Assembly (NCBI GenBank): GCA_035532555.1
Contig: DATKQS010000012.1
Coordinates: forward strand, 1-64,000
Source of the DNA: Thermoplasmata archaeon
GTDB taxonomy: Archaea > Thermoplasmatota > Thermoplasmata > Lutacidiplasmatales > UBA184
Length of the DNA stretch: 64,000 nucleotides
Direction: 5' to 3'
Shown: positions 1 to 64,000 of the stretch, piece after piece
Layout: each line of letters opens with the position of its first letter
Numbering within the stretch: the first letter of the stretch is position 1
Program-made: the position numbers and the translations under genes
Notes under the pieces: model-generated
What the model was told of the DNA's origin: nothing
The model's input: only the letters and a program-made list of their open reading frames with translations
Databases searched by the model: none

Positions 1-543
1 TACCCGGAGATTTGCCCGGCCAGCTACGGACGCTTTAGGCTCAATAATAATGAGCACCACTCGGGCCGCGGGTATTACCGCGGCGGCTGGCACCCGTCTT
101 ACCCGGCCCTTACTTCTCGAGCTTTTTAGGCTCGAGAACAGCTTACACAAAAGTGTAAGCACTTGGAGTTCCCCCATCGTGGTTGCCCACATTGTGGAGG
201 TTTCGCGCCTGCTGCGTCCCGTAGGACCTGGATTCGTGTCTCAGAATCCATCTCCGGGCGACTTCTCCCAAAGCCCGTACCCGTCTTCGGCTAGGGGGTC
301 CGTAAAACCCCCTACGACCTGATAGGCCGCAGACCCATCCTCGAGCCCCGGAAGATTTTGGCCAGGGAGCCTTCCATCATCCCAGACCTATCGGGTATTA
401 TTCCCAGTTTCCCGGGATTATCCCCGTCTCGAGGGCAGATTGTCCGCGTGTTACTGAGCAGTGCGCCGAGGGCTTACCCCTCTCGACTCGCATGGCTTAA
501 GCGAACTCCAATAGCGGTGCCCGCCGGCAGGATCAACCGGATT
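1..543 (-). rRNA. rrs: 16S ribosomal RNA, 5' part (continues beyond window start)
   Basis: Read on the minus strand, the 5' end begins with the archaeal signature TCCGGTTGATCCTGCCGG (523-540), and the universal 515-533 (E. coli numbering) segment GTGCCAGCCGCCGCGGTAA lies at 75-93. The window therefore holds roughly the first 540 nucleotides of small-subunit rRNA; the rest lies to the left. Just upstream of the mature 5' end is a 6-bp hairpin (ACGCAC/GTGCGT, 545-562) that could belong to the processing stem. The 5' end is placed by similarity to other archaea and may be off by a few bases. No tRNA or 23S gene lies upstream in this window. Confidence 0.97.
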
Positions 544-637
544 TACGCACACTGAAGTGCGTGGGAATACACATTATTCTGGCTACTTGTCGCAACTACT
601 GATCTCTCTACTGGCGGTCGTGTCTTTGCATTAGATG

Positions 638-650
638 AGCTATTTTTCGC
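638..650 (-). promoter_or_regulatory. Putative 16S rRNA promoter (BRE/TATA-like)
   Basis: On the minus strand the sequence reads GCGAAAAATAGC, an A-rich TFB/TBP-type element in an otherwise GC-rich background, about 100 bases upstream of the mature 16S 5' end. Expected transcription start is near 615. Assigned by position and composition only. Confidence 0.4.
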
Positions 651-680
651 GTACGATACTTGCTAATCTCCCCTGTCAGT

Positions 681-833
681 CCCGAGAGGTCACTCCCCGT
701 CTCCAGGGAGGGGATCTCGGGGCTCCACGCCCCATCGGGCCATCGTGTGGCGCCGCCTTGGAATGAGCTCGGATCACGGATCCCCGGCTCGCCGTGGCGA
801 CGCCGCGCTCCACGCTCCCCGAAGGGCGCGTGG
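681..833 (-). other. Hairpin-rich GC-rich zone upstream of 16S (possible structured RNA or rRNA leader)
   Basis: Four consecutive stem-loops can be drawn on the minus strand. The one at 810-833 has arms CCACGCGCCC / GGGAGCGTGG (one mismatch) closed by a C(UUCG)G tetraloop. One lies near 787-805 (TCGCC/GGCGA extended by GGC/GCC). One lies at 719-733 (GGGGC/GCCCC). A long one at 681-721 is closed by CCCGAGA / TCTCGGG. A TTAAATA element at 862-868 would start transcription near 840. No known RNA family (RNase P, SRP) was recognised. The stretch could be an independent noncoding RNA or an extended 16S leader. Confidence 0.3.
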
Positions 834-864
834 TGCGGCTCCGTAAGCCACTCGGGCGTGGTAT

Positions 865-1134
865 TTAACGGCCGCGATGCGCTCGGGGACGGCGGCGCTC
901 GCCCCCTCGACTTCCCTCCGTCCGCCCCATCCGCCCGATCGACTCCGCTTCGCGCGCCCTCGTCGACCTGCTTCGGCCCGCGATGACCTTCAAGTTGATA
1001 GGTGCCACGTTCTGAGAGTTCAGGGCACTCTCCGCGAGAGACGATCCGGCGCGGAACCCGGGCCCGACCTGGTCCGGCAGGTCCGCGAGATACGACCGCA
1101 TGCAGTCGAGATCGATCCGATGCGCGGTCGCCAT
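865..1134 (-). CDS. Hypothetical small protein (89 aa), uncertain
   Basis: An open frame of 89 codons starting at ATG. A TATA-like AATATCTATC lies about 24 bases upstream (1153-1163), the spacing expected for a leaderless archaeal gene. The first 60 codons have strongly GC-biased third positions, as in neighbouring genes. The N-terminal half mixes hydrophobic and acidic residues (e.g. CMRSYLADLPDQVG), while the last 30 residues are rich in Arg and Gly. No family recognised. The opposite strand is also open, so this could be a chance frame in GC-rich DNA between the epimerase and 16S. Confidence 0.35.
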   Translation of the reverse strand: MATAHRIDLDCMRSYLADLPDQVGPGFRAGSSLAESALNSQNVAPINLKVIAGRSRSTRAREAESIGRMGRTEGSRGGERRRPRAHRGR

Positions 1135-1360
1135 GCTTCCCGACGGAGGGCGGGATAGATATTCCTTGTACTTACTTGGAGATCGGGCGGCAGGATCGCC
1201 GACCGGCCGCGGCTCGAGGATGGGAGCGCGCCGAGTCGGCGAGGAACGGGGCCGTTCCGAGTGCCCGGGGGATCAGCGCTTTCCCTGCGCGGGCCTGCGA
1301 TGCATGGAGGGGTTAACCGGACCGGTGGCTCAGGCGCGGTCGGGTACCCCAACGATTCAG

Positions 1361-2314
1361 ATGCGGACAGCGATGGACACCCCGGTCAACCCCGGCAAAG
1401 TGAGGAGGGTGCTCGTGGTCGGGGCCAGCGGTTTCTTGGGCCAATCGGTCGTCCGAGCCTTTTCGAGGGCGGGTTATGAGGTTCGGGGCCTCGTCCGCGA
1501 TCCCGTCAAAGGGGCTTGCGTCGGTGAGGACGGAGGAACCCCGGTCGTCGGGGACGTTCTGGATGTTCGAGCGGTGCGGAATGCCGCGGCGGGCTGCTCC
1601 GGGATCATCCACCTGGCCGCCAACCCTCCCGTGGAGTGGGATTCGGCGCGAGTGCGGGTCGAGGGCACCCGGAATCTCGTGGATGCTGCGCGTCGGCAGG
1701 GAGTCGCTCGCCTCGTGATCGGCTCGGGCTACTGGGTCTACCGGGGGCAGCCGGAGCTCATTGACGAAGACTCACCGGTGGAGCCTCGCGGCGAGTCGCA
1801 GATCAATTACGACGCCGAGCGGGAAGGACTGGAGGCGAACCGGGTAGGCGGTCTCCAAGTGCTGGTGGTCCGACCCGGGATGGTGTACGGAAACGGGTCG
1901 TGGTTCCGCGGCCTGGCAGAAGCGATCCGCGCTCGCGAGTACCGGGTCGTCGGTGGAGGCACGAACCACTGGTCGTTCATCGACCGGTGGGACGTGGGAA
2001 CCGCGTTCCAAGCTGTCCTCGAGTCGGGAATCGCAGGCGAAGTGTACAACGCCGTGGACGGGCATCCGGCTCCCCTTCGAGAGTTTGCCGACTTCATCGC
2101 GGCCAATCTCGAGGTACCGCCCCCGAAGACTGTGACCCTGGAAACGGCGGAACGCGAAATGGGAGAGGTCGTGGCCCGCCATCTCGCCGCCGACCGGCCC
2201 TCTTCGGCCGGCAAGCTGCGGAGACTGGGCTGGAAGCCGCGGATCGCGAGCTATCGCGACGGGGTCCCCGAGCTGCTTCGGGAGATGTTCCCCCGTAACG
2301 GCACGACTCCGTAG
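1361..2314 (+). CDS. NAD(P)-dependent epimerase/dehydratase (extended SDR)
   Basis: A 317-aa protein with the Rossmann nucleotide-binding motif GASGFLG at residues 21-27, typical of extended short-chain dehydrogenases that epimerise or dehydrate nucleotide sugars. The usual YxxxK catalytic pair appears as YDAER (Tyr150, Arg154), so Lys is replaced by Arg. The segment VVRPGMVYGNG after it is the normal substrate-domain entry. A TATA-like GGTTAACC at 1311-1318 sits about 45 bases before the first ATG; an ATG four codons further in is equally possible. The gene is monocistronic, and its substrate cannot be predicted from sequence. Confidence 0.85.
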   Translation: MRTAMDTPVNPGKVRRVLVVGASGFLGQSVVRAFSRAGYEVRGLVRDPVKGACVGEDGGTPVVGDVLDVRAVRNAAAGCSGIIHLAANPPVEWDSARVRVEGTRNLVDAARRQGVARLVIGSGYWVYRGQPELIDEDSPVEPRGESQINYDAEREGLEANRVGGLQVLVVRPGMVYGNGSWFRGLAEAIRAREYRVVGGGTNHWSFIDRWDVGTAFQAVLESGIAGEVYNAVDGHPAPLREFADFIAANLEVPPPKTVTLETAEREMGEVVARHLAADRPSSAGKLRRLGWKPRIASYRDGVPELLREMFPRNGTTP

Positions 2315-2807
2315 GGGCGATCCGTTCGAGTCCCGCACCAGACTCCTCCGCCCACCATCACGGATCGCGCATCGTCGCGGGCGACCCTTCCTCCGGCTTC
2401 ACCCGACTACAGGTCCAGACTCAATCGGGTAGAACAATCGAACGTACACCCACCCCCTAAGTGCGCGTCGCAATCCCCCGGACCTGGGTCGCCCACCTGC
2501 GCCAGCGACGGCGCATCCTTTGGGGTCACCTCCAGGCCCGGGACACTTTCGGCCAGGCGCCAGGGACTTTCCGCACTTTACGCCGCCCATCACCCGGCCT
2601 GGGCGCTCCGCGTCATGCGGGAGGAAGCCTCTGGGCGTCAACTGGGATTCCGAGCTACGCTATTGCCCGTCGCGGGAGAACTCCTCGCGGCGACCGCCGC
2701 GATGTGCGACCGGGGACTCGGACGACACTCCCACGAGGTGTGGAGGCGGGTGGTCGTCTCGCCTCAGTGACCGCCCGGGATCTGCCCGTCTTCGGCCCCG
2801 GCCGGAT
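2315..2807. other. Intergenic stretch with no recognised gene
   Basis: About 490 bases between the convergent epimerase and HAD genes. No open frame here has a promoter, recognisable motifs or a plausible start. A T-arm-like string and a CR-I-like string (see rejected observations) do not fold into a tRNA or RNase P RNA. Nothing else supported. Confidence 0.5.
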
Positions 2808-3521
2808 CTACGACGGAGGGCGCTCCTCGAGCTGCCGCACGACGATGGGGACCTCGAGGAGCGACGTGATCTCGGGCGGATCGTCCCCGAACCCGGTTCC
2901 GTCCCGGTGGAGCCACACCGAGTGGAGCCCGGCCGCCGCCGCGGCCTTGGCGTCGGTGTAGGCTAGGTTTCCCACGTACAACGATTGGTCGGGGCGCACC
3001 CCCATGCGGCTCACGGCCCGGTGGAACAGCTCCGGGTTCGGTTTCGCCACCCGTTCGGTGCCCGAGGAGACGATGCACGCGAAATGATGGAGGATCCCAG
3101 CGTTCGTTAGGATCTCTCGAACGCTCTCCTCGCTGCGCGAGTTCGACACGACGCCCATCTCCCGGTGCTCGGCGGCGAGGAGCTCGAGACAGCGTCGGGC
3201 GTCGGAGAACAGACGGAGGGGCCGCGCACTCCCCTCCAGCCTCGCTCCCCAGTCGTGCACGAACTTCTCGGCGACCGGGACGCTCACTTCCCGTCCGCTC
3301 GCGCGCTCGAGGGTACGCTGCCAGAACTCGACGTGCGTGACCCGTTCGGGAGTGTCCGTCTCTCGCTCGACCTCGGCGAAGGCGTGCGCGAGGTCCTCCG
3401 GATCGAACTCGATATAGAGATGGCGCGCGAGCTCGGTCCAGCCCGCGTAGTCGCGCTCGTCGATCAGCGTGCCGCCCAGATCGAAGAGCACGGCCCGGAT
3501 CGCCGTGCGGTCCACCTCCAT
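2808..3521 (-). CDS. HAD-superfamily hydrolase
   Basis: A 237-aa protein of the haloacid dehalogenase fold, probably a phosphatase acting on a small metabolite. Motif I is LFDLGGT with nucleophile Asp14; the second Asp of the classical DxDxT is Gly, as in many dehalogenase-like members. Motif II is VVSNS, motif III the Lys in VAKPNPE, and motif IV is GNLAYTD. The ATG at 3521 is preceded by GGAGG 13 bases upstream; an in-frame ATG nine codons earlier (3548) is an alternative. It lies about 80 bases downstream of the nusA gene on the same strand and may be read through from the RNA polymerase operon. Substrate unknown. Confidence 0.85.
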   Translation of the reverse strand: MEVDRTAIRAVLFDLGGTLIDERDYAGWTELARHLYIEFDPEDLAHAFAEVERETDTPERVTHVEFWQRTLERASGREVSVPVAEKFVHDWGARLEGSARPLRLFSDARRCLELLAAEHREMGVVSNSRSEESVREILTNAGILHHFACIVSSGTERVAKPNPELFHRAVSRMGVRPDQSLYVGNLAYTDAKAAAAAGLHSVWLHRDGTGFGDDPPEITSLLEVPIVVRQLEERPPS

Positions 3522-3601
3522 GGGCGGGGTGGGGCCTCCGAGGGCCATCAACTTGACGGATGCCCCGGTGCCGGGGTAGATCCTTCCCGGGAACCGTGCG
3601 A

Positions 3602-4027
3602 CTACGCCACGGAGACGCTGACGATGTCAGTGTGCCGGACCAAGATCGCGCGGGCGATCTTGAGCTGCTTGCCTTGCTTGCCAATCGCGCGGGCCTTCCA
3701 GACCGGATCGACCGTCACCGTCACGTGCCGGCCCCGCTCCTTCGGCGCGAACTCGACCTTGATCGGATGGTACGGGTAGAACACGTTGAGCGCGAGCCGG
3801 GCCGGATCGTCCGAGTACTCGACGACCACGATCTCCTTCTTGAGCATCGTCTTCAGGCGCTCGACCAGCACCCCGCCGGGCCCGATCGCCTTGCGCAGAT
3901 CCTCCGGGGGGATCAGGAAGATCCGCTTGTCCTCGGCCTCGAGGCAGTCCTTGACCTGGGCGCCCGTCGCCTCCTCGAAGAGACGGATGTAGGCGATCGT
4001 CTCGTTGTCGAGCGTGATCTCCGGCAT
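3602..4027 (-). CDS. nusA: Archaeal NusA-like KH-domain transcription factor
   Basis: A 141-aa RNA-binding protein of the archaeal NusA family, consisting of two KH domains without the S1 and N-terminal domains of bacterial NusA. The KH signature IGPGGVLVERL lies near residues 48-58, and a second glycine loop is AIGKQGKQL near 113-121. It is thought to act in transcription elongation or termination, or in rRNA metabolism. It sits at the end of the rpoH-rpoB-rpoA1-rpoA2-rpl30e operon, its conserved place in Euryarchaeota. The usual following genes (rps12, rps7, elongation factors) are not present here. Confidence 0.95.
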   Translation of the reverse strand: MPEITLDNETIAYIRLFEEATGAQVKDCLEAEDKRIFLIPPEDLRKAIGPGGVLVERLKTMLKKEIVVVEYSDDPARLALNVFYPYHPIKVEFAPKERGRHVTVTVDPVWKARAIGKQGKQLKIARAILVRHTDIVSVSVA

Positions 4028-4052
4028 GGGGAAGGGGTTCGGCGTTTCTCGA

Positions 4053-4349
4053 CTAACCGGTTTCGAGGGTGAGGATCGCGCTCGATCCCGGATCGAGGAT
4101 CGCCATCGCGCTGATCGGGTGGGGTCGACCGCAGGCCTGGCCGAGGTCGACCGCGGTGCCTTCGTAGTGATAGATCGGAGCGGAGCCGATCTTGCGACCG
4201 GTCCGGAGCGCCTCGTCCGGGCAGCTGGTAGCTACGATCACGAGCCGGGCCTTCTTGGATTCGGCGGCGGCCCGGGTCTCGGTCACCCCGATGCGGACGG
4301 TGCCGGTCTCGAGCGCGACCTTCAGCGCGTGGGCGAGATCCATGTTCAA
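4053..4349 (-). CDS. rpl30e: 50S ribosomal protein eL30 (L30e)
   Basis: A 98-aa member of the L7Ae/L30e kink-turn RNA-binding family and component of the large ribosomal subunit. The alternating [14 protein letters not shown] and [11 protein letters not shown] segments match the family core that binds K-turn RNA. Its start overlaps the rpoA2 stop by ATGA, so translation is coupled to RNA polymerase A''. The position between rpoA2 and nusA is the standard archaeal arrangement. Length is normal (about 100 aa). Confidence 0.93.
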
Positions 4350-5689
4350 GCCACCTCCTCGGTCCCATGCGTCGGCGTGCCGGTCGCGGCGGCCGTTGCG
4401 GCGGGGCTGGCGGGCGGGGGCACGACTCCCGGGGGTAGCGCGGTTCGGATGGGCCGGTAGACGAGGTTCACGGCCCCGGTGCCGAGCGTGATCGGCTGGC
4501 CGACGATGATGTTCTCCGCGACGCCGCGCAACTCGTCCGTCTCACCGGTGATCGCGGCGTGCAACAGGTGCGCCGCCGTGATCTCGAAGGCGGCGCGAGC
4601 GAGCACGCTCGTCTTCTTGCCCGAGATCCCGTGGCGGCCGATCGCGCGGATGTCGCCTTCGTTGGTCATCATGTCGCTCACGAGCATCAGGTGACGCACG
4701 TCGACCCCGAGTCCCTGCTCGCCGAGCGTGCGGCTCGCTTCATGGATGAGGGCCGTCCGGGCGGCCTCGACGCCGAACACACGGTAGATCTCGAAGACCG
4801 AGTTGGTGGTCGTGCGCGCAGCGTCCACCCCGGGGATCTCGAGCACGCCGTCCAGGTTCGATCCCTCGGTGTAGATGACGTACTCGTCCTTCTCCTTGCG
4901 GATCAGCGCGCGCTTGATGCCGGTCACGCCCTTGATGCGGACCGCCTTGGCCTCCTCGCTCGCGAGGAGCAGCTTCTTGAACGGCATCTCCTCCACGGCC
5001 TCCTCCTTCTTCGTCTTCGTGGCCGTGCCGCGATCGTGGAGGTGGATCTCGAGCGAGCGCGTCTCCCCGCCACCCGAGCCGGGCCGGATCTCGAACATCC
5101 GGGAGTCGAGGTTCTCCGCGAGCGCCGCCTCGATGTCCGCCCGCTTGACGCCGCGCGTGTGCAGCAGCGAGCCCTGAGGAGAGATAACGACCTTGAGTTC
5201 CTCGACGACGGTACCGACCGACGCGACATCGGGCAACGTCGTGACCTCGATCCGGAGCGCGATCTCCTGGACCGCTTCGCGGTTCGATCGCAGCTTCGGA
5301 TCGACGTAGACGGTCATCATCGGCGTGGATGGGACCCTCCGCGCGTCGACGAGCTCGATCAGACGCGGGAGTCCGAGCGTCACGTTCATCTCGGCGACTC
5401 CAGCGTAGTGGAACGTACGCAGGGTCATCTGCGTCCCCGGCTCGCCGATCGACTGCGCGGCGACGATCCCGACGGACTCGTGCGGGTCGACGAGCGCCTT
5501 GTGGAATCGCTGGGCGACCTCGCGCACGATCTTCGTGGTCTCGCTGGTCGAGAGCTTCTGGCGCAGGAGGCGCTCCTTGAGCTCGGTGACGAGCGACGGG
5601 GGGAACCGGATACCCTCCTTCCGGGCGATCTCGTCGATCTTGTGGCTGAGCGCCTCGCGTCCGCTTCCCTTCTCTTCGACCATCTTCAT
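4346..5689 (-). CDS. rpoA2: DNA-directed RNA polymerase subunit A''
   Basis: A 447-aa C-terminal portion of the largest RNA polymerase subunit. It starts at the usual archaeal split point and carries the trigger-loop/bridge region ([17 protein letters not shown] near residues 76-92), followed by the cleft and jaw segments. The last 30 residues form a Pro/Ala/Thr-rich tail not needed for the fold. Its ATG overlaps the rpoA1 stop (ATGA), coupling synthesis of the two halves that assemble into one functional beta'-like unit. The C-terminus likewise overlaps eL30. Confidence 0.98.
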
Positions 5690-8475
5690 TCGCCTCCGAA
5701 CTCGGGTCCCTCTTCGGGTGCCCCGACCTCTTCGGTCTCCTCCTCTTCCTCGGATTCCTCGAGCTGGGCCTCGGCCTGCAGATCCATCTCTTCCTCGGTG
5801 ACGGGCGGCGTCCCGTCGGGGGAGTCAGGTCCGCCCTTGCCGCTCGGGCGGACCCGGCGGCCGAGCACGCGTTCGACGATCTCATCGATCGCGACCGGGC
5901 GTCCCTGGTAAGAGCGCGTCGGGTCGATGCCGTCCTCTCCGTACTCGTACTGGATGATCGTGCCGGCCGTGTTGCGGACGGTCCCGTCCGCGGCGACCTT
6001 GAGGTCCTCGAGGGCGTTGATCAAGCGGCGCTGCATGTATCCCGACCGACTCGTTCGAACGGCCGTATCGACCAGCGACTCCCGGCCTCCCATCGAGTGG
6101 AAGAAGTACTCCGTCGGGGAGAGCCCGCTCTTGTAGTTGGAGCTAACGAACCCCCGGGCATCGGCCCCGAGGTCCCCCCGCTCGAAGTGCGGGAGCGTGC
6201 GGCGCACATAGCCCCGCATCAGCCGCTCTCCTCGGACGGACTGCTGACCGACCGCGCCGGCCATCTGCGTCAGATTGAGCATCGAACCGCGGGCCCCGGA
6301 CTTCGCGAGGATCACGGCGGGGTTCTCCAGCCCCAGGTATCGACCCGCGATCTCGCCCGCAGCGTCCCGCGCCTGTCCGAGCTCGCGTCGTACCATCACC
6401 TCGAGCGTCTCTTCCAGCGAGCGCCCGGGCATCTGCTCGAGCTCCCCCTTGCGGTACTGCTCGACCAGTTCGCCGACCTGGTTCCGAGCGGCCTCGAGCG
6501 ACTTGCGGATCTCCTTGCGCGCGTTCTCGGGAACGTCCTCGTCATCGATACCGGTCGAGAGGCCCTTCAAGCCCATCGCGGTGATCGACAAGCGGCTCAT
6601 CTCATCGAGGAACTGGCGCGCGCGCCCCATTCCGTAGTTGCGCGCGATCGCGTCCAGGACGGCTCCCTTCTCGTAGGCGATCGCCTTCTTGTCAATCGTC
6701 CCGGCCTTGAGGATCCCGTTCTCGATGATGACGGTCGAGTCGGGGTTCGACCCCGGGGTCGCTCCATCGCCCTTCGACCAGATGTTCGAACGGAACTCGA
6801 GCGTCAGATCGCTCGGGAGGGTCAGGCTGAACAGCTGCTTCCCGAGCCAGTACGGCACGCCGTTCTTGTCCTTCCCCGCAGGGGGAGGCATCGGGTAGTT
6901 GAGCTTCGAGAGCAGGTAGGTGACCTCGTTCTCGTTGAAGGACGGGTTCTGGTAGGTCAGCAAGAAGGCTGCGGTGATGTGGTCGTGCAGCATCCCGATG
7001 ATCGGTCCGCCGTACCGAGGCGAGAGGATGTGCTCCTCCACCTTCATCAGGACCTTCGCTTCCGCGCGGGCCTCCTGGCTCTGGAGGACGTGCAGGTTCA
7101 TCTCGTCGCCGTCGAAGTCGGCATTGTACGGCGGGCAGTCACACAGGTTGAAGCGGAACGTCTTGTGCGGCAGAATGCGGACCGTGTGGGCCATCATGCT
7201 CATCCGGTGCAGGCTCGGCTGCCGGTTGAACAGGACGATGTCGCCGTCGACCAGCTGGCGCTCAACGACGCAGCCGGGGGAGAGAAGCTCCGCGCACGCC
7301 TCAGAGTTCTTTTCCATCACCTTGATGCGTTGTCCGTCCTCGCGGATGAGGTAGTTGACCCCGCAGCGGTATCGGCCGTCCTCGGTCGGTGGGGGCGTCG
7401 GGCCGCGCTTGACGAGTTCGCGCGCGATCTCCTGGTTGTGCGCGGTGACCTCGAGCGGAACGGTGAGCCCCCGTGCGATCTCTGCGGGGACTCCGACCTC
7501 GTTGATCGACAGCAACGGGTCCGGGCTGATCACCGTGCGGGCGGAGAAGTTCACCCGCTTTCCCGAGAGGTTCGAACGGAAGCGGCCGTCCTTGCCCTTC
7601 AGGCGCTGGGCGAGGGTCTTGAGGGGACGGCCCGACCGGTGACGGGCGGGAGGGATGCCGCTCGTCTGGTTGTCGAAGTACGTGGTGATGTGGTACTGCA
7701 GGAGCTCCCACAGATCCTCGACGACCAATTGCGGCGCGCCCATGTCGCGGTTCTCGCGCAGGCGCTGGTTGATCCGCAGCACGTCCACGAGCTTGTGGGT
7801 CAGATCGTCCTCGCTACGCTCCCCGCTCTCGAGCGTGATCGATGGCCGCACCTGGACCGGCGGAACGGGAAGGACCGTGAGCACCATCCACTCCGGGCGC
7901 CCGAACTTCGGGTTCAGGCCCAGGTGTAGGACGTCCGCATCGGGGATCCGTTCGAGGCGGGCGCGGACCTCCTTCGGAGTGATCTTGTGCCCGTTCTCAC
8001 GGAACGTGGTGGGCTTGTCGAGCAGGATCCGCTGCTGGATCTCGTGGCAGTGGGGGCAAGCGCGCTCCTCCTTCGGCTCGCGCGTGCGCACGACGACGCC
8101 CTCCTCGCCCTCGCCGGCGGCGCTCTCGGCGCGCGGGGAAGGGGCGCTCGGCAGGAGCCGACCGCAGGCCCGGCACGTGGATTGCAAGAGGCGCTTGATC
8201 TCCTTCGCATACCCGACGTGGATGACCGGCATGGCGAGCTCGATGATCCCGAAGTGGCCCGGGCACTCGTTGACCCGCCCCCCGCAGGTGCGGCAGCGCA
8301 GGTTCGGTTCGATCACGCCGAGATGGAGATCCATCAGACCCATCTCGATGGGGAACCCGTCGTCGTCGTAGGTGTCGGCCGTGATGATCTTCGCGCCGCT
8401 CATGCGCCGGATCTCGTCCGGTGACAGGAAGGCGAACTGGAGGCTCTTGATCCGCTTGGATAGACCCTGCGCCAT
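5686..8475 (-). CDS. rpoA1: DNA-directed RNA polymerase subunit A'
   Basis: A 929-aa catalytic subunit of RNA polymerase. The invariant active-site loop [13 protein letters not shown], whose Asp residues hold the catalytic magnesium, is present, as are N-terminal zinc-binding Cys/His motifs ([16 protein letters not shown]) and a second pair, CRACG and CPHCH. The chosen ATG gives [16 protein letters not shown], the normal N-terminus, and is preceded by GGAGG eight bases upstream; the frame remains open 61 codons further but inside rpoB. An acidic Glu-rich tail ends the protein. rpoB lies 11 bases upstream. Confidence 0.98.
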
Positions 8476-8486
8476 CGTGGAACCTC

Positions 8487-11400
8487 CTACCGCATCTCCT
8501 CGAGCTCGAGCCGCATGATCACGCCGAGTCCGATCAGCTCCTCCAGGAGGAGCTTGAACGAGTAGCTCATCTCGATCGGATAGATGGACGAGGTGTTCCC
8601 GCAGCTCGGGCAGCGGAGCGAGCCCGCCCGCGCGTCGGGGATCGCGATGTGGCCGCACTCCGAGTTGCCGCAGACGTACTGGATCGTACCGTCCGACTGA
8701 TCGAGCAGGCGGTCCTTGATCACCATCGCGACGCCGTGGCCGATCAGGCAGTCGCGCTCCATCTCTCCGAACCGGAGACCTCCCTGGCGGGAGCGCCCCT
8801 CGGTCGGCTGCCGGGTGAGGATCTGAACGGGCCCGCGCGAGCGCATGTGCATCTTGCCCGCGACCATGTGGTGGAGCTTCTGGTAGTAGATGACGCCCAT
8901 GAAAATCTCCGCCTCAAAGCGGCGACCGGTCATGCCGTCGTAGAGGGTCTCCCGTCCGGACGGATGCAGGCCGAGCGCCTGGAGGCCCTCGCGCAACGCC
9001 TCCTCTCGCTCCCCGGAGAACGCCGTGCCGTCGATCGTGCGGCCCTCGAGCGCGCCGACCTTGCCTCCCAACATCTCGAGGACATGGGCGACCGTCATGC
9101 GCGACGGGATGGCATGCGGATTGATCAGCAGGTCCGGCGACATTCCATTCATCGTGAACGGCATGTTCTCCTGGGGGACGATGAGGCCAATGACCCCCTT
9201 CTGCCCGTGCCGGCTCGCGAACTTGTCGCCGAGCTCGGGAATGCGCTGGTTGCGGACCTTGACCTTGACGAGCTTGGAGATATTCTCTCCCTCCGTCAGG
9301 ATCACGTTGTCGACCCAGCCGGACTCCCCAAAGCGGACGGTGACGCTCGTCTCGCGGCGTTTCTGAGGCGTCAGCAGGTCGGTCTTCTCCTCCAGGAAGC
9401 GCGGCGGGCTCGTCTTGCCGACGAGCACGTCGCCTTCGCTGACCTCGAGCTCGGGGAAGATGAGGCCGTCCTCGGCGAGATTGCGGTAGGCGGTGTCGAC
9501 GCGTGCTCCCGTCACATCCGGCCGTGGGATCTCGAAGCGATCTTCCTGACCGCCGGGATACTTGCGTTCCTCGCCCCGGTACGTCCGGAAGAACGAGGAG
9601 CGGCCGAGCCCGCGCTCGATCGATCCCCGCGAGAAGACGAGCGCGTCCTGCATGTTGTATCCCTCGAAGGATAGGACCGCGACTACGAAATTCTGGCCGG
9701 CGGGACGCTCGGTGAAGTGCACGTAGCGCATCGTCTGCGTGCGAAGCAGCGGCGACTGCGGATAATGCAACAGATGACCCCGCGTGTCAGGACGGCGACG
9801 GTAGTTCACCGACTCGACGCCGAGCGCCTGCTTCGCCATCGCCGAGCCCATCGTGTTCCGCGGAGCGGAGTTGTGCTCCGGGTACGGGATGAGGCCGGTC
9901 GTGACACCGAGCATCAGGTTCGGGTCGATCTCCAAGTGCGTGTGGCGCGGATCGAGCAGCGTGGGCGTCTCGAAGGTGGCGTGGCAGTGCCCGCACTCAA
10001 CGGTGGCACCCTGGCCCTTGCCGCCCGCGGAGAGCCATTTGACGTCGGAGCGGCTGAGCGCGTGCTCGCACTTGGGGCACCGGTCGGGAGGCACCGACGC
10101 CTCCACCGCGATGAGGGCGTCCTCCTCCTCTTCCGCATCCATCCACTCGACGGCGCCGGCCCGGATGAGGTCGGAGTACGTCCGGGTCCCGATCGTGAGC
10201 TCCTCGAGGTCGGAGCGGCTGACCTTGGGGGTCGCGTTCTGAACGAAGACGAGCGGGCGGCGTAGCCGACCGGAGTCGGAGTGCACGATGACCTCGTTCA
10301 TCGCTTCGTCATACCGGACATTGATCTCGTAGGTCTTCTCCCCGAGCGTGGGCGAGAGCGTCCCCGCGCGGCGGCGCTCGCGGATCTCGCGCACGAGCTC
10401 GATCGGGTTCGAATGCAGCCCGATGAGATTCCCATTGACGTAGACACGCGCGGCCCTCTTCCCCTTCGGGGCGGCCGATTCGCGGAAGACCTCGGGGCCG
10501 ATCTCGCGGGTGTTGAGATCGCGCAGGATCAGCGCCACCTCCTCCTCGTCGGCGCCTTCGGAGACATCGACGCACAGCGCGTAGTTCTTGACGAGGCCGC
10601 AATTCTGACCTTCGGGGGTCTCGTTCGGGCACAGGCGCCCCCACTGGGTGGGGTGCAGATCGCGCGCCTCGAAGTGGGGTTGGCTGCGCGTGAGCGGGCT
10701 CGTGACCCGGCGCAGGTGGCTGATCGTGGACATGTGACTGGTCCGGTCGAGGACCTGGCTGACTCCCGACCGACCTCCGACCCAGTTTCCCGTCGCGAGG
10801 GCGTGGACCAGACGCTGGGTGAGCAGATCCGGGCGGATGGCGCTCGCGATCCGCAGGTCCTTCTTGCGCGCGAACGAGCGCTCGAGCTGGTACTTCAGGT
10901 CCTTGAGCAGGAGGCTGAAGGCGACGCGGAAGAGATCCTCCATCAGGTCGCCGGCGAGCTTGAGGCGCTTGTTCGCGTAGTGATCCTTGTCGTCCTCTCC
11001 TCGCTCCTTGAGGTGAAGCTCGAGGACCGTCCGCGCCATGCGCGCGAGGTACAGCGCCTTCTTCAGCCGGTCTTCGCGCGTGTCCCCGAGGTGCGGGAGG
11101 AGCGAGCGGTCGAGGATGCCGTCCACTTTGCGCTGCCGGTACTCCTTCGCCTGCCCCGTCGCGAACTTCTTCTCGAGGAACAGGAGCGCCTGTTCCGGGT
11201 TGAGGATCCCCTCGGGCGGGTAGTTCTTCTTCGAAAGGCACTCCTCGAGATTGACATTGAGGAGGTGCTTCATCGTCTGGACGAACGGTTCGTCCAGCGG
11301 CAACAGCTCTCCGAGGACCGCCTGGAAGATCTCCTCGTCGTTGTTCATCCCGAGGGCCTTCATCAGGATCGTGAGCGGGATCTGCCCGCTCGCCGTCGGG

Positions 11401-12161
11401 ACGCTGACCTGGAGGAGCCCGTCCTTCTTCTTCTCGACGACCGTGAGCGACCGGTACCCACCGCGCTGGCTGAACACTTTAGCGCTCTCGATGGGCGTCC
11501 CGTACCGCTCGCTGTACTCCGCGAAGATCCGGTTCGGTGCGAGGTCTTCGAGGCTGATGATGACGCGTTCCGTTCCACCGATGATGAAATATCCGCCGGG
11601 GTCGAGGGGATCTTCCCCGTACTCGACGAGCTTCGCACGGTACTCCTCATCGGAGATGGGGACACCGGAGTCGCGCTCGATGTTGACGCGGTTGAGGTTG
11701 CACGGGCGGCTCTTGACCATGATAGGCATGTCGCCGATGTGCACGGTCTCCGGCGCGCGCTCGACGCCGTTCTCGACGACGGTGACGTTGAGGTAGATCG
11801 GGGCTTGGTAGGTGAGGTTGCGCAGACGCGCTTCCATCGGGGTCAAGGTGGGCTTAGAGCCGACGGGCTCCTTGACGAACGGCTGTCCGACGAAAATGGT
11901 GGACTCCGCCGACGGGTTCACGAGGTTCGTGCGGGTGTCCCGGCGCCGCCCGACGCGGACGTGAATAGAGCTCTTCGTCTTCTGAACGTCGAGGCGGACG
12001 ACGCCGCGCTCGCCGGCGTCCTCGCTGACGCGGGCATCGTCGACGATCCGCTGCATCCGCGAGTTCGGGTTGTCGTTTGTCGGTAGGAAATCGTTGAAAC
12101 TCGCGAGATGGTGGTTGACGATCGACCGCTCCCGGAAGAAGGCGTCTACGATTTCTCGCAT
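8487..12161 (-). CDS. rpoB: DNA-directed RNA polymerase subunit B (undivided)
   Basis: A 1,224-aa single-chain second-largest subunit combining the regions that are separate B'' and B' in methanogens and haloarchaea. Conserved stretches include [29 protein letters not shown], the lysine-rich [15 protein letters not shown] region and the C-terminal [12 protein letters not shown]. Zinc ligands are seen in CPKCEHAL...CGHCH and CGNSECGH...CPSCG. An undivided B subunit is consistent with Thermoplasmatota (and Thermococci). It begins seven bases after the rpoH stop, within the same operon. Confidence 0.98.
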
Positions 12162-12167
12162 GGAATT

Positions 12168-12509
12168 TCAGTCCCCCCCGCTCGACGGGACGATGAGCCG
12201 GTAGGCGATCGCTTCCCCCGCCGTCTCCGACTGCCGGCGGATCCGGACCAGGCGCCCGGTGAGGTTCTCGCGCGCGTCGCGCGCCTTCACGTAGGCGAGA
12301 TCGGTCTTCAGACCGGGATCGTTGGCGAGGATCTTGGGGAGCCGCTCGGGCGGGGTCCCGAGGTCCTCCAACACCTTCCGGCTCTCCGTCTCGCTGAGCA
12401 CCTCATGGCGGGGCACCATGTGGTGGGCGACGAACGGTCGAGCCTGGACGGGCGCGCTCGGCGACTTCGAGCTCTTCTTGGACCGCGTTCGGGGGGTTGC
12501 AGGAGTCAT
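12168..12509 (-). CDS. rpoH: DNA-directed RNA polymerase subunit H (Rpb5 homologue)
   Basis: A 113-aa small polymerase subunit equivalent to the C-terminal domain of eukaryotic Rpb5. The signature HHMVPRHEVLSETE and the later LPKILANDP...VRIRRQSETAGEA...YRLIV match the family. A basic Ser/Lys/Pro-rich leader of about 25 residues precedes the domain. GAGGA six bases before ATG is a good ribosome binding site. It is the first protein gene of the polymerase operon and follows the tRNA-Lys gene by only 21 bases. Confidence 0.95.
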   Translation of the reverse strand: MTPATPRTRSKKSSKSPSAPVQARPFVAHHMVPRHEVLSETESRKVLEDLGTPPERLPKILANDPGLKTDLAYVKARDARENLTGRLVRIRRQSETAGEAIAYRLIVPSSGGD

Positions 12510-12544
12510 GGAGATCCTCGAGGAGGGTCACGGGCCCGGGGGGA

Positions 12545-12582
12545 TGCTCGGAGGATTTCCGCGCGCCGCGCGGGAACCCGCG
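12545..12582 (-). other. tRNA-Lys intron 2 (38 nt, T-loop position 59/60)
   Basis: A full bulge-helix-bulge: T-stem GGGGG/CCCCC outside, central helix TTCG/CGAG (4 bp), bulges AAC and CAT (3 nt each). The inner helix is GCGGGTT/AATCCTC with one mismatch, continuing into CCGCGC-GGC-GCGCGG. Cleavage after the second bulge base yields T-loop TTCGAA+T, the universal sequence. Confidence 0.9.
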
Positions 12583-12622
12583 TTCGAACCCCCGACCAAC
12601 TGGTTAAAAGCCAGTTGCTCTT

Positions 12623-12651
12623 TGCCGGGCCGCCGAGGGCATCGGTCGACC
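12623..12651 (-). other. tRNA-Lys intron 1 (29 nt, D-loop)
   Basis: A bulge-helix-bulge can be drawn exactly. The central 4-bp helix is CCGG/CCGG, with 3-nt bulges TTG (5') and CAA (3'). The inner intron helix is GTCG-CCGA paired with TCGGCGGC (one bulged A, loop TGCCC). Cutting after the second base of each bulge joins CCGGTT to AAGAGC. The outer helix is weak, as often for non-canonical introns. Confidence 0.85.
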
Positions 12652-12732
12652 AACCGGACTGAGCTACGGGCCCGATCCCGCTCCGAGGAACGGAGACCCG
12701 AGCCGTGTATTTCAGCCTATCTGCGCCCGAGA

Positions 12733-13050
12733 TCACTGTACGCTCTCCAGGTTGGACATGATCGACCAGATCGCGGTCCGGCCGTGTGTTGGAAGGTTGG
12801 GATTGTTGGCGAGATCGTCGAGCACGCCGACGGCGCTCGCGATCCGGACGTCCTCGGGAGTCCCGGGCTTGGCGAGCACGTCCTTCGCCGACTGCGCCGC
12901 ACGGCGAGCGCTCCGGGGCAGGGACGCGTCGTCGGCGAGCTGCGTGAGCGATTCGAGCACGCGGCCGACCACGACGTTCGGGGACGCGGATTCCTCGCGC
13001 GAGGGGACCGGCGCGGCCCTCTCGCCCGCGGCCATGAACGAGAACGTCAT
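12733..13050 (-). CDS. UPF0147 family protein
   Basis: A 105-aa small helical protein of the archaeal UPF0147 family. The core PRSARRAAQSAKDVL, then RIASAVGVLDDLANNPNLP and the C-terminal TAIWSIMSNLE match the family pattern; a 25-residue variable leader precedes it. Function is not established. Its ATG overlaps the stop of the upstream AsnC-type gene (ATGA), so the two are translationally coupled. It ends 59 bases before the tRNA-Lys gene on the same strand. Confidence 0.85.
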   Translation of the reverse strand: MTFSFMAAGERAAPVPSREESASPNVVVGRVLESLTQLADDASLPRSARRAAQSAKDVLAKPGTPEDVRIASAVGVLDDLANNPNLPTHGRTAIWSIMSNLESVQ

Positions 13051-13385
13051 GGTCGGCGCGCCTCCCCGCCTTCCTTGTAGGTCGTGACGACGAGCAGCGT
13101 CTTCGTTTCCCGGATGCCCGCGACCGATGGCAGGCGGTGGAGCACGAACTCCTTGAGTTCGTCGTAGTGGGGAAAGCGCACCTTGAGAAAGATGTCCGTG
13201 TCCCCGGTCACGAGGAAGACGTCCTCGGCCTCGGGGAACTTCGCCACCTCGCCGGCGACGGTGTCGGCCTCGCTGGTCTCGACCTTGAGAGCGATGAGGG
13301 CGACCACGTGTTCATCCCCCCACGCCTTCGTGAACGCACTTTCGACGGCTCGGCTCACCGGCGGTCTTTGAGTTGATTTCTCCAT
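13047..13385 (-). CDS. Lrp/AsnC-type ligand-binding (RAM) domain protein
   Basis: A 112-aa stand-alone regulation-of-amino-acid-metabolism domain lacking a DNA-binding helix-turn-helix. The pattern HVVALIALKVETSEAD, FPEAEDVFLVTGDTDIFLKV and LPSVAGIRETKTLLVV is the beta-alpha-beta core that dimerises and binds amino acids or other small effectors. About 20 Ser/Arg-rich residues precede it. It is transcribed with UPF0147 downstream; the small gene 72 bases upstream has its own promoter and may drive all three. A regulator partner cannot be named. Confidence 0.88.
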   Translation of the reverse strand: MEKSTQRPPVSRAVESAFTKAWGDEHVVALIALKVETSEADTVAGEVAKFPEAEDVFLVTGDTDIFLKVRFPHYDELKEFVLHRLPSVAGIRETKTLLVVTTYKEGGEARRP

Positions 13386-13457
13386 CGGTCCGCACCTCCC
13401 AATCGACTACAGCGCCACCCTCTCCACGGTCTGCGAATGACCCCCCGATCCTGCCAC

Positions 13458-13631
13458 TCAGCTGGATGGGGCCGATTCGAACTCCTCTTGGAGGTCGTTG
13501 ATCACTTGATCGATCACAGCGCCCGACGACGGCCCGCGATATTCACGAACCCCTCCGGCTTCGCTCGACACTCGGGCGACCAGTTCCGAGCTGCCGCGGA
13601 GGAACTCTACGTTGCAAATGAGCTCCTCCAT
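13458..13631 (-). CDS. Small protein of unknown function (57 aa)
   Basis: An open frame of 57 codons, too short for ordinary gene calls. Its ATG lies about 15 bases after the expected transcription start of a strong BRE/TATA box. It begins MEELICNVEFLRGSSELV and ends DLQEEFESAPSS. It is acidic, with predicted alternating strand and helix, and has a GC-biased third codon position like its neighbours. No cysteine pair or membrane segment. No family recognised. It would otherwise be an unexplained 350-base gap, and it heads the AsnC/UPF0147 gene pair. Confidence 0.6.
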   Translation of the reverse strand: MEELICNVEFLRGSSELVARVSSEAGGVREYRGPSSGAVIDQVINDLQEEFESAPSS

Positions 13632-13671
13632 GATCGGCCGGACCCCCGAGCCTAAATGCCGAAAAAGGAGT

Positions 13672-13687
13672 GCTATATGAGTTTTCG
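13672..13687 (-). promoter_or_regulatory. BRE/TATA promoter for the 57-aa gene
   Basis: The minus strand reads CGAAAACTCATATAGC: a BRE-like CGAAAA followed by TATA-like CATATAG, one of the clearest archaeal promoters in the window. Expected start near 13648, about 16 bases before the ATG of the small gene. The TATA core is nearly palindromic, but nothing starts on the other strand. Confidence 0.65.
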
Positions 13688-13738
13688 CATCCGTCTAGGA
13701 TTCTAGAGGGTGTAGTAGTGGGCCCCGCCGGGGCCGGT

Positions 13739-15079
13739 CTAGCGACGACCGCGCGGGGGACCGCGGCGATCCCCGCCCCGCTGCGATTCCGCGCGATGTC
13801 CGCGGTATCCGCGATCGCCCCGGTCCCCGCGATTGCCTCCGGGTCGGCGGAACTGCCGGCCTCCCCCTCCTGCCCCACCGGAGCGGGCATGGGGGTGAGG
13901 GGTCGGCGTGGGGGGGGCCGAATAGTCGAATCCCGGGACCTGGGCCCGAAGCACCGGGGTTCCGAGGAGCCGCTCGATCCGTTCGAAGTCGCGCGCTTCC
14001 TCCGGGCTGACGAGGGTGATGGCTTCGCCCCGGCGCTGGGCGCGCGCGGTGCGGCCCACCCGGTGGATGTAGGTTTCCGGTTCGTGGGGAACGTCGTAGT
14101 TCACGACGTGCGTTACTCCTTCGACATCGATCCCGCGAGCCGCGATGTCGGTCGCGACGAGGACGCGCATCTCTCCGCTGCGGAAGGCGTCGAGGGCCTG
14201 CACGCGCTGGCGCTGGCTGCGGTTCCCGTGGATGACCGCCGAGCGAACGCCCATGGTCGCTAGCTGGAGCGCGACCCGGTCCGCCCGGTGTTTGGTCCGC
14301 GTGAACACGAGCATGCTCGTGATGGTCTCGTCCCGAAGGACCTCCCGGAGCAGATCCGTCTTCTTGGCCATGGGGACGGGCAGGGCGAGGTGAGAGATCC
14401 CCTCGGCCGCCCGCGAGGTTTCGCCGATGCGCACGACGTGGGGATCGTGCAGGAACTCCCGGGCGAGTTTGGAAACCTCGGGGGACATCGTCGCGGAAAA
14501 GAGCATCGTCTGGCGCTCCCGAGGAAGTTCGCGCAGGATCCGCCGGACGTCCGGCAGGAATCCCATGTCGAGCATCCGGTCCCCCTCGTCGAGGACCAGG
14601 ATCCGCAGCGAGCGGAAGTTGACGTACCCGCGCTGCATGTGATCGAGCAGTCGGCCCGGCGTGGCAAGGATGATCTCGGCGCCGCCCCGCAAGGCGCGCT
14701 CCTGATCCCCCATTCCCACTCCGCCGTACACGACGCCGCCACGCAGGTTCGTTCGACTGCCGAGTTTTCGGAGGAATTCGTCGGCCTGCAGCGCGAGCTC
14801 GCGGGTGGGAGTGAGAACGAGGGCATAGATCGATCCCCGACGCTCCTTCAAGAGACGCTCCAAGATCGGGAGCAGGAACGCGGCGGTCTTCCCGGTCCCC
14901 GTCTGAGCCGAGCCGATGATGTCACGCCCGACCACGGCGTACGGGATCGCTTCGCGCTGGATTGGGGTGGGCTCTCGGTATCCCATCTCGCGGACCCCCT
15001 GTCGAAGGGACGGGCTGAGGGGAAGCTCGTCGAACGACGAGACGGCCGGCGTCCTCGGAGGGTGAGCCTGGTCGGTCAT
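13739..15079 (-). CDS. DEAD-box-type ATP-dependent RNA helicase (DEGD variant)
   Basis: A 446-aa superfamily 2 RNA helicase. Q-motif region GYREPTPIQREAIP, motif I AQTGTGKT, motif Ia PTRELALQ, motif III FSATMS, motif V ATDIAARGIDVEGV and motif VI HRVGRTAR are all present. Motif II reads VLDEGDRM, i.e. DEGD instead of DEAD. The C-terminal 50 residues form an RGG/RGD-rich basic tail for nonspecific RNA binding. The start chosen (MTDQAHPP) lies about 80 bases downstream of a GTATTATT TATA-like element; the frame runs further up but through the intergenic repeat. It is divergent from purS. Likely role: RNA structure remodelling (ribosome biogenesis or decay). Confidence 0.92.
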   Translation of the reverse strand: MTDQAHPPRTPAVSSFDELPLSPSLRQGVREMGYREPTPIQREAIPYAVVGRDIIGSAQTGTGKTAAFLLPILERLLKERRGSIYALVLTPTRELALQADEFLRKLGSRTNLRGGVVYGGVGMGDQERALRGGAEIILATPGRLLDHMQRGYVNFRSLRILVLDEGDRMLDMGFLPDVRRILRELPRERQTMLFSATMSPEVSKLAREFLHDPHVVRIGETSRAAEGISHLALPVPMAKKTDLLREVLRDETITSMLVFTRTKHRADRVALQLATMGVRSAVIHGNRSQRQRVQALDAFRSGEMRVLVATDIAARGIDVEGVTHVVNYDVPHEPETYIHRVGRTARAQRRGEAITLVSPEEARDFERIERLLGTPVLRAQVPGFDYSAPPTPTPHPHARSGGAGGGGRQFRRPGGNRGDRGDRGYRGHRAESQRGGDRRGPPRGRR

Positions 15080-15175
15080 CGATACGAGGTCCGTTCTGAT
15101 GCGTTCTATCCGCGCCGGAGGGGAACGATTGCCACGTCGCACGCAGACGGCGGAATAATACGTCTCCCTCCGCCG

Positions 15176-15244
15176 GGGCTTTGAAAACGGATGCCCATTT
15201 TTGACCGATCTGATTTCACTCCTGCCCATCCGTTTTCAAAGCCC
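15176..15244. repeat. 18-bp perfect inverted repeat in divergent intergenic region
   Basis: Left arm 15176-15193 (GGGCTTTGAAAACGGATG) and right arm 15227-15244 are exact reverse complements, separated by 33 bases. The similarity continues outside as CCGCCGG on both sides with small offsets. It lies between the divergent helicase and purS starts, upstream of both, where a paired operator site or a large RNA hairpin would fit. Confidence 0.85.
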
Positions 15245-15340
15245 TCCGCCGGTGCTGCGGGCGCCCGGACGACCTGGGCCTCGTCCGGCGGGGCCGGGAG
15301 CCGTTATGAAGCGAGGGCGATTCGACACGCGAGGCCCCTC

Positions 15341-15607
15341 GTGGACCCGGCGCAGCGCACGGTGCGGATCGAAGTTCGCGTCTCGCTCAAGCCGGGGGTA
15401 ATGGATGCCGAAGCGGAGAGCGTAGAGAAGGCACTCGGCCTGCTCGCGATTTCCCCGACGCCCGTCGTACAGACCGCGCGCATCTACGATCTAGAGTTTT
15501 CGGGCGTCACCGTCGAAGAGGCCCGCCACCTGGCCCAGGAGGCGGTCGACCGATTGCTCGCCAACCCGGTCGTTCATCGCGTCAGCATGCGTGCCGAACC
15601 CGGGTGA
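15341..15607 (+). CDS. purS: Phosphoribosylformylglycinamidine synthase subunit PurS
   Basis: An 88-aa small subunit of the FGAM synthase complex (fourth step of purine synthesis), which bridges PurL and the glutaminase PurQ. The core VRIEVRVSLKPGVMDAEAESVEKALGLL followed by ARIYDLEF is diagnostic. GTG at 15341 is preceded by GAGG with six-base spacing; GTG at 15362 is an alternative giving an 81-aa protein. purL begins five bases after its stop. No purQ is present in this window. Confidence 0.9.
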   Translation: MDPAQRTVRIEVRVSLKPGVMDAEAESVEKALGLLAISPTPVVQTARIYDLEFSGVTVEEARHLAQEAVDRLLANPVVHRVSMRAEPG

Positions 15608-15611
15608 GGAG

Positions 15612-17936
15612 ATGCAGGCCGAGATCCCCGGCGCGCCCGAGCCCTGGGCTCCGAACGTCCAAACCGTACCCGTGAACCGGGCGCGCCCGGCGGAACTTGC
15701 GAAAATCTCTACGGAGCGGGGTCTCGGCCTCGACCGGGAAGAGCTCCGCCGGATCCAAGAGTACTTTCGCGCGGAAGGACGAGAACCGACCGACGTCGAG
15801 CTCGCCGGCCTCGCGCAGAGCTGGAGCGAGCACTGCAGCTACAAGAGCTCCCGAGTTTTTCTGAAACGATCGTTCTCCCAGCTCCATCCCAAGCCGCGCG
15901 TGCTCGGCACCGGGGACGCCGGGGTCATGGCGTTCGAGCCGGGATGGGCCTACGCCCTTCGGATCGAATCCCACAACCATCCGTCCGCGGTCGAGCCGTA
16001 CGGCGGCGCCGCGACCGGGATCGGCGGGATCCTCCGGGACGTGCTCGCCGTAGGAGGTAAGCCCATCGCGCTCGCCGATCCGATCTTTTTCGGACCGCTC
16101 GACCTCGACCCGGAAGCGCTGCCTCCCGGAGTGAAGAGTCCGCGTTACCTGATGGACGGGGTTGTCAGCGGAATCCGCGATTACGGCAACCGCGTCGGGG
16201 TTCCCACGGTGAGCGGCGGTGTGTATTTCGATCCGTCGTTCGTGGTCAACCCCCTCGTCAACGTCGGATGCGTGGGCTGGCTTCCGAGATCGCGACTTCT
16301 TCCGAATCGCGCGCGACGCCCCGGGGACCGGCTCGTCCTGACCGGCGGGCACACCGGTCGAGACGGGATCGGTGGCGTCGCGTTCGCGTCGCGCGAATTG
16401 ACGTCCCAGAGCGAGACGGAGTCGCGCGGAGCGGTCCAGCTCGGTAACCCGATTCTGAAGGAGCCGTTGATACACGCCTGCCTAGAGGCCTTCGATCGCG
16501 GGCTCGTGCAGGGACTGAAGGATCTCGGAGGGGGTGGGATCGCGAGCGCCGTCGGTGAGCTCGTGCACGCCGGAGGCTTCGGTATGCGGATCGATCTCGC
16601 ACGCGTCCCGCTGCGCGAGCCCGGTCTGGCTCCTTGGGAGGTCTGGATCTCCGAGTCGCAGGAGCGAATGGCGCTGGACATCGCCCCCGAAGACGTGGAG
16701 ACGGCCGCGGCGATCTTCCGTCGGTACGACGTCCCATTCACCGATATCGGTCAGGTCACGCGGGGGCCCCTCGAGGAGATCGACTGGGACGGTCACCCCA
16801 TCGCACGGCTGCGACTCGGGTTCCGGGTCGACCCGAAGCTGCGTCACCGGCCCTATCGGGTCCGACGCCGACGGTTCGGTCGCGCGCCGTCGGTCCCCGA
16901 CACGAACCTCGATGGATTGGTGGAGGAGCTAGTGCTCGCGCCGGATTCTCGCTCTCGCGAGCCCTTCCTGCGGGTCTATGATCACGAGGTCCAGGGGCGC
17001 ACCGTGATCAAGCCCCTCCACGGGCGCGTCACGAGCCCCTCGCACGGAGACGCGGCCGTCCTTCAACCCCGGCCCGAAAGCTGGAAGGGGCTCGCTATCG
17101 CGGTCGCCGCCCAGCCCTGGACCTGCCGGGAGGATCCGTATGCGGGGGGCGTCGCGGTGGTCGAAGAAGCGGCCCGCAATCTCTACTCGGTCGGCGCGCG
17201 GCCGGACGCGTTCACCAATTGTTTGAACTTCGGGAATCCGGAAGATCCGCGCGTCCTCGGCGACTTTTCCGAGACCGTCCGCGGGCTGGCGGCCGGCGCG
17301 CGCGCGCTCGGCTTCGCGGTCCCTTCCGGCAATGTCAGCTTCTACAACGGAGGCATCGGGCACGAGATCCCCCCGACTCCCGTCCTCATGGCGACGGGGA
17401 TCGTTCCCGATCTGCGGCGGGCGATCACGTCGGATCTGAAGACGAGCGGCGACGCGCTCTACCTCGTCGGTCGCTCGTTCCCGGAGCTCGGGGGCTCACT
17501 GTGGGCACGCCGTCATTCCGATCGACCTCTTGCGCCGCCGCGGCCCCGCCCTGCGGAGACCCGACGCGCCGGGGAAGCGATCCTAGCGGCCGGACGCCGG
17601 GGGTGGCTGCGCGCGGCTCACGACATCTCGGATGGAGGGCTCGCCGTGACCCTGTGCGAAATGGCGTTCGGGGGCGGATTCGGATTCTCCGTGGACCTCC
17701 AAGCGACCGGCCTGAGCTCTCCAGGACTCGCGCTCGCGAGCGAAGGCGCGTCGCGCTGGGTCGTGGAAGTGGCGGCCGGCCGCGAGCGTGCGTTCGAACG
17801 AGCGATGCGGCCGAACCGAGTGGCGCGCCTGGGCGCGGTCGAGCCGGGAGCCGGACGTTGGCTCTGGGGGGCGACCCCTCGGGCAAGCACCGATCTTGAG
17901 CGACTGTACGAGCGCTGGCGGACCGGCCCGGTCTAG
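15612..17936 (+). CDS. purL: Phosphoribosylformylglycinamidine synthase subunit PurL
   Basis: A 774-aa large subunit (archaeal/Gram-positive length) that uses ATP and ammonia to convert FGAR to FGAM. Diagnostic motifs are SWSEHCSYKSSR, IESHNHPSAVEPYGGAATG, LKDLGGGGIASAVGEL and, in the second half, ISDGGLAVTLCEM: two AIRS-like halves. ATG at 15612 directly follows a GGTGAGGAG Shine-Dalgarno-like run; a GTG seven codons earlier overlaps purS. Forms the PurS-PurL pair of a purine operon continued by the next genes on the same strand. Confidence 0.96.
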   Translation: MQAEIPGAPEPWAPNVQTVPVNRARPAELAKISTERGLGLDREELRRIQEYFRAEGREPTDVELAGLAQSWSEHCSYKSSRVFLKRSFSQLHPKPRVLGTGDAGVMAFEPGWAYALRIESHNHPSAVEPYGGAATGIGGILRDVLAVGGKPIALADPIFFGPLDLDPEALPPGVKSPRYLMDGVVSGIRDYGNRVGVPTVSGGVYFDPSFVVNPLVNVGCVGWLPRSRLLPNRARRPGDRLVLTGGHTGRDGIGGVAFASRELTSQSETESRGAVQLGNPILKEPLIHACLEAFDRGLVQGLKDLGGGGIASAVGELVHAGGFGMRIDLARVPLREPGLAPWEVWISESQERMALDIAPEDVETAAAIFRRYDVPFTDIGQVTRGPLEEIDWDGHPIARLRLGFRVDPKLRHRPYRVRRRRFGRAPSVPDTNLDGLVEELVLAPDSRSREPFLRVYDHEVQGRTVIKPLHGRVTSPSHGDAAVLQPRPESWKGLAIAVAAQPWTCREDPYAGGVAVVEEAARNLYSVGARPDAFTNCLNFGNPEDPRVLGDFSETVRGLAAGARALGFAVPSGNVSFYNGGIGHEIPPTPVLMATGIVPDLRRAITSDLKTSGDALYLVGRSFPELGGSLWARRHSDRPLAPPRPRPAETRRAGEAILAAGRRGWLRAAHDISDGGLAVTLCEMAFGGGFGFSVDLQATGLSSPGLALASEGASRWVVEVAAGRERAFERAMRPNRVARLGAVEPGAGRWLWGATPRASTDLERLYERWRTGPV

Positions 17937-17953
17937 AGGGAGACCGGAGGAAC

Positions 17954-18667
17954 ATGACCGTCACCGCGCTCGTCTCGGGCGGCAAGGACTCGATCTTTTC
18001 GGCGTACCTTGCCGACACCCAGGGATGGACGGTCGACGAGCTCCTCGTCCTTCGGCCGGAAGACCCAGATTCTTGGATGTTCCACACGCCGAACCTCGCG
18101 CTGGTGGCGCTCCAGGCGGAAGCGTGGGGAAAGCGGTGCCGCTCCGAGCCGGTCGCCGGCCGCAGCGAGGCGGATGAAGACAACGCTCTCCGTTCGGCCC
18201 TCTCCACCGCTCACGGACCCGTGGTCGTCGGAGCGATCGCCTCCTCCTACCAATGGTCGCGCCTCTCGCGCATCGCCGACGAGATCGATCGGCGGGTGTA
18301 CGCTCCGCTGTGGGGCAAGGACGGATCGATCGTGGTCCGCGCCGAGATCGACGCGGGACTTGACATCCGGATGATCCATCTCTCGGCCGAGCCCTTGACC
18401 GAGGAGCTCCTGGGCCTACGGCTCGACCTTGCTCTCTTGACCGAACTCGAGCGGCGGAGCCGGGAGCAGCGGCGCTTCCACCCGGCCGGCGAAGGTGGAG
18501 AGTTCGAGACCCTCGTCGTCGACGCTCCCTTCTTCGACCGGCGGATCGCGCTGGACGAAACGCATGTCGAAGAGCGGGGCGGTGCCCGGCGACTCACCGT
18601 GGACCGCGCCCACCTGGAGGCCAAGCTGACACCGGGTGGACCGAGGACGGGAGGCAGGACCGCGTGA
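17954..18667 (+). CDS. dph6: Diphthine--ammonia ligase (Dph6-type, ATP_bind_4)
   Basis: A 237-aa PP-loop ATP pyrophosphatase with SGGKDS at residues 8-13. Family features further on are HTPNLALVALQAEAWG, GAIASSYQWSRL and the C-terminal GEGGEFETLVVDAPFF, as in enzymes that amidate diphthine on elongation factor 2, the last step of diphthamide synthesis. It starts 17 bases after purL. The next gene overlaps its stop by GTGA. Assignment to the family is firm; activity is inferred from archaeal homologues. Confidence 0.9.
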   Translation: MTVTALVSGGKDSIFSAYLADTQGWTVDELLVLRPEDPDSWMFHTPNLALVALQAEAWGKRCRSEPVAGRSEADEDNALRSALSTAHGPVVVGAIASSYQWSRLSRIADEIDRRVYAPLWGKDGSIVVRAEIDAGLDIRMIHLSAEPLTEELLGLRLDLALLTELERRSREQRRFHPAGEGGEFETLVVDAPFFDRRIALDETHVEERGGARRLTVDRAHLEAKLTPGGPRTGGRTA

Positions 18668-19443
18668 CCCTCTCCCGAACCTTCTCGCCTCCCGCGGAGG
18701 CCGAAGTAGCGCGTCGACGGCTCGGCGACCCGCGGGCACGAGCGAACGTGCGATGGCTCTCCGCGCTGCTCGGTCTCCCGCCGCGATCGGTGCAACGGAC
18801 CCTGAAGGAGACCGGCGCGTTCGTGAGCGTCGATCAGGAGATCCACGATCGGCTTCGGTCCGGTGGCCGGAGCAACTACGCTCAGTTCCGTGCCCCGCTC
18901 GAGCTCTACACGATCGTGCGGTCTCTTCGCCCCGAACACGTGATCGAGACCGGGGTCAGTAGCGGCGTCTCCTCGGCGCATCTCCTCCTCGCGTTGCGCC
19001 GGAACCGACGCGGGACCCTGCACTCAATCGACTTCCCCACGCATCAACGAGGAGCCCAACTCGGCCCGAGCGAATCTCCGGTTTCTCTGCCTCCGGGCCG
19101 CTCGACCGGCTGGGCGATTCCGCCGTCCCTTCGACACGGCTGGGACCTCAGGATCGGCCCAAGCCAACGCCTCCTCCCCGAGCTCGTGGAGGACCTTCCC
19201 TCGATCGGCTTGTTCCTGCACGACAGCCTGCATACGAGCGCGCACCTCACCTTCGAGCTCGAGACGGTGCGCCCCAAACTGGCCGCGGGCGCGGTGGTGC
19301 TCGCCGACAACACGGCCTGGACAGGGAAGGCATTCCCTCGATTCGCGCGACGGGTCGGATCGCGCTTGCATCGTCGAGGGAGGGGCGACCTCGTCGGCTT
19401 CCGATTCGACCCGGGACGAGTTCTCGCGCCGTCGCCTCCCTAG
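18664..19443 (+). CDS. Class I SAM-dependent methyltransferase-like protein
   Basis: A 259-aa protein with a Rossmann-fold core: VIETGVSSGVSSAHLLLAL matches SAM motif I, LHSIDFP motif II, and IGLFLHDSLHTSAHL the acidic segment of the Methyltransf_24 group. An N-terminal helical region of about 80 residues precedes it. GTG overlaps the Dph6 stop, so it is coupled to that gene. Substrate unknown; small molecules or cell-surface sugars are usual for this group, and a link to diphthamide is not supported by sequence. Confidence 0.75.
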   Translation: MTLSRTFSPPAEAEVARRRLGDPRARANVRWLSALLGLPPRSVQRTLKETGAFVSVDQEIHDRLRSGGRSNYAQFRAPLELYTIVRSLRPEHVIETGVSSGVSSAHLLLALRRNRRGTLHSIDFPTHQRGAQLGPSESPVSLPPGRSTGWAIPPSLRHGWDLRIGPSQRLLPELVEDLPSIGLFLHDSLHTSAHLTFELETVRPKLAAGAVVLADNTAWTGKAFPRFARRVGSRLHRRGRGDLVGFRFDPGRVLAPSPP

Positions 19444-19470
19444 CCGAGCCGGCTACGCGGCGGCGAGGTT

Positions 19471-21216
<1,746 letters not shown>

Positions 21217-21278
21217 GCGCGCGTCCGCACCGGGGCGGTACCCCTTAAACAGGCTTGCACCTTTCCCCATCGATTCCC

Positions 21279-22694
21279 GTGAGCACCGATGCCTATCGGG
21301 CTACGCTCGGGGAGCTGTTCCGTCGCCGCCGCTTCGGGATACGCCCCGGGCTCGATGTGATCTCCGCGCTCCTAGAGGCCCTCGGGGCTCCCCAGCGTTC
21401 GTTCCCCGCGGTCCACGTGACGGGGAGCAAGGGCAAGGGTTCGGTCTCGGCGATGACCCAGGCCATCCTATCCGCCCACGGACTGCGCACGGGACTGTTC
21501 ATCTCCCCGCACCTCGCGAGCTATCGAGAGCGGATCCAGATCGACGGGAGGCTGATCTCACCCGCCGACGTGGTCCGTGGTCTTGATCGGATCCTCGGGG
21601 CCGAGCGGACGCTCCACCGGGAGCGCCGCATCGAGCGGGACGCGACCTTCTTCGAGTGCACAACCGCCCTCGCGTTCGACCACTTTGCGCGCGCGCACGT
21701 GGACGCCGCCGTGATCGAGGTGGGCATCGGAGGTCGATGGGACGCGACGAACGTACTCGGGTCGCGCGTCGGGGTGATCACGACGCTCGAGCTCGAACAC
21801 ACGGAGATCCTCGGTCCGACGATCGCCGCCATTGCGCGCGAGAAATCGGGGATCTTCCACGCCGGGATGACCGGGGTACTGGGGGATCTCCCCGCCGAGG
21901 GCCGCGCCGTCATCGAGGCCTTCGCCTCCGAAAAGGCGGTCGCTCTCTGGCACCTCGGTCGCGAAGTGCGGGTGGAGAACCGCGAGCTCCGCCCCGAAGG
22001 GCAGACCCTCGATGTGCACATCCCGGCGGTGACCCTCCCGGGCGTCCGCATCCCGCTCCTCGGCCGGTTCCAACCGGCCAACGCCGCGCTCGCCATCGCC
22101 GCGGCGGCCCGGTTCCTCGAGTCGAGTTCGACCCGGATGGACGGGGCCTCCGTGCGCAAAGGACTGCGCAGCATTCACTGGAGGGGGCGAATGGAGCGGA
22201 TCGCACGCCGGCCGGACGTGTATCTCGATGTGGCCCATACGCCGGAGAGCATCCGGGCGGTGGCCCAGAGCCTCGCCGAGATCGATCCGGCGATGGATGC
22301 GATGGACAACGCGATCGTCTTCGGCTGCCTCCTCGGGAAGGATGCCGGCACCATGCTCTCCACGCTCTCCGATCTCGCGCGCACGCTGGTGCTCGTGCCC
22401 GTCGCGAGCGAACGGGGCATCGCCCCCGCCGCGCTGAAGGTCTTCGCCGCCGGCCGTTTTCCGATCGTCGTCATCGCCCCCAGCGCGTCGGAAGGCTTGC
22501 GGCTCGCGCGCGCTGCGGCCAGCCGCGACGGGTTCGTGCTCGTCACCGGCAGCGATTACCTCGTGGGCGACCTCCTCCGCTCGCTCCAAGGCGACGCATC
22601 GGAGGAACCCGACCTCTCGGATCCCGGCCAGGGGCCGCCTCCCGCGCTCGGGAACTCGGCCTCCCCTTCCCTCGCGGACGGACGAACTCGATGA
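21279..22694 (+). CDS. folC: Folylpolyglutamate/dihydrofolate synthase-like ligase (Mur ligase family)
   Basis: A 471-aa ATP-dependent glutamate ligase of the FolC branch. P-loop VTGSKGKGSVSAM, then FISPHLASYRERIQIDG and VIEVGIGGRWDATNV are characteristic; a C-terminal Mur ligase domain carries DVAHTPESIRAV. It adds glutamate to dihydropteroate or folate; in archaea the true pterin acceptor may differ. GTG at 21279 is chosen because CCTTAAAC at 21241-21248 sits 30 bases upstream, giving a near-leaderless transcript; a TTG eight codons upstream is possible. Its stop overlaps the endonuclease III start (ATGA). Confidence 0.85.
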   Translation: MSTDAYRATLGELFRRRRFGIRPGLDVISALLEALGAPQRSFPAVHVTGSKGKGSVSAMTQAILSAHGLRTGLFISPHLASYRERIQIDGRLISPADVVRGLDRILGAERTLHRERRIERDATFFECTTALAFDHFARAHVDAAVIEVGIGGRWDATNVLGSRVGVITTLELEHTEILGPTIAAIAREKSGIFHAGMTGVLGDLPAEGRAVIEAFASEKAVALWHLGREVRVENRELRPEGQTLDVHIPAVTLPGVRIPLLGRFQPANAALAIAAAARFLESSSTRMDGASVRKGLRSIHWRGRMERIARRPDVYLDVAHTPESIRAVAQSLAEIDPAMDAMDNAIVFGCLLGKDAGTMLSTLSDLARTLVLVPVASERGIAPAALKVFAAGRFPIVVIAPSASEGLRLARAAASRDGFVLVTGSDYLVGDLLRSLQGDASEEPDLSDPGQGPPPALGNSASPSLADGRTR

Positions 22695-23560
22695 CCACGA
22701 CCCCCGCGTTCGACTGGGAACGGGTGATGGATCGCCTATCGTCGTTCTATGGCCGGGGCGATTGGCGCGTGCCATACCTGCGGGAGCACGCGGAGGATCC
22801 GTTCCAGGTCTTGATCGGAACCGTGCTCAGCCAGAGGACCCGCGACGAGGCGACCGATGTCGCCTCGGCCCAGCTGTTCGCGCGGTACCCCGACCCCGGC
22901 TCGCTTGCCCGCGCCCCTCGGGCACGCCTGGAACGGCTCATCCACGGGACGGGGTTCTATCGGGTCAAGTCGCGTGCGATCCGCAAGATCGCTCGCGAGA
23001 TCTTGGATCGGTTCCACGGTGAGGTTCCCCGGACGCTGGAGGAACTGACCTCGCTGCCCGGCGTGGGGCCGAAGACCGCCAACTGCGTCCTAGTGTTCGG
23101 ATACGGGATCCCGGCGATCCCGGTCGATACGCACGTCCATCGGATCGCCAACCGGCTCGGGATCGTGCGAACGCGCACGCCCGAGGAGACGGAGCGACGC
23201 CTGCGGCAGGTCGTGGATCGACGGTACTGGATCCCGCTCAATCCGCTCCTCGTGCAGCACGGACAGAACCTCTGCCGGCCAATCTCGCCGCGCTGCCCGG
23301 AGTGCCCGATCCGAGACGACTGCGCTACGGGGCGCGCTCTAGCGGCCGGCCGGGCACCGCCCCGACCGCAGGACCGGCCCCGCCGGAGACCGCGCTCCTC
23401 CGCGACGAGCGGCGGAGCGGGGGGATCGCGAGGAGCACCGCGAGCGGAACGAGCATCATCACCGCGAGCGCCGGCCAGGCGAACGAGTACGAGGTCGCCG
23501 CGAGGACCCAACCAAACGCGGACGCGATCACCGCCGAGCCGGCGAGCTGGATCGAGTTGA
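22691..23560 (+). CDS. nth: Endonuclease III (DNA glycosylase/AP lyase) with C-terminal extension
   Basis: A 289-aa base-excision-repair enzyme removing oxidised pyrimidines. The helix-hairpin-helix with catalytic Lys is LPGVGPKTANCV, the catalytic Asp is in IPVDTHVHR, and the [4Fe-4S] loop has the exact spacing C-x6-C-x2-C-x5-C (LCRPISPRCPECPIRDDC). Known homologues end soon after that loop (about 215 aa). Here the frame continues about 75 residues as an Arg/Pro/Ser-rich tail that overlaps the convergent MFS gene by about 236 bases. The tail may be unstructured or simply lack a stop. Coupled to folC by ATGA. Confidence 0.93.
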   Translation: MTTTPAFDWERVMDRLSSFYGRGDWRVPYLREHAEDPFQVLIGTVLSQRTRDEATDVASAQLFARYPDPGSLARAPRARLERLIHGTGFYRVKSRAIRKIAREILDRFHGEVPRTLEELTSLPGVGPKTANCVLVFGYGIPAIPVDTHVHRIANRLGIVRTRTPEETERRLRQVVDRRYWIPLNPLLVQHGQNLCRPISPRCPECPIRDDCATGRALAAGRAPPRPQDRPRRRPRSSATSGGAGGSRGAPRAERASSPRAPARRTSTRSPRGPNQTRTRSPPSRRAGSS

Positions 23561-24593
23561 ACAATCCGATCGCGAGCGGGATCTCCTCGCGGGGGAGATC
23601 CGGCATGTACTGCGGAACGATGTACATGACGGCGTAGATGAACCCGTACGAGAAGGAGAAGGCGATCCCGATCACCACGGCCCCGACGAGGCCGGACCAC
23701 GGAAGGACGAACAGTACGGCCGCACCCGCCAGCGTCGCGAGGACGAACTGGGTCCGATGATCCGGTCGGCGTTCGGCGACCGTTCCGCCGTACGGGCCGC
23801 CCACGACGCTCGGTAAGACGAAGGCGATCCCCACGGCACCGGCCGCCGCCGCCGTCCATCCTTGGGTTAGGGTCCCGTACGGAACGACGAACTGGCTGGT
23901 CACGAACGCCGCTCCTTCGAGACCGATGAACGCGAAGCCGATGGCCCACACCGCGGGGGTCCGGAACGCTCGAGGGGAGCGTTCCATGCGAACGGTCCGA
24001 GGAGGTGCGGCGCCGGCGCTCCGGGGGATGATGAACGCCGCGATGCCCGTTAGGACGAGCAGGCCGATCCCGCCGAGCGCGAGATCCCATTGCCAACCGA
24101 TATCGGCAACCACGATTGCCGAGACGAACAGGCCGAGCGCGGCCCCAGCGCTGAAGGCCGAGCTGAATCCCCCGACCGCGAGACCGCGACGCCCTTCGGC
24201 ATGGAGCGAGGAGACGAGCCCGATCGCGGGGGAGAAGAACAGGCCCGCGCCGATCCCGGCCACGATCCGCAAGACCCAGAGGATCAGGAAGGACGGCGCG
24301 AGCGCACAGAGGATGCTCCCGACCCCGAGGAGGACCGCTCCGGAGAGTCCGACCGATCGGGGACCGTACCGTCGGGCCCACAGCCCCGCGGGGACCTGCA
24401 TCGCCCCCGCTCCCACGAGGAAGGAGGCGACCAGGACTCCCCACTCCCCCGGTCCGACCGAGAACGCCGCCCCAATCGCCGGCAGGGCCGGGCCGATCGT
24501 GAACCAGTTGTAGGCATAGCCGGCCCGGACCGCGATGAGAATCCACGTGGAGCGGTTCGCGTCCCTAGCGGAGGGCGCACCGTCGGACGACAC
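23325..24593 (-). CDS. MFS transporter
   Basis: An approximately 422-aa membrane protein with twelve hydrophobic segments. The major facilitator loop 2-3 motif appears as GLWARRYGPRS, and further glycine-rich helices (GIGAGLFFSPAIGLVSSL) are typical. It exports or imports a small solute; the substrate is not predictable. The start is uncertain: GTG at 24593 lies just before the first membrane helix, while the frame stays open to 24713. A shared TATA-like CTTAAG at 24691-24696 can serve both this gene and divergent alaS. The C-terminal tail overlaps the nth extension. Confidence 0.82.
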   Translation of the reverse strand: MSSDGAPSARDANRSTWILIAVRAGYAYNWFTIGPALPAIGAAFSVGPGEWGVLVASFLVGAGAMQVPAGLWARRYGPRSVGLSGAVLLGVGSILCALAPSFLILWVLRIVAGIGAGLFFSPAIGLVSSLHAEGRRGLAVGGFSSAFSAGAALGLFVSAIVVADIGWQWDLALGGIGLLVLTGIAAFIIPRSAGAAPPRTVRMERSPRAFRTPAVWAIGFAFIGLEGAAFVTSQFVVPYGTLTQGWTAAAAGAVGIAFVLPSVVGGPYGGTVAERRPDHRTQFVLATLAGAAVLFVLPWSGLVGAVVIGIAFSFSYGFIYAVMYIVPQYMPDLPREEIPLAIGLFNSIQLAGSAVIASAFGWVLAATSYSFAWPALAVMMLVPLAVLLAIPPLRRSSRRSAVSGGAGPAVGAVPGRPLERAP

Positions 24594-24723
24594 GGGGGCG
24601 GAGGAGGCGCCGAAGGTCTTGAAGCTGGGGCGCGCGTGAACGCCGGTTCGGCGCCCACGCCGTTCGTCCTCCCTTCGCTCGACCAAACGGCTTAAGGGCC
24701 GGGAACGGTCCAAGCGTGTGACG

Positions 24724-27279
24724 ATGGACCCGAGCGAGTACGACCTGGCCTACTTCCATCGGGAGGGGTTCCAGCGCCGGACGTGCACCGAGTGCGGATC
24801 GGCATTCTGGACCCTCGGGGATCACACGCGCTGTCAGGAGGCGCCGTGCGCCCCGTACGCTTTCATCGGCCAACCCGGGTTCCGCCGTCCGTACACCCCC
24901 CACGAGGCGCGGGAGGCTTACCTCGGTTACTTCGAACGGCACGGCCACACGCGGGTGCGTCGCTACCCCACGGTCGCGCGGTGGCGCAACGACGTGTTCT
25001 TCACGCAGGCGAGCATCTACGACTTTCAGCCGTGGGTGACCAGCGGTGCGATCCCGCCTCCGGCCAATCCGCTGACGATCTCCCAGCCCTGCCTGCGGTT
25101 CATCGACATCGATGAGGTCGGCGTCTCGGGCCGACACTTCACGGAGTTCGAGATGATGGCCCACCACGCCTTCAATCGACCGGACCACGAAGTGTACTTC
25201 AAGGACCGCTGCGTGGAGCTCTGCCAAGGCGTCTTGGTCGGAGAGTTCGGCGCGGACGCCCGAGGGATCACCTACAAGGAGGAGACCTGGGAGGGAGGCG
25301 GGAACCTCGGCCCCTCGCTGAGCGTCGGCCTCGCCGGCCTCGAGTTGGGGACCCTGGTCTTCATGGAGTACGTGCGGGACCCGGCCGGCATCCGGCCGAT
25401 GCCGCTAACGGTGGTCGACACGGGCTACGGGCTCGAGCGATTCGTTTGGATGAGCCACGGGACGAAGTCCGCGTACGAGCCGGTGTTCGGAGCTGCGTAC
25501 GAGGAGCTGCGCCAGACCCTCGCTCCCCGGGATGCCGCGATCGTCATCGATCACGCCCGCGCGCTCTCGTTCATGCTGACCGACGGGATCGTGCCTTCCA
25601 ACTCGAAGGAGGGGTACTTCGCCCGGCTCCTGATCCGACGCGCTCTGCGCGTGCTGTCGAAGGTGCCCGAGGCGCCCGACCTGATCTCGGTCATCGAACG
25701 TGTGGCGCGGGAGATCGCCCGGGAGTATCCGGAGATCGGTGCCCACCGCGACGATCGCGATCGGCTCCTCACCGCCGAGATCGAACGGTACTCGGAAGCC
25801 CTCGAACGAGCGCGCCCGATCCTCCAGCGGCAGGAAGAGCGGCTCGCCGCCTCCGGCGGTCGCGTCACGGAAGAGAACCTCGTGGAGTGGTACGACTCCC
25901 TCGGGGTCCCACCGGAGGTGGCGGTCAGCCTGATCTCGAATCCGCCGAAGGTCCCCGATGACTTCTATTCGAAGGTCGCTACGCGGCACGAGCAGGAAAC
26001 CCCGACCGGCGATTACGTGGAGCCGTCGGTGAGCCTCCCCGAGGTCTCCGCGAACGTGCCCCCGACCGAGGTGCTCTACTACCTCGACCCGTACACGCTC
26101 GCCTTCGATGCCCACGTGCTCTGGACCGAGGGAGCGTTCGTCGTGCTCGATCGAACGTACTTCTATCCGACCGGGGGAGGCCAGGTTCACGACACCGGCC
26201 ACCTCGGCGAGCTCGGGGTCACCGATGTCCACCGCAAGGGCCCCTGGGTGCTCCACCGTCTCGATGCCCCTTCGCCCTTCCATGCGGGCGATCGCGTGCA
26301 TGGGAAGATCGACCGCGCGCGCCGCATCCAGCTGATGCAGCATCACACCGCGACGCACCTTCTGAACGGAGCCCTGCGCGAGACCCTCGGCCCCCACGTT
26401 TGGCAGGCCGGCGCGTACAAGGGCACCGAGGCCGCCCGGATCGACATCACCCACTACCGGCCCCTCTCCCGGGACGAACTCCGCCGTGTTGAGCGACGGG
26501 TCAACGAGATCGTGCGCGAGGACCGGCCCGTCAAGAGCTACTTCGAGTCCCGCAACGAGGCCGAGCGGCGATTCGGCTTCACGCTCTACCAAGGAGGGGC
26601 CGTGCCCGGCAAGGAGCTGCGGATCGTGGACATCGGCGACTTCGATGTCGAGGCATGCGGGGGCACCCACTGCACGCACACGAGCGAGGTCGGTGCGATC
26701 GCGCTCCTCGGGGTCGAGCGGATCCAGGACGGGATCGTTCGGCTCACGTACGCGAGCGGCGAGCGGGCGCTCGACATCCGGGACGAGCACGAAGAGGTGC
26801 TGCGCGAAGCGGCGCGCCGGCTCCACGTCCCGCTCGAGAAGATCCCCGATGGGATCGATCGACTGCTCTCGGAGGTGGAGGCATCGCGCCGGGCCGAGAA
26901 GGGGCGACGCGGCGACGACCTGCGGGCGGTCGCGGACCGGCTTTCGACCGATCCGGGCAATTCGGAGACCGTCGGCAGCCGGACGATCGTCCACGCCCGG
27001 ATCGACCTCGATCGGAACGAGCTGATGGAACTCTCGCGCTTGCTCACACGCCTTCCGGGCCGCGTAGCGCTCCTCGCATCCGAGCGCGAGGACAAGGGTA
27101 CCCTCTTCGTCGGCTCCTCGGACCCGACGGTCGCGGCGGACGCGCTCCTGCGCCTCGCCCTACCGGCCTTCGAAGGAAGAGGCGGAGGGAACCGGTCGGC
27201 CGCGACCGCGGTCGGCGAACCCGGTGCACCGCTCGAAGCTGCGCTCGAGGCGGCCCGTCGCGGGGCGCGCGACGCCTAG
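24724..27279 (+). CDS. alaS: Alanyl-tRNA synthetase (archaeal type)
   Basis: An 851-aa class II synthetase charging tRNA-Ala. It begins with the archaeal N-terminal zinc-binding region (CTECGSAFW...CQEAPC), followed by the catalytic core (VFFTQASIYDFQPWV; FTEFEMMAHHAF). The editing domain has HxxxH (HHTATHLLNGAL) and CxxxH (CGGTHCTH). A DHHA1 domain ends the protein. ATG at 24724 is about 30 bases after the TATA-like GCTTAAGG; a GTG two codons earlier is possible. The archaeal AlaX-like insertion pattern and length are normal. Confidence 0.97.
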   Translation: MDPSEYDLAYFHREGFQRRTCTECGSAFWTLGDHTRCQEAPCAPYAFIGQPGFRRPYTPHEAREAYLGYFERHGHTRVRRYPTVARWRNDVFFTQASIYDFQPWVTSGAIPPPANPLTISQPCLRFIDIDEVGVSGRHFTEFEMMAHHAFNRPDHEVYFKDRCVELCQGVLVGEFGADARGITYKEETWEGGGNLGPSLSVGLAGLELGTLVFMEYVRDPAGIRPMPLTVVDTGYGLERFVWMSHGTKSAYEPVFGAAYEELRQTLAPRDAAIVIDHARALSFMLTDGIVPSNSKEGYFARLLIRRALRVLSKVPEAPDLISVIERVAREIAREYPEIGAHRDDRDRLLTAEIERYSEALERARPILQRQEERLAASGGRVTEENLVEWYDSLGVPPEVAVSLISNPPKVPDDFYSKVATRHEQETPTGDYVEPSVSLPEVSANVPPTEVLYYLDPYTLAFDAHVLWTEGAFVVLDRTYFYPTGGGQVHDTGHLGELGVTDVHRKGPWVLHRLDAPSPFHAGDRVHGKIDRARRIQLMQHHTATHLLNGALRETLGPHVWQAGAYKGTEAARIDITHYRPLSRDELRRVERRVNEIVREDRPVKSYFESRNEAERRFGFTLYQGGAVPGKELRIVDIGDFDVEACGGTHCTHTSEVGAIALLGVERIQDGIVRLTYASGERALDIRDEHEEVLREAARRLHVPLEKIPDGIDRLLSEVEASRRAEKGRRGDDLRAVADRLSTDPGNSETVGSRTIVHARIDLDRNELMELSRLLTRLPGRVALLASEREDKGTLFVGSSDPTVAADALLRLALPAFEGRGGGNRSAATAVGEPGAPLEAALEAARRGARDA

Positions 27280-27295
27280 TCGCTCGGTCGCGGGC

Positions 27296-27952
27296 TCAGT
27301 GGACGAACCCCGGCGAGATCCACACGATCGCGTACACGGCGACGGCCGGGATCAGGGTCATGGCAAGGTCGTCGTCGACCAGGGTCCACTTGGGCCGCTC
27401 CACGAGGAGCGCGAGCACGGCCGCGACCACGGCGAGGGAGAGTGCCGGCACGGGCGCCCACGCCCCGAACCCGATGAACGCGACGTACGCGAGCCCCGCG
27501 TACAGCGCGAAGGGGACCCACGGGTAGGCGGCGCGGTACGGATTCGGCCGACGGAGCTCCCCGATCAGGGGGTCGATCAGGGACGTCCCGAGCACGACGG
27601 CCGCGGCGATCGGCGGCGGGAACAGGAGGACCGCCAGCACGAGCGCGATGGCGAAGTAGGCATAGCTCGCGAGCCGGTGCTGCTCGTACGGTCGGATCGT
27701 CGGGATCTCGATCGTACCCCGGAGACGCAGCGCCTCAAGGACGAAGATCACCGAGACGGCGAGGAGGGGGATGACGAAGTTTGGGACGATGACGAGGAGG
27801 TTCGGCGGGAAGAGGTAGTAGGCCAGGATCGCCACGCCGGCACCGTGCAGGATCCGGCGGAGCGCCCGATCGCCGGTCTCCACATCGCCTCCCAGCCGGG
27901 TTCCGAGCCAGGTCCGGAATCGGCCGCCCCCATGGAGCCGGTGGGTGGTCAT
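27296..27952 (-). CDS. Polyprenol/diacylglycerol kinase-like membrane protein
   Basis: A 218-aa integral membrane protein with about seven hydrophobic helices. RRILHGAGVAIL near the N-terminus and the pattern ALRLRG, GTSLIDPLIGELRR and WTLVDDDLAMTLIP resemble the dolichol/phytol kinase family (CTP-dependent kinases of polyprenols). The typical Asp-Ala-Asp centre is not obvious, so catalytic capacity is unsure. A membrane lipid or glycan-carrier role is inferred. It is divergent from purE, with only about 30-80 bases between the starts. Confidence 0.6.
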   Translation of the reverse strand: MTTHRLHGGGRFRTWLGTRLGGDVETGDRALRRILHGAGVAILAYYLFPPNLLVIVPNFVIPLLAVSVIFVLEALRLRGTIEIPTIRPYEQHRLASYAYFAIALVLAVLLFPPPIAAAVVLGTSLIDPLIGELRRPNPYRAAYPWVPFALYAGLAYVAFIGFGAWAPVPALSLAVVAAVLALLVERPKWTLVDDDLAMTLIPAVAVYAIVWISPGFVH

Positions 27953-28035
27953 CGGGGAGCGGAGGGTTTCCGTGCTATGAGACTATGGTGAGGGACCTCC
28001 CGAAGCCTTTTCTCCCGCGAATCCTCCATGGCGTC

Positions 28036-28497
28036 GTGAAGGTCGCAGTGCTCGTAGGGAGCGCGTCCGATCTCGAATTCGCGGAGAAGGTCCGCACGCG
28101 CCTGATCGAGTTCGGCATCGCCTGCGACGTGCACGTGGCCTCGGCCCACCGCAACCCGGACAAGGTCGATCGGTTGACGGCCGATGCCCGTACGGACGTG
28201 TTCATCGCGATGGCCGGACTCTCTGCCGCGCTCCCGGGCGCGGTGGCCGCGCGCACGCTCAAGCCGGTCATCGGCGTGCCCCTGCATCGAGGGCTCGGCC
28301 TCGACAGCTTGCTCTCGGTTGTCCAGATGCCTCCCGGGGTGCCCGTCGCCGCGGTCGGGCTCGATGCCACCGAGAACGCCGCCCTCCTCGCCACCGAGAT
28401 CCTGGCCCTGAAGTATCCGGCTCTCGAGGAGAAGCTCCAGAAGTACCGGGCGAAGTGGCGGGAAGAGCCGCCGGCGCTCCCGGGAGACCGGGCGTGA
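28036..28497 (+). CDS. purE: N5-carboxyaminoimidazole ribonucleotide mutase PurE
   Basis: A 153-aa enzyme of purine synthesis that moves the carboxylate of N5-CAIR (or carboxylates AIR in class II). Motifs: VAVLVGSASDLEF at the start, VASAHRNPDKV, AMAGLSAALPGAVA and VIGVPLHRGLGLDSLLSVVQM. The GTG at 28036 gives the normal N-terminus. An in-frame ATG 17 codons upstream (27985) adds a Pro-rich leader and is the alternative. Its stop overlaps the GTG of the next gene (GTGA), coupling it to GMP synthesis. Confidence 0.93.
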   Translation: MKVAVLVGSASDLEFAEKVRTRLIEFGIACDVHVASAHRNPDKVDRLTADARTDVFIAMAGLSAALPGAVAARTLKPVIGVPLHRGLGLDSLLSVVQMPPGVPVAAVGLDATENAALLATEILALKYPALEEKLQKYRAKWREEPPALPGDRA

Positions 28498-29441
28498 CCG
28501 ATCCCGCGCGATTCATCGAGGAAGCGCTCCATCGGCTACGCTCGGAGATCCCCGGCCGCGCCATCGTCGCGGCGTCCGGAGGCATCGATAGCACCGCCGC
28601 GGCCATCCTCACCCAACGCGCGGTGGGCGATCGGGCGCGGGCGATCTTCGTCGACACGGGTCTCTTGCGGGAGGGCGAGGCAGCGCGAGTCCGCGCGCTC
28701 TTCGAGGCGAGCGGATTGCGCTACGAGGTCCTGGATGCCGCGGCCCGCTTCTTCGAGGCACTCGACGGCATCGTCGATCCCGAGGAGAAGCGACGTCGGA
28801 TCGGCGCGACGTTCATCCGACTGTTCGAGATCGAGGCCGAGCGGTTCGGTACCGACCGGTTGGTCCAAGGGACCATCGCGCCGGATTGGATCGAGAGCGG
28901 CGGTTCGCTTCGGGACACCATCAAGACGCACCACAACGTCGGTGGGGTTCCCCCGGACAGCCGGCTCCGACTGATCGAGCCCCTGCGCGATCTGTACAAG
29001 GACGAGGTCCGCGCGCTCGCCCGGGCGCTTGGGATCGCCGAGCCGGATCGCCAGCCGTTCCCGGGCCCGGGACTGGCCGTGCGGGTCAACGGCCTCGTGA
29101 CGCCCGAACGGGTACGGCGCGCCCGCGTCGCGAATCGCATCGTCGAGGAAGAGGTCGAACGCGCCTTCCGGGCGGGCACAATGCCGCGCCCCTGGCAGTA
29201 CTTCGCGGTCCTACTGCCGACGCGCACCGTCGGCGTGATGGGGGACAACCGGGTCCACGGGGAGGCCGTCAGCGTGCGCATCGTCGAGTCGAGCGACGCG
29301 ATGACCGCGACCGCGGCGACTCCCCCTCCCACCGTTCTGAAGACGATCGCCGAACGGATCACGCGCGAGCTCTCCGGAGAGGTCGTACGCGTGCTCTACG
29401 ATGTCACCGACAAGCCCCCGGCGACGATCGAGTGGGAGTGA
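28494..29441 (+). CDS. guaAB: GMP synthase, ATP pyrophosphatase (PP-loop) subunit
   Basis: A 315-aa synthetase subunit converting XMP to GMP; in archaea the glutaminase is a separate protein. PP-loop AASGGIDST is near residues 27-35, followed by VQGTIAPDWIESGG, IKTHHNVGG, PFPGPGLAVRV and the C-terminal dimerisation domain ending RVLYDVTDKPPATIEWE. Overlap with purE by GTGA indicates an operon of purine genes. The glutaminase subunit is not in this window. Confidence 0.96.
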   Translation: MTDPARFIEEALHRLRSEIPGRAIVAASGGIDSTAAAILTQRAVGDRARAIFVDTGLLREGEAARVRALFEASGLRYEVLDAAARFFEALDGIVDPEEKRRRIGATFIRLFEIEAERFGTDRLVQGTIAPDWIESGGSLRDTIKTHHNVGGVPPDSRLRLIEPLRDLYKDEVRALARALGIAEPDRQPFPGPGLAVRVNGLVTPERVRRARVANRIVEEEVERAFRAGTMPRPWQYFAVLLPTRTVGVMGDNRVHGEAVSVRIVESSDAMTATAATPPPTVLKTIAERITRELSGEVVRVLYDVTDKPPATIEWE

Positions 29442-29798
29442 CGCGCGCCGGACGCCGACCCGTCCGTGCCCCACGCGCCAGCAACTTCAGCTCCGACCAC
29501 GAGCCCGGGACATAGCGGGCGCGGGATATCGCCCCGCGGGGCGAGGTCGGCGCCCCGGGTCCGCGTGAGGGTGGCGCCGCGACCTCCACGGCGGAGCATG
29601 CGAGAGGACGCCCCGACCGCGTACTGCGATCCCGACGGCCCACAACCCACGGCATCGCGTGCAATCTCACGTGATGCGAGGTCCCGGGAGGACGCCGTTG
29701 GACGGCCTCAGAGCTCCGTTCGCGGCAGGTACCGCCCGGTCCAACTCCGGAGGGCGGGTCCCGACGAACGCTAAGGGGGGCCGTCCGATATCTCAGAC
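29442..29798. other. Intergenic stretch with strong hairpins, no recognised gene
   Basis: About 360 GC-rich bases. Stems can be drawn at 29544-29603 (GAGGTCGGCGCC pairing with GGCGCCGCGACCTC), and near 29652-29675 (CATCGCGTG / CACGTGATG, loop of 6). A smaller one reads GCCCG/CGGGC. No tRNA or known RNA signature was found and no open frame has convincing features. Could be a noncoding RNA on either strand or simply GC-rich spacer. Confidence 0.35.
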
Positions 29799-30053
29799 GT
29801 GCTGAACTGCCCATTCTGCGGAGCCGCCGAGAGCGATCGGATCGATATCGAGGGCCAGCGGTTCGTCGTCTTTCCCTGCATGTTCACACCGGCAATCGAT
29901 CCCCAGATGCCCGAATCGGCCCTCCCGGACTACCTCCGGACGGAGTACGGCCGCCAGGGACCGCAGTACTTCCGCTCGATGTGCGACCGACTCCACCTCG
30001 CGGTCGTCCGCGAGCCCGCGTCGGAGGGTACCACCGAGGAACGGGGGCCCTAG
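29799..30053 (+). CDS. Small CxxC zinc-ribbon-like protein, unknown function
   Basis: An 84-aa protein starting at GTG with LNCPFCGAAESDRI, a single CxxC knuckle, and further cysteines at FPCMF and SMCDR. A compact alpha/beta body is suggested by EGQRFVVFPCMF and LPDYLRTEYGRQGPQYF. No family recognised. Convergent with the SDH operon, 21 bases between stops. A weak TATA-like GCTAAGG about 25 bases upstream would give a leaderless transcript. Confidence 0.6.
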   Translation: MLNCPFCGAAESDRIDIEGQRFVVFPCMFTPAIDPQMPESALPDYLRTEYGRQGPQYFRSMCDRLHLAVVREPASEGTTEERGP

Positions 30054-30074
30054 GCGGGTCGGTCGGCGCGACGG

Positions 30075-30953
30075 TTACGGGGCCGTCCCGATCCGGGCCA
30101 AGGCCGGCTCGACCGGTACGAGGTGGCGCGGAAGGCCGAGCTCCTCCGGCGAAGCTCCCAGCGCGAGGCCCACGAGCTGGGGGAGGTGGAAGACCGGCAT
30201 GTTCAGCTTCTGGCCCACGGCGGCCGATGCTTTGTTCTGGAAAGAATCGAGCGAGATGTGGCACAGCGGACATGGCGTCGCCATGGCGTGCGCTCCGTGA
30301 TCGCGCGCGTCGACGATCTGGCGCGCCGAGATCCGGTTCGCGGTCTCGGGTTTGACGAACAGTATCGGGAATCCGCAGCACATCACCCGACCGCGGTACA
30401 TGACCGGGGTCGCGCCGATCGCGGCCAGCAGGTCCTCGAAGGCGTGGGGCTCCTCCGCGCTCTCCGATCCGAGCTCCAGGGTGGGCCGAAGCAAGTGGCA
30501 CCCGTAGAATGCGCCGACGTTCATCCCGGTGAGAGGACGACGGACCTTCGCCCGGATCGCCTCGACGCCGATGTCGTTCACCAGGACCTCGAGCAGGTGC
30601 TTGACCCGGACCTTGCCTCCATAGGCGATCTGGAGCTTCGCGAGGACGGGATCGATCCGGGCTCGCATCGCCGGCTCGGTCATCTTGACGTTGGCGAGCG
30701 TGAGCATCCCCTGGCAGGTCGAGCAGACGGTGAGAAGGTCGAGCCCCGCCCGCTCGGCGATGGCGAGGTTGCGGGCGTTGAGCGCTACGTTGAGGGTCAG
30801 GTTCGCCTCGTCGACGAACCCGGAGCCGCAGCAGGAGAACGTCGGGAACTCGACCAGCTCGATGCCGAGCTCCCGGCAGACCCATCGGGTGGCCATGTCG
30901 AGCTCGCGGCCGGACTCCTGGGCGACGCAGCCGGGATAGTACGCGATCTTCAT
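30075..30953 (-). CDS. sdhE: Succinate dehydrogenase subunit E-type (HdrB-like, two CCG domains)
   Basis: A 292-aa protein with two cysteine-rich CCG domains: YPGCVAQE...FSCCGSG...VCSTCQ in the first half and YGCHLLRP...VMCCGFP...TPCPLCH in the second. Such subunits bind an unusual [4Fe-4S] centre and replace the cytochrome-b membrane anchors in E-type succinate dehydrogenases of Sulfolobales; the same family includes HdrB of heterodisulfide reductase. Its ATG overlaps the sdhB stop (ATGA). Within an sdhA-sdhB operon the succinate dehydrogenase role is most likely. A thiol:fumarate reductase is the main alternative. Symbol used by analogy; not E. coli SdhE (flavinylation factor). Confidence 0.82.
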   Translation of the reverse strand: MKIAYYPGCVAQESGRELDMATRWVCRELGIELVEFPTFSCCGSGFVDEANLTLNVALNARNLAIAERAGLDLLTVCSTCQGMLTLANVKMTEPAMRARIDPVLAKLQIAYGGKVRVKHLLEVLVNDIGVEAIRAKVRRPLTGMNVGAFYGCHLLRPTLELGSESAEEPHAFEDLLAAIGATPVMYRGRVMCCGFPILFVKPETANRISARQIVDARDHGAHAMATPCPLCHISLDSFQNKASAAVGQKLNMPVFHLPQLVGLALGASPEELGLPRHLVPVEPALARIGTAP

Positions 30954-31924
30954 CGGTCCCCCTTCGGCTTCGGATCGAGCTCCTCGTAGATCCGCTCGAC
31001 CTCCTCGATCCCTTCGATACGACGGGGCTTCTTGGAGATCTCCGGCTTCTTCCGCCAGATCTTGAACCCCTGGCCGGCCTGTCCGACCGCTCCCAGGATC
31101 CCGTCGGTCTGGAGGACGAGTTTCATCTCGTTGAGCTGGCCGCGTTCCCGGATGTTCTGCTTGAACCCGATCGCGTGTCGCGAGCCTCGTTCGGTACCTC
31201 CCTGGGCAGCGATCGCCATCTCCTTCAGGTCACGGATACGCTCGGAGGGGCGCACGTCCTTGGGGCAGGCCTCGGTGCAGAGGTGGCAGCGCAGGCAGAG
31301 CCACAGGCCCTCGGTCTGGATCCGCAAGAGGCGGTCCTGGCGGGCCTGGTCCCGCGGGTCGACGACGAACCGGTACAGCTTGGCGAGCGCCATCGGCCCC
31401 GGGAAGGACGCATCGGCCTCGACCGCGGGGCATGCGGAGTAGCAGGCGGCGCACGCGATGCATCGCGGGGTCTCGCGGAACTGCTCGACCTGCGCCGGGG
31501 TCATGGAGGTCTCCCTCCCCTCGGGCATCGGGCGCAGCGGATCCGTGATGAGGTGGGGCCGCATCCGATCGTAGGCCTCCCAGAAGGACGTTTGGTCGAC
31601 GACGAGATCGCGGACGCCGCCCTGATTGCGCATCGGCTCGATCACGATCCGTCCGTGCTCGGCGATCTCGGGTCCGATGGGGGTCTGACATGCGAGCCGG
31701 CTCTTCGAGTTGATCTGCATCGCACACGAGCCACAGATCGCGCTTCGGCATGAGTATCGGAGGGTCAGGGACGGGTCCTGTTCGGCCCGGATCCGCAAGA
31801 GCGCGGTCAGCACCGGGGTGTGCGGGGGAAGCTCGAGCGTGAACCGTTGGTACCGCGGCGCACCGCCCGCCGCGGAATCGTGCCGGAAGACGTCGATCTG
31901 GGCCGATACCATCTTCTCCGGCAT
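30950..31924 (-). CDS. sdhB: Succinate dehydrogenase/fumarate reductase iron-sulfur subunit
   Basis: A 324-aa electron-transfer subunit. The plant-type [2Fe-2S] loop is SCRSAICGSCAM followed by C in SRLAC; a first cluster motif is CIACAACYSACP. The second, CLRCHLCTEACPKDV, carries an extra Cys (CxxCxxxCP) where classical SdhB has a [3Fe-4S] site, as in E-type enzymes. A 90-residue C-terminal extension is unusual. ATG overlaps the sdhA stop and its own stop overlaps the next gene, so all three are tightly coupled. Transfers electrons from SdhA FAD to the CCG subunit. Confidence 0.95.
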   Translation of the reverse strand: MPEKMVSAQIDVFRHDSAAGGAPRYQRFTLELPPHTPVLTALLRIRAEQDPSLTLRYSCRSAICGSCAMQINSKSRLACQTPIGPEIAEHGRIVIEPMRNQGGVRDLVVDQTSFWEAYDRMRPHLITDPLRPMPEGRETSMTPAQVEQFRETPRCIACAACYSACPAVEADASFPGPMALAKLYRFVVDPRDQARQDRLLRIQTEGLWLCLRCHLCTEACPKDVRPSERIRDLKEMAIAAQGGTERGSRHAIGFKQNIRERGQLNEMKLVLQTDGILGAVGQAGQGFKIWRKKPEISKKPRRIEGIEEVERIYEELDPKPKGDR

Positions 31925-33597
31925 CAGTACACGCGCTCCTTCGGTTCCCACCGGGTATAGCCCACCGGCGCATAGGTCAGGTTCGGTCCCTCGGGGGTCT
32001 TTCGCGCCAGCGTGTGCCGCATCCAATGGGCGTCGTCCCGCGAGGGATAGTCCACTCGGGAGTGCGCTCCCCGGCTCTCGGTCCGGGCGAACGCTCCGAC
32101 GACGATCACCTCCGCCAGCTCGAGCATGTGACCGGTCTCCAGTGCATCGGTGAGGTTGAGGTTGTACACGTTCGAGCGGTCGACGACTCGTACCTGTTCG
32201 AATCGCTTTTGGATGGCACGGATCTGCCGCAGCCCCTCGAGAAGGTCCGCTTCGGTCCGATAGATCCCGACGTACCGGTCCATGGTCTGCTGCATCGCCG
32301 TCCGGATGGCCTGGGGGTCCTCTCCATCGGTGCGGGACATCATGCGCCGGACAGGTGCTTCGGCGTCGGCGACGTCCGAGTCGTTGAGCTCCGGCGCGCT
32401 CGCGCTCGCGGCGTGCGCCGCGGCCGCGAGTCCCGCTTGCTTGCCGAAGACGAGCGTCTCGAGCAAGGAGTTGCCTCCGAGCCGGTTGGCTCCGTGGATC
32501 GATACACAGGCCGCCTCGCCCGCGGCGTAGAGCCCCGCGATGTTCGTCTCTCCGCGGATGTTCGTTCCCACTCCGCCCATCATGTAGTGCTGGGCCGGGA
32601 AGATGGGGATCGGACTCACGACCGGATCGACGCCCGCGAAGTTTCGGCAGAAGTCGCAGATCTCCTGGAGGCGGGTCTCGATGCGCTCCTTCCCCAGGTG
32701 CATCAGCTCGAGGTGGACGAAATCCCCCGGGAACCCTCGGCCTTCGCGAACCTCGGTCACGATCGCCCGTGAGACCACGTCTCGGGAGGCGAGGTCGAGG
32801 ACGTGGGGGGCATACTTCCCCATGAACCGCTCCCCGAGGACGTTCTTCAGAATCCCGCCCTCCCCTCGAGCGCCTTCCGTGATGAGGATTCCCGACTCGA
32901 GGAGAGCGGTCGGATGGAACTGGACGAACTCCAGGTCCTTGAGCAACGCCCCGGCATCGTACGCCGCAGCGACCCCGTCCCCGGTGCACGTGTGAGCGTT
33001 CGTGGTCCGCCCGTAGATCCGACCGGCCGGCCCCGTCGCAACGATCACGCTCTTCGCGGCGATACCCTCGAACTGCCCGGTGCGCCGATCGAACGCGACG
33101 ATTCCCTGGACCCGCCCCTCCCGGACGACGATGTTCGTAAGGTCCCATTCTTGGTAGAGCGTGAAGTGCTCCGTGCCGAGGCGCTCCCACAGCGCCTGCA
33201 GCAGGGCGAGCCCGGTTCGATCCGCCGCATAGATCGTGCGGGGGAATCCCTGACCGCCGAACGGCCGTCGAGCGAGCGAACCGTCCTCGGCCCGGCTGAA
33301 GATCGTGCCGTAATGCTCCATCTCGACGACGGTCGGGCCGGCCTCGCGGCAGAAGAACTCGATCGCGTCTTGATCGCCGAGGTAGTCCGAGCCCTTCACC
33401 GTGTCATAGATGTGGGTGTCGACCGAATCCTCCTTCCCCACGGCCGCGTTGATCCCGCCTTGCGCCGCGCCGGAATGGGATCGTAGCGGGTGCAGCTTGG
33501 AGATGATGGCGACGTCGCGCCGGGCCTCGACGGCGGCGAGCGCCGCGCGCTGACCGGCGAGGCCGGCCCCCACTACGAGCACCTCGTGACGTCGCAT
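31924..33597 (-). CDS. sdhA: Succinate dehydrogenase/fumarate reductase flavoprotein subunit
   Basis: A 557-aa flavoprotein oxidising succinate to fumarate. FAD-binding [13 protein letters not shown] is at the N-terminus. The covalent-FAD His lies in [10 protein letters not shown], the active-site segment is [13 protein letters not shown], followed by [10 protein letters not shown], and the substrate-binding region is HYMMGGV. The C-terminal domain is of normal length. It is the first gene of the sdhA-sdhB-sdhE operon. Promoter ACATTAATC at 33628-33636 lies about 35 bases before the ATG. Presence suggests an oxidative TCA cycle and respiration. Confidence 0.97.
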
Positions 33598-33625
33598 GAT
33601 GCTTCGGTGCCCCCGAGCCGTCCCG

Positions 33626-33640
33626 GGGATTAATGTTTCC
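33626..33640 (-). promoter_or_regulatory. Promoter of the sdh operon
   Basis: Minus strand reads GGGAAACATTAATCC, a BRE-like GGAAA plus TATA-like ATTAAT; expected start near 33607, about ten bases before the sdhA ATG. Confidence 0.5.
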
Positions 33641-33742
33641 CACCCTCCGATGCCGTACTCGGTCCGGAAAACGTCGCGCGCGCGAGCGGCCGGGAGGCAC
33701 GTGCGCTTCCGTCGGTGGTGGAAGCGTAATTCGTTCGCGAGC

Positions 33743-33753
33743 GGTTATATACC
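33743..33753 (+). promoter_or_regulatory. Promoter of psmB
   Basis: GGTTATATACC is a clear TATA box; expected start near 33776, leaving a 5' UTR of about 27 bases that includes GGGAGG before the psmB ATG. Confidence 0.65.
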
Positions 33754-33802
33754 GACCCACGGTCCCCCGGTCGTCTTCCCCACCTCGGTGGGAGGTCGAT
33801 CG

Positions 33803-34477
33803 ATGCAGAACAGGGTCAACGCGATGGATGAGGACCGGCTGCTCAAGGGCACGACCACGATCGGTCTCGTCTGCAAGGACGGGGTCGTCCTCGCGACGGA
33901 ACGCCGGGCGACCGCCGGCAACATGATCGCGAACAAGCAGACCCAGAAGCTGTTCAAGATCGACCAGAACATCGGCATCACGATCGCGGGCCTGGTCGGC
34001 GACGCCCAGACCCTCACGCGCTACCTCAAGGCCGAGGTCTCGCTCTACCGGCTGCGGCGCAACGGCCAGCTCAGCGCCGAGGGCGCGGCGACTCTGCTCG
34101 CCAACATCCTCTCGGGGAACCGGATGTTCCCGTTCTACGCATGGCTGATCCTGGGCGGCGTCGACGCGAAGGGCGGCCACGTGTTCTCCGTCGACCCCGC
34201 CGGGGGCTCGATCGAGGACCGGTACGTTTCGGTCGGGAGCGGTTCGACCTTCGCCTACGGGGTCCTGGAGGAGGCGTACAACCGCGAGCTCTCGGTCGCC
34301 GACGGCGTCGATGTGGCCCTGCGGGGGCTGACGGTTGCGATGAAGCGCGACAGCGCGAGCGGGGACGGTTACCTCGTTCACTCGATCACAAGCAAGGAAT
34401 ATCACGAATTCTCCGACGACGAAATCAATAAACGCCTCAAGGCGTTGAAGATCCCGTTGCCTCCGGTCCTCGCGTAA
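33803..34477 (+). CDS. psmB: 20S proteasome beta subunit
   Basis: A 224-aa N-terminal nucleophile hydrolase forming the inner rings of the archaeal 20S proteasome. A 16-residue propeptide ends in Gly16, so autoprocessing exposes Thr17 (GTTTIGLVCKDGVV); the catalytic Lys is in ATERRATAG and Asp in the early strand VCKDG. Later GSGSTFAYGVLEE and VAMKRDSASGDG complete the active site. ATG is preceded by GGGAGG. Adjacent to fttA, a common archaeal pairing; works with the CDC48 ATPase or PAN. Confidence 0.96.
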   Translation: MQNRVNAMDEDRLLKGTTTIGLVCKDGVVLATERRATAGNMIANKQTQKLFKIDQNIGITIAGLVGDAQTLTRYLKAEVSLYRLRRNGQLSAEGAATLLANILSGNRMFPFYAWLILGGVDAKGGHVFSVDPAGGSIEDRYVSVGSGSTFAYGVLEEAYNRELSVADGVDVALRGLTVAMKRDSASGDGYLVHSITSKEYHEFSDDEINKRLKALKIPLPPVLA

Positions 34478-34534
34478 CCTGCGCGGGGGCTGGATCGCGG
34501 CCCAACCCCTTCTCTCCAACCCCTTCCGAAGTAG

Positions 34535-36439
34535 ATGAGTTTCGACTCGCTCATAGAGCAAACGAAAGAGGCACTGCGAGAAGTGCTGCCCGAATCGGTG
34601 GTCGTCACCGACATCGAGCTGGAAGGCCCACACATCGTGCTGTACACGAAGCAGCTGGACTCCTTCCTATCGGGGGGAGACCTGCTCCGCCAGATTGCCC
34701 AGCGACTCCACCGCCGCGTCCTCGTCCGGAGCGACCCGGCGAGCCTGATCGATCCGAAGGAGGCGGAGAAGCTGATCCGCGAGACGATCCCGCCCGAGGC
34801 GGAGATCACCCAGCTGTTCTTCGAGCCCGAGACGGGCGAGGTCAGCATCGAGGCGTCGAACCCCGGGGCCGCGATCGGCCGGGGCGGCTCGACGCTCAAC
34901 GATCTCAAGCGGCGGATCGGCTGGATCCCGACGGTCGTCCGCACGCCCCCGATCCCGTCGAAGACGGTCGAAGAGGTTCGCATCCACCTGAGGAACGTCT
35001 TCGACGAGCGGCGGGCGTTCCTGAAGAAGGTCGGGATGCGCATCGCGCGGGATCGACTTCCCGAGAAGCTCTGGGTCCGGAGCACCGCCCTCGGCGGTTA
35101 CCGCGAGGTCGGTCGGAGCGCCCACTTGCTCTCGAGCCAGAATTCGAAGATCATGATCGACTGCGGGCTCGATCCCGGCTCCGACCGGACCCCGTACTTC
35201 AGCGCCCCGGAGCTCCTCCCGCTCGACTCGCTCGATGCGGTCGTGATCACTCACGCCCATCTGGACCACGTGGGACTCGTTCCGGTGCTCCTCAAGTACG
35301 GGTACAAGGGGCCGATCTACTGCACGGCCCCCACCCGCGACCTGATGACGCTGATGCTCCTCGATGCGATCAAGGTCGTCAACCAAGAGGCCCGCAAGGG
35401 CCTGTACGATTCCTCCCACGTGCGGGAGCTCGTCCAGCGGGTGATCCCGCTGCGGTGGGGCGAGACCACCGACATCTCTTCCGACGTGCGGCTGACGCTG
35501 CACAACGCGGGGCACATCCTCGGCTCGTCGATCTGCCACTTCCACATGGGCGATGGGGACCACAACCTCGCCTACTCGGGGGACATCAAGTTCGAGCGGA
35601 GCTGGCTGTTCAACCCGGCCACGAACCGCTTCCCCCGTCTCGAGACCCTGGTGCTCGAATCGACCTACGGAGGGTTCCGCGACGTCCAGCCGACGCGCCA
35701 GCAGGCGACGGAGGACTTCACGCACCTCGTCAACAAGGTGCTCTCCCGACGAGGCCACCTCATCGTGCCCGTGTTCGCCGTCGGCCGATCCCAGGAGGTC
35801 ATGCTCGTGCTCGAGGAGAAGATGCGGGAGGGCAAGATCCCGCAGGTCCCCGTGTACCTCGATGGGATGATCTTCGAAGCGACCGCGATCCACACCGCCT
35901 ATCCGGAGTTCCTCAACAGCCAGCTCCGCACGCAGATCTTCCAGCAGGGGGACAACCCGTTCCTCTCCGACATCTTCCACCGGGTGGATTCCTCCACGAT
36001 GCGGATGGGCATCCTCGACTCCAAGGAGCCGTGCATCGTGCTCGCGACCTCGGGCATGATGAGCGGAGGACCCGTCATGGAGTACTTCCGCGCCTGGGCC
36101 CACGACGAGAACAATGGGCTCCTGTTCGTCGGGTACCAGGCCGATGGGACGTTCGGCCGGCGTCTGCAACGCGGACTCTCCGAGGCGACGTTCATGGAGG
36201 GCCCCCGGCAGTCCGGCGTCGCGGTGCGCCTGGAGCTCGCCACAATCGAAGGGTTCTCGGGCCACTCCGACCGGGTGCAGCTGATGAACTTCGTCGCGTC
36301 GCTCGATCCTCGGCCGCAGCGGATCATCCTCAACCACGGCGAGGAGTCCAAATCGCTCGATCTCTCCTCGAGCCTGCACAAGCGCTTCAATCTCGAGAGC
36401 CGGGTGCCGTACAACCTCGAGGCGATACGGCTGCTGTGA
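34535..36439 (+). CDS. fttA: aCPSF1/FttA transcription termination ribonuclease (KH + beta-CASP MBL)
   Basis: A 634-aa archaeal CPSF73 homologue that cleaves nascent RNA and causes transcription termination. The N-terminal 150 residues form two KH-like domains (GAAIGRGGSTLNDL). The metallo-beta-lactamase core has THAHLDHVGLVP near residues 238-249 for two zinc ions, and the beta-CASP insert contains GHILGSS and YSGDIKF. C-terminal motifs are ATSGMMSGGPVMEYF and GFSGHSDR. Length is normal for the family. It follows psmB by 57 bases and converges on the mismatch-repair operon. Confidence 0.97.
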   Translation: MSFDSLIEQTKEALREVLPESVVVTDIELEGPHIVLYTKQLDSFLSGGDLLRQIAQRLHRRVLVRSDPASLIDPKEAEKLIRETIPPEAEITQLFFEPETGEVSIEASNPGAAIGRGGSTLNDLKRRIGWIPTVVRTPPIPSKTVEEVRIHLRNVFDERRAFLKKVGMRIARDRLPEKLWVRSTALGGYREVGRSAHLLSSQNSKIMIDCGLDPGSDRTPYFSAPELLPLDSLDAVVITHAHLDHVGLVPVLLKYGYKGPIYCTAPTRDLMTLMLLDAIKVVNQEARKGLYDSSHVRELVQRVIPLRWGETTDISSDVRLTLHNAGHILGSSICHFHMGDGDHNLAYSGDIKFERSWLFNPATNRFPRLETLVLESTYGGFRDVQPTRQQATEDFTHLVNKVLSRRGHLIVPVFAVGRSQEVMLVLEEKMREGKIPQVPVYLDGMIFEATAIHTAYPEFLNSQLRTQIFQQGDNPFLSDIFHRVDSSTMRMGILDSKEPCIVLATSGMMSGGPVMEYFRAWAHDENNGLLFVGYQADGTFGRRLQRGLSEATFMEGPRQSGVAVRLELATIEGFSGHSDRVQLMNFVASLDPRPQRIILNHGEESKSLDLSSSLHKRFNLESRVPYNLEAIRLL

Positions 36440-36451
36440 ACCTACCGACGC

Positions 36452-37000
36452 TCAGTCGTCCGGCCCATCGAGGCGCGTAAGCTCCTCGATCGTGAACTCG
36501 GCGAAGCCGCGGCCCCCCGACGCGTGGCGAACCATCCGCCCGATCCCTCCCCACTCTACTCCCGCGGGGATCTCCCCGCTCGCGAGCCGGTCGAGAACAG
36601 CACGAAAGCCTCGACGCTCCGCTTCGTACGGGGCATCCGAGCCCGACCATGGTTGGCTCCCGCGCCGCACGTCGACCGTATCACCGCGGACGAGCCAGAT
36701 CCCCACGCGACGCGCGAGCGGCGTGGTGCGCACGCGCATCAACCGCTCGGCGCTCCGTTCGGAGGCCACGGCGACCGCCACCCAGTCCCCCCAGGCTCGG
36801 CGGCGGAGTGCTTGAGCGAACACGCGGGGCCCGTCGGCGAGCTTGAGTTCGACGAGGCCGACCTCTTCGTTCCGCTTCGCGACCACGTCGAAGTAGTCGC
36901 GCCCGTCCGGATCGACCCAGACTCGGTAGCCGAGCGCTTCGAGGTGGCGGCGCACCGGGCCCGCGAGCTCGTGCTCGGAGGCGGGCCGACCCCGGCTCAT
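36452..37000 (-). CDS. PD-(D/E)xK-fold predicted nuclease in mismatch-repair operon
   Basis: A 182-aa protein with a restriction-endonuclease-like core: Asp38 in DYFDVVAKR, then Glu51-Leu52-Lys53 (GLVELKLAD), i.e. D-x12-ELK. It is followed by a Gln/Arg-containing helix (FAQALRRRAWG) and a strand (WVAVAVAS), the usual order of the fold. The C-terminus (about 80 residues) is unassigned. Its ATG overlaps the mutL stop (ATGA), so it is translated with MutL. Context suggests a strand-cutting or processing nuclease acting with MutS/MutL. Nuclease activity is inferred; a non-catalytic DNA-binding role is possible. Confidence 0.72.
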   Translation of the reverse strand: MSRGRPASEHELAGPVRRHLEALGYRVWVDPDGRDYFDVVAKRNEEVGLVELKLADGPRVFAQALRRRAWGDWVAVAVASERSAERLMRVRTTPLARRVGIWLVRGDTVDVRRGSQPWSGSDAPYEAERRGFRAVLDRLASGEIPAGVEWGGIGRMVRHASGGRGFAEFTIEELTRLDGPDD

Positions 37001-38778
37001 GGGCCGCTTCGCAGGAACCAACGATCGAGCCGGGAGCGGGGGATCTGGAGGAGGATCGGGCGTCCGTGCGGGCAGGAGTAGACCGCCTCCGTGCCCTCGT
37101 ACAATGCATCGAGGACCCGGGAGATCTCCCCCGGGGCGACCGGGTCCCCGGCCCGGATCGCCGAGTGGCACGCGATGGAAGCGGCCGTGCGTTCCATCGC
37201 CCCATCGGGGACGGTCGGACGCGCGCCCGCGGCGAGCTCGTCGAGCAGGGCGCTCAGTCCCTCGGCCCGGGCGCGCCCGCCCCTCCACGCGGGTACCGAA
37301 CGGACCCGGTGCGCGTCCCCTCCGAACGGTTCGACCGTGAAGCCGGCGGAGTGCACCGCCTCGGTGTGGGCAAGGAGGGCGGCGCGTTGCGTGTTCGTGA
37401 GGTGGATCGTGATCGGTTCAACGAGCTCCTGGCGTGCGAGCTTTCCTTCGCGGAGGAGCGCGTCGTAGAGCAGCCGTTCGCTGGCGGCGTGCTGATCGAC
37501 CAGCACCAGTCCATCATCGCTCTCCGCGACCCAGTACAGCGCCCCGACGCACCCGAGGAGGGTGAGCCGGGGTCGCCCTCGCGCCGATGCGGCAAGTCGG
37601 GTAGGGGACTCGGTGGTGTCCAGCCGACGCTGGGAAGCCGGACCCGACGCCGCCACCGCATCCAGGCGAGGAAGGGGTGGGAGCGAGGAGAGATCGACAC
37701 CGCGCGTCTCCACCAGAAAGCGCTGAGCCCGGGCCGTCGCGGATGGGTCCGGCAGCTCGGCCAGCGGCGGGGCCCCGATCAGGGCGTGTCGGACGGCGAG
37801 CCGAACGGCGTCGGCGATCTCGGTCTCCCGCGTGAATCGGACCTCCCGCTTCGTCGGGTGGACGTTGACGTCGAGCCGCTCGGGCGGGAGCTCGATGTGG
37901 AGCACGCCGATGGGGTAGCGGGTCTTGGGAATGTAGTCGTGATAGGACACTCGAACCGCCTGGGCGATTGCGCGGGCCTGGATCGTTCGCCCGTTCGCCG
38001 CGAGGTACAGACCCCGCGAGTGTCCGATCGCCGTCGCGGGTCGCCCGAGCACGCCGCGGACGTGCCCGCCGCCGGGCAGGTCGCCGTCGACGGCGAACGA
38101 TTGGTGGAGGATCTCCGGTCCGAGCACGCGCGCGGCCGCATCCCGGAGATCGGAGGTGGCCGGATACGCGCCGACCTCGCGTCCGTCGATCTCGATCCAG
38201 ATGCCAACGGCGGGATGCGCGAGGTACAGGTGGTCGATCGTGCGCAGGACCTCCATCTGCTCGGCCGCGGGCGCGTGCAAGAACTTCCGCCGTGCGGGGG
38301 TGTTAAAGAACAGATCCTCCACCTCGACGGTGGTCCCGACGGCGCGGCCCGCTTCGAATCGCCCGAGAATCTCGCCTCCCGCCACGGTGATCCCGGCGGC
38401 CGCCGCCGCTCTCGCGGTGCGCGAGCGGATCCGGAACTTCGAGACGGAGGCGATCGCCGCGAGCGCCTCCCCGCGGAACCCGAGAGTTCGGATCCCCTCG
38501 ATCGAGCCATCCACGTCCAGCTTGCTCGTCGCGTGGCGCTCGATCGCGAGCTCGAGTTCGTCGGCGGGGATGCCTCCGCCATCGTCCGCGACCTCGATAC
38601 GTCGTAGACCCCCCCCCTCGAGCCGAACGATGATCTCCTCGGCCCCGGCATCGACCGCGTTCTCGACCAGCTCCTTCACGACGGACGCCGGCCGTTCAAC
38701 GACCTCGCCGGCCGCGATCCGTCGGATGGTCTCTGGGGTGAGACGGCGGATGGGAGAGCGCGAGGCGGCCGCGCTCAC
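36997..38778 (-). CDS. mutL: DNA mismatch repair protein MutL (endonuclease-type C-terminus)
   Basis: A 593-aa GHKL ATPase. The N-terminal motifs are complete: IAAGEVVERPASVVKELVEN, DDGGGIP, HATSKL, TLGFRGEAL. The C-terminal domain has the metal-binding motif as DQHAASERLLYD, which differs from DQHAx2Ex4E by Asp for the final Glu, plus ACHSAIRAGD and CPHGRPI, as in MutL proteins that nick DNA. GTG overlaps the mutS stop (GTGA). The linker is short and Pro/Arg-rich. Together with MutS and the nuclease-fold protein it forms a bacterial-style mismatch-repair cassette. Confidence 0.95.
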   Translation of the reverse strand: MSAAASRSPIRRLTPETIRRIAAGEVVERPASVVKELVENAVDAGAEEIIVRLEGGGLRRIEVADDGGGIPADELELAIERHATSKLDVDGSIEGIRTLGFRGEALAAIASVSKFRIRSRTARAAAAAGITVAGGEILGRFEAGRAVGTTVEVEDLFFNTPARRKFLHAPAAEQMEVLRTIDHLYLAHPAVGIWIEIDGREVGAYPATSDLRDAAARVLGPEILHQSFAVDGDLPGGGHVRGVLGRPATAIGHSRGLYLAANGRTIQARAIAQAVRVSYHDYIPKTRYPIGVLHIELPPERLDVNVHPTKREVRFTRETEIADAVRLAVRHALIGAPPLAELPDPSATARAQRFLVETRGVDLSSLPPLPRLDAVAASGPASQRRLDTTESPTRLAASARGRPRLTLLGCVGALYWVAESDDGLVLVDQHAASERLLYDALLREGKLARQELVEPITIHLTNTQRAALLAHTEAVHSAGFTVEPFGGDAHRVRSVPAWRGGRARAEGLSALLDELAAGARPTVPDGAMERTAASIACHSAIRAGDPVAPGEISRVLDALYEGTEAVYSCPHGRPILLQIPRSRLDRWFLRSGP

Positions 38779-41411
38779 GGCGCTCGCTCCGAGGGGTGAC
38801 TCTCCAGCGCCTTGCGTCGCAGCTCGGCGAGCTTCGCGAGGGCTTGCATCGGGGTCAGGTGGTCGATCTCGAGGTCCCGTAGCTCCTCGACTATCGGTGA
38901 GGGGGGTGCCGGGGCTTCGGCAGAGAGGAGCACCGCCTGGGTGTACTTTCCTGCGCGGGTCGTGGTTCCGCGCGAGCGGCCCGGCAACTCCACGCCTTCC
39001 ATCTCGAGCTGGCGGAGCAGCCGATCGGCCTCGTCGAGCACATCCTTGGGTAGGCCGGCCAACCGCGCCACGTGCACCCCGTAGCTGCGATCCGTGCTCC
39101 CCGGCACGAGATGGTGCAGGAAGACGATCCCCTCCGGTCGCTCTTGGACGGCGAGATGGGCCTGACGCGCGGAGGAGAGCCCTTCGACGAGCTGGGTGAG
39201 CTGGTGGTAGTGGGTCGCGAGCACGGTGCGGCACCGGGTGACGTCGTGGAGGTGCCGGATCGTCGCCCACGCTACGGCGAGCCCGTCGAAGGTGCTCGTT
39301 CCCCGGCCGACCTCATCGAGGAGGACCAGCGATCGCTCGTCCGCGTTGCGCAGGATCTCCGCGACCTCGGTCATCTCCACCATGAAGCTCGACTTCCCCC
39401 GGCCGATCTCGTCCGTGAATCCCATACGGGTGAAGAGTCCCGAGACAATCCCGACCCGGGCGTACTGGGCCGGTACGAGCGAGCCGGCTTGCGCGAGCAC
39501 CACGATCAGCCCGATCTGGCGCATGTACGTCGATTTGCCGGACATATTCGGGCCGGTCAGCACCAGGAGTCGCGCGCTCTGCGCGTCGAGCTCGGTGTCG
39601 TTCGGCACGAACCGCTCTCCGAGCATCCGGTCGAGGACCGGGTGACGCCCGCCGCGAATGGTCAAGTTCGAGGAGAGGTCCACCGTGGGGCGGACGCAGC
39701 GGCGGCGCTCGCCGACGCGCGCGAAGGACAGGAGCGTGTCGAGCGCTCCCACGCCGCGCCCGATCCGGTGGATCGCCGGAACATCGGCGTCGATCTCCGT
39801 GAGGAAGCGCTCCCACCGTGCGGCTTCCTCCGTCCGCAGGTGATCCCGGGCGTCGAGGATACGGCGTTCGATCTCCTCGAGGGCTTCCGACGTGAACCGC
39901 TCCGCCTGGGCGACCGTTTGACGGCGTCGGAAATGTCCCGGCACCTTCTCGAGGTGGGGCCGGGAGACCTCGAAGTAGTACCCGAACACCTGGTTGTAGC
40001 CGATCTTGAGCGTGCGGATCCCGCTCGCCTCCCGCTCCTTCGCTTCGAGCGCGGCCATCTCGTCGGTCGCGGCGCGCTCGGTGGCAATCCATCGATCGAT
40101 CTCGGGGGCGTGCCCGGAGCGGAACAGCCCTCCGGCGCCTTCCGTCGCGGGAGGTTCGTCCGGCAGCGCCGAGCGCAACCGTTCGAGGAGGCGCGTCGGC
40201 GGGACCATCGAACGCACGACCGTTTCGAGGAGGGGAGGATCCGAGGGCACGAGGAGGGAGTCGGCGAGCGCGGCGGCCCGGGTCAGTCCATCGCGCAGCG
40301 CGGCGAGCTCGGGCGGCCGAACGCGCCGGCCCGCGAGGCGCGAAGCGATCCGGGCGAGATCGGGGACCCCGGCCAGGCTCTGGCGGATCTCCTCGATCGC
40401 GGCCCCGCGGCGGCCGAGCGCCTCCACCGCGTCCTGACGCGCCACGATCGCGTCGAGGTCGGCGAGGGGCGCGCGAAGCCAAAAGCCGAGGGTCCGCCGG
40501 CCGGCCGCGGTCACGGTCTCGTCCCACGCCGCGATGAGCGTGGCTCCGTGGGGATCGTCCGGGTTCATCGGTCGACTGATCTCGAGATGGCGCAGCGTCT
40601 TCGCGTCGAGCACGAGGCGGCGTCGCTCCCGTGCGCCGTCCACTACGGCGACGTACGGCAACAGCCGCGGCTGCGTCGAGCGGACGTAGGCCGCAAGGAT
40701 GCGATCCGCGACATCCGCGGACTCTCCGGCTTCGCCTCCGCTACGAAGGCCCACGGGGAGCTCCGTCGCGTCCATCGGCGGTGGGGCGATCTCGAGCCGT
40801 GTCCCGGGGAACTCCTTTCGGAACACCGCGGGAATCTCGGTCGATCGGCCCTCGTGAGGAGGGGGAGCGTAGAGAATCTCTCGAGGGGAGAACGGCGCGA
40901 GGGCCGTCGCGAGCCCGTCGACCCCCGGTCCATCCGCCGGGCCGCGATGCCACTCTCCGGTGCTGATATCCACGAGGGCGTACGACCCCGGCCCGGAATC
41001 GGTCGCCCGGGCCACGGCGAGAAAATTGTGATCCGGACCGCCGAGGAGGCCGTCCTCGACGACCGTTCCGGGGGTCACGACGCGGGTGACCTCGCGCCGC
41101 ACGAGACCCTTCGCGAACTTCGCGTCCTCGACCTGGTCGCACAGCGCGACCTTGTACCCCTTCTTGACGAGCCGCCCGAGATACGTCTCGATCGCGTGCT
41201 GGGGGACGCCGGCCATCGGCGTTCGCTTCCCCTGGGCGTCCGCCGAGCGTGCGGTCAGCACGACGTCGAGCTCCCGCGACAGGAGCTTCGCATCCTCCCC
41301 GAAGGTTTCGTAGAAATCTCCGACCCGAAAGAGGACGAGATGGCCGGGGTACCGGGCTTTGACCGACTCGTACTGGTCGAGGAGCGGGGTGCCGCTGCTC
41401 GTCTCCGACAT
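38775..41411 (-). CDS. mutS: DNA mismatch repair protein MutS
   Basis: An 878-aa MutS1-type mismatch sensor. The mismatch wedge is present (VGDFYETF, Phe33-x-Glu35), followed by connector and lever domains. The ATPase has Walker A TGPNMSGKST, Walker B LVLLDEVGRGTSTFDG and the composite-site THYHQL. The C-terminal HhH-like tail is normal. ATG at 41411 lies about 28 bases after a TATA box, suggesting a leaderless mRNA. MutS1/MutL pairs are sporadic in archaea and usually thought to come from bacteria; codon use here matches the neighbours, so any transfer is old. Confidence 0.97.
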   Translation of the reverse strand: MSETSSGTPLLDQYESVKARYPGHLVLFRVGDFYETFGEDAKLLSRELDVVLTARSADAQGKRTPMAGVPQHAIETYLGRLVKKGYKVALCDQVEDAKFAKGLVRREVTRVVTPGTVVEDGLLGGPDHNFLAVARATDSGPGSYALVDISTGEWHRGPADGPGVDGLATALAPFSPREILYAPPPHEGRSTEIPAVFRKEFPGTRLEIAPPPMDATELPVGLRSGGEAGESADVADRILAAYVRSTQPRLLPYVAVVDGARERRRLVLDAKTLRHLEISRPMNPDDPHGATLIAAWDETVTAAGRRTLGFWLRAPLADLDAIVARQDAVEALGRRGAAIEEIRQSLAGVPDLARIASRLAGRRVRPPELAALRDGLTRAAALADSLLVPSDPPLLETVVRSMVPPTRLLERLRSALPDEPPATEGAGGLFRSGHAPEIDRWIATERAATDEMAALEAKEREASGIRTLKIGYNQVFGYYFEVSRPHLEKVPGHFRRRQTVAQAERFTSEALEEIERRILDARDHLRTEEAARWERFLTEIDADVPAIHRIGRGVGALDTLLSFARVGERRRCVRPTVDLSSNLTIRGGRHPVLDRMLGERFVPNDTELDAQSARLLVLTGPNMSGKSTYMRQIGLIVVLAQAGSLVPAQYARVGIVSGLFTRMGFTDEIGRGKSSFMVEMTEVAEILRNADERSLVLLDEVGRGTSTFDGLAVAWATIRHLHDVTRCRTVLATHYHQLTQLVEGLSSARQAHLAVQERPEGIVFLHHLVPGSTDRSYGVHVARLAGLPKDVLDEADRLLRQLEMEGVELPGRSRGTTTRAGKYTQAVLLSAEAPAPPSPIVEELRDLEIDHLTPMQALAKLAELRRKALESHPSERAP

Positions 41412-41435
41412 CTGAGGGTGGCGACGAGGGCGTGC

Positions 41436-41443
41436 GATATAAC
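41436..41443 (-). promoter_or_regulatory. Promoter of the mutS-mutL operon
   Basis: Minus-strand GTTATATC (inside CGGGTTATATCGC); the centre lies about 28 bases before the mutS ATG, so transcription should start at or just before the ATG. Confidence 0.6.
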
Positions 41444-41473
41444 CCGTTGTGAGGGGGCGCGAAACGGGAAGGG

Positions 41474-41556
41474 CGCTGAGGGGGAGATTTGAACTCCCGA
41501 GGCGAATCGCCACCAGTTTTCAAGACTGGCGCCTTCCCGGGCTAGGCTACCTCAGC
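41474..41556 (-). tRNA. tRNA-Ser(UGA)
   Basis: Acceptor GCTGAGG/CCTCAGC, D-stem GCCT/AGGC, anticodon arm CCAGT-CTTGAAA-ACTGG (anticodon UGA), a long variable arm typical of serine tRNA, T-arm GGGAG-TTCAAAT-CTCCC, discriminator G, no encoded CCA. No intron. A TATA-like CGTTTATGCC at 41585-41594 fits its promoter. Confidence 0.96.
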
Positions 41557-41625
41557 GCGGCCGTCAAGGAACCGACGCCGACGGCATAAACGTATGGTCC
41601 CAGGGCCCGCGCTCGGGCCGCTAGA

Positions 41626-41727
41626 TGCAGGTGCCGGGAGCTTCGCCGCGGATCGATCGCGATCCGCCGTTTCGAACCCGGGCGGTCAGCTTGGAAGGCT
41701 GACATCCTACCACTAGATTACACCTGC
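41626..41727 (-). tRNA. tRNA-Gly(UCC) with T-loop intron
   Basis: Acceptor GCAGGTG/CACCTGC, discriminator A, D-arm ATCT-AGTGGTA-GGAT, anticodon arm TCAGC-CTTCCAA-GCTGA (anticodon UCC), T-stem CCGGG/CCCGG. A 31-nt insertion interrupts the T-loop; removing it gives a 71-nt tRNA with T-loop TTCGAAT. A TATA-like CATTAACG at 41766-41773, overlapping the end of the Cgi121 gene, fits its promoter. No CCA encoded. Confidence 0.94.
41640..41670 (-). other. tRNA-Gly intron (31 nt, T-loop position 59/60)
   Basis: Bulge-helix-bulge: T-stem CCGGG/CCCGG outside, central helix TTCG/CGAA, bulges AAA and GCT, inner helix CGGCGGATC/GATCCGCGG with one G-G mismatch and loop GCGATC. Cleavage after the second bulge base rejoins TTCGAA to T, the same position as in tRNA-Lys. 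Confidence 0.9.
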
Positions 41728-41766
41728 ACGGCTTTGCGCGGGCGCCCCGAGGACGGGGTCGTGTCG

Positions 41767-42411
41767 TTAATGCTTTGCCTTTGGACCGGCACCCGTCGAG
41801 GGCGCGCGACCGGGCCCGTTCGCGGGGGGGTTCGCGGGCGGCTCCTTACGCGCACGCCCAGAGTCGCTCGCCGTGCTCGCGTTGAGGTCGACCAGCGCGA
41901 CGCGCTCGAGGACCAGCCCCTCCCAGGAGCTCTGCGCCACGGCCGCACGATCTGCCCCGCCGATCCCCAACCGTTCGAGCGTCGCCTCGCTCGGAGGAAC
42001 GGGGTAGGCGTCCGGGTCGAGCACGAGGCCGAAGCGCTTGAGGAGCGGACCCGGCTCGAGCGGACGTTCTCCCACGAGCACGAACCGCTCGGTGTCCGCG
42101 GCCACGCCGACCTTCGCGAGCGCACGGCCGAGCTGATCATCCCCGGCGACGTAGAGCGCGAACTCCGCCCCTCGGTCCCGCAGGCGCGACTCGCCGTGCT
42201 CGCGTGATCTACCGAGATGCGCCCACGCCGAGAGGAGGTGGCGTTCCCCCGCGATCGCACGACCGTCAAACAGGGCCACCAGCGCGTCCGATTCGAGCGC
42301 GAGGGCACGCAAGGTCCGGATCATCGCGCCCGCATCGGTCTTCGCATTCCCGGCCCGTCGCGCTCCGACCGCCCAGAGCTTGCGATTCTCGGTGGCGGGC
42401 AGCGGAGTCAT
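41767..42411 (-). CDS. cgi121: KEOPS complex subunit Cgi121
   Basis: A 214-aa protein with the Cgi121 signature: an N-terminal segment DALVALFDGRAIAGERHLLSAWAHL-like (residues about 34-58), and EFALYVAGDDQLGRALAKVGV, matching the LLY-SG-RQIS-AL-K-GV core. Cgi121 binds the tRNA 3' end and helps KEOPS make t6A37 on ANN-decoding tRNAs. About 30 C-terminal residues are a Pro/Ala/Gly-rich tail. It lies directly upstream of the tRNA-Gly gene and 11 bases after the MBL hydrolase gene. Family assignment is from recognisable motifs only. Confidence 0.8.
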   Translation of the reverse strand: MTPLPATENRKLWAVGARRAGNAKTDAGAMIRTLRALALESDALVALFDGRAIAGERHLLSAWAHLGRSREHGESRLRDRGAEFALYVAGDDQLGRALAKVGVAADTERFVLVGERPLEPGPLLKRFGLVLDPDAYPVPPSEATLERLGIGGADRAAVAQSSWEGLVLERVALVDLNASTASDSGRARKEPPANPPANGPGRAPSTGAGPKAKH

Positions 42412-42422
42412 GGAGCTGGGGT

Positions 42423-43034
42423 TCACTCCTGGAGGAATCGAAGGAACTCTTCGTGGGTCCGGGGCTTCAACGTGTAGTTCTCCCTCTTCTCCTGGCCAAT
42501 CGTGGAGGTCGGAGTGGGCCCGTAGTCGTGGCCGGGCAACACGACGAGCGCGTCGTCTAGACGGATTACGCGACCGAAGAGGCTGTCGTACATCTGCGAT
42601 GGGCTTCCTCCCGGCAGATCCGTCCGGCCGCATTCGCCTACGAACAGGGTGTCGCCCGTGGCGACGTTCCCCTCGAAGAGATAGAGTACCGAGTCCGCGG
42701 TGTGCCCCGGAGTGTGGAGCACGTCGAAACGGATCCGTCCGATCTCGATGCGATCGCCATCGTCGACGGATCGATCCTGGCCGAGCGGAGCCGAGCGGTG
42801 AGCGACCACCTTCGCGCCGGTGCGTTCGCGCACCTCCCCGTTGCCCGCGATGTGATCCGCGTGACTGTGGGTGTTGAGGACGTACCGCACTTGGACCCGG
42901 TGCGCGTCGATCGAGCGGAGGACCGGCTCGATGCCGTAGGAGGGATCGATAACGACCGCGTCCCCGCCCTCCCCGCTCGCCACGAGGTAGGTGAAGTTGA
43001 GGTACGGGCCGACCCGGTGCTGTTCCAGGATCAC
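42423..43034 (-). CDS. MBL-fold hydrolase (persulfide dioxygenase/glyoxalase II-like)
   Basis: A 203-aa metallo-beta-lactamase-fold enzyme. Metal ligands: THSHADHIAGN, His in TPGHTADS, Asp in ATGDTLFVGECGRTDL and the final His in LPGHDYGPTPTS. The stretch GECGRTDLPGGSPSQMYDSL is characteristic of ETHE1-type persulfide dioxygenases and related glyoxalase II proteins, so sulfur detoxification or thioester hydrolysis is likely. It is the upstream partner of cgi121. Between the two activities sequence alone does not decide. Confidence 0.85.
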   Translation of the reverse strand: MILEQHRVGPYLNFTYLVASGEGGDAVVIDPSYGIEPVLRSIDAHRVQVRYVLNTHSHADHIAGNGEVRERTGAKVVAHRSAPLGQDRSVDDGDRIEIGRIRFDVLHTPGHTADSVLYLFEGNVATGDTLFVGECGRTDLPGGSPSQMYDSLFGRVIRLDDALVVLPGHDYGPTPTSTIGQEKRENYTLKPRTHEEFLRFLQE

Positions 43035-43086
43035 GAAACGGCGCAGGGGCGGTGTGTATTTGACGCTCGGTGGGGTCGAGGGTGCC

Positions 43087-43992
43087 TCAGGGAGGGCTCT
43101 CTTCGCTCGTTCGCCGGCCCGTCACGGCGTCCAGGACGACCCGTCCGTCGTTCCCCTCCACGTACCAGAAGGGTACATAGATCAGGACCCGGGGACCGAT
43201 CTCGATGTCCCCGATCGCCGGAGGGAGGCGTCGGGTCTCGATCACGATCGCTTCGCCGTGCTGTTCGGTGTGATCGACGTTCACCGTATGGTGACGTCGG
43301 ATCGCCTGGAGCGCAATCGCGAGGGCCTGAGGTTCGGTGATCTCCGGATGCAGGCGGGGCTGGTGACCGGGGAGATCACTGACGAGCTCGCGCTCCTGCG
43401 GCTCCCAGATCTCGGCTCGGCGAGCGAGTGCATTGACGGCGACCACGTGGTCGGACACGACGCCCGCTCCACCGTGGGCGGAGGGGGCCCGCACCCGGTA
43501 GGGAGCGAGGAAGTACGGAACGAGCCGCAAGGTGTAGCGCACGCCGACGCCCGCGACCAGCGCTTCGACCTCCTCCTGACCGATCCGCGGACGGATCGTG
43601 TTCGCGCCCTCCGGTATGAGGAGGGCCGGTGCGACCAGACCTGCTGCGGGGGAGGAATCCGGGCCTTCGGGGACTGGGAGCATGGGGCCGAGCAGGAGCT
43701 CTCCAAGTGCAGGGCCGAGGGTCCCGGGATCGAGCACCTCGATGCCCCGACGCGCCGCCAGCTGTCGAGCGACCTCCCCGGGGTCTGCCGGGTAGTACAA
43801 TACGCGATGGACGGAATCCGGTGGGTACCACGATTCGAAGTCCGCGGGCGAGTTGAGCGCGGCCGCGGCCACGAACGCCCGACGGTCCCACGCCCGGACG
43901 GAGATCCAGCCCTGCGGCTGATCTTCGATCCGGTATCCCGCGGCCTCGAAGAGGCGGCGCAGTTCTGCGGCCGTACCTGCCCCCTCTCCCAT
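43087..43992 (-). CDS. Conserved-looking hypothetical protein (301 aa)
   Basis: A 301-aa soluble protein with ATG about 30 bases downstream of TATA-like GATATTAG. The N-terminal 90 residues look alpha/beta (LRRLFEAAGYRIEDQ, WISVRAWDRRAFVAAAAL) and could be a degenerate nuclease-like or DNA-associated domain. The C-terminal half is strand-rich (YTLRLVPYFLAPYRV, PRVLIYVPFWYVEG) and reminiscent of a beta-barrel. No family recognised. It is divergent from the CDC48 gene, so they could share regulation. Confidence 0.7.
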   Translation of the reverse strand: MGEGAGTAAELRRLFEAAGYRIEDQPQGWISVRAWDRRAFVAAAALNSPADFESWYPPDSVHRVLYYPADPGEVARQLAARRGIEVLDPGTLGPALGELLLGPMLPVPEGPDSSPAAGLVAPALLIPEGANTIRPRIGQEEVEALVAGVGVRYTLRLVPYFLAPYRVRAPSAHGGAGVVSDHVVAVNALARRAEIWEPQERELVSDLPGHQPRLHPEITEPQALAIALQAIRRHHTVNVDHTEQHGEAIVIETRRLPPAIGDIEIGPRVLIYVPFWYVEGNDGRVVLDAVTGRRTSEESPP

Positions 43993-44016
43993 CGCCTCTC
44001 AACGATGGGAGCGGGC

Positions 44017-44067
44017 CCTAATATCTTCCTTCGGGGAGTGGTGCCGGTCGGCCGAAGCCATTTAGAG
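44017..44067. promoter_or_regulatory. Divergent promoter pair (hypothetical gene / cdc48)
   Basis: Minus-strand GATATTAG near 44017-44026 is about 30 bases from the 43992 ATG. Plus-strand CATTTAGAG at 44059-44067 is about 30 bases from the 44094 ATG. Both genes appear leaderless. Confidence 0.45.
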
Positions 44068-44093
44068 CGATCCGCGCGTGGACGCGCTCGCCG

Positions 44094-46319
44094 ATGGGGG
44101 AAAATGCCCACCTCCGCGTCGCAGAGGTCTCCCAGCAGGACGTCGGCCTCGGGGCCGCTCGTCTCGACAACCAGACGCGCCAGCGGCTGAAGGTCGGGAT
44201 CGGGGATATCGTCGAGATCCGGGGTCGCAAGACGACCCCCGCTGTGGTGAGCCGGGCGCCCGCCGACGACGAGGGAAAAGCACTCGTCCGCGTCGAGGCG
44301 GTCGTTCGCCGCAACGCCGGCGTAAGCATCGGGGACCGCGTCCAGGTGACCCGCATCGACTGCCCACTCGCCGACGCGATCACCATCGCACCGATCTACG
44401 CCGGCTCCTCTCGCATGGACCTCGGACCGGGGCTGGACGCTTTCGTCCAGAAGGCGCTCGCGCGACGCCCGTTCGTTCGCGGGGACGTGTTCGTGATCCC
44501 CGGGGTCTTCCTCATGGGGGGCTCGCTACCGTTCATGGTCGTCTCGACACAGCCGAAGGGGATCGTCCAGGTGGCGCCCTCGACCCTAATCACGATCAAG
44601 GAGGAGACGGTCAGCGAGACCGAGGTCTCAGCCCCCCGGATCTCCTACGAGGACATCGGCGGCCTGAAGGAGAAGCTCGGGCGCGTCCGGGAGGTGATCG
44701 AACTCCCCCTCAAGCACCCCGAACTCTTTGACCGGCTCGCCATCACCCCACCGAAGGGCGTCCTGCTCTACGGACCCCCGGGCACGGGCAAGACGTTGAT
44801 CGCGAAGGCCGTAGCCAACGAGGCCGGGGCGCACTTCATCGGGATCCAGGGCCCCGAGATCATCTCGAAGTACTACGGAGAGAGCGAGAAGGAGCTCCGG
44901 GAGAAGTTCGAGGAGGCCGAGAAGAACGCCCCGAGCGTGATCTTCATCGACGAGCTCGACTCCATCGCACCCCGACGGGACGAGGTCGTCGGCGAGGTCG
45001 AGCGACGGGTCGTCGCCCAGCTTCTCACGCTCATGGACGGGCTCTCCGGCCGAGGGAACGTCATCGTCATCGGGGCGACCAATCGGGAAGAGGCGATCGA
45101 TCCGGCGCTGCGGCGCCCGGGGCGGTTCGACCGCGAGATCGAGATCGGGGTCCCGACCCAGGCCGGGCGCCTCGAGATCCTCCAGATCCACACCCGCGGC
45201 ATGCCCATCGAGGGGACCGAACGCGAGCGCGAACGGACCCTGCGGGAGCTCGCCGCCCTCTCCCACGGGTTCGTCGGAGCCGATCTCTCCGCGCTCGCCC
45301 GCGAGGCGGCGATGCGGGCGCTCCGCCGGTACCTGCCCGAGATCGACTTCGACCAGCCGATCCCCATCTCCCTCCTGGAGCGCATGAAGGTCACCGACAA
45401 GGACTTCCGAGAGGCGCTCAAGCAGATCGAGCCGTCGAGCCTGCGCGACGTCACGATCGAGATCCCCTCCACGCGCTGGGAGGAGGTCGGAGGGCTCGCG
45501 AGCGTCCGCCGGATCCTCGAGGAATCGGTCGAGTTGCCGTTCAAGAACCCCCAGGTCTTCGAGCAGATGGGGATCGAACCGTCTCGCGGGATCTTGTTCT
45601 ACGGGCCTCCCGGGGTCGGGAAGACCCTGCTCGCCAAGGCCGCGGCCACCGAGAGCCAGGCGAACTTCATCTCGGTGAAGGGACCCGAAGTGATGAGCAA
45701 ATGGGTCGGGGAGAGCGAGAAGGCGATCCGGATGATCTTCAAGAAGGCCCGTCAGGCCTCCCCCTCGATCGTCTTCATCGACGAGATCGATGCGATCGCG
45801 CCGAAGCGCGGGCTCCAGAGCTCGAGCGGCGTCACCGAGCGGATCGTCAACCAGCTCCTCACCTCGATCGACGGGCTCGAGTCGTTGGAGCGGGTGCTCG
45901 TGCTGGCGGCCACCAACCGACCGGACATCATCGATGAAGCGCTCCTGCGCACGGGGCGCTTCGACCACTTGCTCTACGTGGGACCCCCCGACTCGGTCGG
46001 ACGGCTCGAGATCCTCAAGGTGCACACCCGGAAGATGCCGCTCGCTCACGACGTCGATCTCGAGCAACTCGCCGCGCGCACGGACGGGTTCGTGGGGAGC
46101 GACCTCGCTGCCCTCTGCCGCGAGGCGGGACTCGGGGCGATCCGCGAGAACGTGAAGGCCACGAAGGTGGGGATGGCTCAGTTTGATGCGGCCCTGCGAC
46201 ACTTGCACCCGTCGTGCGATGCCGAGAGCCTGCGGTTCTACGAGGAGTTCTCGCGCCACCTCCTCCGCGAGCGGGCGACGCGGCGCAAGGAAGAGCCCGT
46301 CCAGGCGATCTACCGATAG
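44094..46319 (+). CDS. CDC48/VAT-type AAA+ ATPase
   Basis: A 741-aa double-ring unfoldase. The N-terminal substrate domain (double-psi barrel, residues 1-180) is followed by D1 with Walker A GPPGTGKT (about 227-234) and Walker [11 protein letters not shown], and D2 with GPPGVGKT (about 504-511) and [10 protein letters not shown]. Arg fingers follow ([17 protein letters not shown]). The C-terminal tail ends with QAIYR, comparable to the HbYX-like tails that dock on the proteasome. Works in protein unfolding ahead of the 20S proteasome. Length matches VAT of Thermoplasma. Confidence 0.96.
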
Positions 46320-46360
46320 AGAACGCCTCGGCCGGCGGCGGACCGCACCGTTTGTTAGGC

Positions 46361-46376
46361 AAGCTATATGTATAGC
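46361..46376 (+). promoter_or_regulatory. Promoter of the surface protein gene (palindromic TATA)
   Basis: AAGCTATATGTATAGC contains TATA in a palindrome with arms GCTATA and TATAGC; expected start near 46395, leaving about 34 bases of leader before GTG. Confidence 0.6.
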
Positions 46377-46428
46377 GACTAGGTTCGCCGCCGAGTCCTC
46401 CGATAGGGGGACGATAGAAACGGGAGTC

Positions 46429-49400
46429 GTGAAGTCGTTGCATCGAGCCGTGCCGCAGGTCGCCTTGGTGGGATTGGTCTTGGTCGTCCTCTTGGCCGCA
46501 ATTGTGCCGGTCGGGGCCGCCCCGGCTACGACGACAACCACGTACACGCTGTACGGGTACGTCACGCAGCCGACGGGCGCGCCTAACCCGGTTCCGGGCG
46601 GGGTCACGGTCAGCCTCGTCTCCCAGGCCACGAACCAGACCTACACGACCACCACGATCGGGTCGAGCGGTCAGTTCACGTTCTCGAGCGCCACCAACGC
46701 CCCGGGGCTCGCTCCGGGCTGGTGGGGCGCCTGGGTCGCGCCGCAGGCGAAGCTCAGCCTCTCGGGCTGCAACCCATGTGCGGCCATCCCTCAGAACCCG
46801 AGCCCCGCGTTCCACTACTTCTCAGCGGCGAACCTCAGTTCAACCGGACCCGGCGCGCCCGTGGCGATCACGGGGGTCTCGATTCTTCCGTACTCGTCGA
46901 CCCTTAACGGGACCGTCACGTACGCCGGCCGAACGGTCGTCTCGACCGTGGAGATCCTGGACCCCGCCTACAACGCATTCGTCCTGAGCTCGAACACCAC
47001 GAGCTCGAACGGGTCGTACAGCCTGCGCGCTCCCGAAGGGACCTGGGTCGCGGAGACGATCGTTCCGGGCCCGACCACGCACTACAACTTCACACAGGTC
47101 GTGATCAACGCGGCCCACGAGTTCCGCAACATCTCGGCCAACAACTACCTCATCTCGGGCTTCGAGAACATCGCCGGAACGAGTCCCGCCGTCCACGTGC
47201 CCAACGGAGGGAACGTCACCATCTACGACCCGAATAACGGGTACATCTACTCCGGCAGGACCTCGCCCGGTGGGTTCTACTCGTTCGGCACGTACCCCCT
47301 CAACTTCGCGAGCGGGCCGCAGCCGTTCGACGTCTTCCTGTCGTCGGTCGGCTACTCCACCGCGTACTACGCCCAGACGGTGTCCGCGAACTCGCCGGTC
47401 TACCAGAACGTGGCCGTGACGGCGATCACGCCGCCGGCCGTCTACAACACCGTGCTGAACTTCTCGGGCTTGACGCTCGGCACGACCGGGAACGGAACCC
47501 TTTCCGTCAACACCACGGCGCAGCTCAGCTCGAACGCCGTCCTCCCGTACTTCGCGAACGCCTCGGTCGGCGACCTGTGGTCGCAGCTCGGGCTCGACTA
47601 CAACTCCTCGGTCTACTTCCCGGCCTCGTCGCTGGGGGCGGCCGCGTCCGCGATCCAGTTGGCCGGTCCGTTCTTCCCGGCGGTCCAGGCAGCGACCACG
47701 GTCAATGGCACCGCCTTCACCGAGCCGGCCACGAACACGTTCACCTACGCGTCCACCTGCACGGCCGGTTCCTGCGGTCCGACGAGCACCGCCACACTGA
47801 CCCTGAACTACGCCCAGAGCTACGCGCTGAGCTCTACGCTCCGGGCGAACAACAGCAAGTACACGCTCCAGTTCGACTACCGCTACCCCACGCGCGCGCA
47901 GGCGTTCGTCTACAACGTCGTCCTTCCCCAGGGATACTCGCTCGTGGCGGGGACGACCGCCCCGACGAACACCCTGCTCAGCGCGACGGGAAGTGGAAGC
48001 ACGTGGACGTCCTTCTCGCTCACCCCGCTGTCGAGCGGGTCGGGAAGCGGCACGGCGACCCTCTCGATCGTCAAGTACGGAGGGGTCACGGCCGCCGTGA
48101 ACGCGTCCGCCGCGAGCTTCACGTTCTCGCAGGCGAACGTCCTCAACCAGAGCAAGGGCAACTACACCGTCGTGGTCGGAGAGGGCCAGGGCGTTACGTT
48201 CAGCGCGTCGAACTCGATCTATCCCGCGGGGACCAACGGCTCACAGTTCGTATGGCACTTCGGGGATGGGAGCTCGCCCGTCTCGACCAACAGCCCGACG
48301 ACGAGCCACACCTACACTGCCCCGACCACCTCGACTCCGCTCACTGGCAGCCTGACCGTGACGAACTCCGGTGGCCTCACGAACACCGTCGCCTTCCACG
48401 TCTGGGTCGTCCCGGCCGGCCTCACGAAGGCGAATATCTCCTACAACGCGACGGGCACCCAGGTCCGTCAGACCTCGCCCGGCGGCACCACGTACCTCTA
48501 CCTCAACTGGTCGACGGCGATCCAGTTCAACGCATCGGGCAGCTCCGGCAACTTCACGGCGCCCCACGTCCCGAGCGTGCTGTCAGTCGCCTCGTTCGTG
48601 GTCACCGCGAACGACTACAAGACGGTCGCGAACTTCTCGGTCGGCCAGGGCGCGCGATTCCTCTCGAACTGGTCGCTCGCTTTCCTCGGAAACGGCCTCT
48701 ACCTCACGAACGGGCTCGTCGGTACCTTCTCCGTGCCGTTCCTAGGCTGGCAGTACAACATGACCCTCACCGTCTGGGATGGTGCGGGCCACTCCGCGAG
48801 CACGAAGCTCGTCATCCTGGTCGTGGACACGCAGAAGCCCGTGCCGGCCTTCGCGATCCAGAACTCCAGTGGCCAGACGGTCCCGGGCAGCGGTGTCATC
48901 GAGGGGGCGAACGGAACCGCCCAGGTCCGGTTCAATGCCGCGAACTCCACCGACCCGAACAATGGCTCGATCGTGCGGTACTCCTGGCACATCAACAACA
49001 CCGGGAACAAATCAATCCAGGTCTGGTACAACCAGACCGCGAACGCCCCCGGCTACGCGTACCCCGGTGCATGGACGTACTGGCTGACCCCGCAGTCCAA
49101 ACCGTACACGATCAACCTGACCACGACCGACCGCAACTCCAACGTCGCATGGACGACTCAGGCGCTCACGGTCTCCCCGAACTCCACGACGCGGCCGATC
49201 ATGGCGGCGACCAACCTGAACGCACCCGGCACGATGAACGCCGGTACGTCGTACACGATCTGGGTTAACGTCACGGTCGGAGGCGGCTCCAAGGCCGTGG
49301 CGACCAACGTACAGGTGGCGTTCTACCTCATGGCCCCGAGCGGGACCGGCTCGCAGAACTTCATCGTCAACGCGGGCTCGACTGCGGTGGCCTTCTACAA

Positions 49401-49776
49401 CTACACCAACGGGGTCGTCAACCCGACCCCCTGGGCCTTCGGAACGATCTCGAGCCTGCCGCATAACGCCACTGTCCGTGCGCAGATCTCCTGGACGCCC
49501 GGCCCCACGGGGAACTGGATCCTCTACGCGAACGCGACCGCCTCGAACGAGTTCCCGGCCAACTACGTCAACGGCCCGAACATCGCGTCGACGCCAATCA
49601 CGATCAACCAGAACCCGACCAACCTCTACATCGAGTACGGGATCATCGCGGCGGTCGCGGTGGTCATCATCGTGCTCCTGGTGTTCCTGTTCCGCCGCCG
49701 CGCCCACCGTGCGAACCCCAAGATGGGGAAGCCCGGCCTCGAGCGCGGCTCGAAGAAGGACAACAAGCAGGCGTAG
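46429..49776 (+). CDS. Large secreted, membrane-anchored surface protein with PKD-like domain
   Basis: A 1,115-aa exported protein. A signal peptide (residues 1-30; QVALVGLVLVVLLAAIV, cleavage near GAAPA) is followed by a carboxypeptidase-regulatory-like beta domain (YTLYGYVTQPTG...GGVTVSLVS). A long Ser/Thr/Asn-rich region rich in N-x-S/T sequons comes next, then PKD-like sequence (FVWHFGDGSSPVST; TSHTYTAP). It ends with a single transmembrane helix (AAVAVVIIVLLVFLF) and a basic cytoplasmic tail. Start GTG is preceded by a leader with GGGAG. Likely a heavily glycosylated S-layer or adhesion protein; exact role unknown. Transcribed alone. Confidence 0.9.
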   Translation: MKSLHRAVPQVALVGLVLVVLLAAIVPVGAAPATTTTTYTLYGYVTQPTGAPNPVPGGVTVSLVSQATNQTYTTTTIGSSGQFTFSSATNAPGLAPGWWGAWVAPQAKLSLSGCNPCAAIPQNPSPAFHYFSAANLSSTGPGAPVAITGVSILPYSSTLNGTVTYAGRTVVSTVEILDPAYNAFVLSSNTTSSNGSYSLRAPEGTWVAETIVPGPTTHYNFTQVVINAAHEFRNISANNYLISGFENIAGTSPAVHVPNGGNVTIYDPNNGYIYSGRTSPGGFYSFGTYPLNFASGPQPFDVFLSSVGYSTAYYAQTVSANSPVYQNVAVTAITPPAVYNTVLNFSGLTLGTTGNGTLSVNTTAQLSSNAVLPYFANASVGDLWSQLGLDYNSSVYFPASSLGAAASAIQLAGPFFPAVQAATTVNGTAFTEPATNTFTYASTCTAGSCGPTSTATLTLNYAQSYALSSTLRANNSKYTLQFDYRYPTRAQAFVYNVVLPQGYSLVAGTTAPTNTLLSATGSGSTWTSFSLTPLSSGSGSGTATLSIVKYGGVTAAVNASAASFTFSQANVLNQSKGNYTVVVGEGQGVTFSASNSIYPAGTNGSQFVWHFGDGSSPVSTNSPTTSHTYTAPTTSTPLTGSLTVTNSGGLTNTVAFHVWVVPAGLTKANISYNATGTQVRQTSPGGTTYLYLNWSTAIQFNASGSSGNFTAPHVPSVLSVASFVVTANDYKTVANFSVGQGARFLSNWSLAFLGNGLYLTNGLVGTFSVPFLGWQYNMTLTVWDGAGHSASTKLVILVVDTQKPVPAFAIQNSSGQTVPGSGVIEGANGTAQVRFNAANSTDPNNGSIVRYSWHINNTGNKSIQVWYNQTANAPGYAYPGAWTYWLTPQSKPYTINLTTTDRNSNVAWTTQALTVSPNSTTRPIMAATNLNAPGTMNAGTSYTIWVNVTVGGGSKAVATNVQVAFYLMAPSGTGSQNFIVNAGSTAVAFYNYTNGVVNPTPWAFGTISSLPHNATVRAQISWTPGPTGNWILYANATASNEFPANYVNGPNIASTPITINQNPTNLYIEYGIIAAVAVVIIVLLVFLFRRRAHRANPKMGKPGLERGSKKDNKQA

Positions 49777-49791
49777 AGCGGTCCGTCGGTT

Positions 49792-50634
49792 CTACGGACC
49801 CCGCGCCGGGGTGTTCGTAGACCGGGCCGCACGCGATCGGGCGGCGTGCTCGGCGAGTCGTGGGATCGACCAGACCGCGATGCGGACCCGATGATAGGTA
49901 TCCACCACCCCGGTCCGATCGGTCGGAAAGCGCGCCCGGGCTCGCTGTACGGCCCTTCGGTGGGGTCCCTCCGGGACGTTCCACTGATTCGACCACTGCC
50001 GGTGCTCGAGGATCTGGAGGATCCCCTCCGTGCTGGTAGTGTCGGTGTACTCGATGGGCTCAAGCCATCGGTCCGGCGGCAACTCTTCGGCCAAACGCCG
50101 CTCGTGGATGCCGGGATGCGCGGTGGAGATCCCCTCCTCGGCGAGGGACCGGTAGTACTCCGAGGCCGGCCCGTCGCGCCGTTCGGGGTCCTCGAGCACC
50201 GACAGGTACTCGGTGCGGGTCACCCGAGAGATCTCGTGGAGGACGTGGGCCCAATCGACCAGGAGATGCGTGAGGTGCACCGTGATCGCGGCGTCGAACG
50301 CACCCTCGCGGAAGGGCAGGTGCGCCCCGTCCGCAACGAGACCGGCGGTGAGGCCCTTATCGACGGCGCGGCGCAGCATCGGACGCGAGACGTCCACCCC
50401 GACCACCGAGATCCCCCGCTGCACGAGAGGAGCGGAGATGCGGGCCGTTCCCACCCCGACCTCGAGGAGGGATCTCCCATCGAGCTCGGCCGCGAGGCGG
50501 GCGCCGAGCTCGTCGCTCACCGCAGGAGGAAAGCCGCGAGTGGCGTCGTAGTAATCAGCCGCACGGTCAAAGGAGGTGCGCGGCGGTCGCCGAGAATCGT
50601 CGCGATGTTCAGCCGTACGGGCCGACCTCGTCAA
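49792..50634 (-). CDS. Class I SAM-dependent methyltransferase
   Basis: A 280-aa enzyme with SAM motif [17 protein letters not shown], acidic Asp in [11 protein letters not shown], and motif [30 protein letters not shown] upstream is the usual lead-in for Methyltransf_11/25 proteins. No ATG or GTG lies before that conserved part. The best start is TTG at 50634, inside the 3' end of rpoN, giving a 26-base overlap and coupled translation at the end of the ribosomal operon. Substrate unknown. Confidence 0.82.
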
Positions 50635-50806
50635 GCAGGTCGACGTGGGTGAGGAGCATCCGTCGGCAGCAGTACCGCTCGAGGCCGAGCGCGTCCAGTA
50701 CGTCACCGGCGTTCTCCCCGCGCGCCGTCCGGTCGAGATACGGGTCCCAGAACTGGCCGATCACGGTCCCGCACGTGAAGCAGCGGATCGGGATCATCAT
50801 CGTCAT
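50609..50806 (-). CDS. rpoN: DNA-directed RNA polymerase subunit N (Rpb10 homologue)
   Basis: A 65-aa zinc-bundle subunit. [10 protein letters not shown] with CxxC, and [16 protein letters not shown] near the end complete the four-Cys zinc site. The first ATG gives MTMMIPIR; a Met two or three codons later would match most homologues. It sits last in the eL18-uL13-uS9-rpoN operon, its conserved position, 25 bases after uS9. Confidence 0.95.
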
Positions 50807-50831
50807 GTTCGATCTCCCTCCCTCGCTCCGC

Positions 50832-51239
50832 TCAACGGTAGGACTTCTGTCGGCGCTTGCGGGCGCCGCGGCCGCCGGGGCGCTTGGGCAGCTTCCGGCG
50901 CGGGTCGTTCACGATCAGCGAGCGATCGTAGCGCTTGAACATCTCGGCGAGCGCGGGGTCCTTGATCCAGCCGAGGAGGCCGCGCGCGACCGCCGTCCGG
51001 GCCGCCGAGGCCTGTCCCATGATGCCCCCGCCTTGGACGTGGACGGAGATGTCCACGGTCTTCCACTTGTCCCCGACCATGAGCAGCGGTTCCTGGATCT
51101 TCAGGCGAACGAGCTCGGGCTCGACGAACTCGAGCGGGGTGTCGTTGATGCGCACGCGGCCGGACCCCTTGCGGATCGAGGCGCGGGCGATCGCCTCCTT
51201 ACGCTTGCCCGTCGTGAGCACGACTGTGGGCGCCTTCAT
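50832..51239 (-). CDS. rps9: 30S ribosomal protein uS9
   Basis: A 135-aa small-subunit protein whose basic C-terminal tail reaches the decoding centre. [43 protein letters not shown] and the ending [14 protein letters not shown] are diagnostic; the C-terminal Lys-Ser-Tyr-Arg contacts the P-site tRNA. Its ATG overlaps the uL13 stop (ATGA). Confidence 0.97.
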
Positions 51240-51688
51240 ACACGCGCCCCCAGAAGCTTGGAGACCTCGCCGAGTGTGATGGCGGTGCGCAGCGTCGCCG
51301 GCGCCTTCGCGATGTCGAGGACCTCGCGGGGGGTGCTCTGGTATTCGGCCGGAACTCCCATGAAGACCTCGAGGCGATCGTAGGCTTCCTTTCCCCGGGT
51401 CTTGAGGTGGGGCAGCATCCCGCGGACGGTCCGTCGGAAGATCCGGTCGGGGTAGCGAGGGAAATGGGGCCCGGAGCGCACCGAGCCTCGCGCGCGGGCG
51501 GCCGTATAGTGCGCGATCACGCTCGCGCGCGGTCCGGTAACGACGCACTTCTCCGCGTTCACCACGACGATCTGTTCGCCGGCAAGGAGGCGCTGCGCGA
51601 TGAGGCTCGATGCCCGGCCGAGGACGAGGCCCGAGACGTCGACCACCTTCGCCGACGCTGCGGGAAGGGCGGCCGCCGCTTCAGCCAA
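51236..51688 (-). CDS. rpl13: 50S ribosomal protein uL13
   Basis: A 150-aa large-subunit protein. VVDVSGLVLGRASSLIAQRLL, VVNAEKCVVTG and RGMLPHLKTRGKEAYDRL match the family. About ten extra Ala-rich residues precede the core. Its start overlaps the eL18 3' end by eight bases, so the ribosomal genes are tightly packed and co-translated. Confidence 0.96.
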   Translation of the reverse strand: MAEAAAALPAASAKVVDVSGLVLGRASSLIAQRLLAGEQIVVVNAEKCVVTGPRASVIAHYTAARARGSVRSGPHFPRYPDRIFRRTVRGMLPHLKTRGKEAYDRLEVFMGVPAEYQSTPREVLDIAKAPATLRTAITLGEVSKLLGARV

Positions 51689-52046
51689 AGATCCGTACCC
51701 CCGCCCCGTCGGGCTTGGACTTGATCAGCTCGTGGATCGTCAACACGGTTCCGCCGGCCGCCTGGATCTTCGAGCGCGCCGCGGGAGAGCACTGGAACGC
51801 TGCGACCGTGATCGGTTTGGAGATCGAACCATCGGCGAGGAGTTTACCGGGAACGACGACGACCTCCTCGCCCCGGACGAGTCGGTCGAGGTGTCCCACG
51901 TTCACGGGGTTCGTCTGGTGACGCGCGCGCCCGAGGCGCTGGGCCACCGCCCCCCAGATCGCGGCGTCGTTTACCTTGGCCGCGATTTGGAGCTCCCGCA
52001 CGGCGTGGGAGAGCTCTGGATTCAGCTTGTCCAAGATGGGGGCCAT
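51681..52046 (-). CDS. rpl18e: 50S ribosomal protein eL18
   Basis: A 121-aa archaeal/eukaryotic large-subunit protein and the first gene of the operon. QTNPVNVGHLDRL, VVVVPGKLLADG and FQCSPAARSKIQAAGG are diagnostic. ATG at 52046 is chosen because a TATA box (GCTTATATCG, 52074-52083) lies 32 bases upstream, giving a leaderless transcript; an upstream in-frame TTG at 52067 is less likely. Confidence 0.95.
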   Translation of the reverse strand: MAPILDKLNPELSHAVRELQIAAKVNDAAIWGAVAQRLGRARHQTNPVNVGHLDRLVRGEEVVVVPGKLLADGSISKPITVAAFQCSPAARSKIQAAGGTVLTIHELIKSKPDGAGVRIFG

Positions 52047-52073
52047 GGGCGGAACGGCTCCGACCAAGGTCGC

Positions 52074-52083
52074 CGATATAAGC
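52074..52083 (-). promoter_or_regulatory. Promoter of the eL18-uL13-uS9-rpoN operon
   Basis: Minus-strand GCTTATATCG with expected start near 52050, at the eL18 ATG. Confidence 0.6.
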
Positions 52084-52188
52084 GTTGCCGGCCGCCGGTG
52101 GAGCCCGGGCGTGCGTCCTGAGGTTTTGGCTCTGCGGCGCCCGGCGCACTAGCCAGTTACCGCCACCGGGCGCTTCCCATCCAGCCAA

Positions 52189-52200
52189 CGGTTAAATAGC
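52189..52200 (+). promoter_or_regulatory. Promoter of the PRC-barrel gene
   Basis: CGGTTAAATAGC contains TTAAATA; expected start near 52221, a few bases before the ATG at 52230. Confidence 0.55.
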
Positions 52201-52229
52201 GTGGCCCGACATGGCCGAGTGAGGCCACG

Positions 52230-52472
52230 ATGCGCAAATTCCTCACCGAACTACGGGGAAAAACCGTAATGACCAACGACGGACAGATCCTCGGAATGAT
52301 CGACAACTTCGTCGTGGATACGGTCACCGGCATCATCGCCCATGTCCTCGTCACCCCGAACGAAGATATCGAGCCCCGCCTGTTCCAGAGCGACGCGTCC
52401 GGCCGCCTCGTGCTCCCCTTCAAGAGCATGCGTGCCGTCAAGGACGTCGTCGTGATGGACATTGGCAAGTGA
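52230..52472 (+). CDS. PRC-barrel domain protein
   Basis: An 80-aa protein that is a single PRC-barrel: MRKFLTELRGKTVMTNDGQ, then ILGMIDNFVVDTVTGIIAHVLV and LVLPFKSMRAVKDVVVMD. Archaeal stand-alone PRC-barrels have been linked to RNA metabolism and, in haloarchaea, to cell division (CdpB proteins that bind SepF); a sepF gene lies 5 kb away in this window. Start fits a leaderless transcript. Function here unproven. Confidence 0.88.
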   Translation: MRKFLTELRGKTVMTNDGQILGMIDNFVVDTVTGIIAHVLVTPNEDIEPRLFQSDASGRLVLPFKSMRAVKDVVVMDIGK

Positions 52473-53319
52473 AGCACCTTTTCGTCCGCTAGTCTCGGTC
52501 GTCATCACCGTCCGGAACGAAGAACCGAACCTCCGTCGACTGTTCGAGGGCCTGCTCGTTCAGGAGCCGCCGTTCGAGATCGTCTTCGTCGACGCGCTGA
52601 GCCGGGATCGGAGTTTCGAGATCGCCGAGGAGTACGCCCGGCGCCATCCGGGCATCATCCTCGCCTTCCAGCGCTACGGATCCCGCGGGGTCGGGCGGAA
52701 CGCGGGTGTTGCGCGCGCACGCGGGGAGTTCGTCGCCTTCATCGATGGAGACTGCGTTCCGGACCCCGCGTGGCTCTCCGCGCTGCGCCGGGAGCTCCGC
52801 CACGCTGAGGTGGTCGCCGGACGCACGGAGCCGATCGGTCGCGTCCGGTACGGAGCGCTCGAGCGGATTGAGCTCTACCAGAAGGGGAGCGACGTGACAT
52901 ATCCCTCCTGCAATCTCGCCTACCGGCGGGCGCTGTTCGACCGACTGGGAGGATTCGACCCTCGCTTCATCACGGCGGAGGACATCGATCTGAACCTGCG
53001 CGCGGTCCGCCGGGGCGCGACGATCCAGTACGCCCCGGACGCGGTCGTCTACCACCAGATGCGCACGACGGTCCTCCGGTTCCTCTATCAGGCCTTCTGG
53101 AACGGCTACGGTCGCAAGCAGCTGACGGAAAAGCACGGATCGCTGTGGTCGGACTACCGGCCCCGGCGGCTCCTCCAACGGCAGCGAGGCGGTATGGCGT
53201 GGCTCCGCCTCTGTGCCGCCGCATTCGGATACTCCGCGCGGATCGTGGGCGGATGGGGTTCCCGGCTCACACCGGCAGCATCGTCTCCGATCGTAGCGAG
53301 CCCGGGAACGGAACGCTGA
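52462..53319 (+). CDS. Family 2 glycosyltransferase
   Basis: A 285-aa GT-A enzyme: SVVITVRNEEPNLRRLFEGL at the N-terminus, VDALSRDRSFEIAEEYA, DGDCVPDPAWL (DxD-type metal site), and ITAEDIDLNLRA with the catalytic ED. A C-terminal helical region (RFLYQAFWNGYGRKQL) follows. TTG start overlaps the PRC gene by 11 bases. Likely transfers a sugar to a lipid or surface glycan; the acceptor is unknown. The large glycosylation-site-rich protein upstream is a possible client, by inference only. Confidence 0.88.
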   Translation: MASEAPFRPLVSVVITVRNEEPNLRRLFEGLLVQEPPFEIVFVDALSRDRSFEIAEEYARRHPGIILAFQRYGSRGVGRNAGVARARGEFVAFIDGDCVPDPAWLSALRRELRHAEVVAGRTEPIGRVRYGALERIELYQKGSDVTYPSCNLAYRRALFDRLGGFDPRFITAEDIDLNLRAVRRGATIQYAPDAVVYHQMRTTVLRFLYQAFWNGYGRKQLTEKHGSLWSDYRPRRLLQRQRGGMAWLRLCAAAFGYSARIVGGWGSRLTPAASSPIVASPGTER

Positions 53320-53334
53320 GCGGAGCGGCGAGGA

Positions 53335-54243
53335 CTACCCGCGTCCGGTCTTCTGCAGCTCGAGCAGATCGGCGGTCGAGACTTTCTCGCCCTTCTTGAG
53401 CCGGGCGAGGAAATCCTCTTCCTTCGGAGGCTCGGCCTCTTCGCCCCATTCGGCCGGGGCGCGGCCGCCGCGGGTCGCGTAGAGCATCTTCTCGATGTCA
53501 CGCACCTCCTCAATCGCCGCGATGTGCGCGCGGTGGAGCTCGTCCGCGCGACCCTTGACCTCGATGAGCCGGGCCTGCACCTCGTCGGCCTTGCGTCGGA
53601 GCTCGTCGACCGACTCGTACAGAGCGACCATCGCCTCGTGGGCGTTCTGAGCCGCCTCGGCGTTCTGACCGACGGCCGCGTGGTGTTTCTCGGCCTCGAC
53701 CCGGGCCTCGTTCATGGCCTGCAGTGCCTGATCGACCTCGGGATCGCGGCGCAGCTGCTCGTCCTGCTCCCGGATCGCCTGCTCGAGGCGCTTCATCTCC
53801 TCGATGAGGCGCTTCTCCTGCTCGGTGGTGTGCGCCGTCGTCATGTGGCGGAACTCGAGCTCCTTGAGCTCCTTCTTCATCCGCCAGACGGGGACGGCTC
53901 CGGGGCGCGGTTGGCGGTTGCGCTTGAGCTCCTGGACCCGGTCGCTGGTCTCCTGGAGCTTGCGGTTCCACTCCTCGCGGAGGGCCTTCTCCTCCCGGAC
54001 CTGCTCGTTCAGCTCGTCCCGGTGCCGCCGGTGATCCTGCGCCTCCGCGCTCTTCGCGTGGAGCTCGTCGAGGATGCGGCCGCGCTCGTCCGCGATCTGA
54101 CGGGCCTCCGCGTTGAGCCGGTCGCGCGCCGCCCGGTGCTCGTCCGCCCGCTGATTGGATTCGATGCGCTTGCGTTCGAGCTCTTGCGTAGCGTCGGCCA
54201 ACCGACCACCTCCGACCGGCGCTCCCGATAGGGACCGGGGCAT
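53335..54243 (-). CDS. Archaeal coiled-coil protein
   Basis: A 302-aa, highly charged, almost wholly helical protein with long heptad-like stretches (residues about 15-110 and 125-245). A break, NRQPRPGAVPVWRMKKELKE-like, sits near the middle, and a short C-terminal domain ends with FLARLKKGEKVSTADLLELQK. Proteins of this layout are conserved in Euryarchaeota and often mislabelled as phosphoserine phosphatase; function is unknown, ribosome or RNA association has been proposed. The leaderless start follows a TATATAAG-like box at 54262-54269. Confidence 0.85.
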   Translation of the reverse strand: MPRSLSGAPVGGGRLADATQELERKRIESNQRADEHRAARDRLNAEARQIADERGRILDELHAKSAEAQDHRRHRDELNEQVREEKALREEWNRKLQETSDRVQELKRNRQPRPGAVPVWRMKKELKELEFRHMTTAHTTEQEKRLIEEMKRLEQAIREQDEQLRRDPEVDQALQAMNEARVEAEKHHAAVGQNAEAAQNAHEAMVALYESVDELRRKADEVQARLIEVKGRADELHRAHIAAIEEVRDIEKMLYATRGGRAPAEWGEEAEPPKEEDFLARLKKGEKVSTADLLELQKTGRG

Positions 54244-54260
54244 CGTTCGAGAGAGGCGGC

Positions 54261-54347
54261 CGATATAAGGGCTTCTCGTGAATCCCGCGGCGGGTCGAAG
54301 GCGGAGGCACGGCCGGATGCTTCCTCGGTCGCGGCAGGCTAATATCG
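54261..54347. promoter_or_regulatory. Divergent promoters for coiled-coil gene and herA
   Basis: Minus strand: CCTTATATCG (54261-54270) about 23 bases before the coiled-coil ATG. Plus strand: CTAATATCG (54339-54347) about 26 bases before the herA GTG. Both indicate leaderless transcripts. Confidence 0.55.
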
Positions 54348-54368
54348 GGCGGCCCGCTGAATTGGGGC

Positions 54369-55817
54369 GTGGAGGAGGTCGGCCGCATTTTCGGAGACGT
54401 CGGTCTCGGTCGCTTCCAGCTCAGCCTCACCCATCCGGTCGAGCGGGGCGACTACCTGTGCGTCGAGGACGACCTGCACGGCAGCGTGCTCTGCCAGCTC
54501 GACGATCTCCAGCGCAAGAGCGATCTCGACATCGAGCGCGCGCGCACCCTCGTCTCCGCCGACGAAGCGTCGATCCGCGAGAACCTGCTCGGCATCGCGC
54601 GGATCGTCGGGTTTCGGGACCCCCAGGGTCTCGTGAAGATCCCCACGATCCCCTTCCGCCCCGGCGCTCGGGTCTACCGCGCCGAGGACCCCCTCATCGC
54701 CAAGGTGCTCGGCCTGAGCCACCACACGAACTCCGGCGCGTACATCGGACTCCTGCGCAACCACGACCTTCGAGTGGAGCTGGACATCAACCAGCTCGTC
54801 CAACGCCACGTCAGCGTGCTGGCCAAGACGGGCGGTGGGAAGAGCTACCTCCTCGGGGTCCTCATCGAGGAGCTGCTGCGCCACAAGGTCACGTGCGTCA
54901 TCATCGACCCCCACGGGGAGTACAAGTCGCTGCGAACGCCGGCCGACAAGAACGGCGCGCATCACCGCTTCGGCGTCGAATCGCAAGGCTTCTCCCGCCA
55001 GATCCAGGAGTACTCGCCCGACGTCTCCCTCAACCCCTCGGCGAAACCGTTGACGTTCTCGCTGCACCACCTCGAACCGCGCGAGCTGCTGGTGTTCATG
55101 GGGCTGACGAACATCAAGACGTTCCTCGCCCCGCTCAAGCAGCTCATCGAGCGCGTCTCGACAGCGAACCCGGACTACACCGTCGCCGATCTCGTCCGCG
55201 CCGCGGAGAGCGGCGAGGGGGCGATCGCGGAGACGCTCCACGAGCGCCTGCTCTACGTGGAGCAGACCAAGCTCCTGGGACCCCAGGGCACGAGCCTGAG
55301 CGATCTCGTGAAGAAGGGAGAGGCGACGCTGATCAACCTGCGCGGGGTCGCACCCGACGTGCAGGAGCTGGTCGCCGCCCGGATCTCGTCGACCCTGTTC
55401 GAGAACCGGAAGAAGGGCAAGATCCCACCGCTCTTCCTCGTCATCGAGGAGGCGCACAACTTCGCTCCCCAGCAGGGTCAGGTGGTCTGCTCTCGGATCC
55501 TGAAGACGATCGCGAGCGAGGGCCGCAAGTTCGGTCTCGGTCTGTGCGTCGTCACCCAGCGCGCCGCGCGCATCGACAAGAGCGTCCTGAGCCAGTGCAA
55601 CACCCAGCTCATCCTCCAGGTGACGAACCCGCTCGACCTGCGCGCGATCAGCCAGTCCATCGAGGGGCTCACCGCCGGGATGACGGAGATGATCCAGTCG
55701 CTCCCGGTCGGGGTGGCCCTGATCACCGGAGGGGGCTATCACACCCCGCTCTTTTGTGAGATCCGACCCCGCGCGACCCGGCACGGCGGGGAAAGCGTCC
55801 AGATCGTCGAGAACTGA
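54369..55817 (+). CDS. herA: HerA-like hexameric DNA helicase/translocase
   Basis: A 482-aa DUF87-family ATPase. An N-terminal HAS-barrel-like domain precedes Walker A VLAKTGGGKSYLLG near residues 150-163. Walker B is FLVIEEAHNFAPQQG, followed by SEGRKFGLGLCVVTQRAARID and the arginine-finger region QCNTQLILQVTNPLDLRAI. HerA works with the nuclease NurA in DNA end resection during recombination; nurA is not adjacent here. GTG start fits the promoter spacing. Archaeal HerA proteins are about 500 aa. Confidence 0.92.
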   Translation: MEEVGRIFGDVGLGRFQLSLTHPVERGDYLCVEDDLHGSVLCQLDDLQRKSDLDIERARTLVSADEASIRENLLGIARIVGFRDPQGLVKIPTIPFRPGARVYRAEDPLIAKVLGLSHHTNSGAYIGLLRNHDLRVELDINQLVQRHVSVLAKTGGGKSYLLGVLIEELLRHKVTCVIIDPHGEYKSLRTPADKNGAHHRFGVESQGFSRQIQEYSPDVSLNPSAKPLTFSLHHLEPRELLVFMGLTNIKTFLAPLKQLIERVSTANPDYTVADLVRAAESGEGAIAETLHERLLYVEQTKLLGPQGTSLSDLVKKGEATLINLRGVAPDVQELVAARISSTLFENRKKGKIPPLFLVIEEAHNFAPQQGQVVCSRILKTIASEGRKFGLGLCVVTQRAARIDKSVLSQCNTQLILQVTNPLDLRAISQSIEGLTAGMTEMIQSLPVGVALITGGGYHTPLFCEIRPRATRHGGESVQIVEN

Positions 55818-55831
55818 GGCGCGATCGCGCC

Positions 55832-57355
55832 CTAGCGGGCGTAGTCGATCAGGAACCGGGTGACGAGTCGTACGCCAAAGGCGGTCGCCCCGATGCCCTG
55901 GTACGCCGGCTGGAGCCGCCGGGTCGTGATCGTAGTGTACGCTGCGCCGGCGATGTCGAGGTGAGCCCACGGCCCCGATCCGGCGAAATGTTCCAGGAAC
56001 GCTCCGGCCGTCAGCATCCCCGCGAGCGGGATCTCGATGGAGTTGCGCACGTCGGCGACCTCGCTCTTGACCAGCTCCCGGTGGTAGTCGGTGAGCGGCA
56101 TCCGCCATACGGGCTCGCCCGTCGCCTTGGAGGCCGCGAGGATCCGCGTCGCGAGGCGGTCGTTGTTCGACAGGAGCCCGGCCATATCATCCCCGAGAGC
56201 GACCACCTGGGCCCCGGTGAGGGTCGCCAGGTCCACGACGGCGTCCGGGTGGAACTGATCGACAACGAACGCGAGCGCGTCGGCGAGGACCACGCGGCCC
56301 TCGGCATCGGTGTTGGCGATTTCGATGGTCGAACCTCCGTAGGCCCTCACCACGTCCCCGGGCCGGTAGGACGTTCCGCTCGGTACGTTCTCCGCGCACG
56401 CCATCACCCCGATGACCCGCGGGCGGACCCGAAGCTGGGCGGCGGCCCGGAGGATCCCGAGGACCGCGACTGCGCCGCTCTTGTCGAACTTCATGTCCCC
56501 CATCTTGAGCGACGGCTTGATCGAGATGCCTCCGGAGTCGAAAGTGATCCCCTTCCCGACGACCGCGATCGTCGGGACCTTCGCCCCGGCGCCGGGGTAC
56601 TCGAGGACGATCATCCGCGGAGGGTGGGCCGACCCCCCTCCGACCGCGAGATGGCCTCCGCAGCCGAGCCGAGCGAGCTCCTTTTCGTCGTAGACCGTGA
56701 CCTTGAGATGCTCTGCCCGGGCGAGGTCCTCCGCCTCAGATGCGAGCCGCGAGGGGTGCGCCTCGTTCGCTGGAAGGTTCGCAATCTCGCGCGTCCAACG
56801 AACGGTCTCGATGAGGCTCTGTTCCTGGGCGAAGGCACGGCCGAGGGTGCGCGCCTGGGCGCGATGCTCGGAGCCGAGGCAGATCGTTCCTTCCTCCAGG
56901 AGCGGCTCCTTCGGCGCCTTGTACCGCGTGAACTCGTAGCTCCCGAGCCCAATCCCATCGGTCAGAGCGCGCACGGCCACCTCGGGGCTGACGGAGCGGC
57001 CGGTGAACGACGCGAGATGGAAGGCGACGCGGCGCACGCCCTTCCCGCGCACCGCTTTGACGGCGCTCGCCGAGGCGCGACGGATCCGCTCGGCGTCGAG
57101 CCGGTCGCGCGGGCCGAGGCCGAGGATCGCGATGCGTCCGGCTTTCTCGGTCCGGTGGAACACGCTCAGCTCTTGGAACCGGCCGCGGACCTCTCCCGAG
57201 GCCCATCCACGCTGGATCGCGCCTGCGACCGCGGCGTCAGCGGCCGCGAGCGACGAAGGGAACGAGGGATCCTTCCCCGTGGCCTCGGGTACCCCTACGA
57301 TCGAAACGTCGGCGTCCGCCGCGAGCGCCCCTCCGGGATCGAGGCGCACCTTCAC
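55832..57355 (-). CDS. pepA: Leucyl aminopeptidase (M17)
   Basis: A 507-aa two-metal aminopeptidase. VVGKGITFDSGGISIKPS, the active-site NTDAEGRVVLADAL and the Lys/Asp residues in KFDKSGA are complete. The N-terminal macro-like domain is present. Cytosolic, final step of peptide breakdown after the proteasome. It starts 12 bases after sepF, so the two are probably co-transcribed. Convergent with herA. Confidence 0.96.
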   Translation of the reverse strand: MKVRLDPGGALAADADVSIVGVPEATGKDPSFPSSLAAADAAVAGAIQRGWASGEVRGRFQELSVFHRTEKAGRIAILGLGPRDRLDAERIRRASASAVKAVRGKGVRRVAFHLASFTGRSVSPEVAVRALTDGIGLGSYEFTRYKAPKEPLLEEGTICLGSEHRAQARTLGRAFAQEQSLIETVRWTREIANLPANEAHPSRLASEAEDLARAEHLKVTVYDEKELARLGCGGHLAVGGGSAHPPRMIVLEYPGAGAKVPTIAVVGKGITFDSGGISIKPSLKMGDMKFDKSGAVAVLGILRAAAQLRVRPRVIGVMACAENVPSGTSYRPGDVVRAYGGSTIEIANTDAEGRVVLADALAFVVDQFHPDAVVDLATLTGAQVVALGDDMAGLLSNNDRLATRILAASKATGEPVWRMPLTDYHRELVKSEVADVRNSIEIPLAGMLTAGAFLEHFAGSGPWAHLDIAGAAYTTITTRRLQPAYQGIGATAFGVRLVTRFLIDYAR

Positions 57356-57367
57356 GGAGCGATCCGC

Positions 57368-57742
57368 CTACAGGGTGGGACGGAGCTTCTGCCGGTCGAC
57401 CCGGACGCCCGCCGGGGTGATGCAGATCAGGTTCTTGGCGATCCCCGCGACATCACCGCCGATATCCTTCGAGACGTTCTTGAGATCAAGGCTCATGCGC
57501 CGCATCGCCACCTGATCGTTGGCGATCGAGGTGTAGTCCAGGACCACGATGTCGCCCTGGTAGGCGAGCTTCGAGTACGTGCCAACGTCCTCGTAGCGGA
57601 GCACTTCGGCCATCCGTACGGTGCCCCGGGAGCCGAGGGGAGAGTCCTCCCCTTCGAATCCCATCGCTCCGAGATCGAGGAAGCTGCCTTCCTCCAATGT
57701 TTCCGCCCCGTGATGCCGCCTGAGGATCCCACTTTTCGCCAT
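57368..57742 (-). CDS. sepF: Cell division protein SepF (archaeal)
   Basis: A 124-aa DUF552 protein. The core VGTYSKLAYQGDIVVLDYTS, DLKNVSKDIGGDVAGI and LICITPAGVRVDRQKLR matches archaeal SepF, the membrane anchor of FtsZ in FtsZ-based archaea. The N-terminal region (AKSGILRRHHGAE) is basic rather than strongly amphipathic. A TATA-like GCTTATGAAG lies about 38 bases before the ATG. Suggests FtsZ-dependent division in this organism. Confidence 0.9.
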   Translation of the reverse strand: MAKSGILRRHHGAETLEEGSFLDLGAMGFEGEDSPLGSRGTVRMAEVLRYEDVGTYSKLAYQGDIVVLDYTSIANDQVAMRRMSLDLKNVSKDIGGDVAGIAKNLICITPAGVRVDRQKLRPTL

Positions 57743-57827
57743 GGCGTATCGTCCCGTACCTTCGAGAAGAGGGCAGTCGCTTCATAAGCATATGGTTCCA
57801 CGCCCTCGGCGGCCCGGGAGTGGACCC

Positions 57828-58586
57828 CTAGGGAGACCCCGCCGCCGCCTCGCGCCGCGAGAGCGGGATCCGCACACAGATCGTGACGCGGTAGAGGTCC
57901 TGGCCGTCCTTACGGCCGTACAGGGTCGCGGACTCCTTCATCTCGGCCGCGAGGCGGCGCTGGGCGAGCCGGGCGAGGGAGCGGGCCGCCATGGTGTTCA
58001 CGAGGTAGTAGTCCCAGCCTTCGGGCAGCGCCTCACGCCAGGAGATCGCCTTGCGCCAGTCGGCGCGCGCCTCGTGCATCAGTTCGTCCCATTGGACGTC
58101 CAGCCGGGCGCGAAGCGCCCCCGCCTTCTCTCGGGGCCCATCGAGCGTGCCGCGTAGCTGGAGCTGGGCGGTGTAGTAGTGGCCGCTCTTGCGCGAGCAC
58201 TCCGGGCAGGTGTGGTGATCGACCTTTACCGTGAGCGGGACCGCGACCTCCCGTTCGATCCCGCGGAAGCGCAGGCTCACCCGCCCGATGTACTGGTGCA
58301 GGAGCGCGCTCGACCCGGTTTCCTCCCAGCGCACCGTCCGGATGCCCACCTCGGGATGGGCCTCCAATGCCGGGGTCAGGTCCTCTCCGGTGGGGAGCAG
58401 AGAGGAGCCCGAGCGCTCCCAGTGCGATCCCACCTGCCGGGCTCCGCACGTCGGGCACAGGACTACGTTGAACCGCTGCGGGGCCCGCACGAGGATCGAG
58501 CGGCCCATCGTGCACTCCGCGCAGATCCCATCGATGAGCTCGACGTCCGTATGGCCACAAGCCGCACAGAACTCTCCCGTACCCAT
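57828..58586 (-). CDS. NMD3-family protein (archaeal)
   Basis: A 252-aa homologue of the N-terminal part of eukaryotic Nmd3, a 60S export and maturation factor. Four zinc-binding knuckles are visible: CAACGHTD, CAECT, CPTCGARQ and CPECSRKSGHYYTAQLQLRG. GTLDGPREK, WDYYLVN and the C-terminal YRVTICVRIPL complete the pattern. In archaea it is thought to bind the large ribosomal subunit. Starts 12 bases after DUF424. Confidence 0.88.
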   Translation of the reverse strand: MGTGEFCAACGHTDVELIDGICAECTMGRSILVRAPQRFNVVLCPTCGARQVGSHWERSGSSLLPTGEDLTPALEAHPEVGIRTVRWEETGSSALLHQYIGRVSLRFRGIEREVAVPLTVKVDHHTCPECSRKSGHYYTAQLQLRGTLDGPREKAGALRARLDVQWDELMHEARADWRKAISWREALPEGWDYYLVNTMAARSLARLAQRRLAAEMKESATLYGRKDGQDLYRVTICVRIPLSRREAAAGSP

Positions 58587-58598
58587 CTCGGCGCTCTC

Positions 58599-58916
58599 CT
58601 AGTGGCTCATGCTGAAGATCATCGCGTGCGGAACGCCGCCGAGGGTGCCGGATCCGCCGGCCCCGACGTACCCGGCCTCCTCGGCCGCTCGCAGAACTCG
58701 TGGGCCGAGTAGGTTCGCGCTCGTCGCTTGCTCGAGCGCCCAGAGGAGCTCCTCCAGCGAGACCTGGCGTTCGCCGTAGAACTGGGGGGTGACCTTCGTG
58801 GCGTGCCCCGGCCCGATGGGCAGCTCGCGGCCCAAGAGTTCGGCATCGCAGGCCGCCACGACGATCTCGGACCGTACGCGGTGGACCCGCATGACGATCC
58901 CATCTGCCGCGGCCAC
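58599..58916 (-). CDS. DUF424 family protein
   Basis: A 105-aa archaeal protein: MRVHRVRSEIVVAACDAELLG, VTPQFYGERQVSLEELL, ATSANLLGPRVL and the C-terminal GGVPHAMIFSMSH are the DUF424 signatures. It is proposed to have a translation-related role because of gene context. GTG at 58916 is preceded by GGAGG at seven-base spacing and is preferred; the ATG eight codons in (58892) begins the conserved part. Operonic with the NMD3-like gene downstream. Confidence 0.88.
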   Translation of the reverse strand: MAAADGIVMRVHRVRSEIVVAACDAELLGRELPIGPGHATKVTPQFYGERQVSLEELLWALEQATSANLLGPRVLRAAEEAGYVGAGGSGTLGGVPHAMIFSMSH

Positions 58917-58986
58917 GGTCGATCCTCCGCCTTCTAGCACCAGCGACGGTTATGAGCGGCGCGGTCGGCGCCCGGGTCGGCCTCGC

Positions 58987-61116
58987 CTAGAAGCGTACGA
59001 GCTGGAGCGCTCCGGGCCGCGGCTCGAACAGCTCCCCGGAGTTCTTGAGGTAAGAGACCAACTGATCGACCCGGTCCTGGGGGATCCCCTGGGGCTCGGC
59101 GGCCGCCCTCAACTGCTCCAGGGTGAAGGTCCGGCCGGGGTCGTTCGACTGGAGGTCGCGCATGATCTTCAACAGCACGTCCTGGCGCTCCCGCTGGCTG
59201 CGGCTCGTCCCGGTCGTGACCAGATCGATGTCGAGCTTGCCCTCCGAGCTTGAGACGCGGTGCAGGAAGCTGTCCATGATGCGCGTCGCCCGTTGCGCGT
59301 CCTCGACCGTCACGACGTTCGACAGGCGCGCCCGCGCCGAGGCTTCGCTCATGCGGACCAGCGCCTCCAGTTGGCGCGCGGTGATCGGGACGGGGGCGTC
59401 CGGCTCCTCGCCCTGCCGTCGGACGGTGACATAGAAGTCCTCGAGCACAGTCAGCGACGCGTCGGAGAGCGCGGGCCGGATCTTCCGGCGCGCGTAGGCC
59501 ACGTATTTCTTGAGGAGGTCCGCCGAGAACGGCGCGGCATGGGTCCCCGGGGTCCGGCCGGTCGCGTCAGGGATCGCGGGGAGCTCCGAATCGCGGTGCG
59601 AACCCAGGATCCCCTTCGCCAACGTCCGGTCCCGCTCCTGGTTGGGCCGGTCCTTGATCGAGTAGATCACGTCGAACCGGGAGAGCAGCGTCGCGGGCAG
59701 ATCGATCTGTTCGGCGATGGTCCGGTGATCGTCAAAACGCCCCCATTTCGGGTTCGCTGCGGCGAGCACGGGGCATCGGGCATTCAGGGTCGCGGTGATC
59801 CCGGCCTTGGAGATGGAAACGGTCTGTTGCTCGAGGGCCTCGTGCATCGCGGAGCGGTCCTCGGGGGTCATCTTGTCGAGCTCGTCGACGACCGCCATCC
59901 CCCCGTCGGCGAGCACCAGCATGCCCGCCTCGAGGACCCACCGCCCTCCGGCGAAGTCGTCCTTGACCGCCGCGGCGGTGAGACCCGCCGCGGTGGCCCC
60001 CTTCCCGCTCGTGTAGATGCCGCGCGGAGCGACATCGGCGATGTAGCGCAGCAGTTGGCTCTTCGCGGTCCCCGGATCCCCGACGAGGAGAACGTGCATG
60101 TCGCCGCGGGTCCGGATGCCGTCCGGGTGGCGTTTCGCGACACCGCCGAAGAGCTGGAGGGCAATCGCCTCCTTCTCCTCCTCCATCCCTTTGATCGTCG
60201 GAGCGAGGGAGAGGACGATCTTGTCGATCACCGTCGGATCGTCCTGGAACTGGAGGAAGAGCCGCTCCTCCTCCTCGGTGATCTCGATCTCGTCGTACTC
60301 GAGCTGCTTCGATTCGACCGAGTTGCCGATCAGCATGAGGTCGGAGACGGTGTTGCGTACGAGACCGCCTCGGCCGCCTCCGCTCGTGCGCTGTACTCCC
60401 TTCAGGATCCCGTTCGCGACGATCCGGTTCCCGGGAATGACGTGGCCGGCGAGGTCCTCCGTCAGCAGCACCGGTATCCCCTGGGGGTGGGCGCCTCGAC
60501 GGAGCGACTCCGGGTTCTCCTGGACCTCGATCCGCTGGGAGTCGACGTAGGTCGACTTGTCGGCGAGGAAGCGGAACCGCGTCCGCCCCTGGGGCTTCCC
60601 GCACCCGCCCTGGGCCTCGGGGCATTCGAGTGGTTCCCGGAAGAGCATCGCGTCCGCGTCCTGCATCTCGTGGATTTCGGTCCGGCACGCAACGCACTCG
60701 AAGACCGCCTCCCGGACCTGGGGACGGACCTCCGTGACCTTGCGGACGATCCCGTCGAGCGCGAGGAATCGGCCGAGATCGGTCTCTCGGACGTCGCGGA
60801 TCACCCGATGCACGGTCGGAGGGAGTCCCGTGATCCGCAAGCGCAGCCCCGAGAGCTCGGGCCGGTCGAGGGGCAGGAGCTCGCGCAGGCCTCGGACGCC
60901 GGCCGGAAGCACGTCCTCGGGCCGATCGAGCAGCAGGTCCCCGAGGGTCGTATCGATCCGATCGAGGGTCTGGAAGGGGATCTCGAGCGAGCGCTCCTCC
61001 GGGAAGCGGTCGGCGAGCCCGAGGATGTCGGCCCTCAGCCCCGCTTCTTCGAACACCGCTTGCCACCGAGCATGGAGCTCGGTCGGCGCGGGCAGGATCC
61101 GCTTCGCTGCGACCAT
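58987..61116 (-). CDS. mcm: Replicative DNA helicase MCM
   Basis: A 709-aa hexameric helicase. N-terminal OB domain with a zinc-binding module (CVACRTEIHEM and CPEAQGGCGK). The ATPase has Walker A GDPGTAKSQLLRY near residue 345, Walker B VVDELDKM, the sensor stretch LAAANPKWGRFDDHR and arginine finger SRFDV. A C-terminal winged-helix of about 80 residues follows. It lies 13 bases after aspS on the same strand. Confidence 0.97.
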   Translation of the reverse strand: MVAAKRILPAPTELHARWQAVFEEAGLRADILGLADRFPEERSLEIPFQTLDRIDTTLGDLLLDRPEDVLPAGVRGLRELLPLDRPELSGLRLRITGLPPTVHRVIRDVRETDLGRFLALDGIVRKVTEVRPQVREAVFECVACRTEIHEMQDADAMLFREPLECPEAQGGCGKPQGRTRFRFLADKSTYVDSQRIEVQENPESLRRGAHPQGIPVLLTEDLAGHVIPGNRIVANGILKGVQRTSGGGRGGLVRNTVSDLMLIGNSVESKQLEYDEIEITEEEERLFLQFQDDPTVIDKIVLSLAPTIKGMEEEKEAIALQLFGGVAKRHPDGIRTRGDMHVLLVGDPGTAKSQLLRYIADVAPRGIYTSGKGATAAGLTAAAVKDDFAGGRWVLEAGMLVLADGGMAVVDELDKMTPEDRSAMHEALEQQTVSISKAGITATLNARCPVLAAANPKWGRFDDHRTIAEQIDLPATLLSRFDVIYSIKDRPNQERDRTLAKGILGSHRDSELPAIPDATGRTPGTHAAPFSADLLKKYVAYARRKIRPALSDASLTVLEDFYVTVRRQGEEPDAPVPITARQLEALVRMSEASARARLSNVVTVEDAQRATRIMDSFLHRVSSSEGKLDIDLVTTGTSRSQRERQDVLLKIMRDLQSNDPGRTFTLEQLRAAAEPQGIPQDRVDQLVSYLKNSGELFEPRPGALQLVRF

Positions 61117-61129
61117 CGATGGGTTCCCC

Positions 61130-62410
61130 TCACGGTTCGAGCCGGTAACGGTCGCGAGGGAATAAGCGCGCCTCCCGTATGTTCGGGAGGCGGGCGAGTG
61201 CCTGAACGAGACGGTCGATGCCGAGCCCCCAGCCGCCGTGCGGTGGCATGCCGTACCGGAACGCCTCGAGATACCCGGAGAACGACGCCGGGTCGAGCCC
61301 GGCTTCGCGGATCTGCGCCTCGAGACGATCGAGGCGGTGCTCGCGGGGACCCCCGCTCGCGATCTCGAGGCCCTGGTAGTCCAGATCGAAGTAACCCGTC
61401 AGGCTCGGGTCGTCGTCTCGTCGGCCCGCGTAGAACGTGCCGGCCTTGACGGCCGTCGGGTAATCGATCAGGAAGTAGAACGGGTTGCCAAACCTCTCCA
61501 CTGCGATCTCTCCGATCACGCGCTCATCCTCGGTGCCGAAGTCGTGGCTGAGGTCGGTCCGGTTCAGCCACGAGGCGGCGGTCGCGAACGGGATCCGCGG
61601 GAACGGCACCACGATCTCCGGCAATCCGGCCGCGAGAGGATTGTCGGCGCGCATGAGCTGTTCTCGGCTGCTGCGGATGGTGTCGGCGATCACGCCCTCG
61701 AGCGCGTCGCGGACGTCGTCGGGGCCATCGATGTAGCCGATCTCGGCGTCGAGGCTCGTGAACTCGGTGATGTGACGCACGGTGTCGGAGTGCTCCGCCC
61801 GGAACGCCGGCGCGATCTCGAAGACCCGTTCGAACCCGGCGCCGATGAGCATCTGCTTGTACAGCTGGGGGCTCTGTGCGAGAAAGGCCCGCCCCTCGAA
61901 GTACTGGACGGGAAAGAGCGTCGCGCCTCCTTCGGCTCCCTGGCGCAGGAGCTTCGGCGTCTCGATCTCCAGGAACCCCCGCTCGATGAACGAGTGTCGA
62001 AATCCGCTCAGGAGGGCGGCCCGCAGTTCGAAAATCGCGCGCACGGAGGGCTTGCGCAGATCGAGGACGCGGTGGTTGAGCCGGGTGTCGAGCTCCGCCG
62101 GGACCTTGTCCACGACGCCCAGCGGGAGCGGGACCTCCGCCCGAGAGATGAGCCTCACGCGCTCGGGGAGGAGCTCGATCCCCCGGTTCGCGCGCTCCGA
62201 TCGATGGACCGTCCCCTCGACCTCAACAATCGATTCCCGAGGGAGTTCGCCGAGGAGCGCGAACAACGCGGGGTCGGCCTGGCCCTTCTTCAGGGTGACC
62301 TGGGTCGTGCCCGACCGGTCCCGCACGAGAGCGAATGCGACTCCCCCGAGCGCGCGGTACTCCTCGAGATGGCCGGCGATCCGAACGGACGTGCCGTCCA
62401 GTTCGCGCAG
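61130..62410 (-). CDS. aspS: Aspartyl-tRNA synthetase with apparent CTG start
   Basis: A class II synthetase of archaeal type, with OB-fold anticodon domain and a catalytic domain. Motif 1 is GFLEIETPKLL, motif 2 FRAEHSDTVRHITEFT, motif 3 GWGLGIDRLVQAL. The conserved OB-fold begins well upstream of the first usable start (GTG at 62326): in-frame sequence LRELDGTSVRIAGHLEE then YRALGGVAFALVRD belongs to the family, yet there is no ATG, GTG or TTG before it. CTG at 62410, just after the pyrG stop, would give 426 aa, the normal length. A sequencing frameshift is the alternative. Confidence 0.9.
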   Translation of the reverse strand: MRELDGTSVRIAGHLEEYRALGGVAFALVRDRSGTTQVTLKKGQADPALFALLGELPRESIVEVEGTVHRSERANRGIELLPERVRLISRAEVPLPLGVVDKVPAELDTRLNHRVLDLRKPSVRAIFELRAALLSGFRHSFIERGFLEIETPKLLRQGAEGGATLFPVQYFEGRAFLAQSPQLYKQMLIGAGFERVFEIAPAFRAEHSDTVRHITEFTSLDAEIGYIDGPDDVRDALEGVIADTIRSSREQLMRADNPLAAGLPEIVVPFPRIPFATAASWLNRTDLSHDFGTEDERVIGEIAVERFGNPFYFLIDYPTAVKAGTFYAGRRDDDPSLTGYFDLDYQGLEIASGGPREHRLDRLEAQIREAGLDPASFSGYLEAFRYGMPPHGGWGLGIDRLVQALARLPNIREARLFPRDRYRLEP

Positions 62411-62411
62411 C

Positions 62412-64000
62412 TCACGGGACGATCGGCGGGGTAGCGGCAGGGGTCGGCACCTCCTTGCGTGCCAGTGCGGCCCGGACCAGGGCGAGGTAGAGCGGATGCG
62501 GGGCCTCGGGGCGAGAGAGGAACTCCGGATGGAACTGCACGCCGACGAAGAACGGATGGTCCGCGAGCTCGAAGGACTCGACGCGGCCGTCCACCGCGTG
62601 CCCCGTGATGTTCAGGCCATGTGCCTGGAAGCGATCGAGGTAGGCCGGGTTGATCTCGTAGCGGTGCCGATGCCGCTCCCAGATCTCGGTGGCGCCGTAG
62701 CACTGCGCGATCTTCGATCCCGGGGTCAGCACCACGCGCTGCGTGCCGAGACGCATCGTGCCTCCCATCTCCGAGAGTCCCTTCTGCTGCTCGAGCAGAC
62801 AGACCACCGGGTCGGGGGTTTCGGCGTCCACCTCGGTCGTGTTGGCGCCGGGAAGCGAGAGGACGTTGCGCGCGAATTCGATCGCCGCCATCTGGAACCC
62901 GTAGCAGACCCCGAGGTACGGGATCCCGCGCGTGCGGGCGAGCTCGATCGCGAGGACCTTCCCCTCGACGCCGCGCGCGCCGAACCCACCGGGCACTAGG
63001 ACCCCGTCCGACCGCTCGAGGCGGCCGAGGAGCGTCGGGTTCTTCGCGATGTCCTCGGCGTCGTACCATTGCAGCCGGATGTCGCACCCGAGGTGGCCCT
63101 GGCAATGGTGGAACGCCTCCGAATGTGAGAGGTAGGCGTCGCGAAGCTCGGTGTACTTCCCAACCACCGCGATCTCGATGGATCCCTGCGCGCGCCGGTA
63201 GGTTGCCAAGAACTCCTTCCACGCACTGTAGTCCGGGCGGCGCTCGGGCAGGCCGAGGAGACGTTCGAGGAGTGGGCCGACGCCCTGGGCCTCGAGCACG
63301 AGGGGAACCTCGTACACGGTCGACTGGTCCGGCACCGAGATCACGGCCTCGGGCGGAACGTCACAGAACAGCGAGATCTTCGCCTTGATATCCGGGGCGA
63401 GGGGCAACGGACCGCGCGCCACGATCAGGTTCGGCCGGATCCCGATCGCGCGCAGTTCGCGGACCGAGTGCTGAGTGGGTTTGGTCTTGGCCTCGCCGAC
63501 CGGCCCGACGACCGGAACGAGCGTTGTATGGACGAACACCATGTGGCCGTCCCCCAGCTCGTAGGAGAGCTCGCGCAGGGCTTCGAGGAACGGCATCGAC
63601 TCGATGTCTCCGACGGTGCCTCCGACCTCGACCAGGACCACCTCGGCACCGGCCGACTGCGCCACCTCGCGGATCGCCCGCTTGATCTCGCCGGTGACAT
63701 GCGGGATAATCTGAACGGTGTTGCCGAGATAGTCGCCACGTCGCTCCTTCTCGATGACCGCTCGGTAGATCTTCCCCGTGGTCAGGTTGTGGGTCCCGGA
63801 CAGGCTCTGTCCCAGGAACCGTTCGTAGTTGCCGAGGTCGAGGTCGGCCTCGGTCCCATCGTCTAGCACGAAGACCTCGCCGTGCTGGTACGGGTTCATC
63901 GTGCCCGCGTCGACATTGAGGTAGGGATCGATCTTGAGGATCGTGACCGGGATCCCGCGGGCCTTGAGCAGACGTCCGAGCGAGGAGGTGGTGATGCCCT
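62412..64000 (-). CDS. pyrG: CTP synthase (5' end beyond window)
   Basis: The C-terminal 529 or so residues of CTP synthase, which aminates UTP. Synthetase-domain motifs near the window end include GRLLKARG, KIDPYLNVDAGTMNPYQHG and VEVGGTVGDIES. The glutaminase domain has the nucleophile elbow YLGVCYGFQMA and the HPEF catalytic triad segment in GVQFHPEF. The start lies to the right of the window. Its stop is immediately followed by aspS. Confidence 0.97.
   Translation of the reverse strand, partial: GITTSSLGRLLKARGIPVTILKIDPYLNVDAGTMNPYQHGEVFVLDDGTEADLDLGNYERFLGQSLSGTHNLTTGKIYRAVIEKERRGDYLGNTVQIIPHVTGEIKRAIREVAQSAGAEVVLVEVGGTVGDIESMPFLEALRELSYELGDGHMVFVHTTLVPVVGPVGEAKTKPTQHSVRELRAIGIRPNLIVARGPLPLAPDIKAKISLFCDVPPEAVISVPDQSTVYEVPLVLEAQGVGPLLERLLGLPERRPDYSAWKEFLATYRRAQGSIEIAVVGKYTELRDAYLSHSEAFHHCQGHLGCDIRLQWYDAEDIAKNPTLLGRLERSDGVLVPGGFGARGVEGKVLAIELARTRGIPYLGVCYGFQMAAIEFARNVLSLPGANTTEVDAETPDPVVCLLEQQKGLSEMGGTMRLGTQRVVLTPGSKIAQCYGATEIWERHRHRYEINPAYLDRFQAHGLNITGHAVDGRVESFELADHPFFVGVQFHPEFLSRPEAPHPLYLALVRAALARKEVPTPAATPPIVP

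Follow-up and report, generated by a model that had tools for sequence, protein, structure and literature searches.

A predicted two-intron tRNA-Lys(UUU) gene conserved in Thermoplasmatota, and the alpha-prime-2 endonuclease of its genome

Non-canonical tRNA introns in archaea

Euryarchaeota with alpha4 or alpha2 splicing endonucleases have been described as carrying single canonical introns only (PMC4090602), and alpha2 enzymes as cutting canonical bulge-helix-bulge (BHB) motifs only (PMC4033280). The alpha-prime-2 enzymes are likewise described as narrow (PMC6379350, PMC12397907). Accounts of them conflict, however: the homodimeric form is also said to cut bulge-helix-loop (BHL) motifs in full-length pre-tRNA (PMC6379350), and homodimeric EndA is reported to cut BHL motifs in general (PMC8707768). 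Short introns at non-canonical sites, among which 20/21 and 59/60 are already listed, are found in Crenarchaeota (Thermoproteales), Nanoarchaeota and ARMAN (PMC4090602, PMC4033280), where one tRNA can hold several introns with BHB-type motifs. Korarchaeum, which combines a homodimeric alpha2 EndA with non-canonical introns in its genome, was called the only such case in 2014 (PMC4033280). A recent case beyond the Crenarchaeota comes from the Asgard archaea Atabeyarchaeia and Freyarchaeia, in which numerous non-canonical introns, several to a tRNA in some genes, were found by hand, some of them missed by tRNAscan (PMC11291895). Our literature searches turned up no description of introns in the D- or T-loop from Thermoplasmatota; some may already be listed in a database (e.g., tRNAscan-SE 2.0 Table S7).

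Here, we analyzed a tRNA-Lys(UUU) gene in a stretch of 64,000 nt of archaeal DNA (the window). The RpoB encoded just downstream of the gene is 100% identical to that of Thermoplasmata MAG YP1.bin63 and 89% identical to that of Ca. Lutacidiplasma silvani, which places the host among the Thermoplasmatota, close to Lutacidiplasmatales. An rpoB search among plasmids gave no match. The introns resemble those of Crenarchaeota, Nanoarchaeota and ARMAN, but the host belongs to the Thermoplasmatota (former Euryarchaeota) and has an alpha-prime-2 EndA, not an (alpha-beta)2 or epsilon2 enzyme. The intron positions and motif kinds are already known from other archaea; the pairing of taxon and enzyme contradicts the reviews (PMC4090602, PMC4033280). 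In most sampled Thermoplasmatota families, all of which have alpha-prime-2 EndA where this was examined, an essential tRNA retains introns in its D-loop and T-loop, in some cases three in total, and the enzyme-intron coevolution rule becomes directly testable inside one enzyme class. The first-pass annotation of the locus had called multi-intron tRNAs with T-loop sites best known from Thermoproteales. This is right for the literature, but in Thermoplasmatota it is the usual layout of this gene.

The tRNA-Lys(UUU) locus and its conservation

The unspliced gene occupies 143 nt of the reverse strand (12531..12673) and scored 131.7 bits with our own covariance model R1, the training set of which includes the window sequence itself. 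It lies 5' of an rpoH-like gene (12168..12509, identified by reading the ORF sequence) and of an rpoB-like gene (8487..12161), all on one strand; the former, directly downstream, served as a synteny marker and the latter was used to find syntenic relatives. The reverse strand reads GGGCCCG TA GCTC ... GAGC ... CTTTTAA ... GGGGG TTCGAA ... CGGGCCC G. The anticodon UUU lies inside an uninterrupted CUUUUAA loop, and the body is of the lysine type. Cutting out 29 nt (12651-12623) and 38 nt (12582-12545), as the first-pass annotation had proposed, gave a 76-nt tRNA-Lys(UUU) that was recognized by ARAGORN. The acceptor (7 bp), D (4 bp), anticodon (5 bp) and T (5 bp) stems of the spliced form are all perfect. 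Neither the unspliced gene nor the form from which the D intron alone had been taken out was recognized by ARAGORN, which called tRNA-Lys(ttt) only once the T intron was removed and drew the full cloverleaf when both were removed. In the window, the gene was overlooked by ARAGORN and reached 28.1 bits in the Rfam search, below the gathering cut-off of 29.

We considered whether the locus is a decayed pseudogene or an assembly artefact, with a normal tRNA-Lys(UUU) elsewhere. The gene is skipped by standard tRNA finders and the genome is 96% complete, so that a second copy could be missing. The first-pass annotation had advised looking for such a copy. In the 96%-complete genome none was found by the Rfam model or by the pattern CTTTTAAN{0,2}CC, the one match being the window, and an intronless tRNA-Lys(UUU) would clear the cut-off by a wide margin. 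The tRNA-Lys(CUU) gene is intact (L014), and AAA codons occur in rpoB, a DEAD-box ORF and a purL-like ORF. The perfect stems of the spliced form also speak against decay, as do exons that are conserved with compensatory change and the same layout in independently assembled genomes, one of them with 100% RpoB identity. The pseudogene or artefact reading is thus largely refuted, and we give it next to no credence.

The syntenic tRNA gene, about 0.5 kb upstream of rpoB, was parsed in 69 relatives. The D insertion was present in 69/69 and the T insertion in 67/69; one of the 67 T-insertion loci (L099) was imperfectly parsed, and in the two remaining relatives (L060 and L097) the T-loop is uninterrupted. 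Since the insertions occupy homologous sites in these syntenic genes, they are not a product of chance. Several lineages have a third insertion at 37/38. Column identity was 0.94 for the exons, against 0.63 for the D insert and 0.50 for the T insert. The D central helix was paired in 70/70 sequences including the window, through compensatory changes: whether the D-loop exon bases are TAGG, CCGG, TCGG or CAGG, the intron end is complementary every time. Shuffling the intron halves among the 68 unique sequences left the D helix paired in 38 of them on average and in no more than 50. The T central helix was fully paired in 64/68.

In alignment A1 (48 sequences), 93.4% of cells pair and 20 pairs have changed on both sides. 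The A1 covariation was 0.308 versus 0.133 after shuffling (0/500 shuffles reached 0.308), a control that ignores relatedness among the sequences, and at most 0.122 when the structure was slid, a control that somewhat favours the A1 structure because this is the window's own pairing. A search with R1 gave a match in 201/201 class genomes; some of these matches are intronless tRNAs, so the presence of an intron can be judged only from the length and sequence of the match.

On these sequences, the multi-intron tRNA-Lys(UUU) is real and conserved, and it is almost certainly functional. The first-pass annotation is borne out in its main point, a tRNA-Lys(UUU) gene with BHB-type introns in the D- and T-loops and an intact anticodon loop. 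Very probably, this is a functional single-copy gene whose two inserts would be spliced by the alpha-prime-2 EndA and the RtcB of the genome to yield a 74-nt tRNA. In three loci of f10-type and related genomes (L098, L198 and L217), the tRNA-Lys(UUU) has T-loop or anticodon-loop introns of about 60-105 nt, far above the usual length.

Splice sites and motif geometry

Homologues without one or both inserts occur in families f6, f7, f11, f12, f15, f21 and f26 of the class and f28, f33, f37, f48 and f49 of the phylum. The intronless orthologues are 74 nt in total, with a 9-nt D-loop, AGCTAGGTA, and in nearly all of them the T-loop is TTCGAAT. Orthologues without the T intron (L060, L097, L190, L230, L232-L235 and others) read GGGGTTCGAATCCCC or similar. 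The intronless, D-only, T-only, D plus anticodon and three-intron alleles all reduce to one mature tRNA-Lys(UUU) sequence.

Since homologues without the insert show an intact T-loop, the T-intron site is fixed at 59/60, exactly as the first-pass annotation had placed it. The T-loop intron is 38 nt long (12545..12582, reverse strand). It separates exon 2 (12583..12621), which holds the UUU anticodon arm, the variable loop and the 5' T-arm to position 59 in (nearly) invariant A1 columns, from exon 3 (12531..12544), which holds position 60, the 3' T-stem, the 3' acceptor strand and the discriminator base. In the central helix, TTCG of the exon (T-loop bases 54-57, 12585..12588) pairs with CGAG of the intron (12547..12550), as identified by the pairing and covariation analysis. 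The motif has both 3-nt bulges and consists of a 5-bp stem and a 7-nt loop in which the predicted cut separates bases 6 and 7, just like the canonical 37/38 site. The T-stem is the outer helix and abuts the central helix formed by bases 54-57 and the 3' part of the intron; in the window, a C.T mismatch follows the first pair of the inner helix. Judged by its sequence, the T-loop site would be a near-strict BHB. As in canonical 37/38 introns, the 4-bp central helix uses the first four loop bases, although the intron lies in the T-arm, and the gene in the window is without the anticodon-loop intron that relatives in several families carry as a third. Given that this geometry is that of a canonical anticodon intron, the T-loop intron needs no relaxed enzyme. 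The T stem-loop is sized like an anticodon arm, and by this geometric argument of our own the T site should be acceptable to an enzyme able to cut 37/38 introns.

The D-loop intron was correctly recognized in the first-pass annotation, but each of its two cut sites was probably placed one base too far in. The 20/21 site is most likely on the sequence comparison, with an intron of 31 nt (12622..12652, reverse strand), exon 1 (tRNA positions 1-20) at 12653..12673 and a predicted mature tRNA of 74 nt. Three observations favour it. First, the intronless orthologues are 74 nt long with a 9-nt D-loop, whereas the register first proposed (29 nt, 12623-12651) leaves a 76-nt tRNA with an 11-nt D-loop. 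In addition, the bases that the 29-nt register would leave in the mature loop are variable (T/A/C and A/C/G/T). Finally, position 16 and the opposite base, a pair outside the central helix, covary among the 36 loci whose D region is 40 nt long (23/36 paired versus 15.7 on average after shuffling, p 0.0018). The pair that completes the 20/21 register is a T16.C mismatch in the window, which leaves a one-base uncertainty on the exact D cut site. The intronless alleles make 12651-12623 the second choice, and we retained it as the alternative. All 36 loci that share the window's type have a D region of exactly 40 nt despite varying intron sequence; in other families it is 36 to 60 nt.

In the D central helix, which pairs in all sequences, CCGG of the exon (12654..12657) faces CCGG of the intron (12625..12628). 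The motif has the 4-bp exon-intron central helix and two 3-nt bulges of a BHB, and the minimum free energy fold reproduces it. The 5' bulge and the central helix are regular; opposite the 3' bulge, two or three bases of the D-loop stay unpaired, as in a bulge-helix-loop, and the outer helix is set off by an internal loop. Because the 3' bulge belongs to this internal loop, the D motif counts as relaxed, and relaxed specificity may be needed for the D-loop intron. The first-pass annotation had concluded that this lineage has an endonuclease of relaxed specificity. The canonical-like geometry of the T intron does not support this, but it possibly applies to the D intron. That the D motif is not a strict BHB, while alpha-prime-2 enzymes are described as narrow (PMC6379350, PMC12397907), counts against splicing by such an enzyme. 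Conservation of the D-loop intron in these lineages favours the view that alpha-prime-2 enzymes cut BHL motifs.

Based on these motifs, we propose the following course. The D-loop (the region of positions 17-19) and the T-loop (54-57) would pair with the 3' ends of the two short insertions to form BHB-type motifs. The alpha-prime-2 EndA would cut at 20/21 and 59/60, in the T-loop after the second bulge base on each side, and RtcB would join the three exons into the 74-nt tRNA-Lys. The predicted junctions are AGCTAGGT-AGAGC and TTCGAA-T. We infer cleavage, ligation and the order of these events from the genome sequences. A functional tRNA might conceivably also retain the inserts as enlarged D- and T-arms, as they fold into hairpins and the unspliced RNA keeps its acceptor and anticodon stems. 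However, the elbow-forming T-loop bases would then be sequestered in the BHB helix, the inserts vary widely in sequence and length between lineages while orthologues without them are otherwise identical, and the pairing pattern is that of EndA substrates. We regard retention as very improbable and continue with splicing.

Splicing endonuclease and other tRNAs of the genome

The first-pass annotation had pointed to a heterotetrameric or epsilon-type endonuclease. Neither was found. The PF01974 search gave a single EndA gene, encoding 354 aa with two fused PF01974 units, which is the alpha-prime-2 homodimer type. An (alpha-beta)2 heterotetramer was ruled out by the presence of one EndA gene, though a very divergent beta subunit could escape this search, and the epsilon2 form of ARMAN (a three-unit chain of about 390 aa) by the two units and the length. 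The nearest PDB entries are M. kandleri 5x89 and A. fulgidus 1r0v/2gjw. In alignment with A. fulgidus and M. jannaschii, the catalytic Tyr/His/Lys positions are kept in the C-terminal unit (FKYG, SHARYL and VRKE). No insertion of a crenarchaea-specific loop (CSL) was present at the site seen in the A. fulgidus chimera 3p1y, where the protein reads YGSKLGDRLELSLIE, the same length as wild-type A. fulgidus; none was seen in the aligned EndA of class or phylum relatives. This differs from Korarchaeum, whose EndA is said to carry a CSL-like loop. The enzyme shares two fused units, a catalytic C half and the lack of a CSL with the alpha-prime-2 EndA of A. fulgidus (1R0V, 2GJW) and Thermoplasma acidophilum (2OHC), but it has a longer N half with an RGG-type loop and occurs in a genome with many non-canonical introns. 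EndA was present in 60/61 relatives searched, nearly always with both units in the same reading frame. Only one RtcB (E 2.4e-174) is encoded in the genome.

The long N half with its RGG-type loop (residues about 100-130 of EndA P0002; homologues L113-L126, L245-L254) is common to most intron-bearing families and is shortened or lacking in f12, f15 and A. fulgidus. The loop, FxVxPRGGxPxKTPSxxWxxAxSER, is found in most intron-bearing lineages and is absent in A. fulgidus, f12 and f15. Introns in tRNA-Lys were present in 24/27 families with two recognizable PF01974 units versus 0/5 with one (Fisher p 0.0003, a value that ignores phylogeny, from a table of 32 families compiled by hand from one or a few genomes each). 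We treat this association as a lead. Both findings would fit an EndA that has acquired broad specificity, a long alpha-prime-2 form in which the well-preserved pseudo-catalytic half and the RGG loop act like the crenarchaeal CSL or the ARMAN ASL. We consider this rather unlikely. The association is uncorrected for phylogeny, and the short forms of f12, f15, f21 and f26 may be one clade. Families f7, f27 and f37 have two units yet no tRNA-Lys intron, and a short-EndA genome (G188, f12) still has a candidate tRNA-Arg(CCU) with D- and T-loop introns (L185). In addition, the RGG loop is homologous to the catalytic-half loop and may reflect retention rather than gain, and nothing puts it near RNA. 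It is a tentative proposal, to which we would give less than even weight, that Thermoplasmatota represent a third independent route to broad-substrate tRNA splicing, in which relaxed D motifs and T BHBs are both cut by a long alpha-prime-2 EndA that has neither CSL nor ASL, the long N half with its RGG-type loop is decisive, and lineages with a shortened EndA have lost most D- and T-loop introns.

The splicing apparatus would serve other tRNAs as well. The Rfam search of the genome gave 43 tRNA-like matches, 42 of which were read as tRNA genes; the census rests on this search of the 96%-complete genome and on individually examined stretches. No tRNA for His, Ile(GAU), Leu(UAG) or Pro(GGG) was found in the Rfam census. 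These may be multi-intron genes below detection or may fall in assembly gaps. T-loop inserts of 26-34 nt at 59/60 were seen in eleven other tRNAs (Arg-UCG, Gly-UCC, Ser-GCU, Ala-GGC, Ser-GGA, Ser-CGA, Asp, Gln-CUG, Asn, Glu-CUC and Arg-UCU), and their removal gave a perfect tRNA each time. One of them, tRNA-Gly(UCC), lies in the window near tRNA-Ser(UGA) (41626-41727, reverse strand) with a 31-nt T-loop intron at 41640-41670; it was overlooked by ARAGORN and falls under the Rfam cut-off. The other ten are loci L143, L145, L146, L149, L151-L153 and L027-L029. As T-loop introns put twelve genes here below or barely at standard detection, the tRNA sets of these genomes look incomplete.

By eye, D-loop inserts were found in the initiator Met (L147) and Arg-GCG (L150) tRNAs, and anticodon-loop introns in Met (L020), Tyr (L021), Trp (L026) and Leu-UAA (L148). 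ARAGORN labelled L150 as Pro-UGG; we read its loop, CTGCGGA, as Arg(GCG). In total, 19 introns were seen in 18 genes, 15 of them non-canonical. The T-loop site dominates (12/19), in contrast to Crenarchaeota, Nanoarchaeota and ARMAN. Among the ten T-intron loci outside the window, those whose loop reads TTCA have an A.G mismatch in place of the fourth central pair (intron GGAA, GGAG or GGGA).

Follow-up and report, generated by a model that had tools for sequence, protein, structure and literature searches.

Non-canonical tRNA introns and their endonucleases in archaea

Introns at non-canonical positions of archaeal tRNA genes are well documented: passages of PMC8450103 count 673 of them in 217 genomes, and the list of non-canonical positions in an excerpt of PMC4090602 includes position 59/60 of the T-loop. 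The non-canonical bulge-helix-bulge (BHB) introns of Crenarchaeota and Nanoarchaeota resemble those described here in the use of 59/60, in the BHB logic, in the enzyme family, and in the occurrence of multiple introns per gene. The present introns differ from them in belonging to Thermoplasmatota, in being accompanied by a two-unit EndA, in their concentration at 59/60, and in forming an isoacceptor set that is common to species of a genus. A large share of interrupted tRNA genes, often with non-canonical and with several introns per gene, is also found in Thermoproteales and in the Asgard groups Atabeyarchaeia and Freyarchaeia (passages of PMC8450103 and PMC11291895). According to the same passages these sets are larger, with 0.84 introns per gene in Thermoproteales and 92-95% of tRNA genes interrupted in Atabeyarchaeia and Freyarchaeia; in contrast, one T-loop position dominates in the genome studied here, being occupied in 14 of 44 genes. 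With respect to the endonuclease, two units in one chain are known from EndA of Archaeoglobus fulgidus and Thermoplasma and from the subunit-fusion enzyme of Methanopyrus kandleri (5x89). The EndA encoded here has the same build but is longer (354 aa versus about 290-305 aa in the Archaeoglobus and Thermoplasma enzymes), and it differs from them further in that many non-canonical positions appear to be among its natural substrates.

Both the intron type and position 59/60 are known already; the novelty lies in the lineage and in how consistently the introns occur there, unusually concentrated at a single site. No description of tRNA introns from the order Lutacidiplasmatales was found in the open-licence literature. 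The order is named in PMC9287336, the genome table of which, as excerpted, contains the isolate SubAcS10-22, and the word 'intron' is absent from the main text of that paper. With our analysis, the known range of non-canonical tRNA introns comes to include an entire soil and acid-site lineage of Thermoplasmatota. We consider it highly probable that the insert described below is an archaeal BHB intron at 59/60 that is spliced by EndA and RtcB, and that it is old and has been inherited mainly vertically within Lutacidiplasmatales.

The interrupted tRNA-Gly(UCC) and tRNA-Lys(UUU) genes

The window, i.e. the whole stretch of 64,000 nucleotides that was analyzed, begins at the start of contig C12. 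The tRNA-Gly(UCC) gene occupies positions 41626..41727 on the minus strand and has a 7-bp acceptor stem, a 5-bp T-stem (CCGGG/CCCGG), and the anticodon UCC. Its 5' exon (41671..41727, minus strand) ends with A59 (TTCGAA), and its 3' exon (41626..41639, minus strand) begins with U60 (T CCCGG CACCTGC A). Between them lies a 31-nt intron (41640..41670, minus strand) at 59/60. Removal of the intron gives a normal cloverleaf with the 7-nt T-loop TTCGAAT, and the expected spliced junction is GGGTTCGAA^TCCCGG (TTCGAA^T). The predicted fold is a canonical 3-4-3 BHB, in which two 3-nt bulges (AA^A and GC^T) flank a 4-bp central helix (TTCG/CGAA), and the inner helix of the intron has 9 bp with one mismatch. 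The precursor folds at -48.6 kcal/mol, compared with a mean of -35.2 for shuffled sequences (z -3.88; none of 200 shuffles was as good). A reading made from the sequence alone had described a 31-nt insert at exactly this place, with a standard BHB and a restored TTCGAAT loop, and the coordinates, the fold, and the exons all agree with it. The gene directly downstream, tRNA-Ser(UGA) (41471..41557, minus strand), is uninterrupted and served as a comparison gene.

The tRNA-Lys(UUU) gene of the window (12531..12673, minus strand) contains two introns. The T-loop intron (12545..12582, minus strand) is 38 nt long, lies at 59/60, and has the central helix TTCG/CGAG with one G-U pair; thus the earlier statement that the Gly(UCC) and Lys(UUU) genes are interrupted at the identical position was correct. 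The D-loop intron (approximately 12623..12651, minus strand) has borders that were placed by eye from its putative BHB fold (CCGG/CCGG, bulges TT^G and CA^A). We used a strict parser for T-loop-interrupted tRNAs, which requires an acceptor stem, an anticodon arm, a T-stem, and an interrupted T-loop. In the 64-kb window it found exactly two genes, Gly(UCC) and Lys(UUU), and none in each of 20 dinucleotide-shuffled windows. An archaeal 16S rRNA gene (positions 1-543, minus strand) is present with its 5' part only, as it runs off the window start.

T-loop introns across the genome

The genome of origin (1.6 Mb in 27 contigs) is estimated to be 96% complete. Its tRNA inventory was compiled from Rfam tRNA matches, flanking sequence, a pattern search, and a covariance model (R1) for which interrupted tRNAs were used as input. 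Among 43 Rfam matches, 42 were kept, and one (C20:15196) was dropped by eye as spurious. Genome-wide DNA patterns proved noisy (130 places versus 16 in the control for the first pattern and 53 versus 8 for the second) and were replaced by R1; their only use was in spotting Leu(UAG). The parser missed the tRNA-Asn of this genome, the anticodon arm of which fails its test, and Asn was also omitted from the alignment of interrupted tRNAs, where MAFFT misplaced its row. The resulting count of 44 tRNA genes takes in a second Gly(GCC) gene (C9:149802) that is a possible pseudogene.

About a third of these genes carry an insert of 26-38 nt at 59/60, namely Gly(UCC), Lys(UUU), Arg(UCG), Arg(UCU), Ser(GCU), Ser(GGA), Ser(CGA), Ala(GGC), Asp(GUC), Asn(GUU), Gln(CUG), Glu(CUC), Leu(UAG), and His(GUG). 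The sequence-only reading had predicted further interrupted tRNAs in this genome, and had named as evidence against itself a lack of other T-loop introns together with a second intact tRNA-Gly(UCC) gene. The 14 genes bear out the prediction, and the inventory contains just this one Gly(UCC) gene. The interrupted His, Asp, and Asn genes are likewise the sole genes found for these tRNAs in the genome, and therefore their inserts must be removable. The Rfam and R1 searches of the genome did not recover the tRNAs Ile(GAU), Pro(UGG), and Pro(GGG); they may lie in assembly gaps or contain more introns.

The same genome has D-loop inserts in Lys, Leu(UAG), iMet, and Arg(GCG), and inserts at 37/38, after the anticodon, in Leu(UAA), Trp, Tyr, and a CAU tRNA. 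Lys and Leu(UAG) have multiple introns within one gene. This distribution bears on the earlier proposal that the T-arm itself is the recognized structure, according to which a dedicated site-specific system would treat the T-arm and the BHB geometry would be secondary. Such a system would fit the predominance of 59/60, by far the commonest non-canonical position in the genome (14 T-loop versus 4 D-loop inserts), as well as the exon half TTCR that the interrupted genes share. However, every tRNA conserves TTCR and the T-stem, whether or not it is interrupted, so that sharing them is uninformative, and only one EndA gene was found in the genome. Recognition of the T-arm as such is unlikely because D-loop and 37/38 introns coexist with the T-loop introns, the feature common to all of them being the BHB. 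Altogether, we regard a dedicated T-arm system as very improbable.

The quality of the T-loop splice sites is variable. The central helix is fully paired, counting G-U, in six of the 14 genes (Gly, Arg(UCG), Asp, Gln, Lys, and His), and has one mismatch in the remaining eight, of which seven have A57.G and Asn has C.C. In minimum free energy folds the central helix of Asp and Glu is open and Asn folds differently, while the His fold is unexceptional (z -1.77, with 9 of 200 shuffles as good).

Detection by tRNA finders

The expectation that ordinary tRNA finders would miss such genes holds in part. ARAGORN missed eight of the 14 interrupted genes and gave a wrong 3' end for the other six, and the Gly(UCC) gene was missed by Rfam at the gathering score. 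The expectation may not extend to tRNAscan-SE 2.0, the archaeal mode of which searches for non-canonical introns by default, as described in passages of PMC8450103. Since ARAGORN loses or mis-ends all of these genes, genomes of Lutacidiplasmatales can seem to lack essential tRNAs.

Conservation of the introns in related genomes

We scanned the genomes of named species by pattern for interrupted Gly(UCC) genes and sorted the 58 resulting stretches by eye. Thirteen of them are from Thermoplasmatota and represent the same gene as in the window; the others include Gly(UCC) genes with T-loop inserts from DPANN and Asgard archaea, and the rest include bacterial and chance matches. The DPANN and Asgard genes, from Woese-, Aenigm-, Nano-, Thor-, Heimdall-, and Jordarchaeia MAGs, have their inserts at the same T-loop site as judged by eye, but these inserts are often shorter and have other sequences.

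For the covariation analysis we aligned 12 Thermoplasmatota Gly(UCC) genes (the window gene and 11 others), excluding the near-duplicates L092 and L105. The exons are nearly invariant, whereas two-sided (compensatory) changes are seen in eight of the nine pairs of the inner helix, and 76.5% of inner-helix cells, rather than all, are paired. The covariation of the whole structure is 0.193 compared with 0.085 in shuffled alignments, and none of 500 shuffles reached the score. The sequence of the insert diverges, and compensatory changes preserve its hairpin. Position 57 was read in 61 parsed sequences from the genus. Among the 21 with G57, the opposite intron base is C in 20; the 40 with A57 have G opposite in 34, U in five, A in one, and C in none. 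The purine at 57 and the opposite intron base co-vary, with G rather than U as the usual partner of A57; the A.G mismatch in the central helix is apparently maintained.

A further view takes the interrupted genes for pseudogenes or for damaged copies whose insertions are not spliced out, in line with the imperfect state of several central helices. We give this view hardly any credence: conserved exons and hairpins kept by compensatory change across species speak against decay, as do the recurrence of the same isoacceptors in other species, the status of the His, Asp, Asn, and Gly(UCC) genes as the sole ones found, and the use of GGA codons (17 in a MutS-like ORF).

The R1 model was used to trace the interrupted tRNAs across the class. 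It was built partly from the genome of origin, including the window gene, so that the R1 score of the window itself is circular. Strong R1 matches were obtained in all 24 same-genus relatives (best E-values from 1.7e-22 to 4.8e-18), and at least one T-loop insert was confirmed by sequence in 21 of them. In two other species of the genus, the interrupted isoacceptors nearly match those of the genome of origin: G012 has 11 parsed genes, and G017 has 11 parsed genes plus Asn recognized by eye. G017 corresponds to the isolate SubAcS10-22, which has the same Gly intron and gives the host order as Lutacidiplasmatales. In the class survey, 98 of 300 genomes had R1 matches at E<=1e-13. Seventy-one of them belong to the family of the window, with 47 in the genus (including the genome of origin) and 24 in other genera, and 27 are outside the family, with one or two matches each. 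Matches were checked by sequence in five of these 27 (G025, G027, G028, G038, and G040), and all were true. No family member is among the 20 of the 202 non-matching genomes that were listed, which start with an order-level relative. Two distant and well-assembled members of the class, G032 and G039, had no R1 match at E<=1e-13; their best matches are about 72 nt long, i.e. uninterrupted.

The parser gave no result for a number of loci (L170, L171, L172, L177, L241, L245, L247-L249, L251, L252, L269, and L270). Inspection by eye identified T-loop inserts in L177, L241, L247, L248, L249, L251, and L252; an intact tRNA-Lys(CUU) was seen at L245. Several of these loci come from G026, an A+T-rich genome of the same order but another family, in which the T-loop inserts are only 13-14 nt long and have the form TTCAAA^...TGAAAA^T. 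They were parsed in Asp and Arg(UCU), and visual inspection added Arg(UCG), Gly(UCC), Glu(CUC), Gly(CCC), and Gln(CUG). These mini-inserts have no inner helix and thus correspond to a bulge-helix-loop rather than a BHB. In several of the G026 tRNAs read by eye (L247, L248, L249, L251, and L252), a second insert near the anticodon is present beside the T-loop insert.

Several tRNAs are interrupted both in G026 and in the family of the window (Gly(UCC), Glu(CUC), Gln(CUG), Arg(UCG), Asp, and Arg(UCU)). In the simplest reading, the T-loop set is older than the split of the two families, and the insert length changed later. The alternative is a recent spread by intron transposition between tRNAs. 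Large-scale transposition has been proposed for Thermoproteales (PMC4090602, as excerpted), and the presence of introns at one position in many different tRNAs would fit it. However, the interruptions recur in the same isoacceptors in other species of the genus, and for several of these isoacceptors also in G026, and the introns of different tRNAs within one genome do not appear near-identical by eye. We find recent transposition unlikely, and infer that the introns descended mainly vertically.

Splicing machinery

The genome of origin encodes EndA as a single 354-aa ORF with both PF01974 domains; neither a further EndA gene nor a separate gene for a beta subunit was found in this genome. RtcB is also encoded (PF01139, E 2.4e-174). 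This EndA is of the alpha'2 type, a single chain that holds two units and one complete active site; its AlphaFold model has a pLDDT of 92.4. The best Foldseek matches of the model are 5x89 (TM 0.87/0.91) and A. fulgidus 2gjw (about 0.76/0.86). Residues Y285, H300, and K331, which we take to be the catalytic ones, are invariant in 20 sequences. EndA was detected in 36 of 41 relatives' genomes, and the two domains, where seen, are within one ORF; in G010 there is an extra EndA fragment on another contig.

We suggest the following scheme for the preferred reading of the insert as a spliced BHB intron. In the precursor, the T-stem would form the outer helix, and T54-R57 would pair with the last intron bases before the 3' bulge to form the central helix, with the remaining intron sequence folding into a hairpin of its own as the inner helix. 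The single alpha'2-type EndA, presumably as a homodimer, would read the BHB and cut after A59 and before U60, and RtcB would seal the exons into a normal 7-nt T-loop. Across species, the same isoacceptors stay interrupted while the intron sequence drifts.

The specificity of this enzyme deserves separate consideration. The EndA segment YGSKLGDRLELS aligns without gaps with YGSEKGDLVTLS of wild-type A. fulgidus EndA, whereas the broad-specificity chimera 3p1y has extra residues after YGS, which presumably represent the Crenarchaea-specific loop (CSL). Judging from this alignment, the EndA of the window's genome appears to lack the CSL of broad-specificity enzymes. According to passages of PMC4033280, PMC6379350, and PMC12397907, canonical BHBs are the sole or main substrates of alpha4 and alpha'2 enzymes, while an excerpt of PMC8707768 reports that homodimeric EndA can also cut bulge-helix-loop sites. 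The A57.G mismatch in half of the central helices is a mild puzzle, given that alpha'2 EndA is often described as strict. The tension between such reviews and the A57.G sites and mini-introns is real but not decisive, since, going by the excerpt of PMC8707768, homodimers can cut bulge-helix-loop sites as well.

We tentatively propose, as a possibility somewhat short of even, that a plain two-unit EndA without the CSL routinely processes relaxed BHB sites, represented by the A57.G sites of the genus and by the 13-14-nt bulge-helix-loop introns of G026. If so, the diversity of T-loop introns would not depend on the loops thought to have co-evolved with it, and one position would have been fixed long ago for the whole order. 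The introns described here make testable the published rule that relaxed or oddly placed introns go with special-loop endonucleases.

Integrase genes and additional observations

Another proposal, compatible with the preferred reading of an old spliced BHB intron, concerns its retention: introns may be kept because they disrupt the T-arm half of the tRNA gene that is used as an integrase attachment site. For split tRNAs, the idea of disrupted tRNA genes as an obstacle to integration has been published (Randau and Soll, as cited in a passage of PMC4033280). Four integrase-family genes were found in the genome of origin, and the one that adjoins a tRNA gene (C24:107485-108115) is some 100 bases away from the 5' end of tRNA-Arg(CCU), which is uninterrupted. 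However, this is a single case, on the 5' side of the tRNA, and the gene may encode a housekeeping recombinase; the other three integrase genes of this one genome are not beside any tRNA that was found. We consider such a protective role improbable, a shade more so than recent transposition.

Several other tRNA loci of the genome have unusual features. The second Gly(GCC) gene (C9:149802-149874) scores lower than the normal copy (C9:145426-145498), lies about 4.3 kb from it, and has similar flanks, which would be compatible with a duplication turning into a pseudogene. In the roughly 60 bases that follow the CAU tRNA with an intron (C9:116462-116562) lies an inverted repeat around CGGGGGATTCAAATCCC; it looks like a copy of the T-arm and is possibly an attachment-site remnant or a terminator. 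Finally, in the tRNA-Trp gene (C17:22725-22887) the intron after the anticodon is long and contains box C/D-like motifs, which are typical of archaeal tRNA-Trp.
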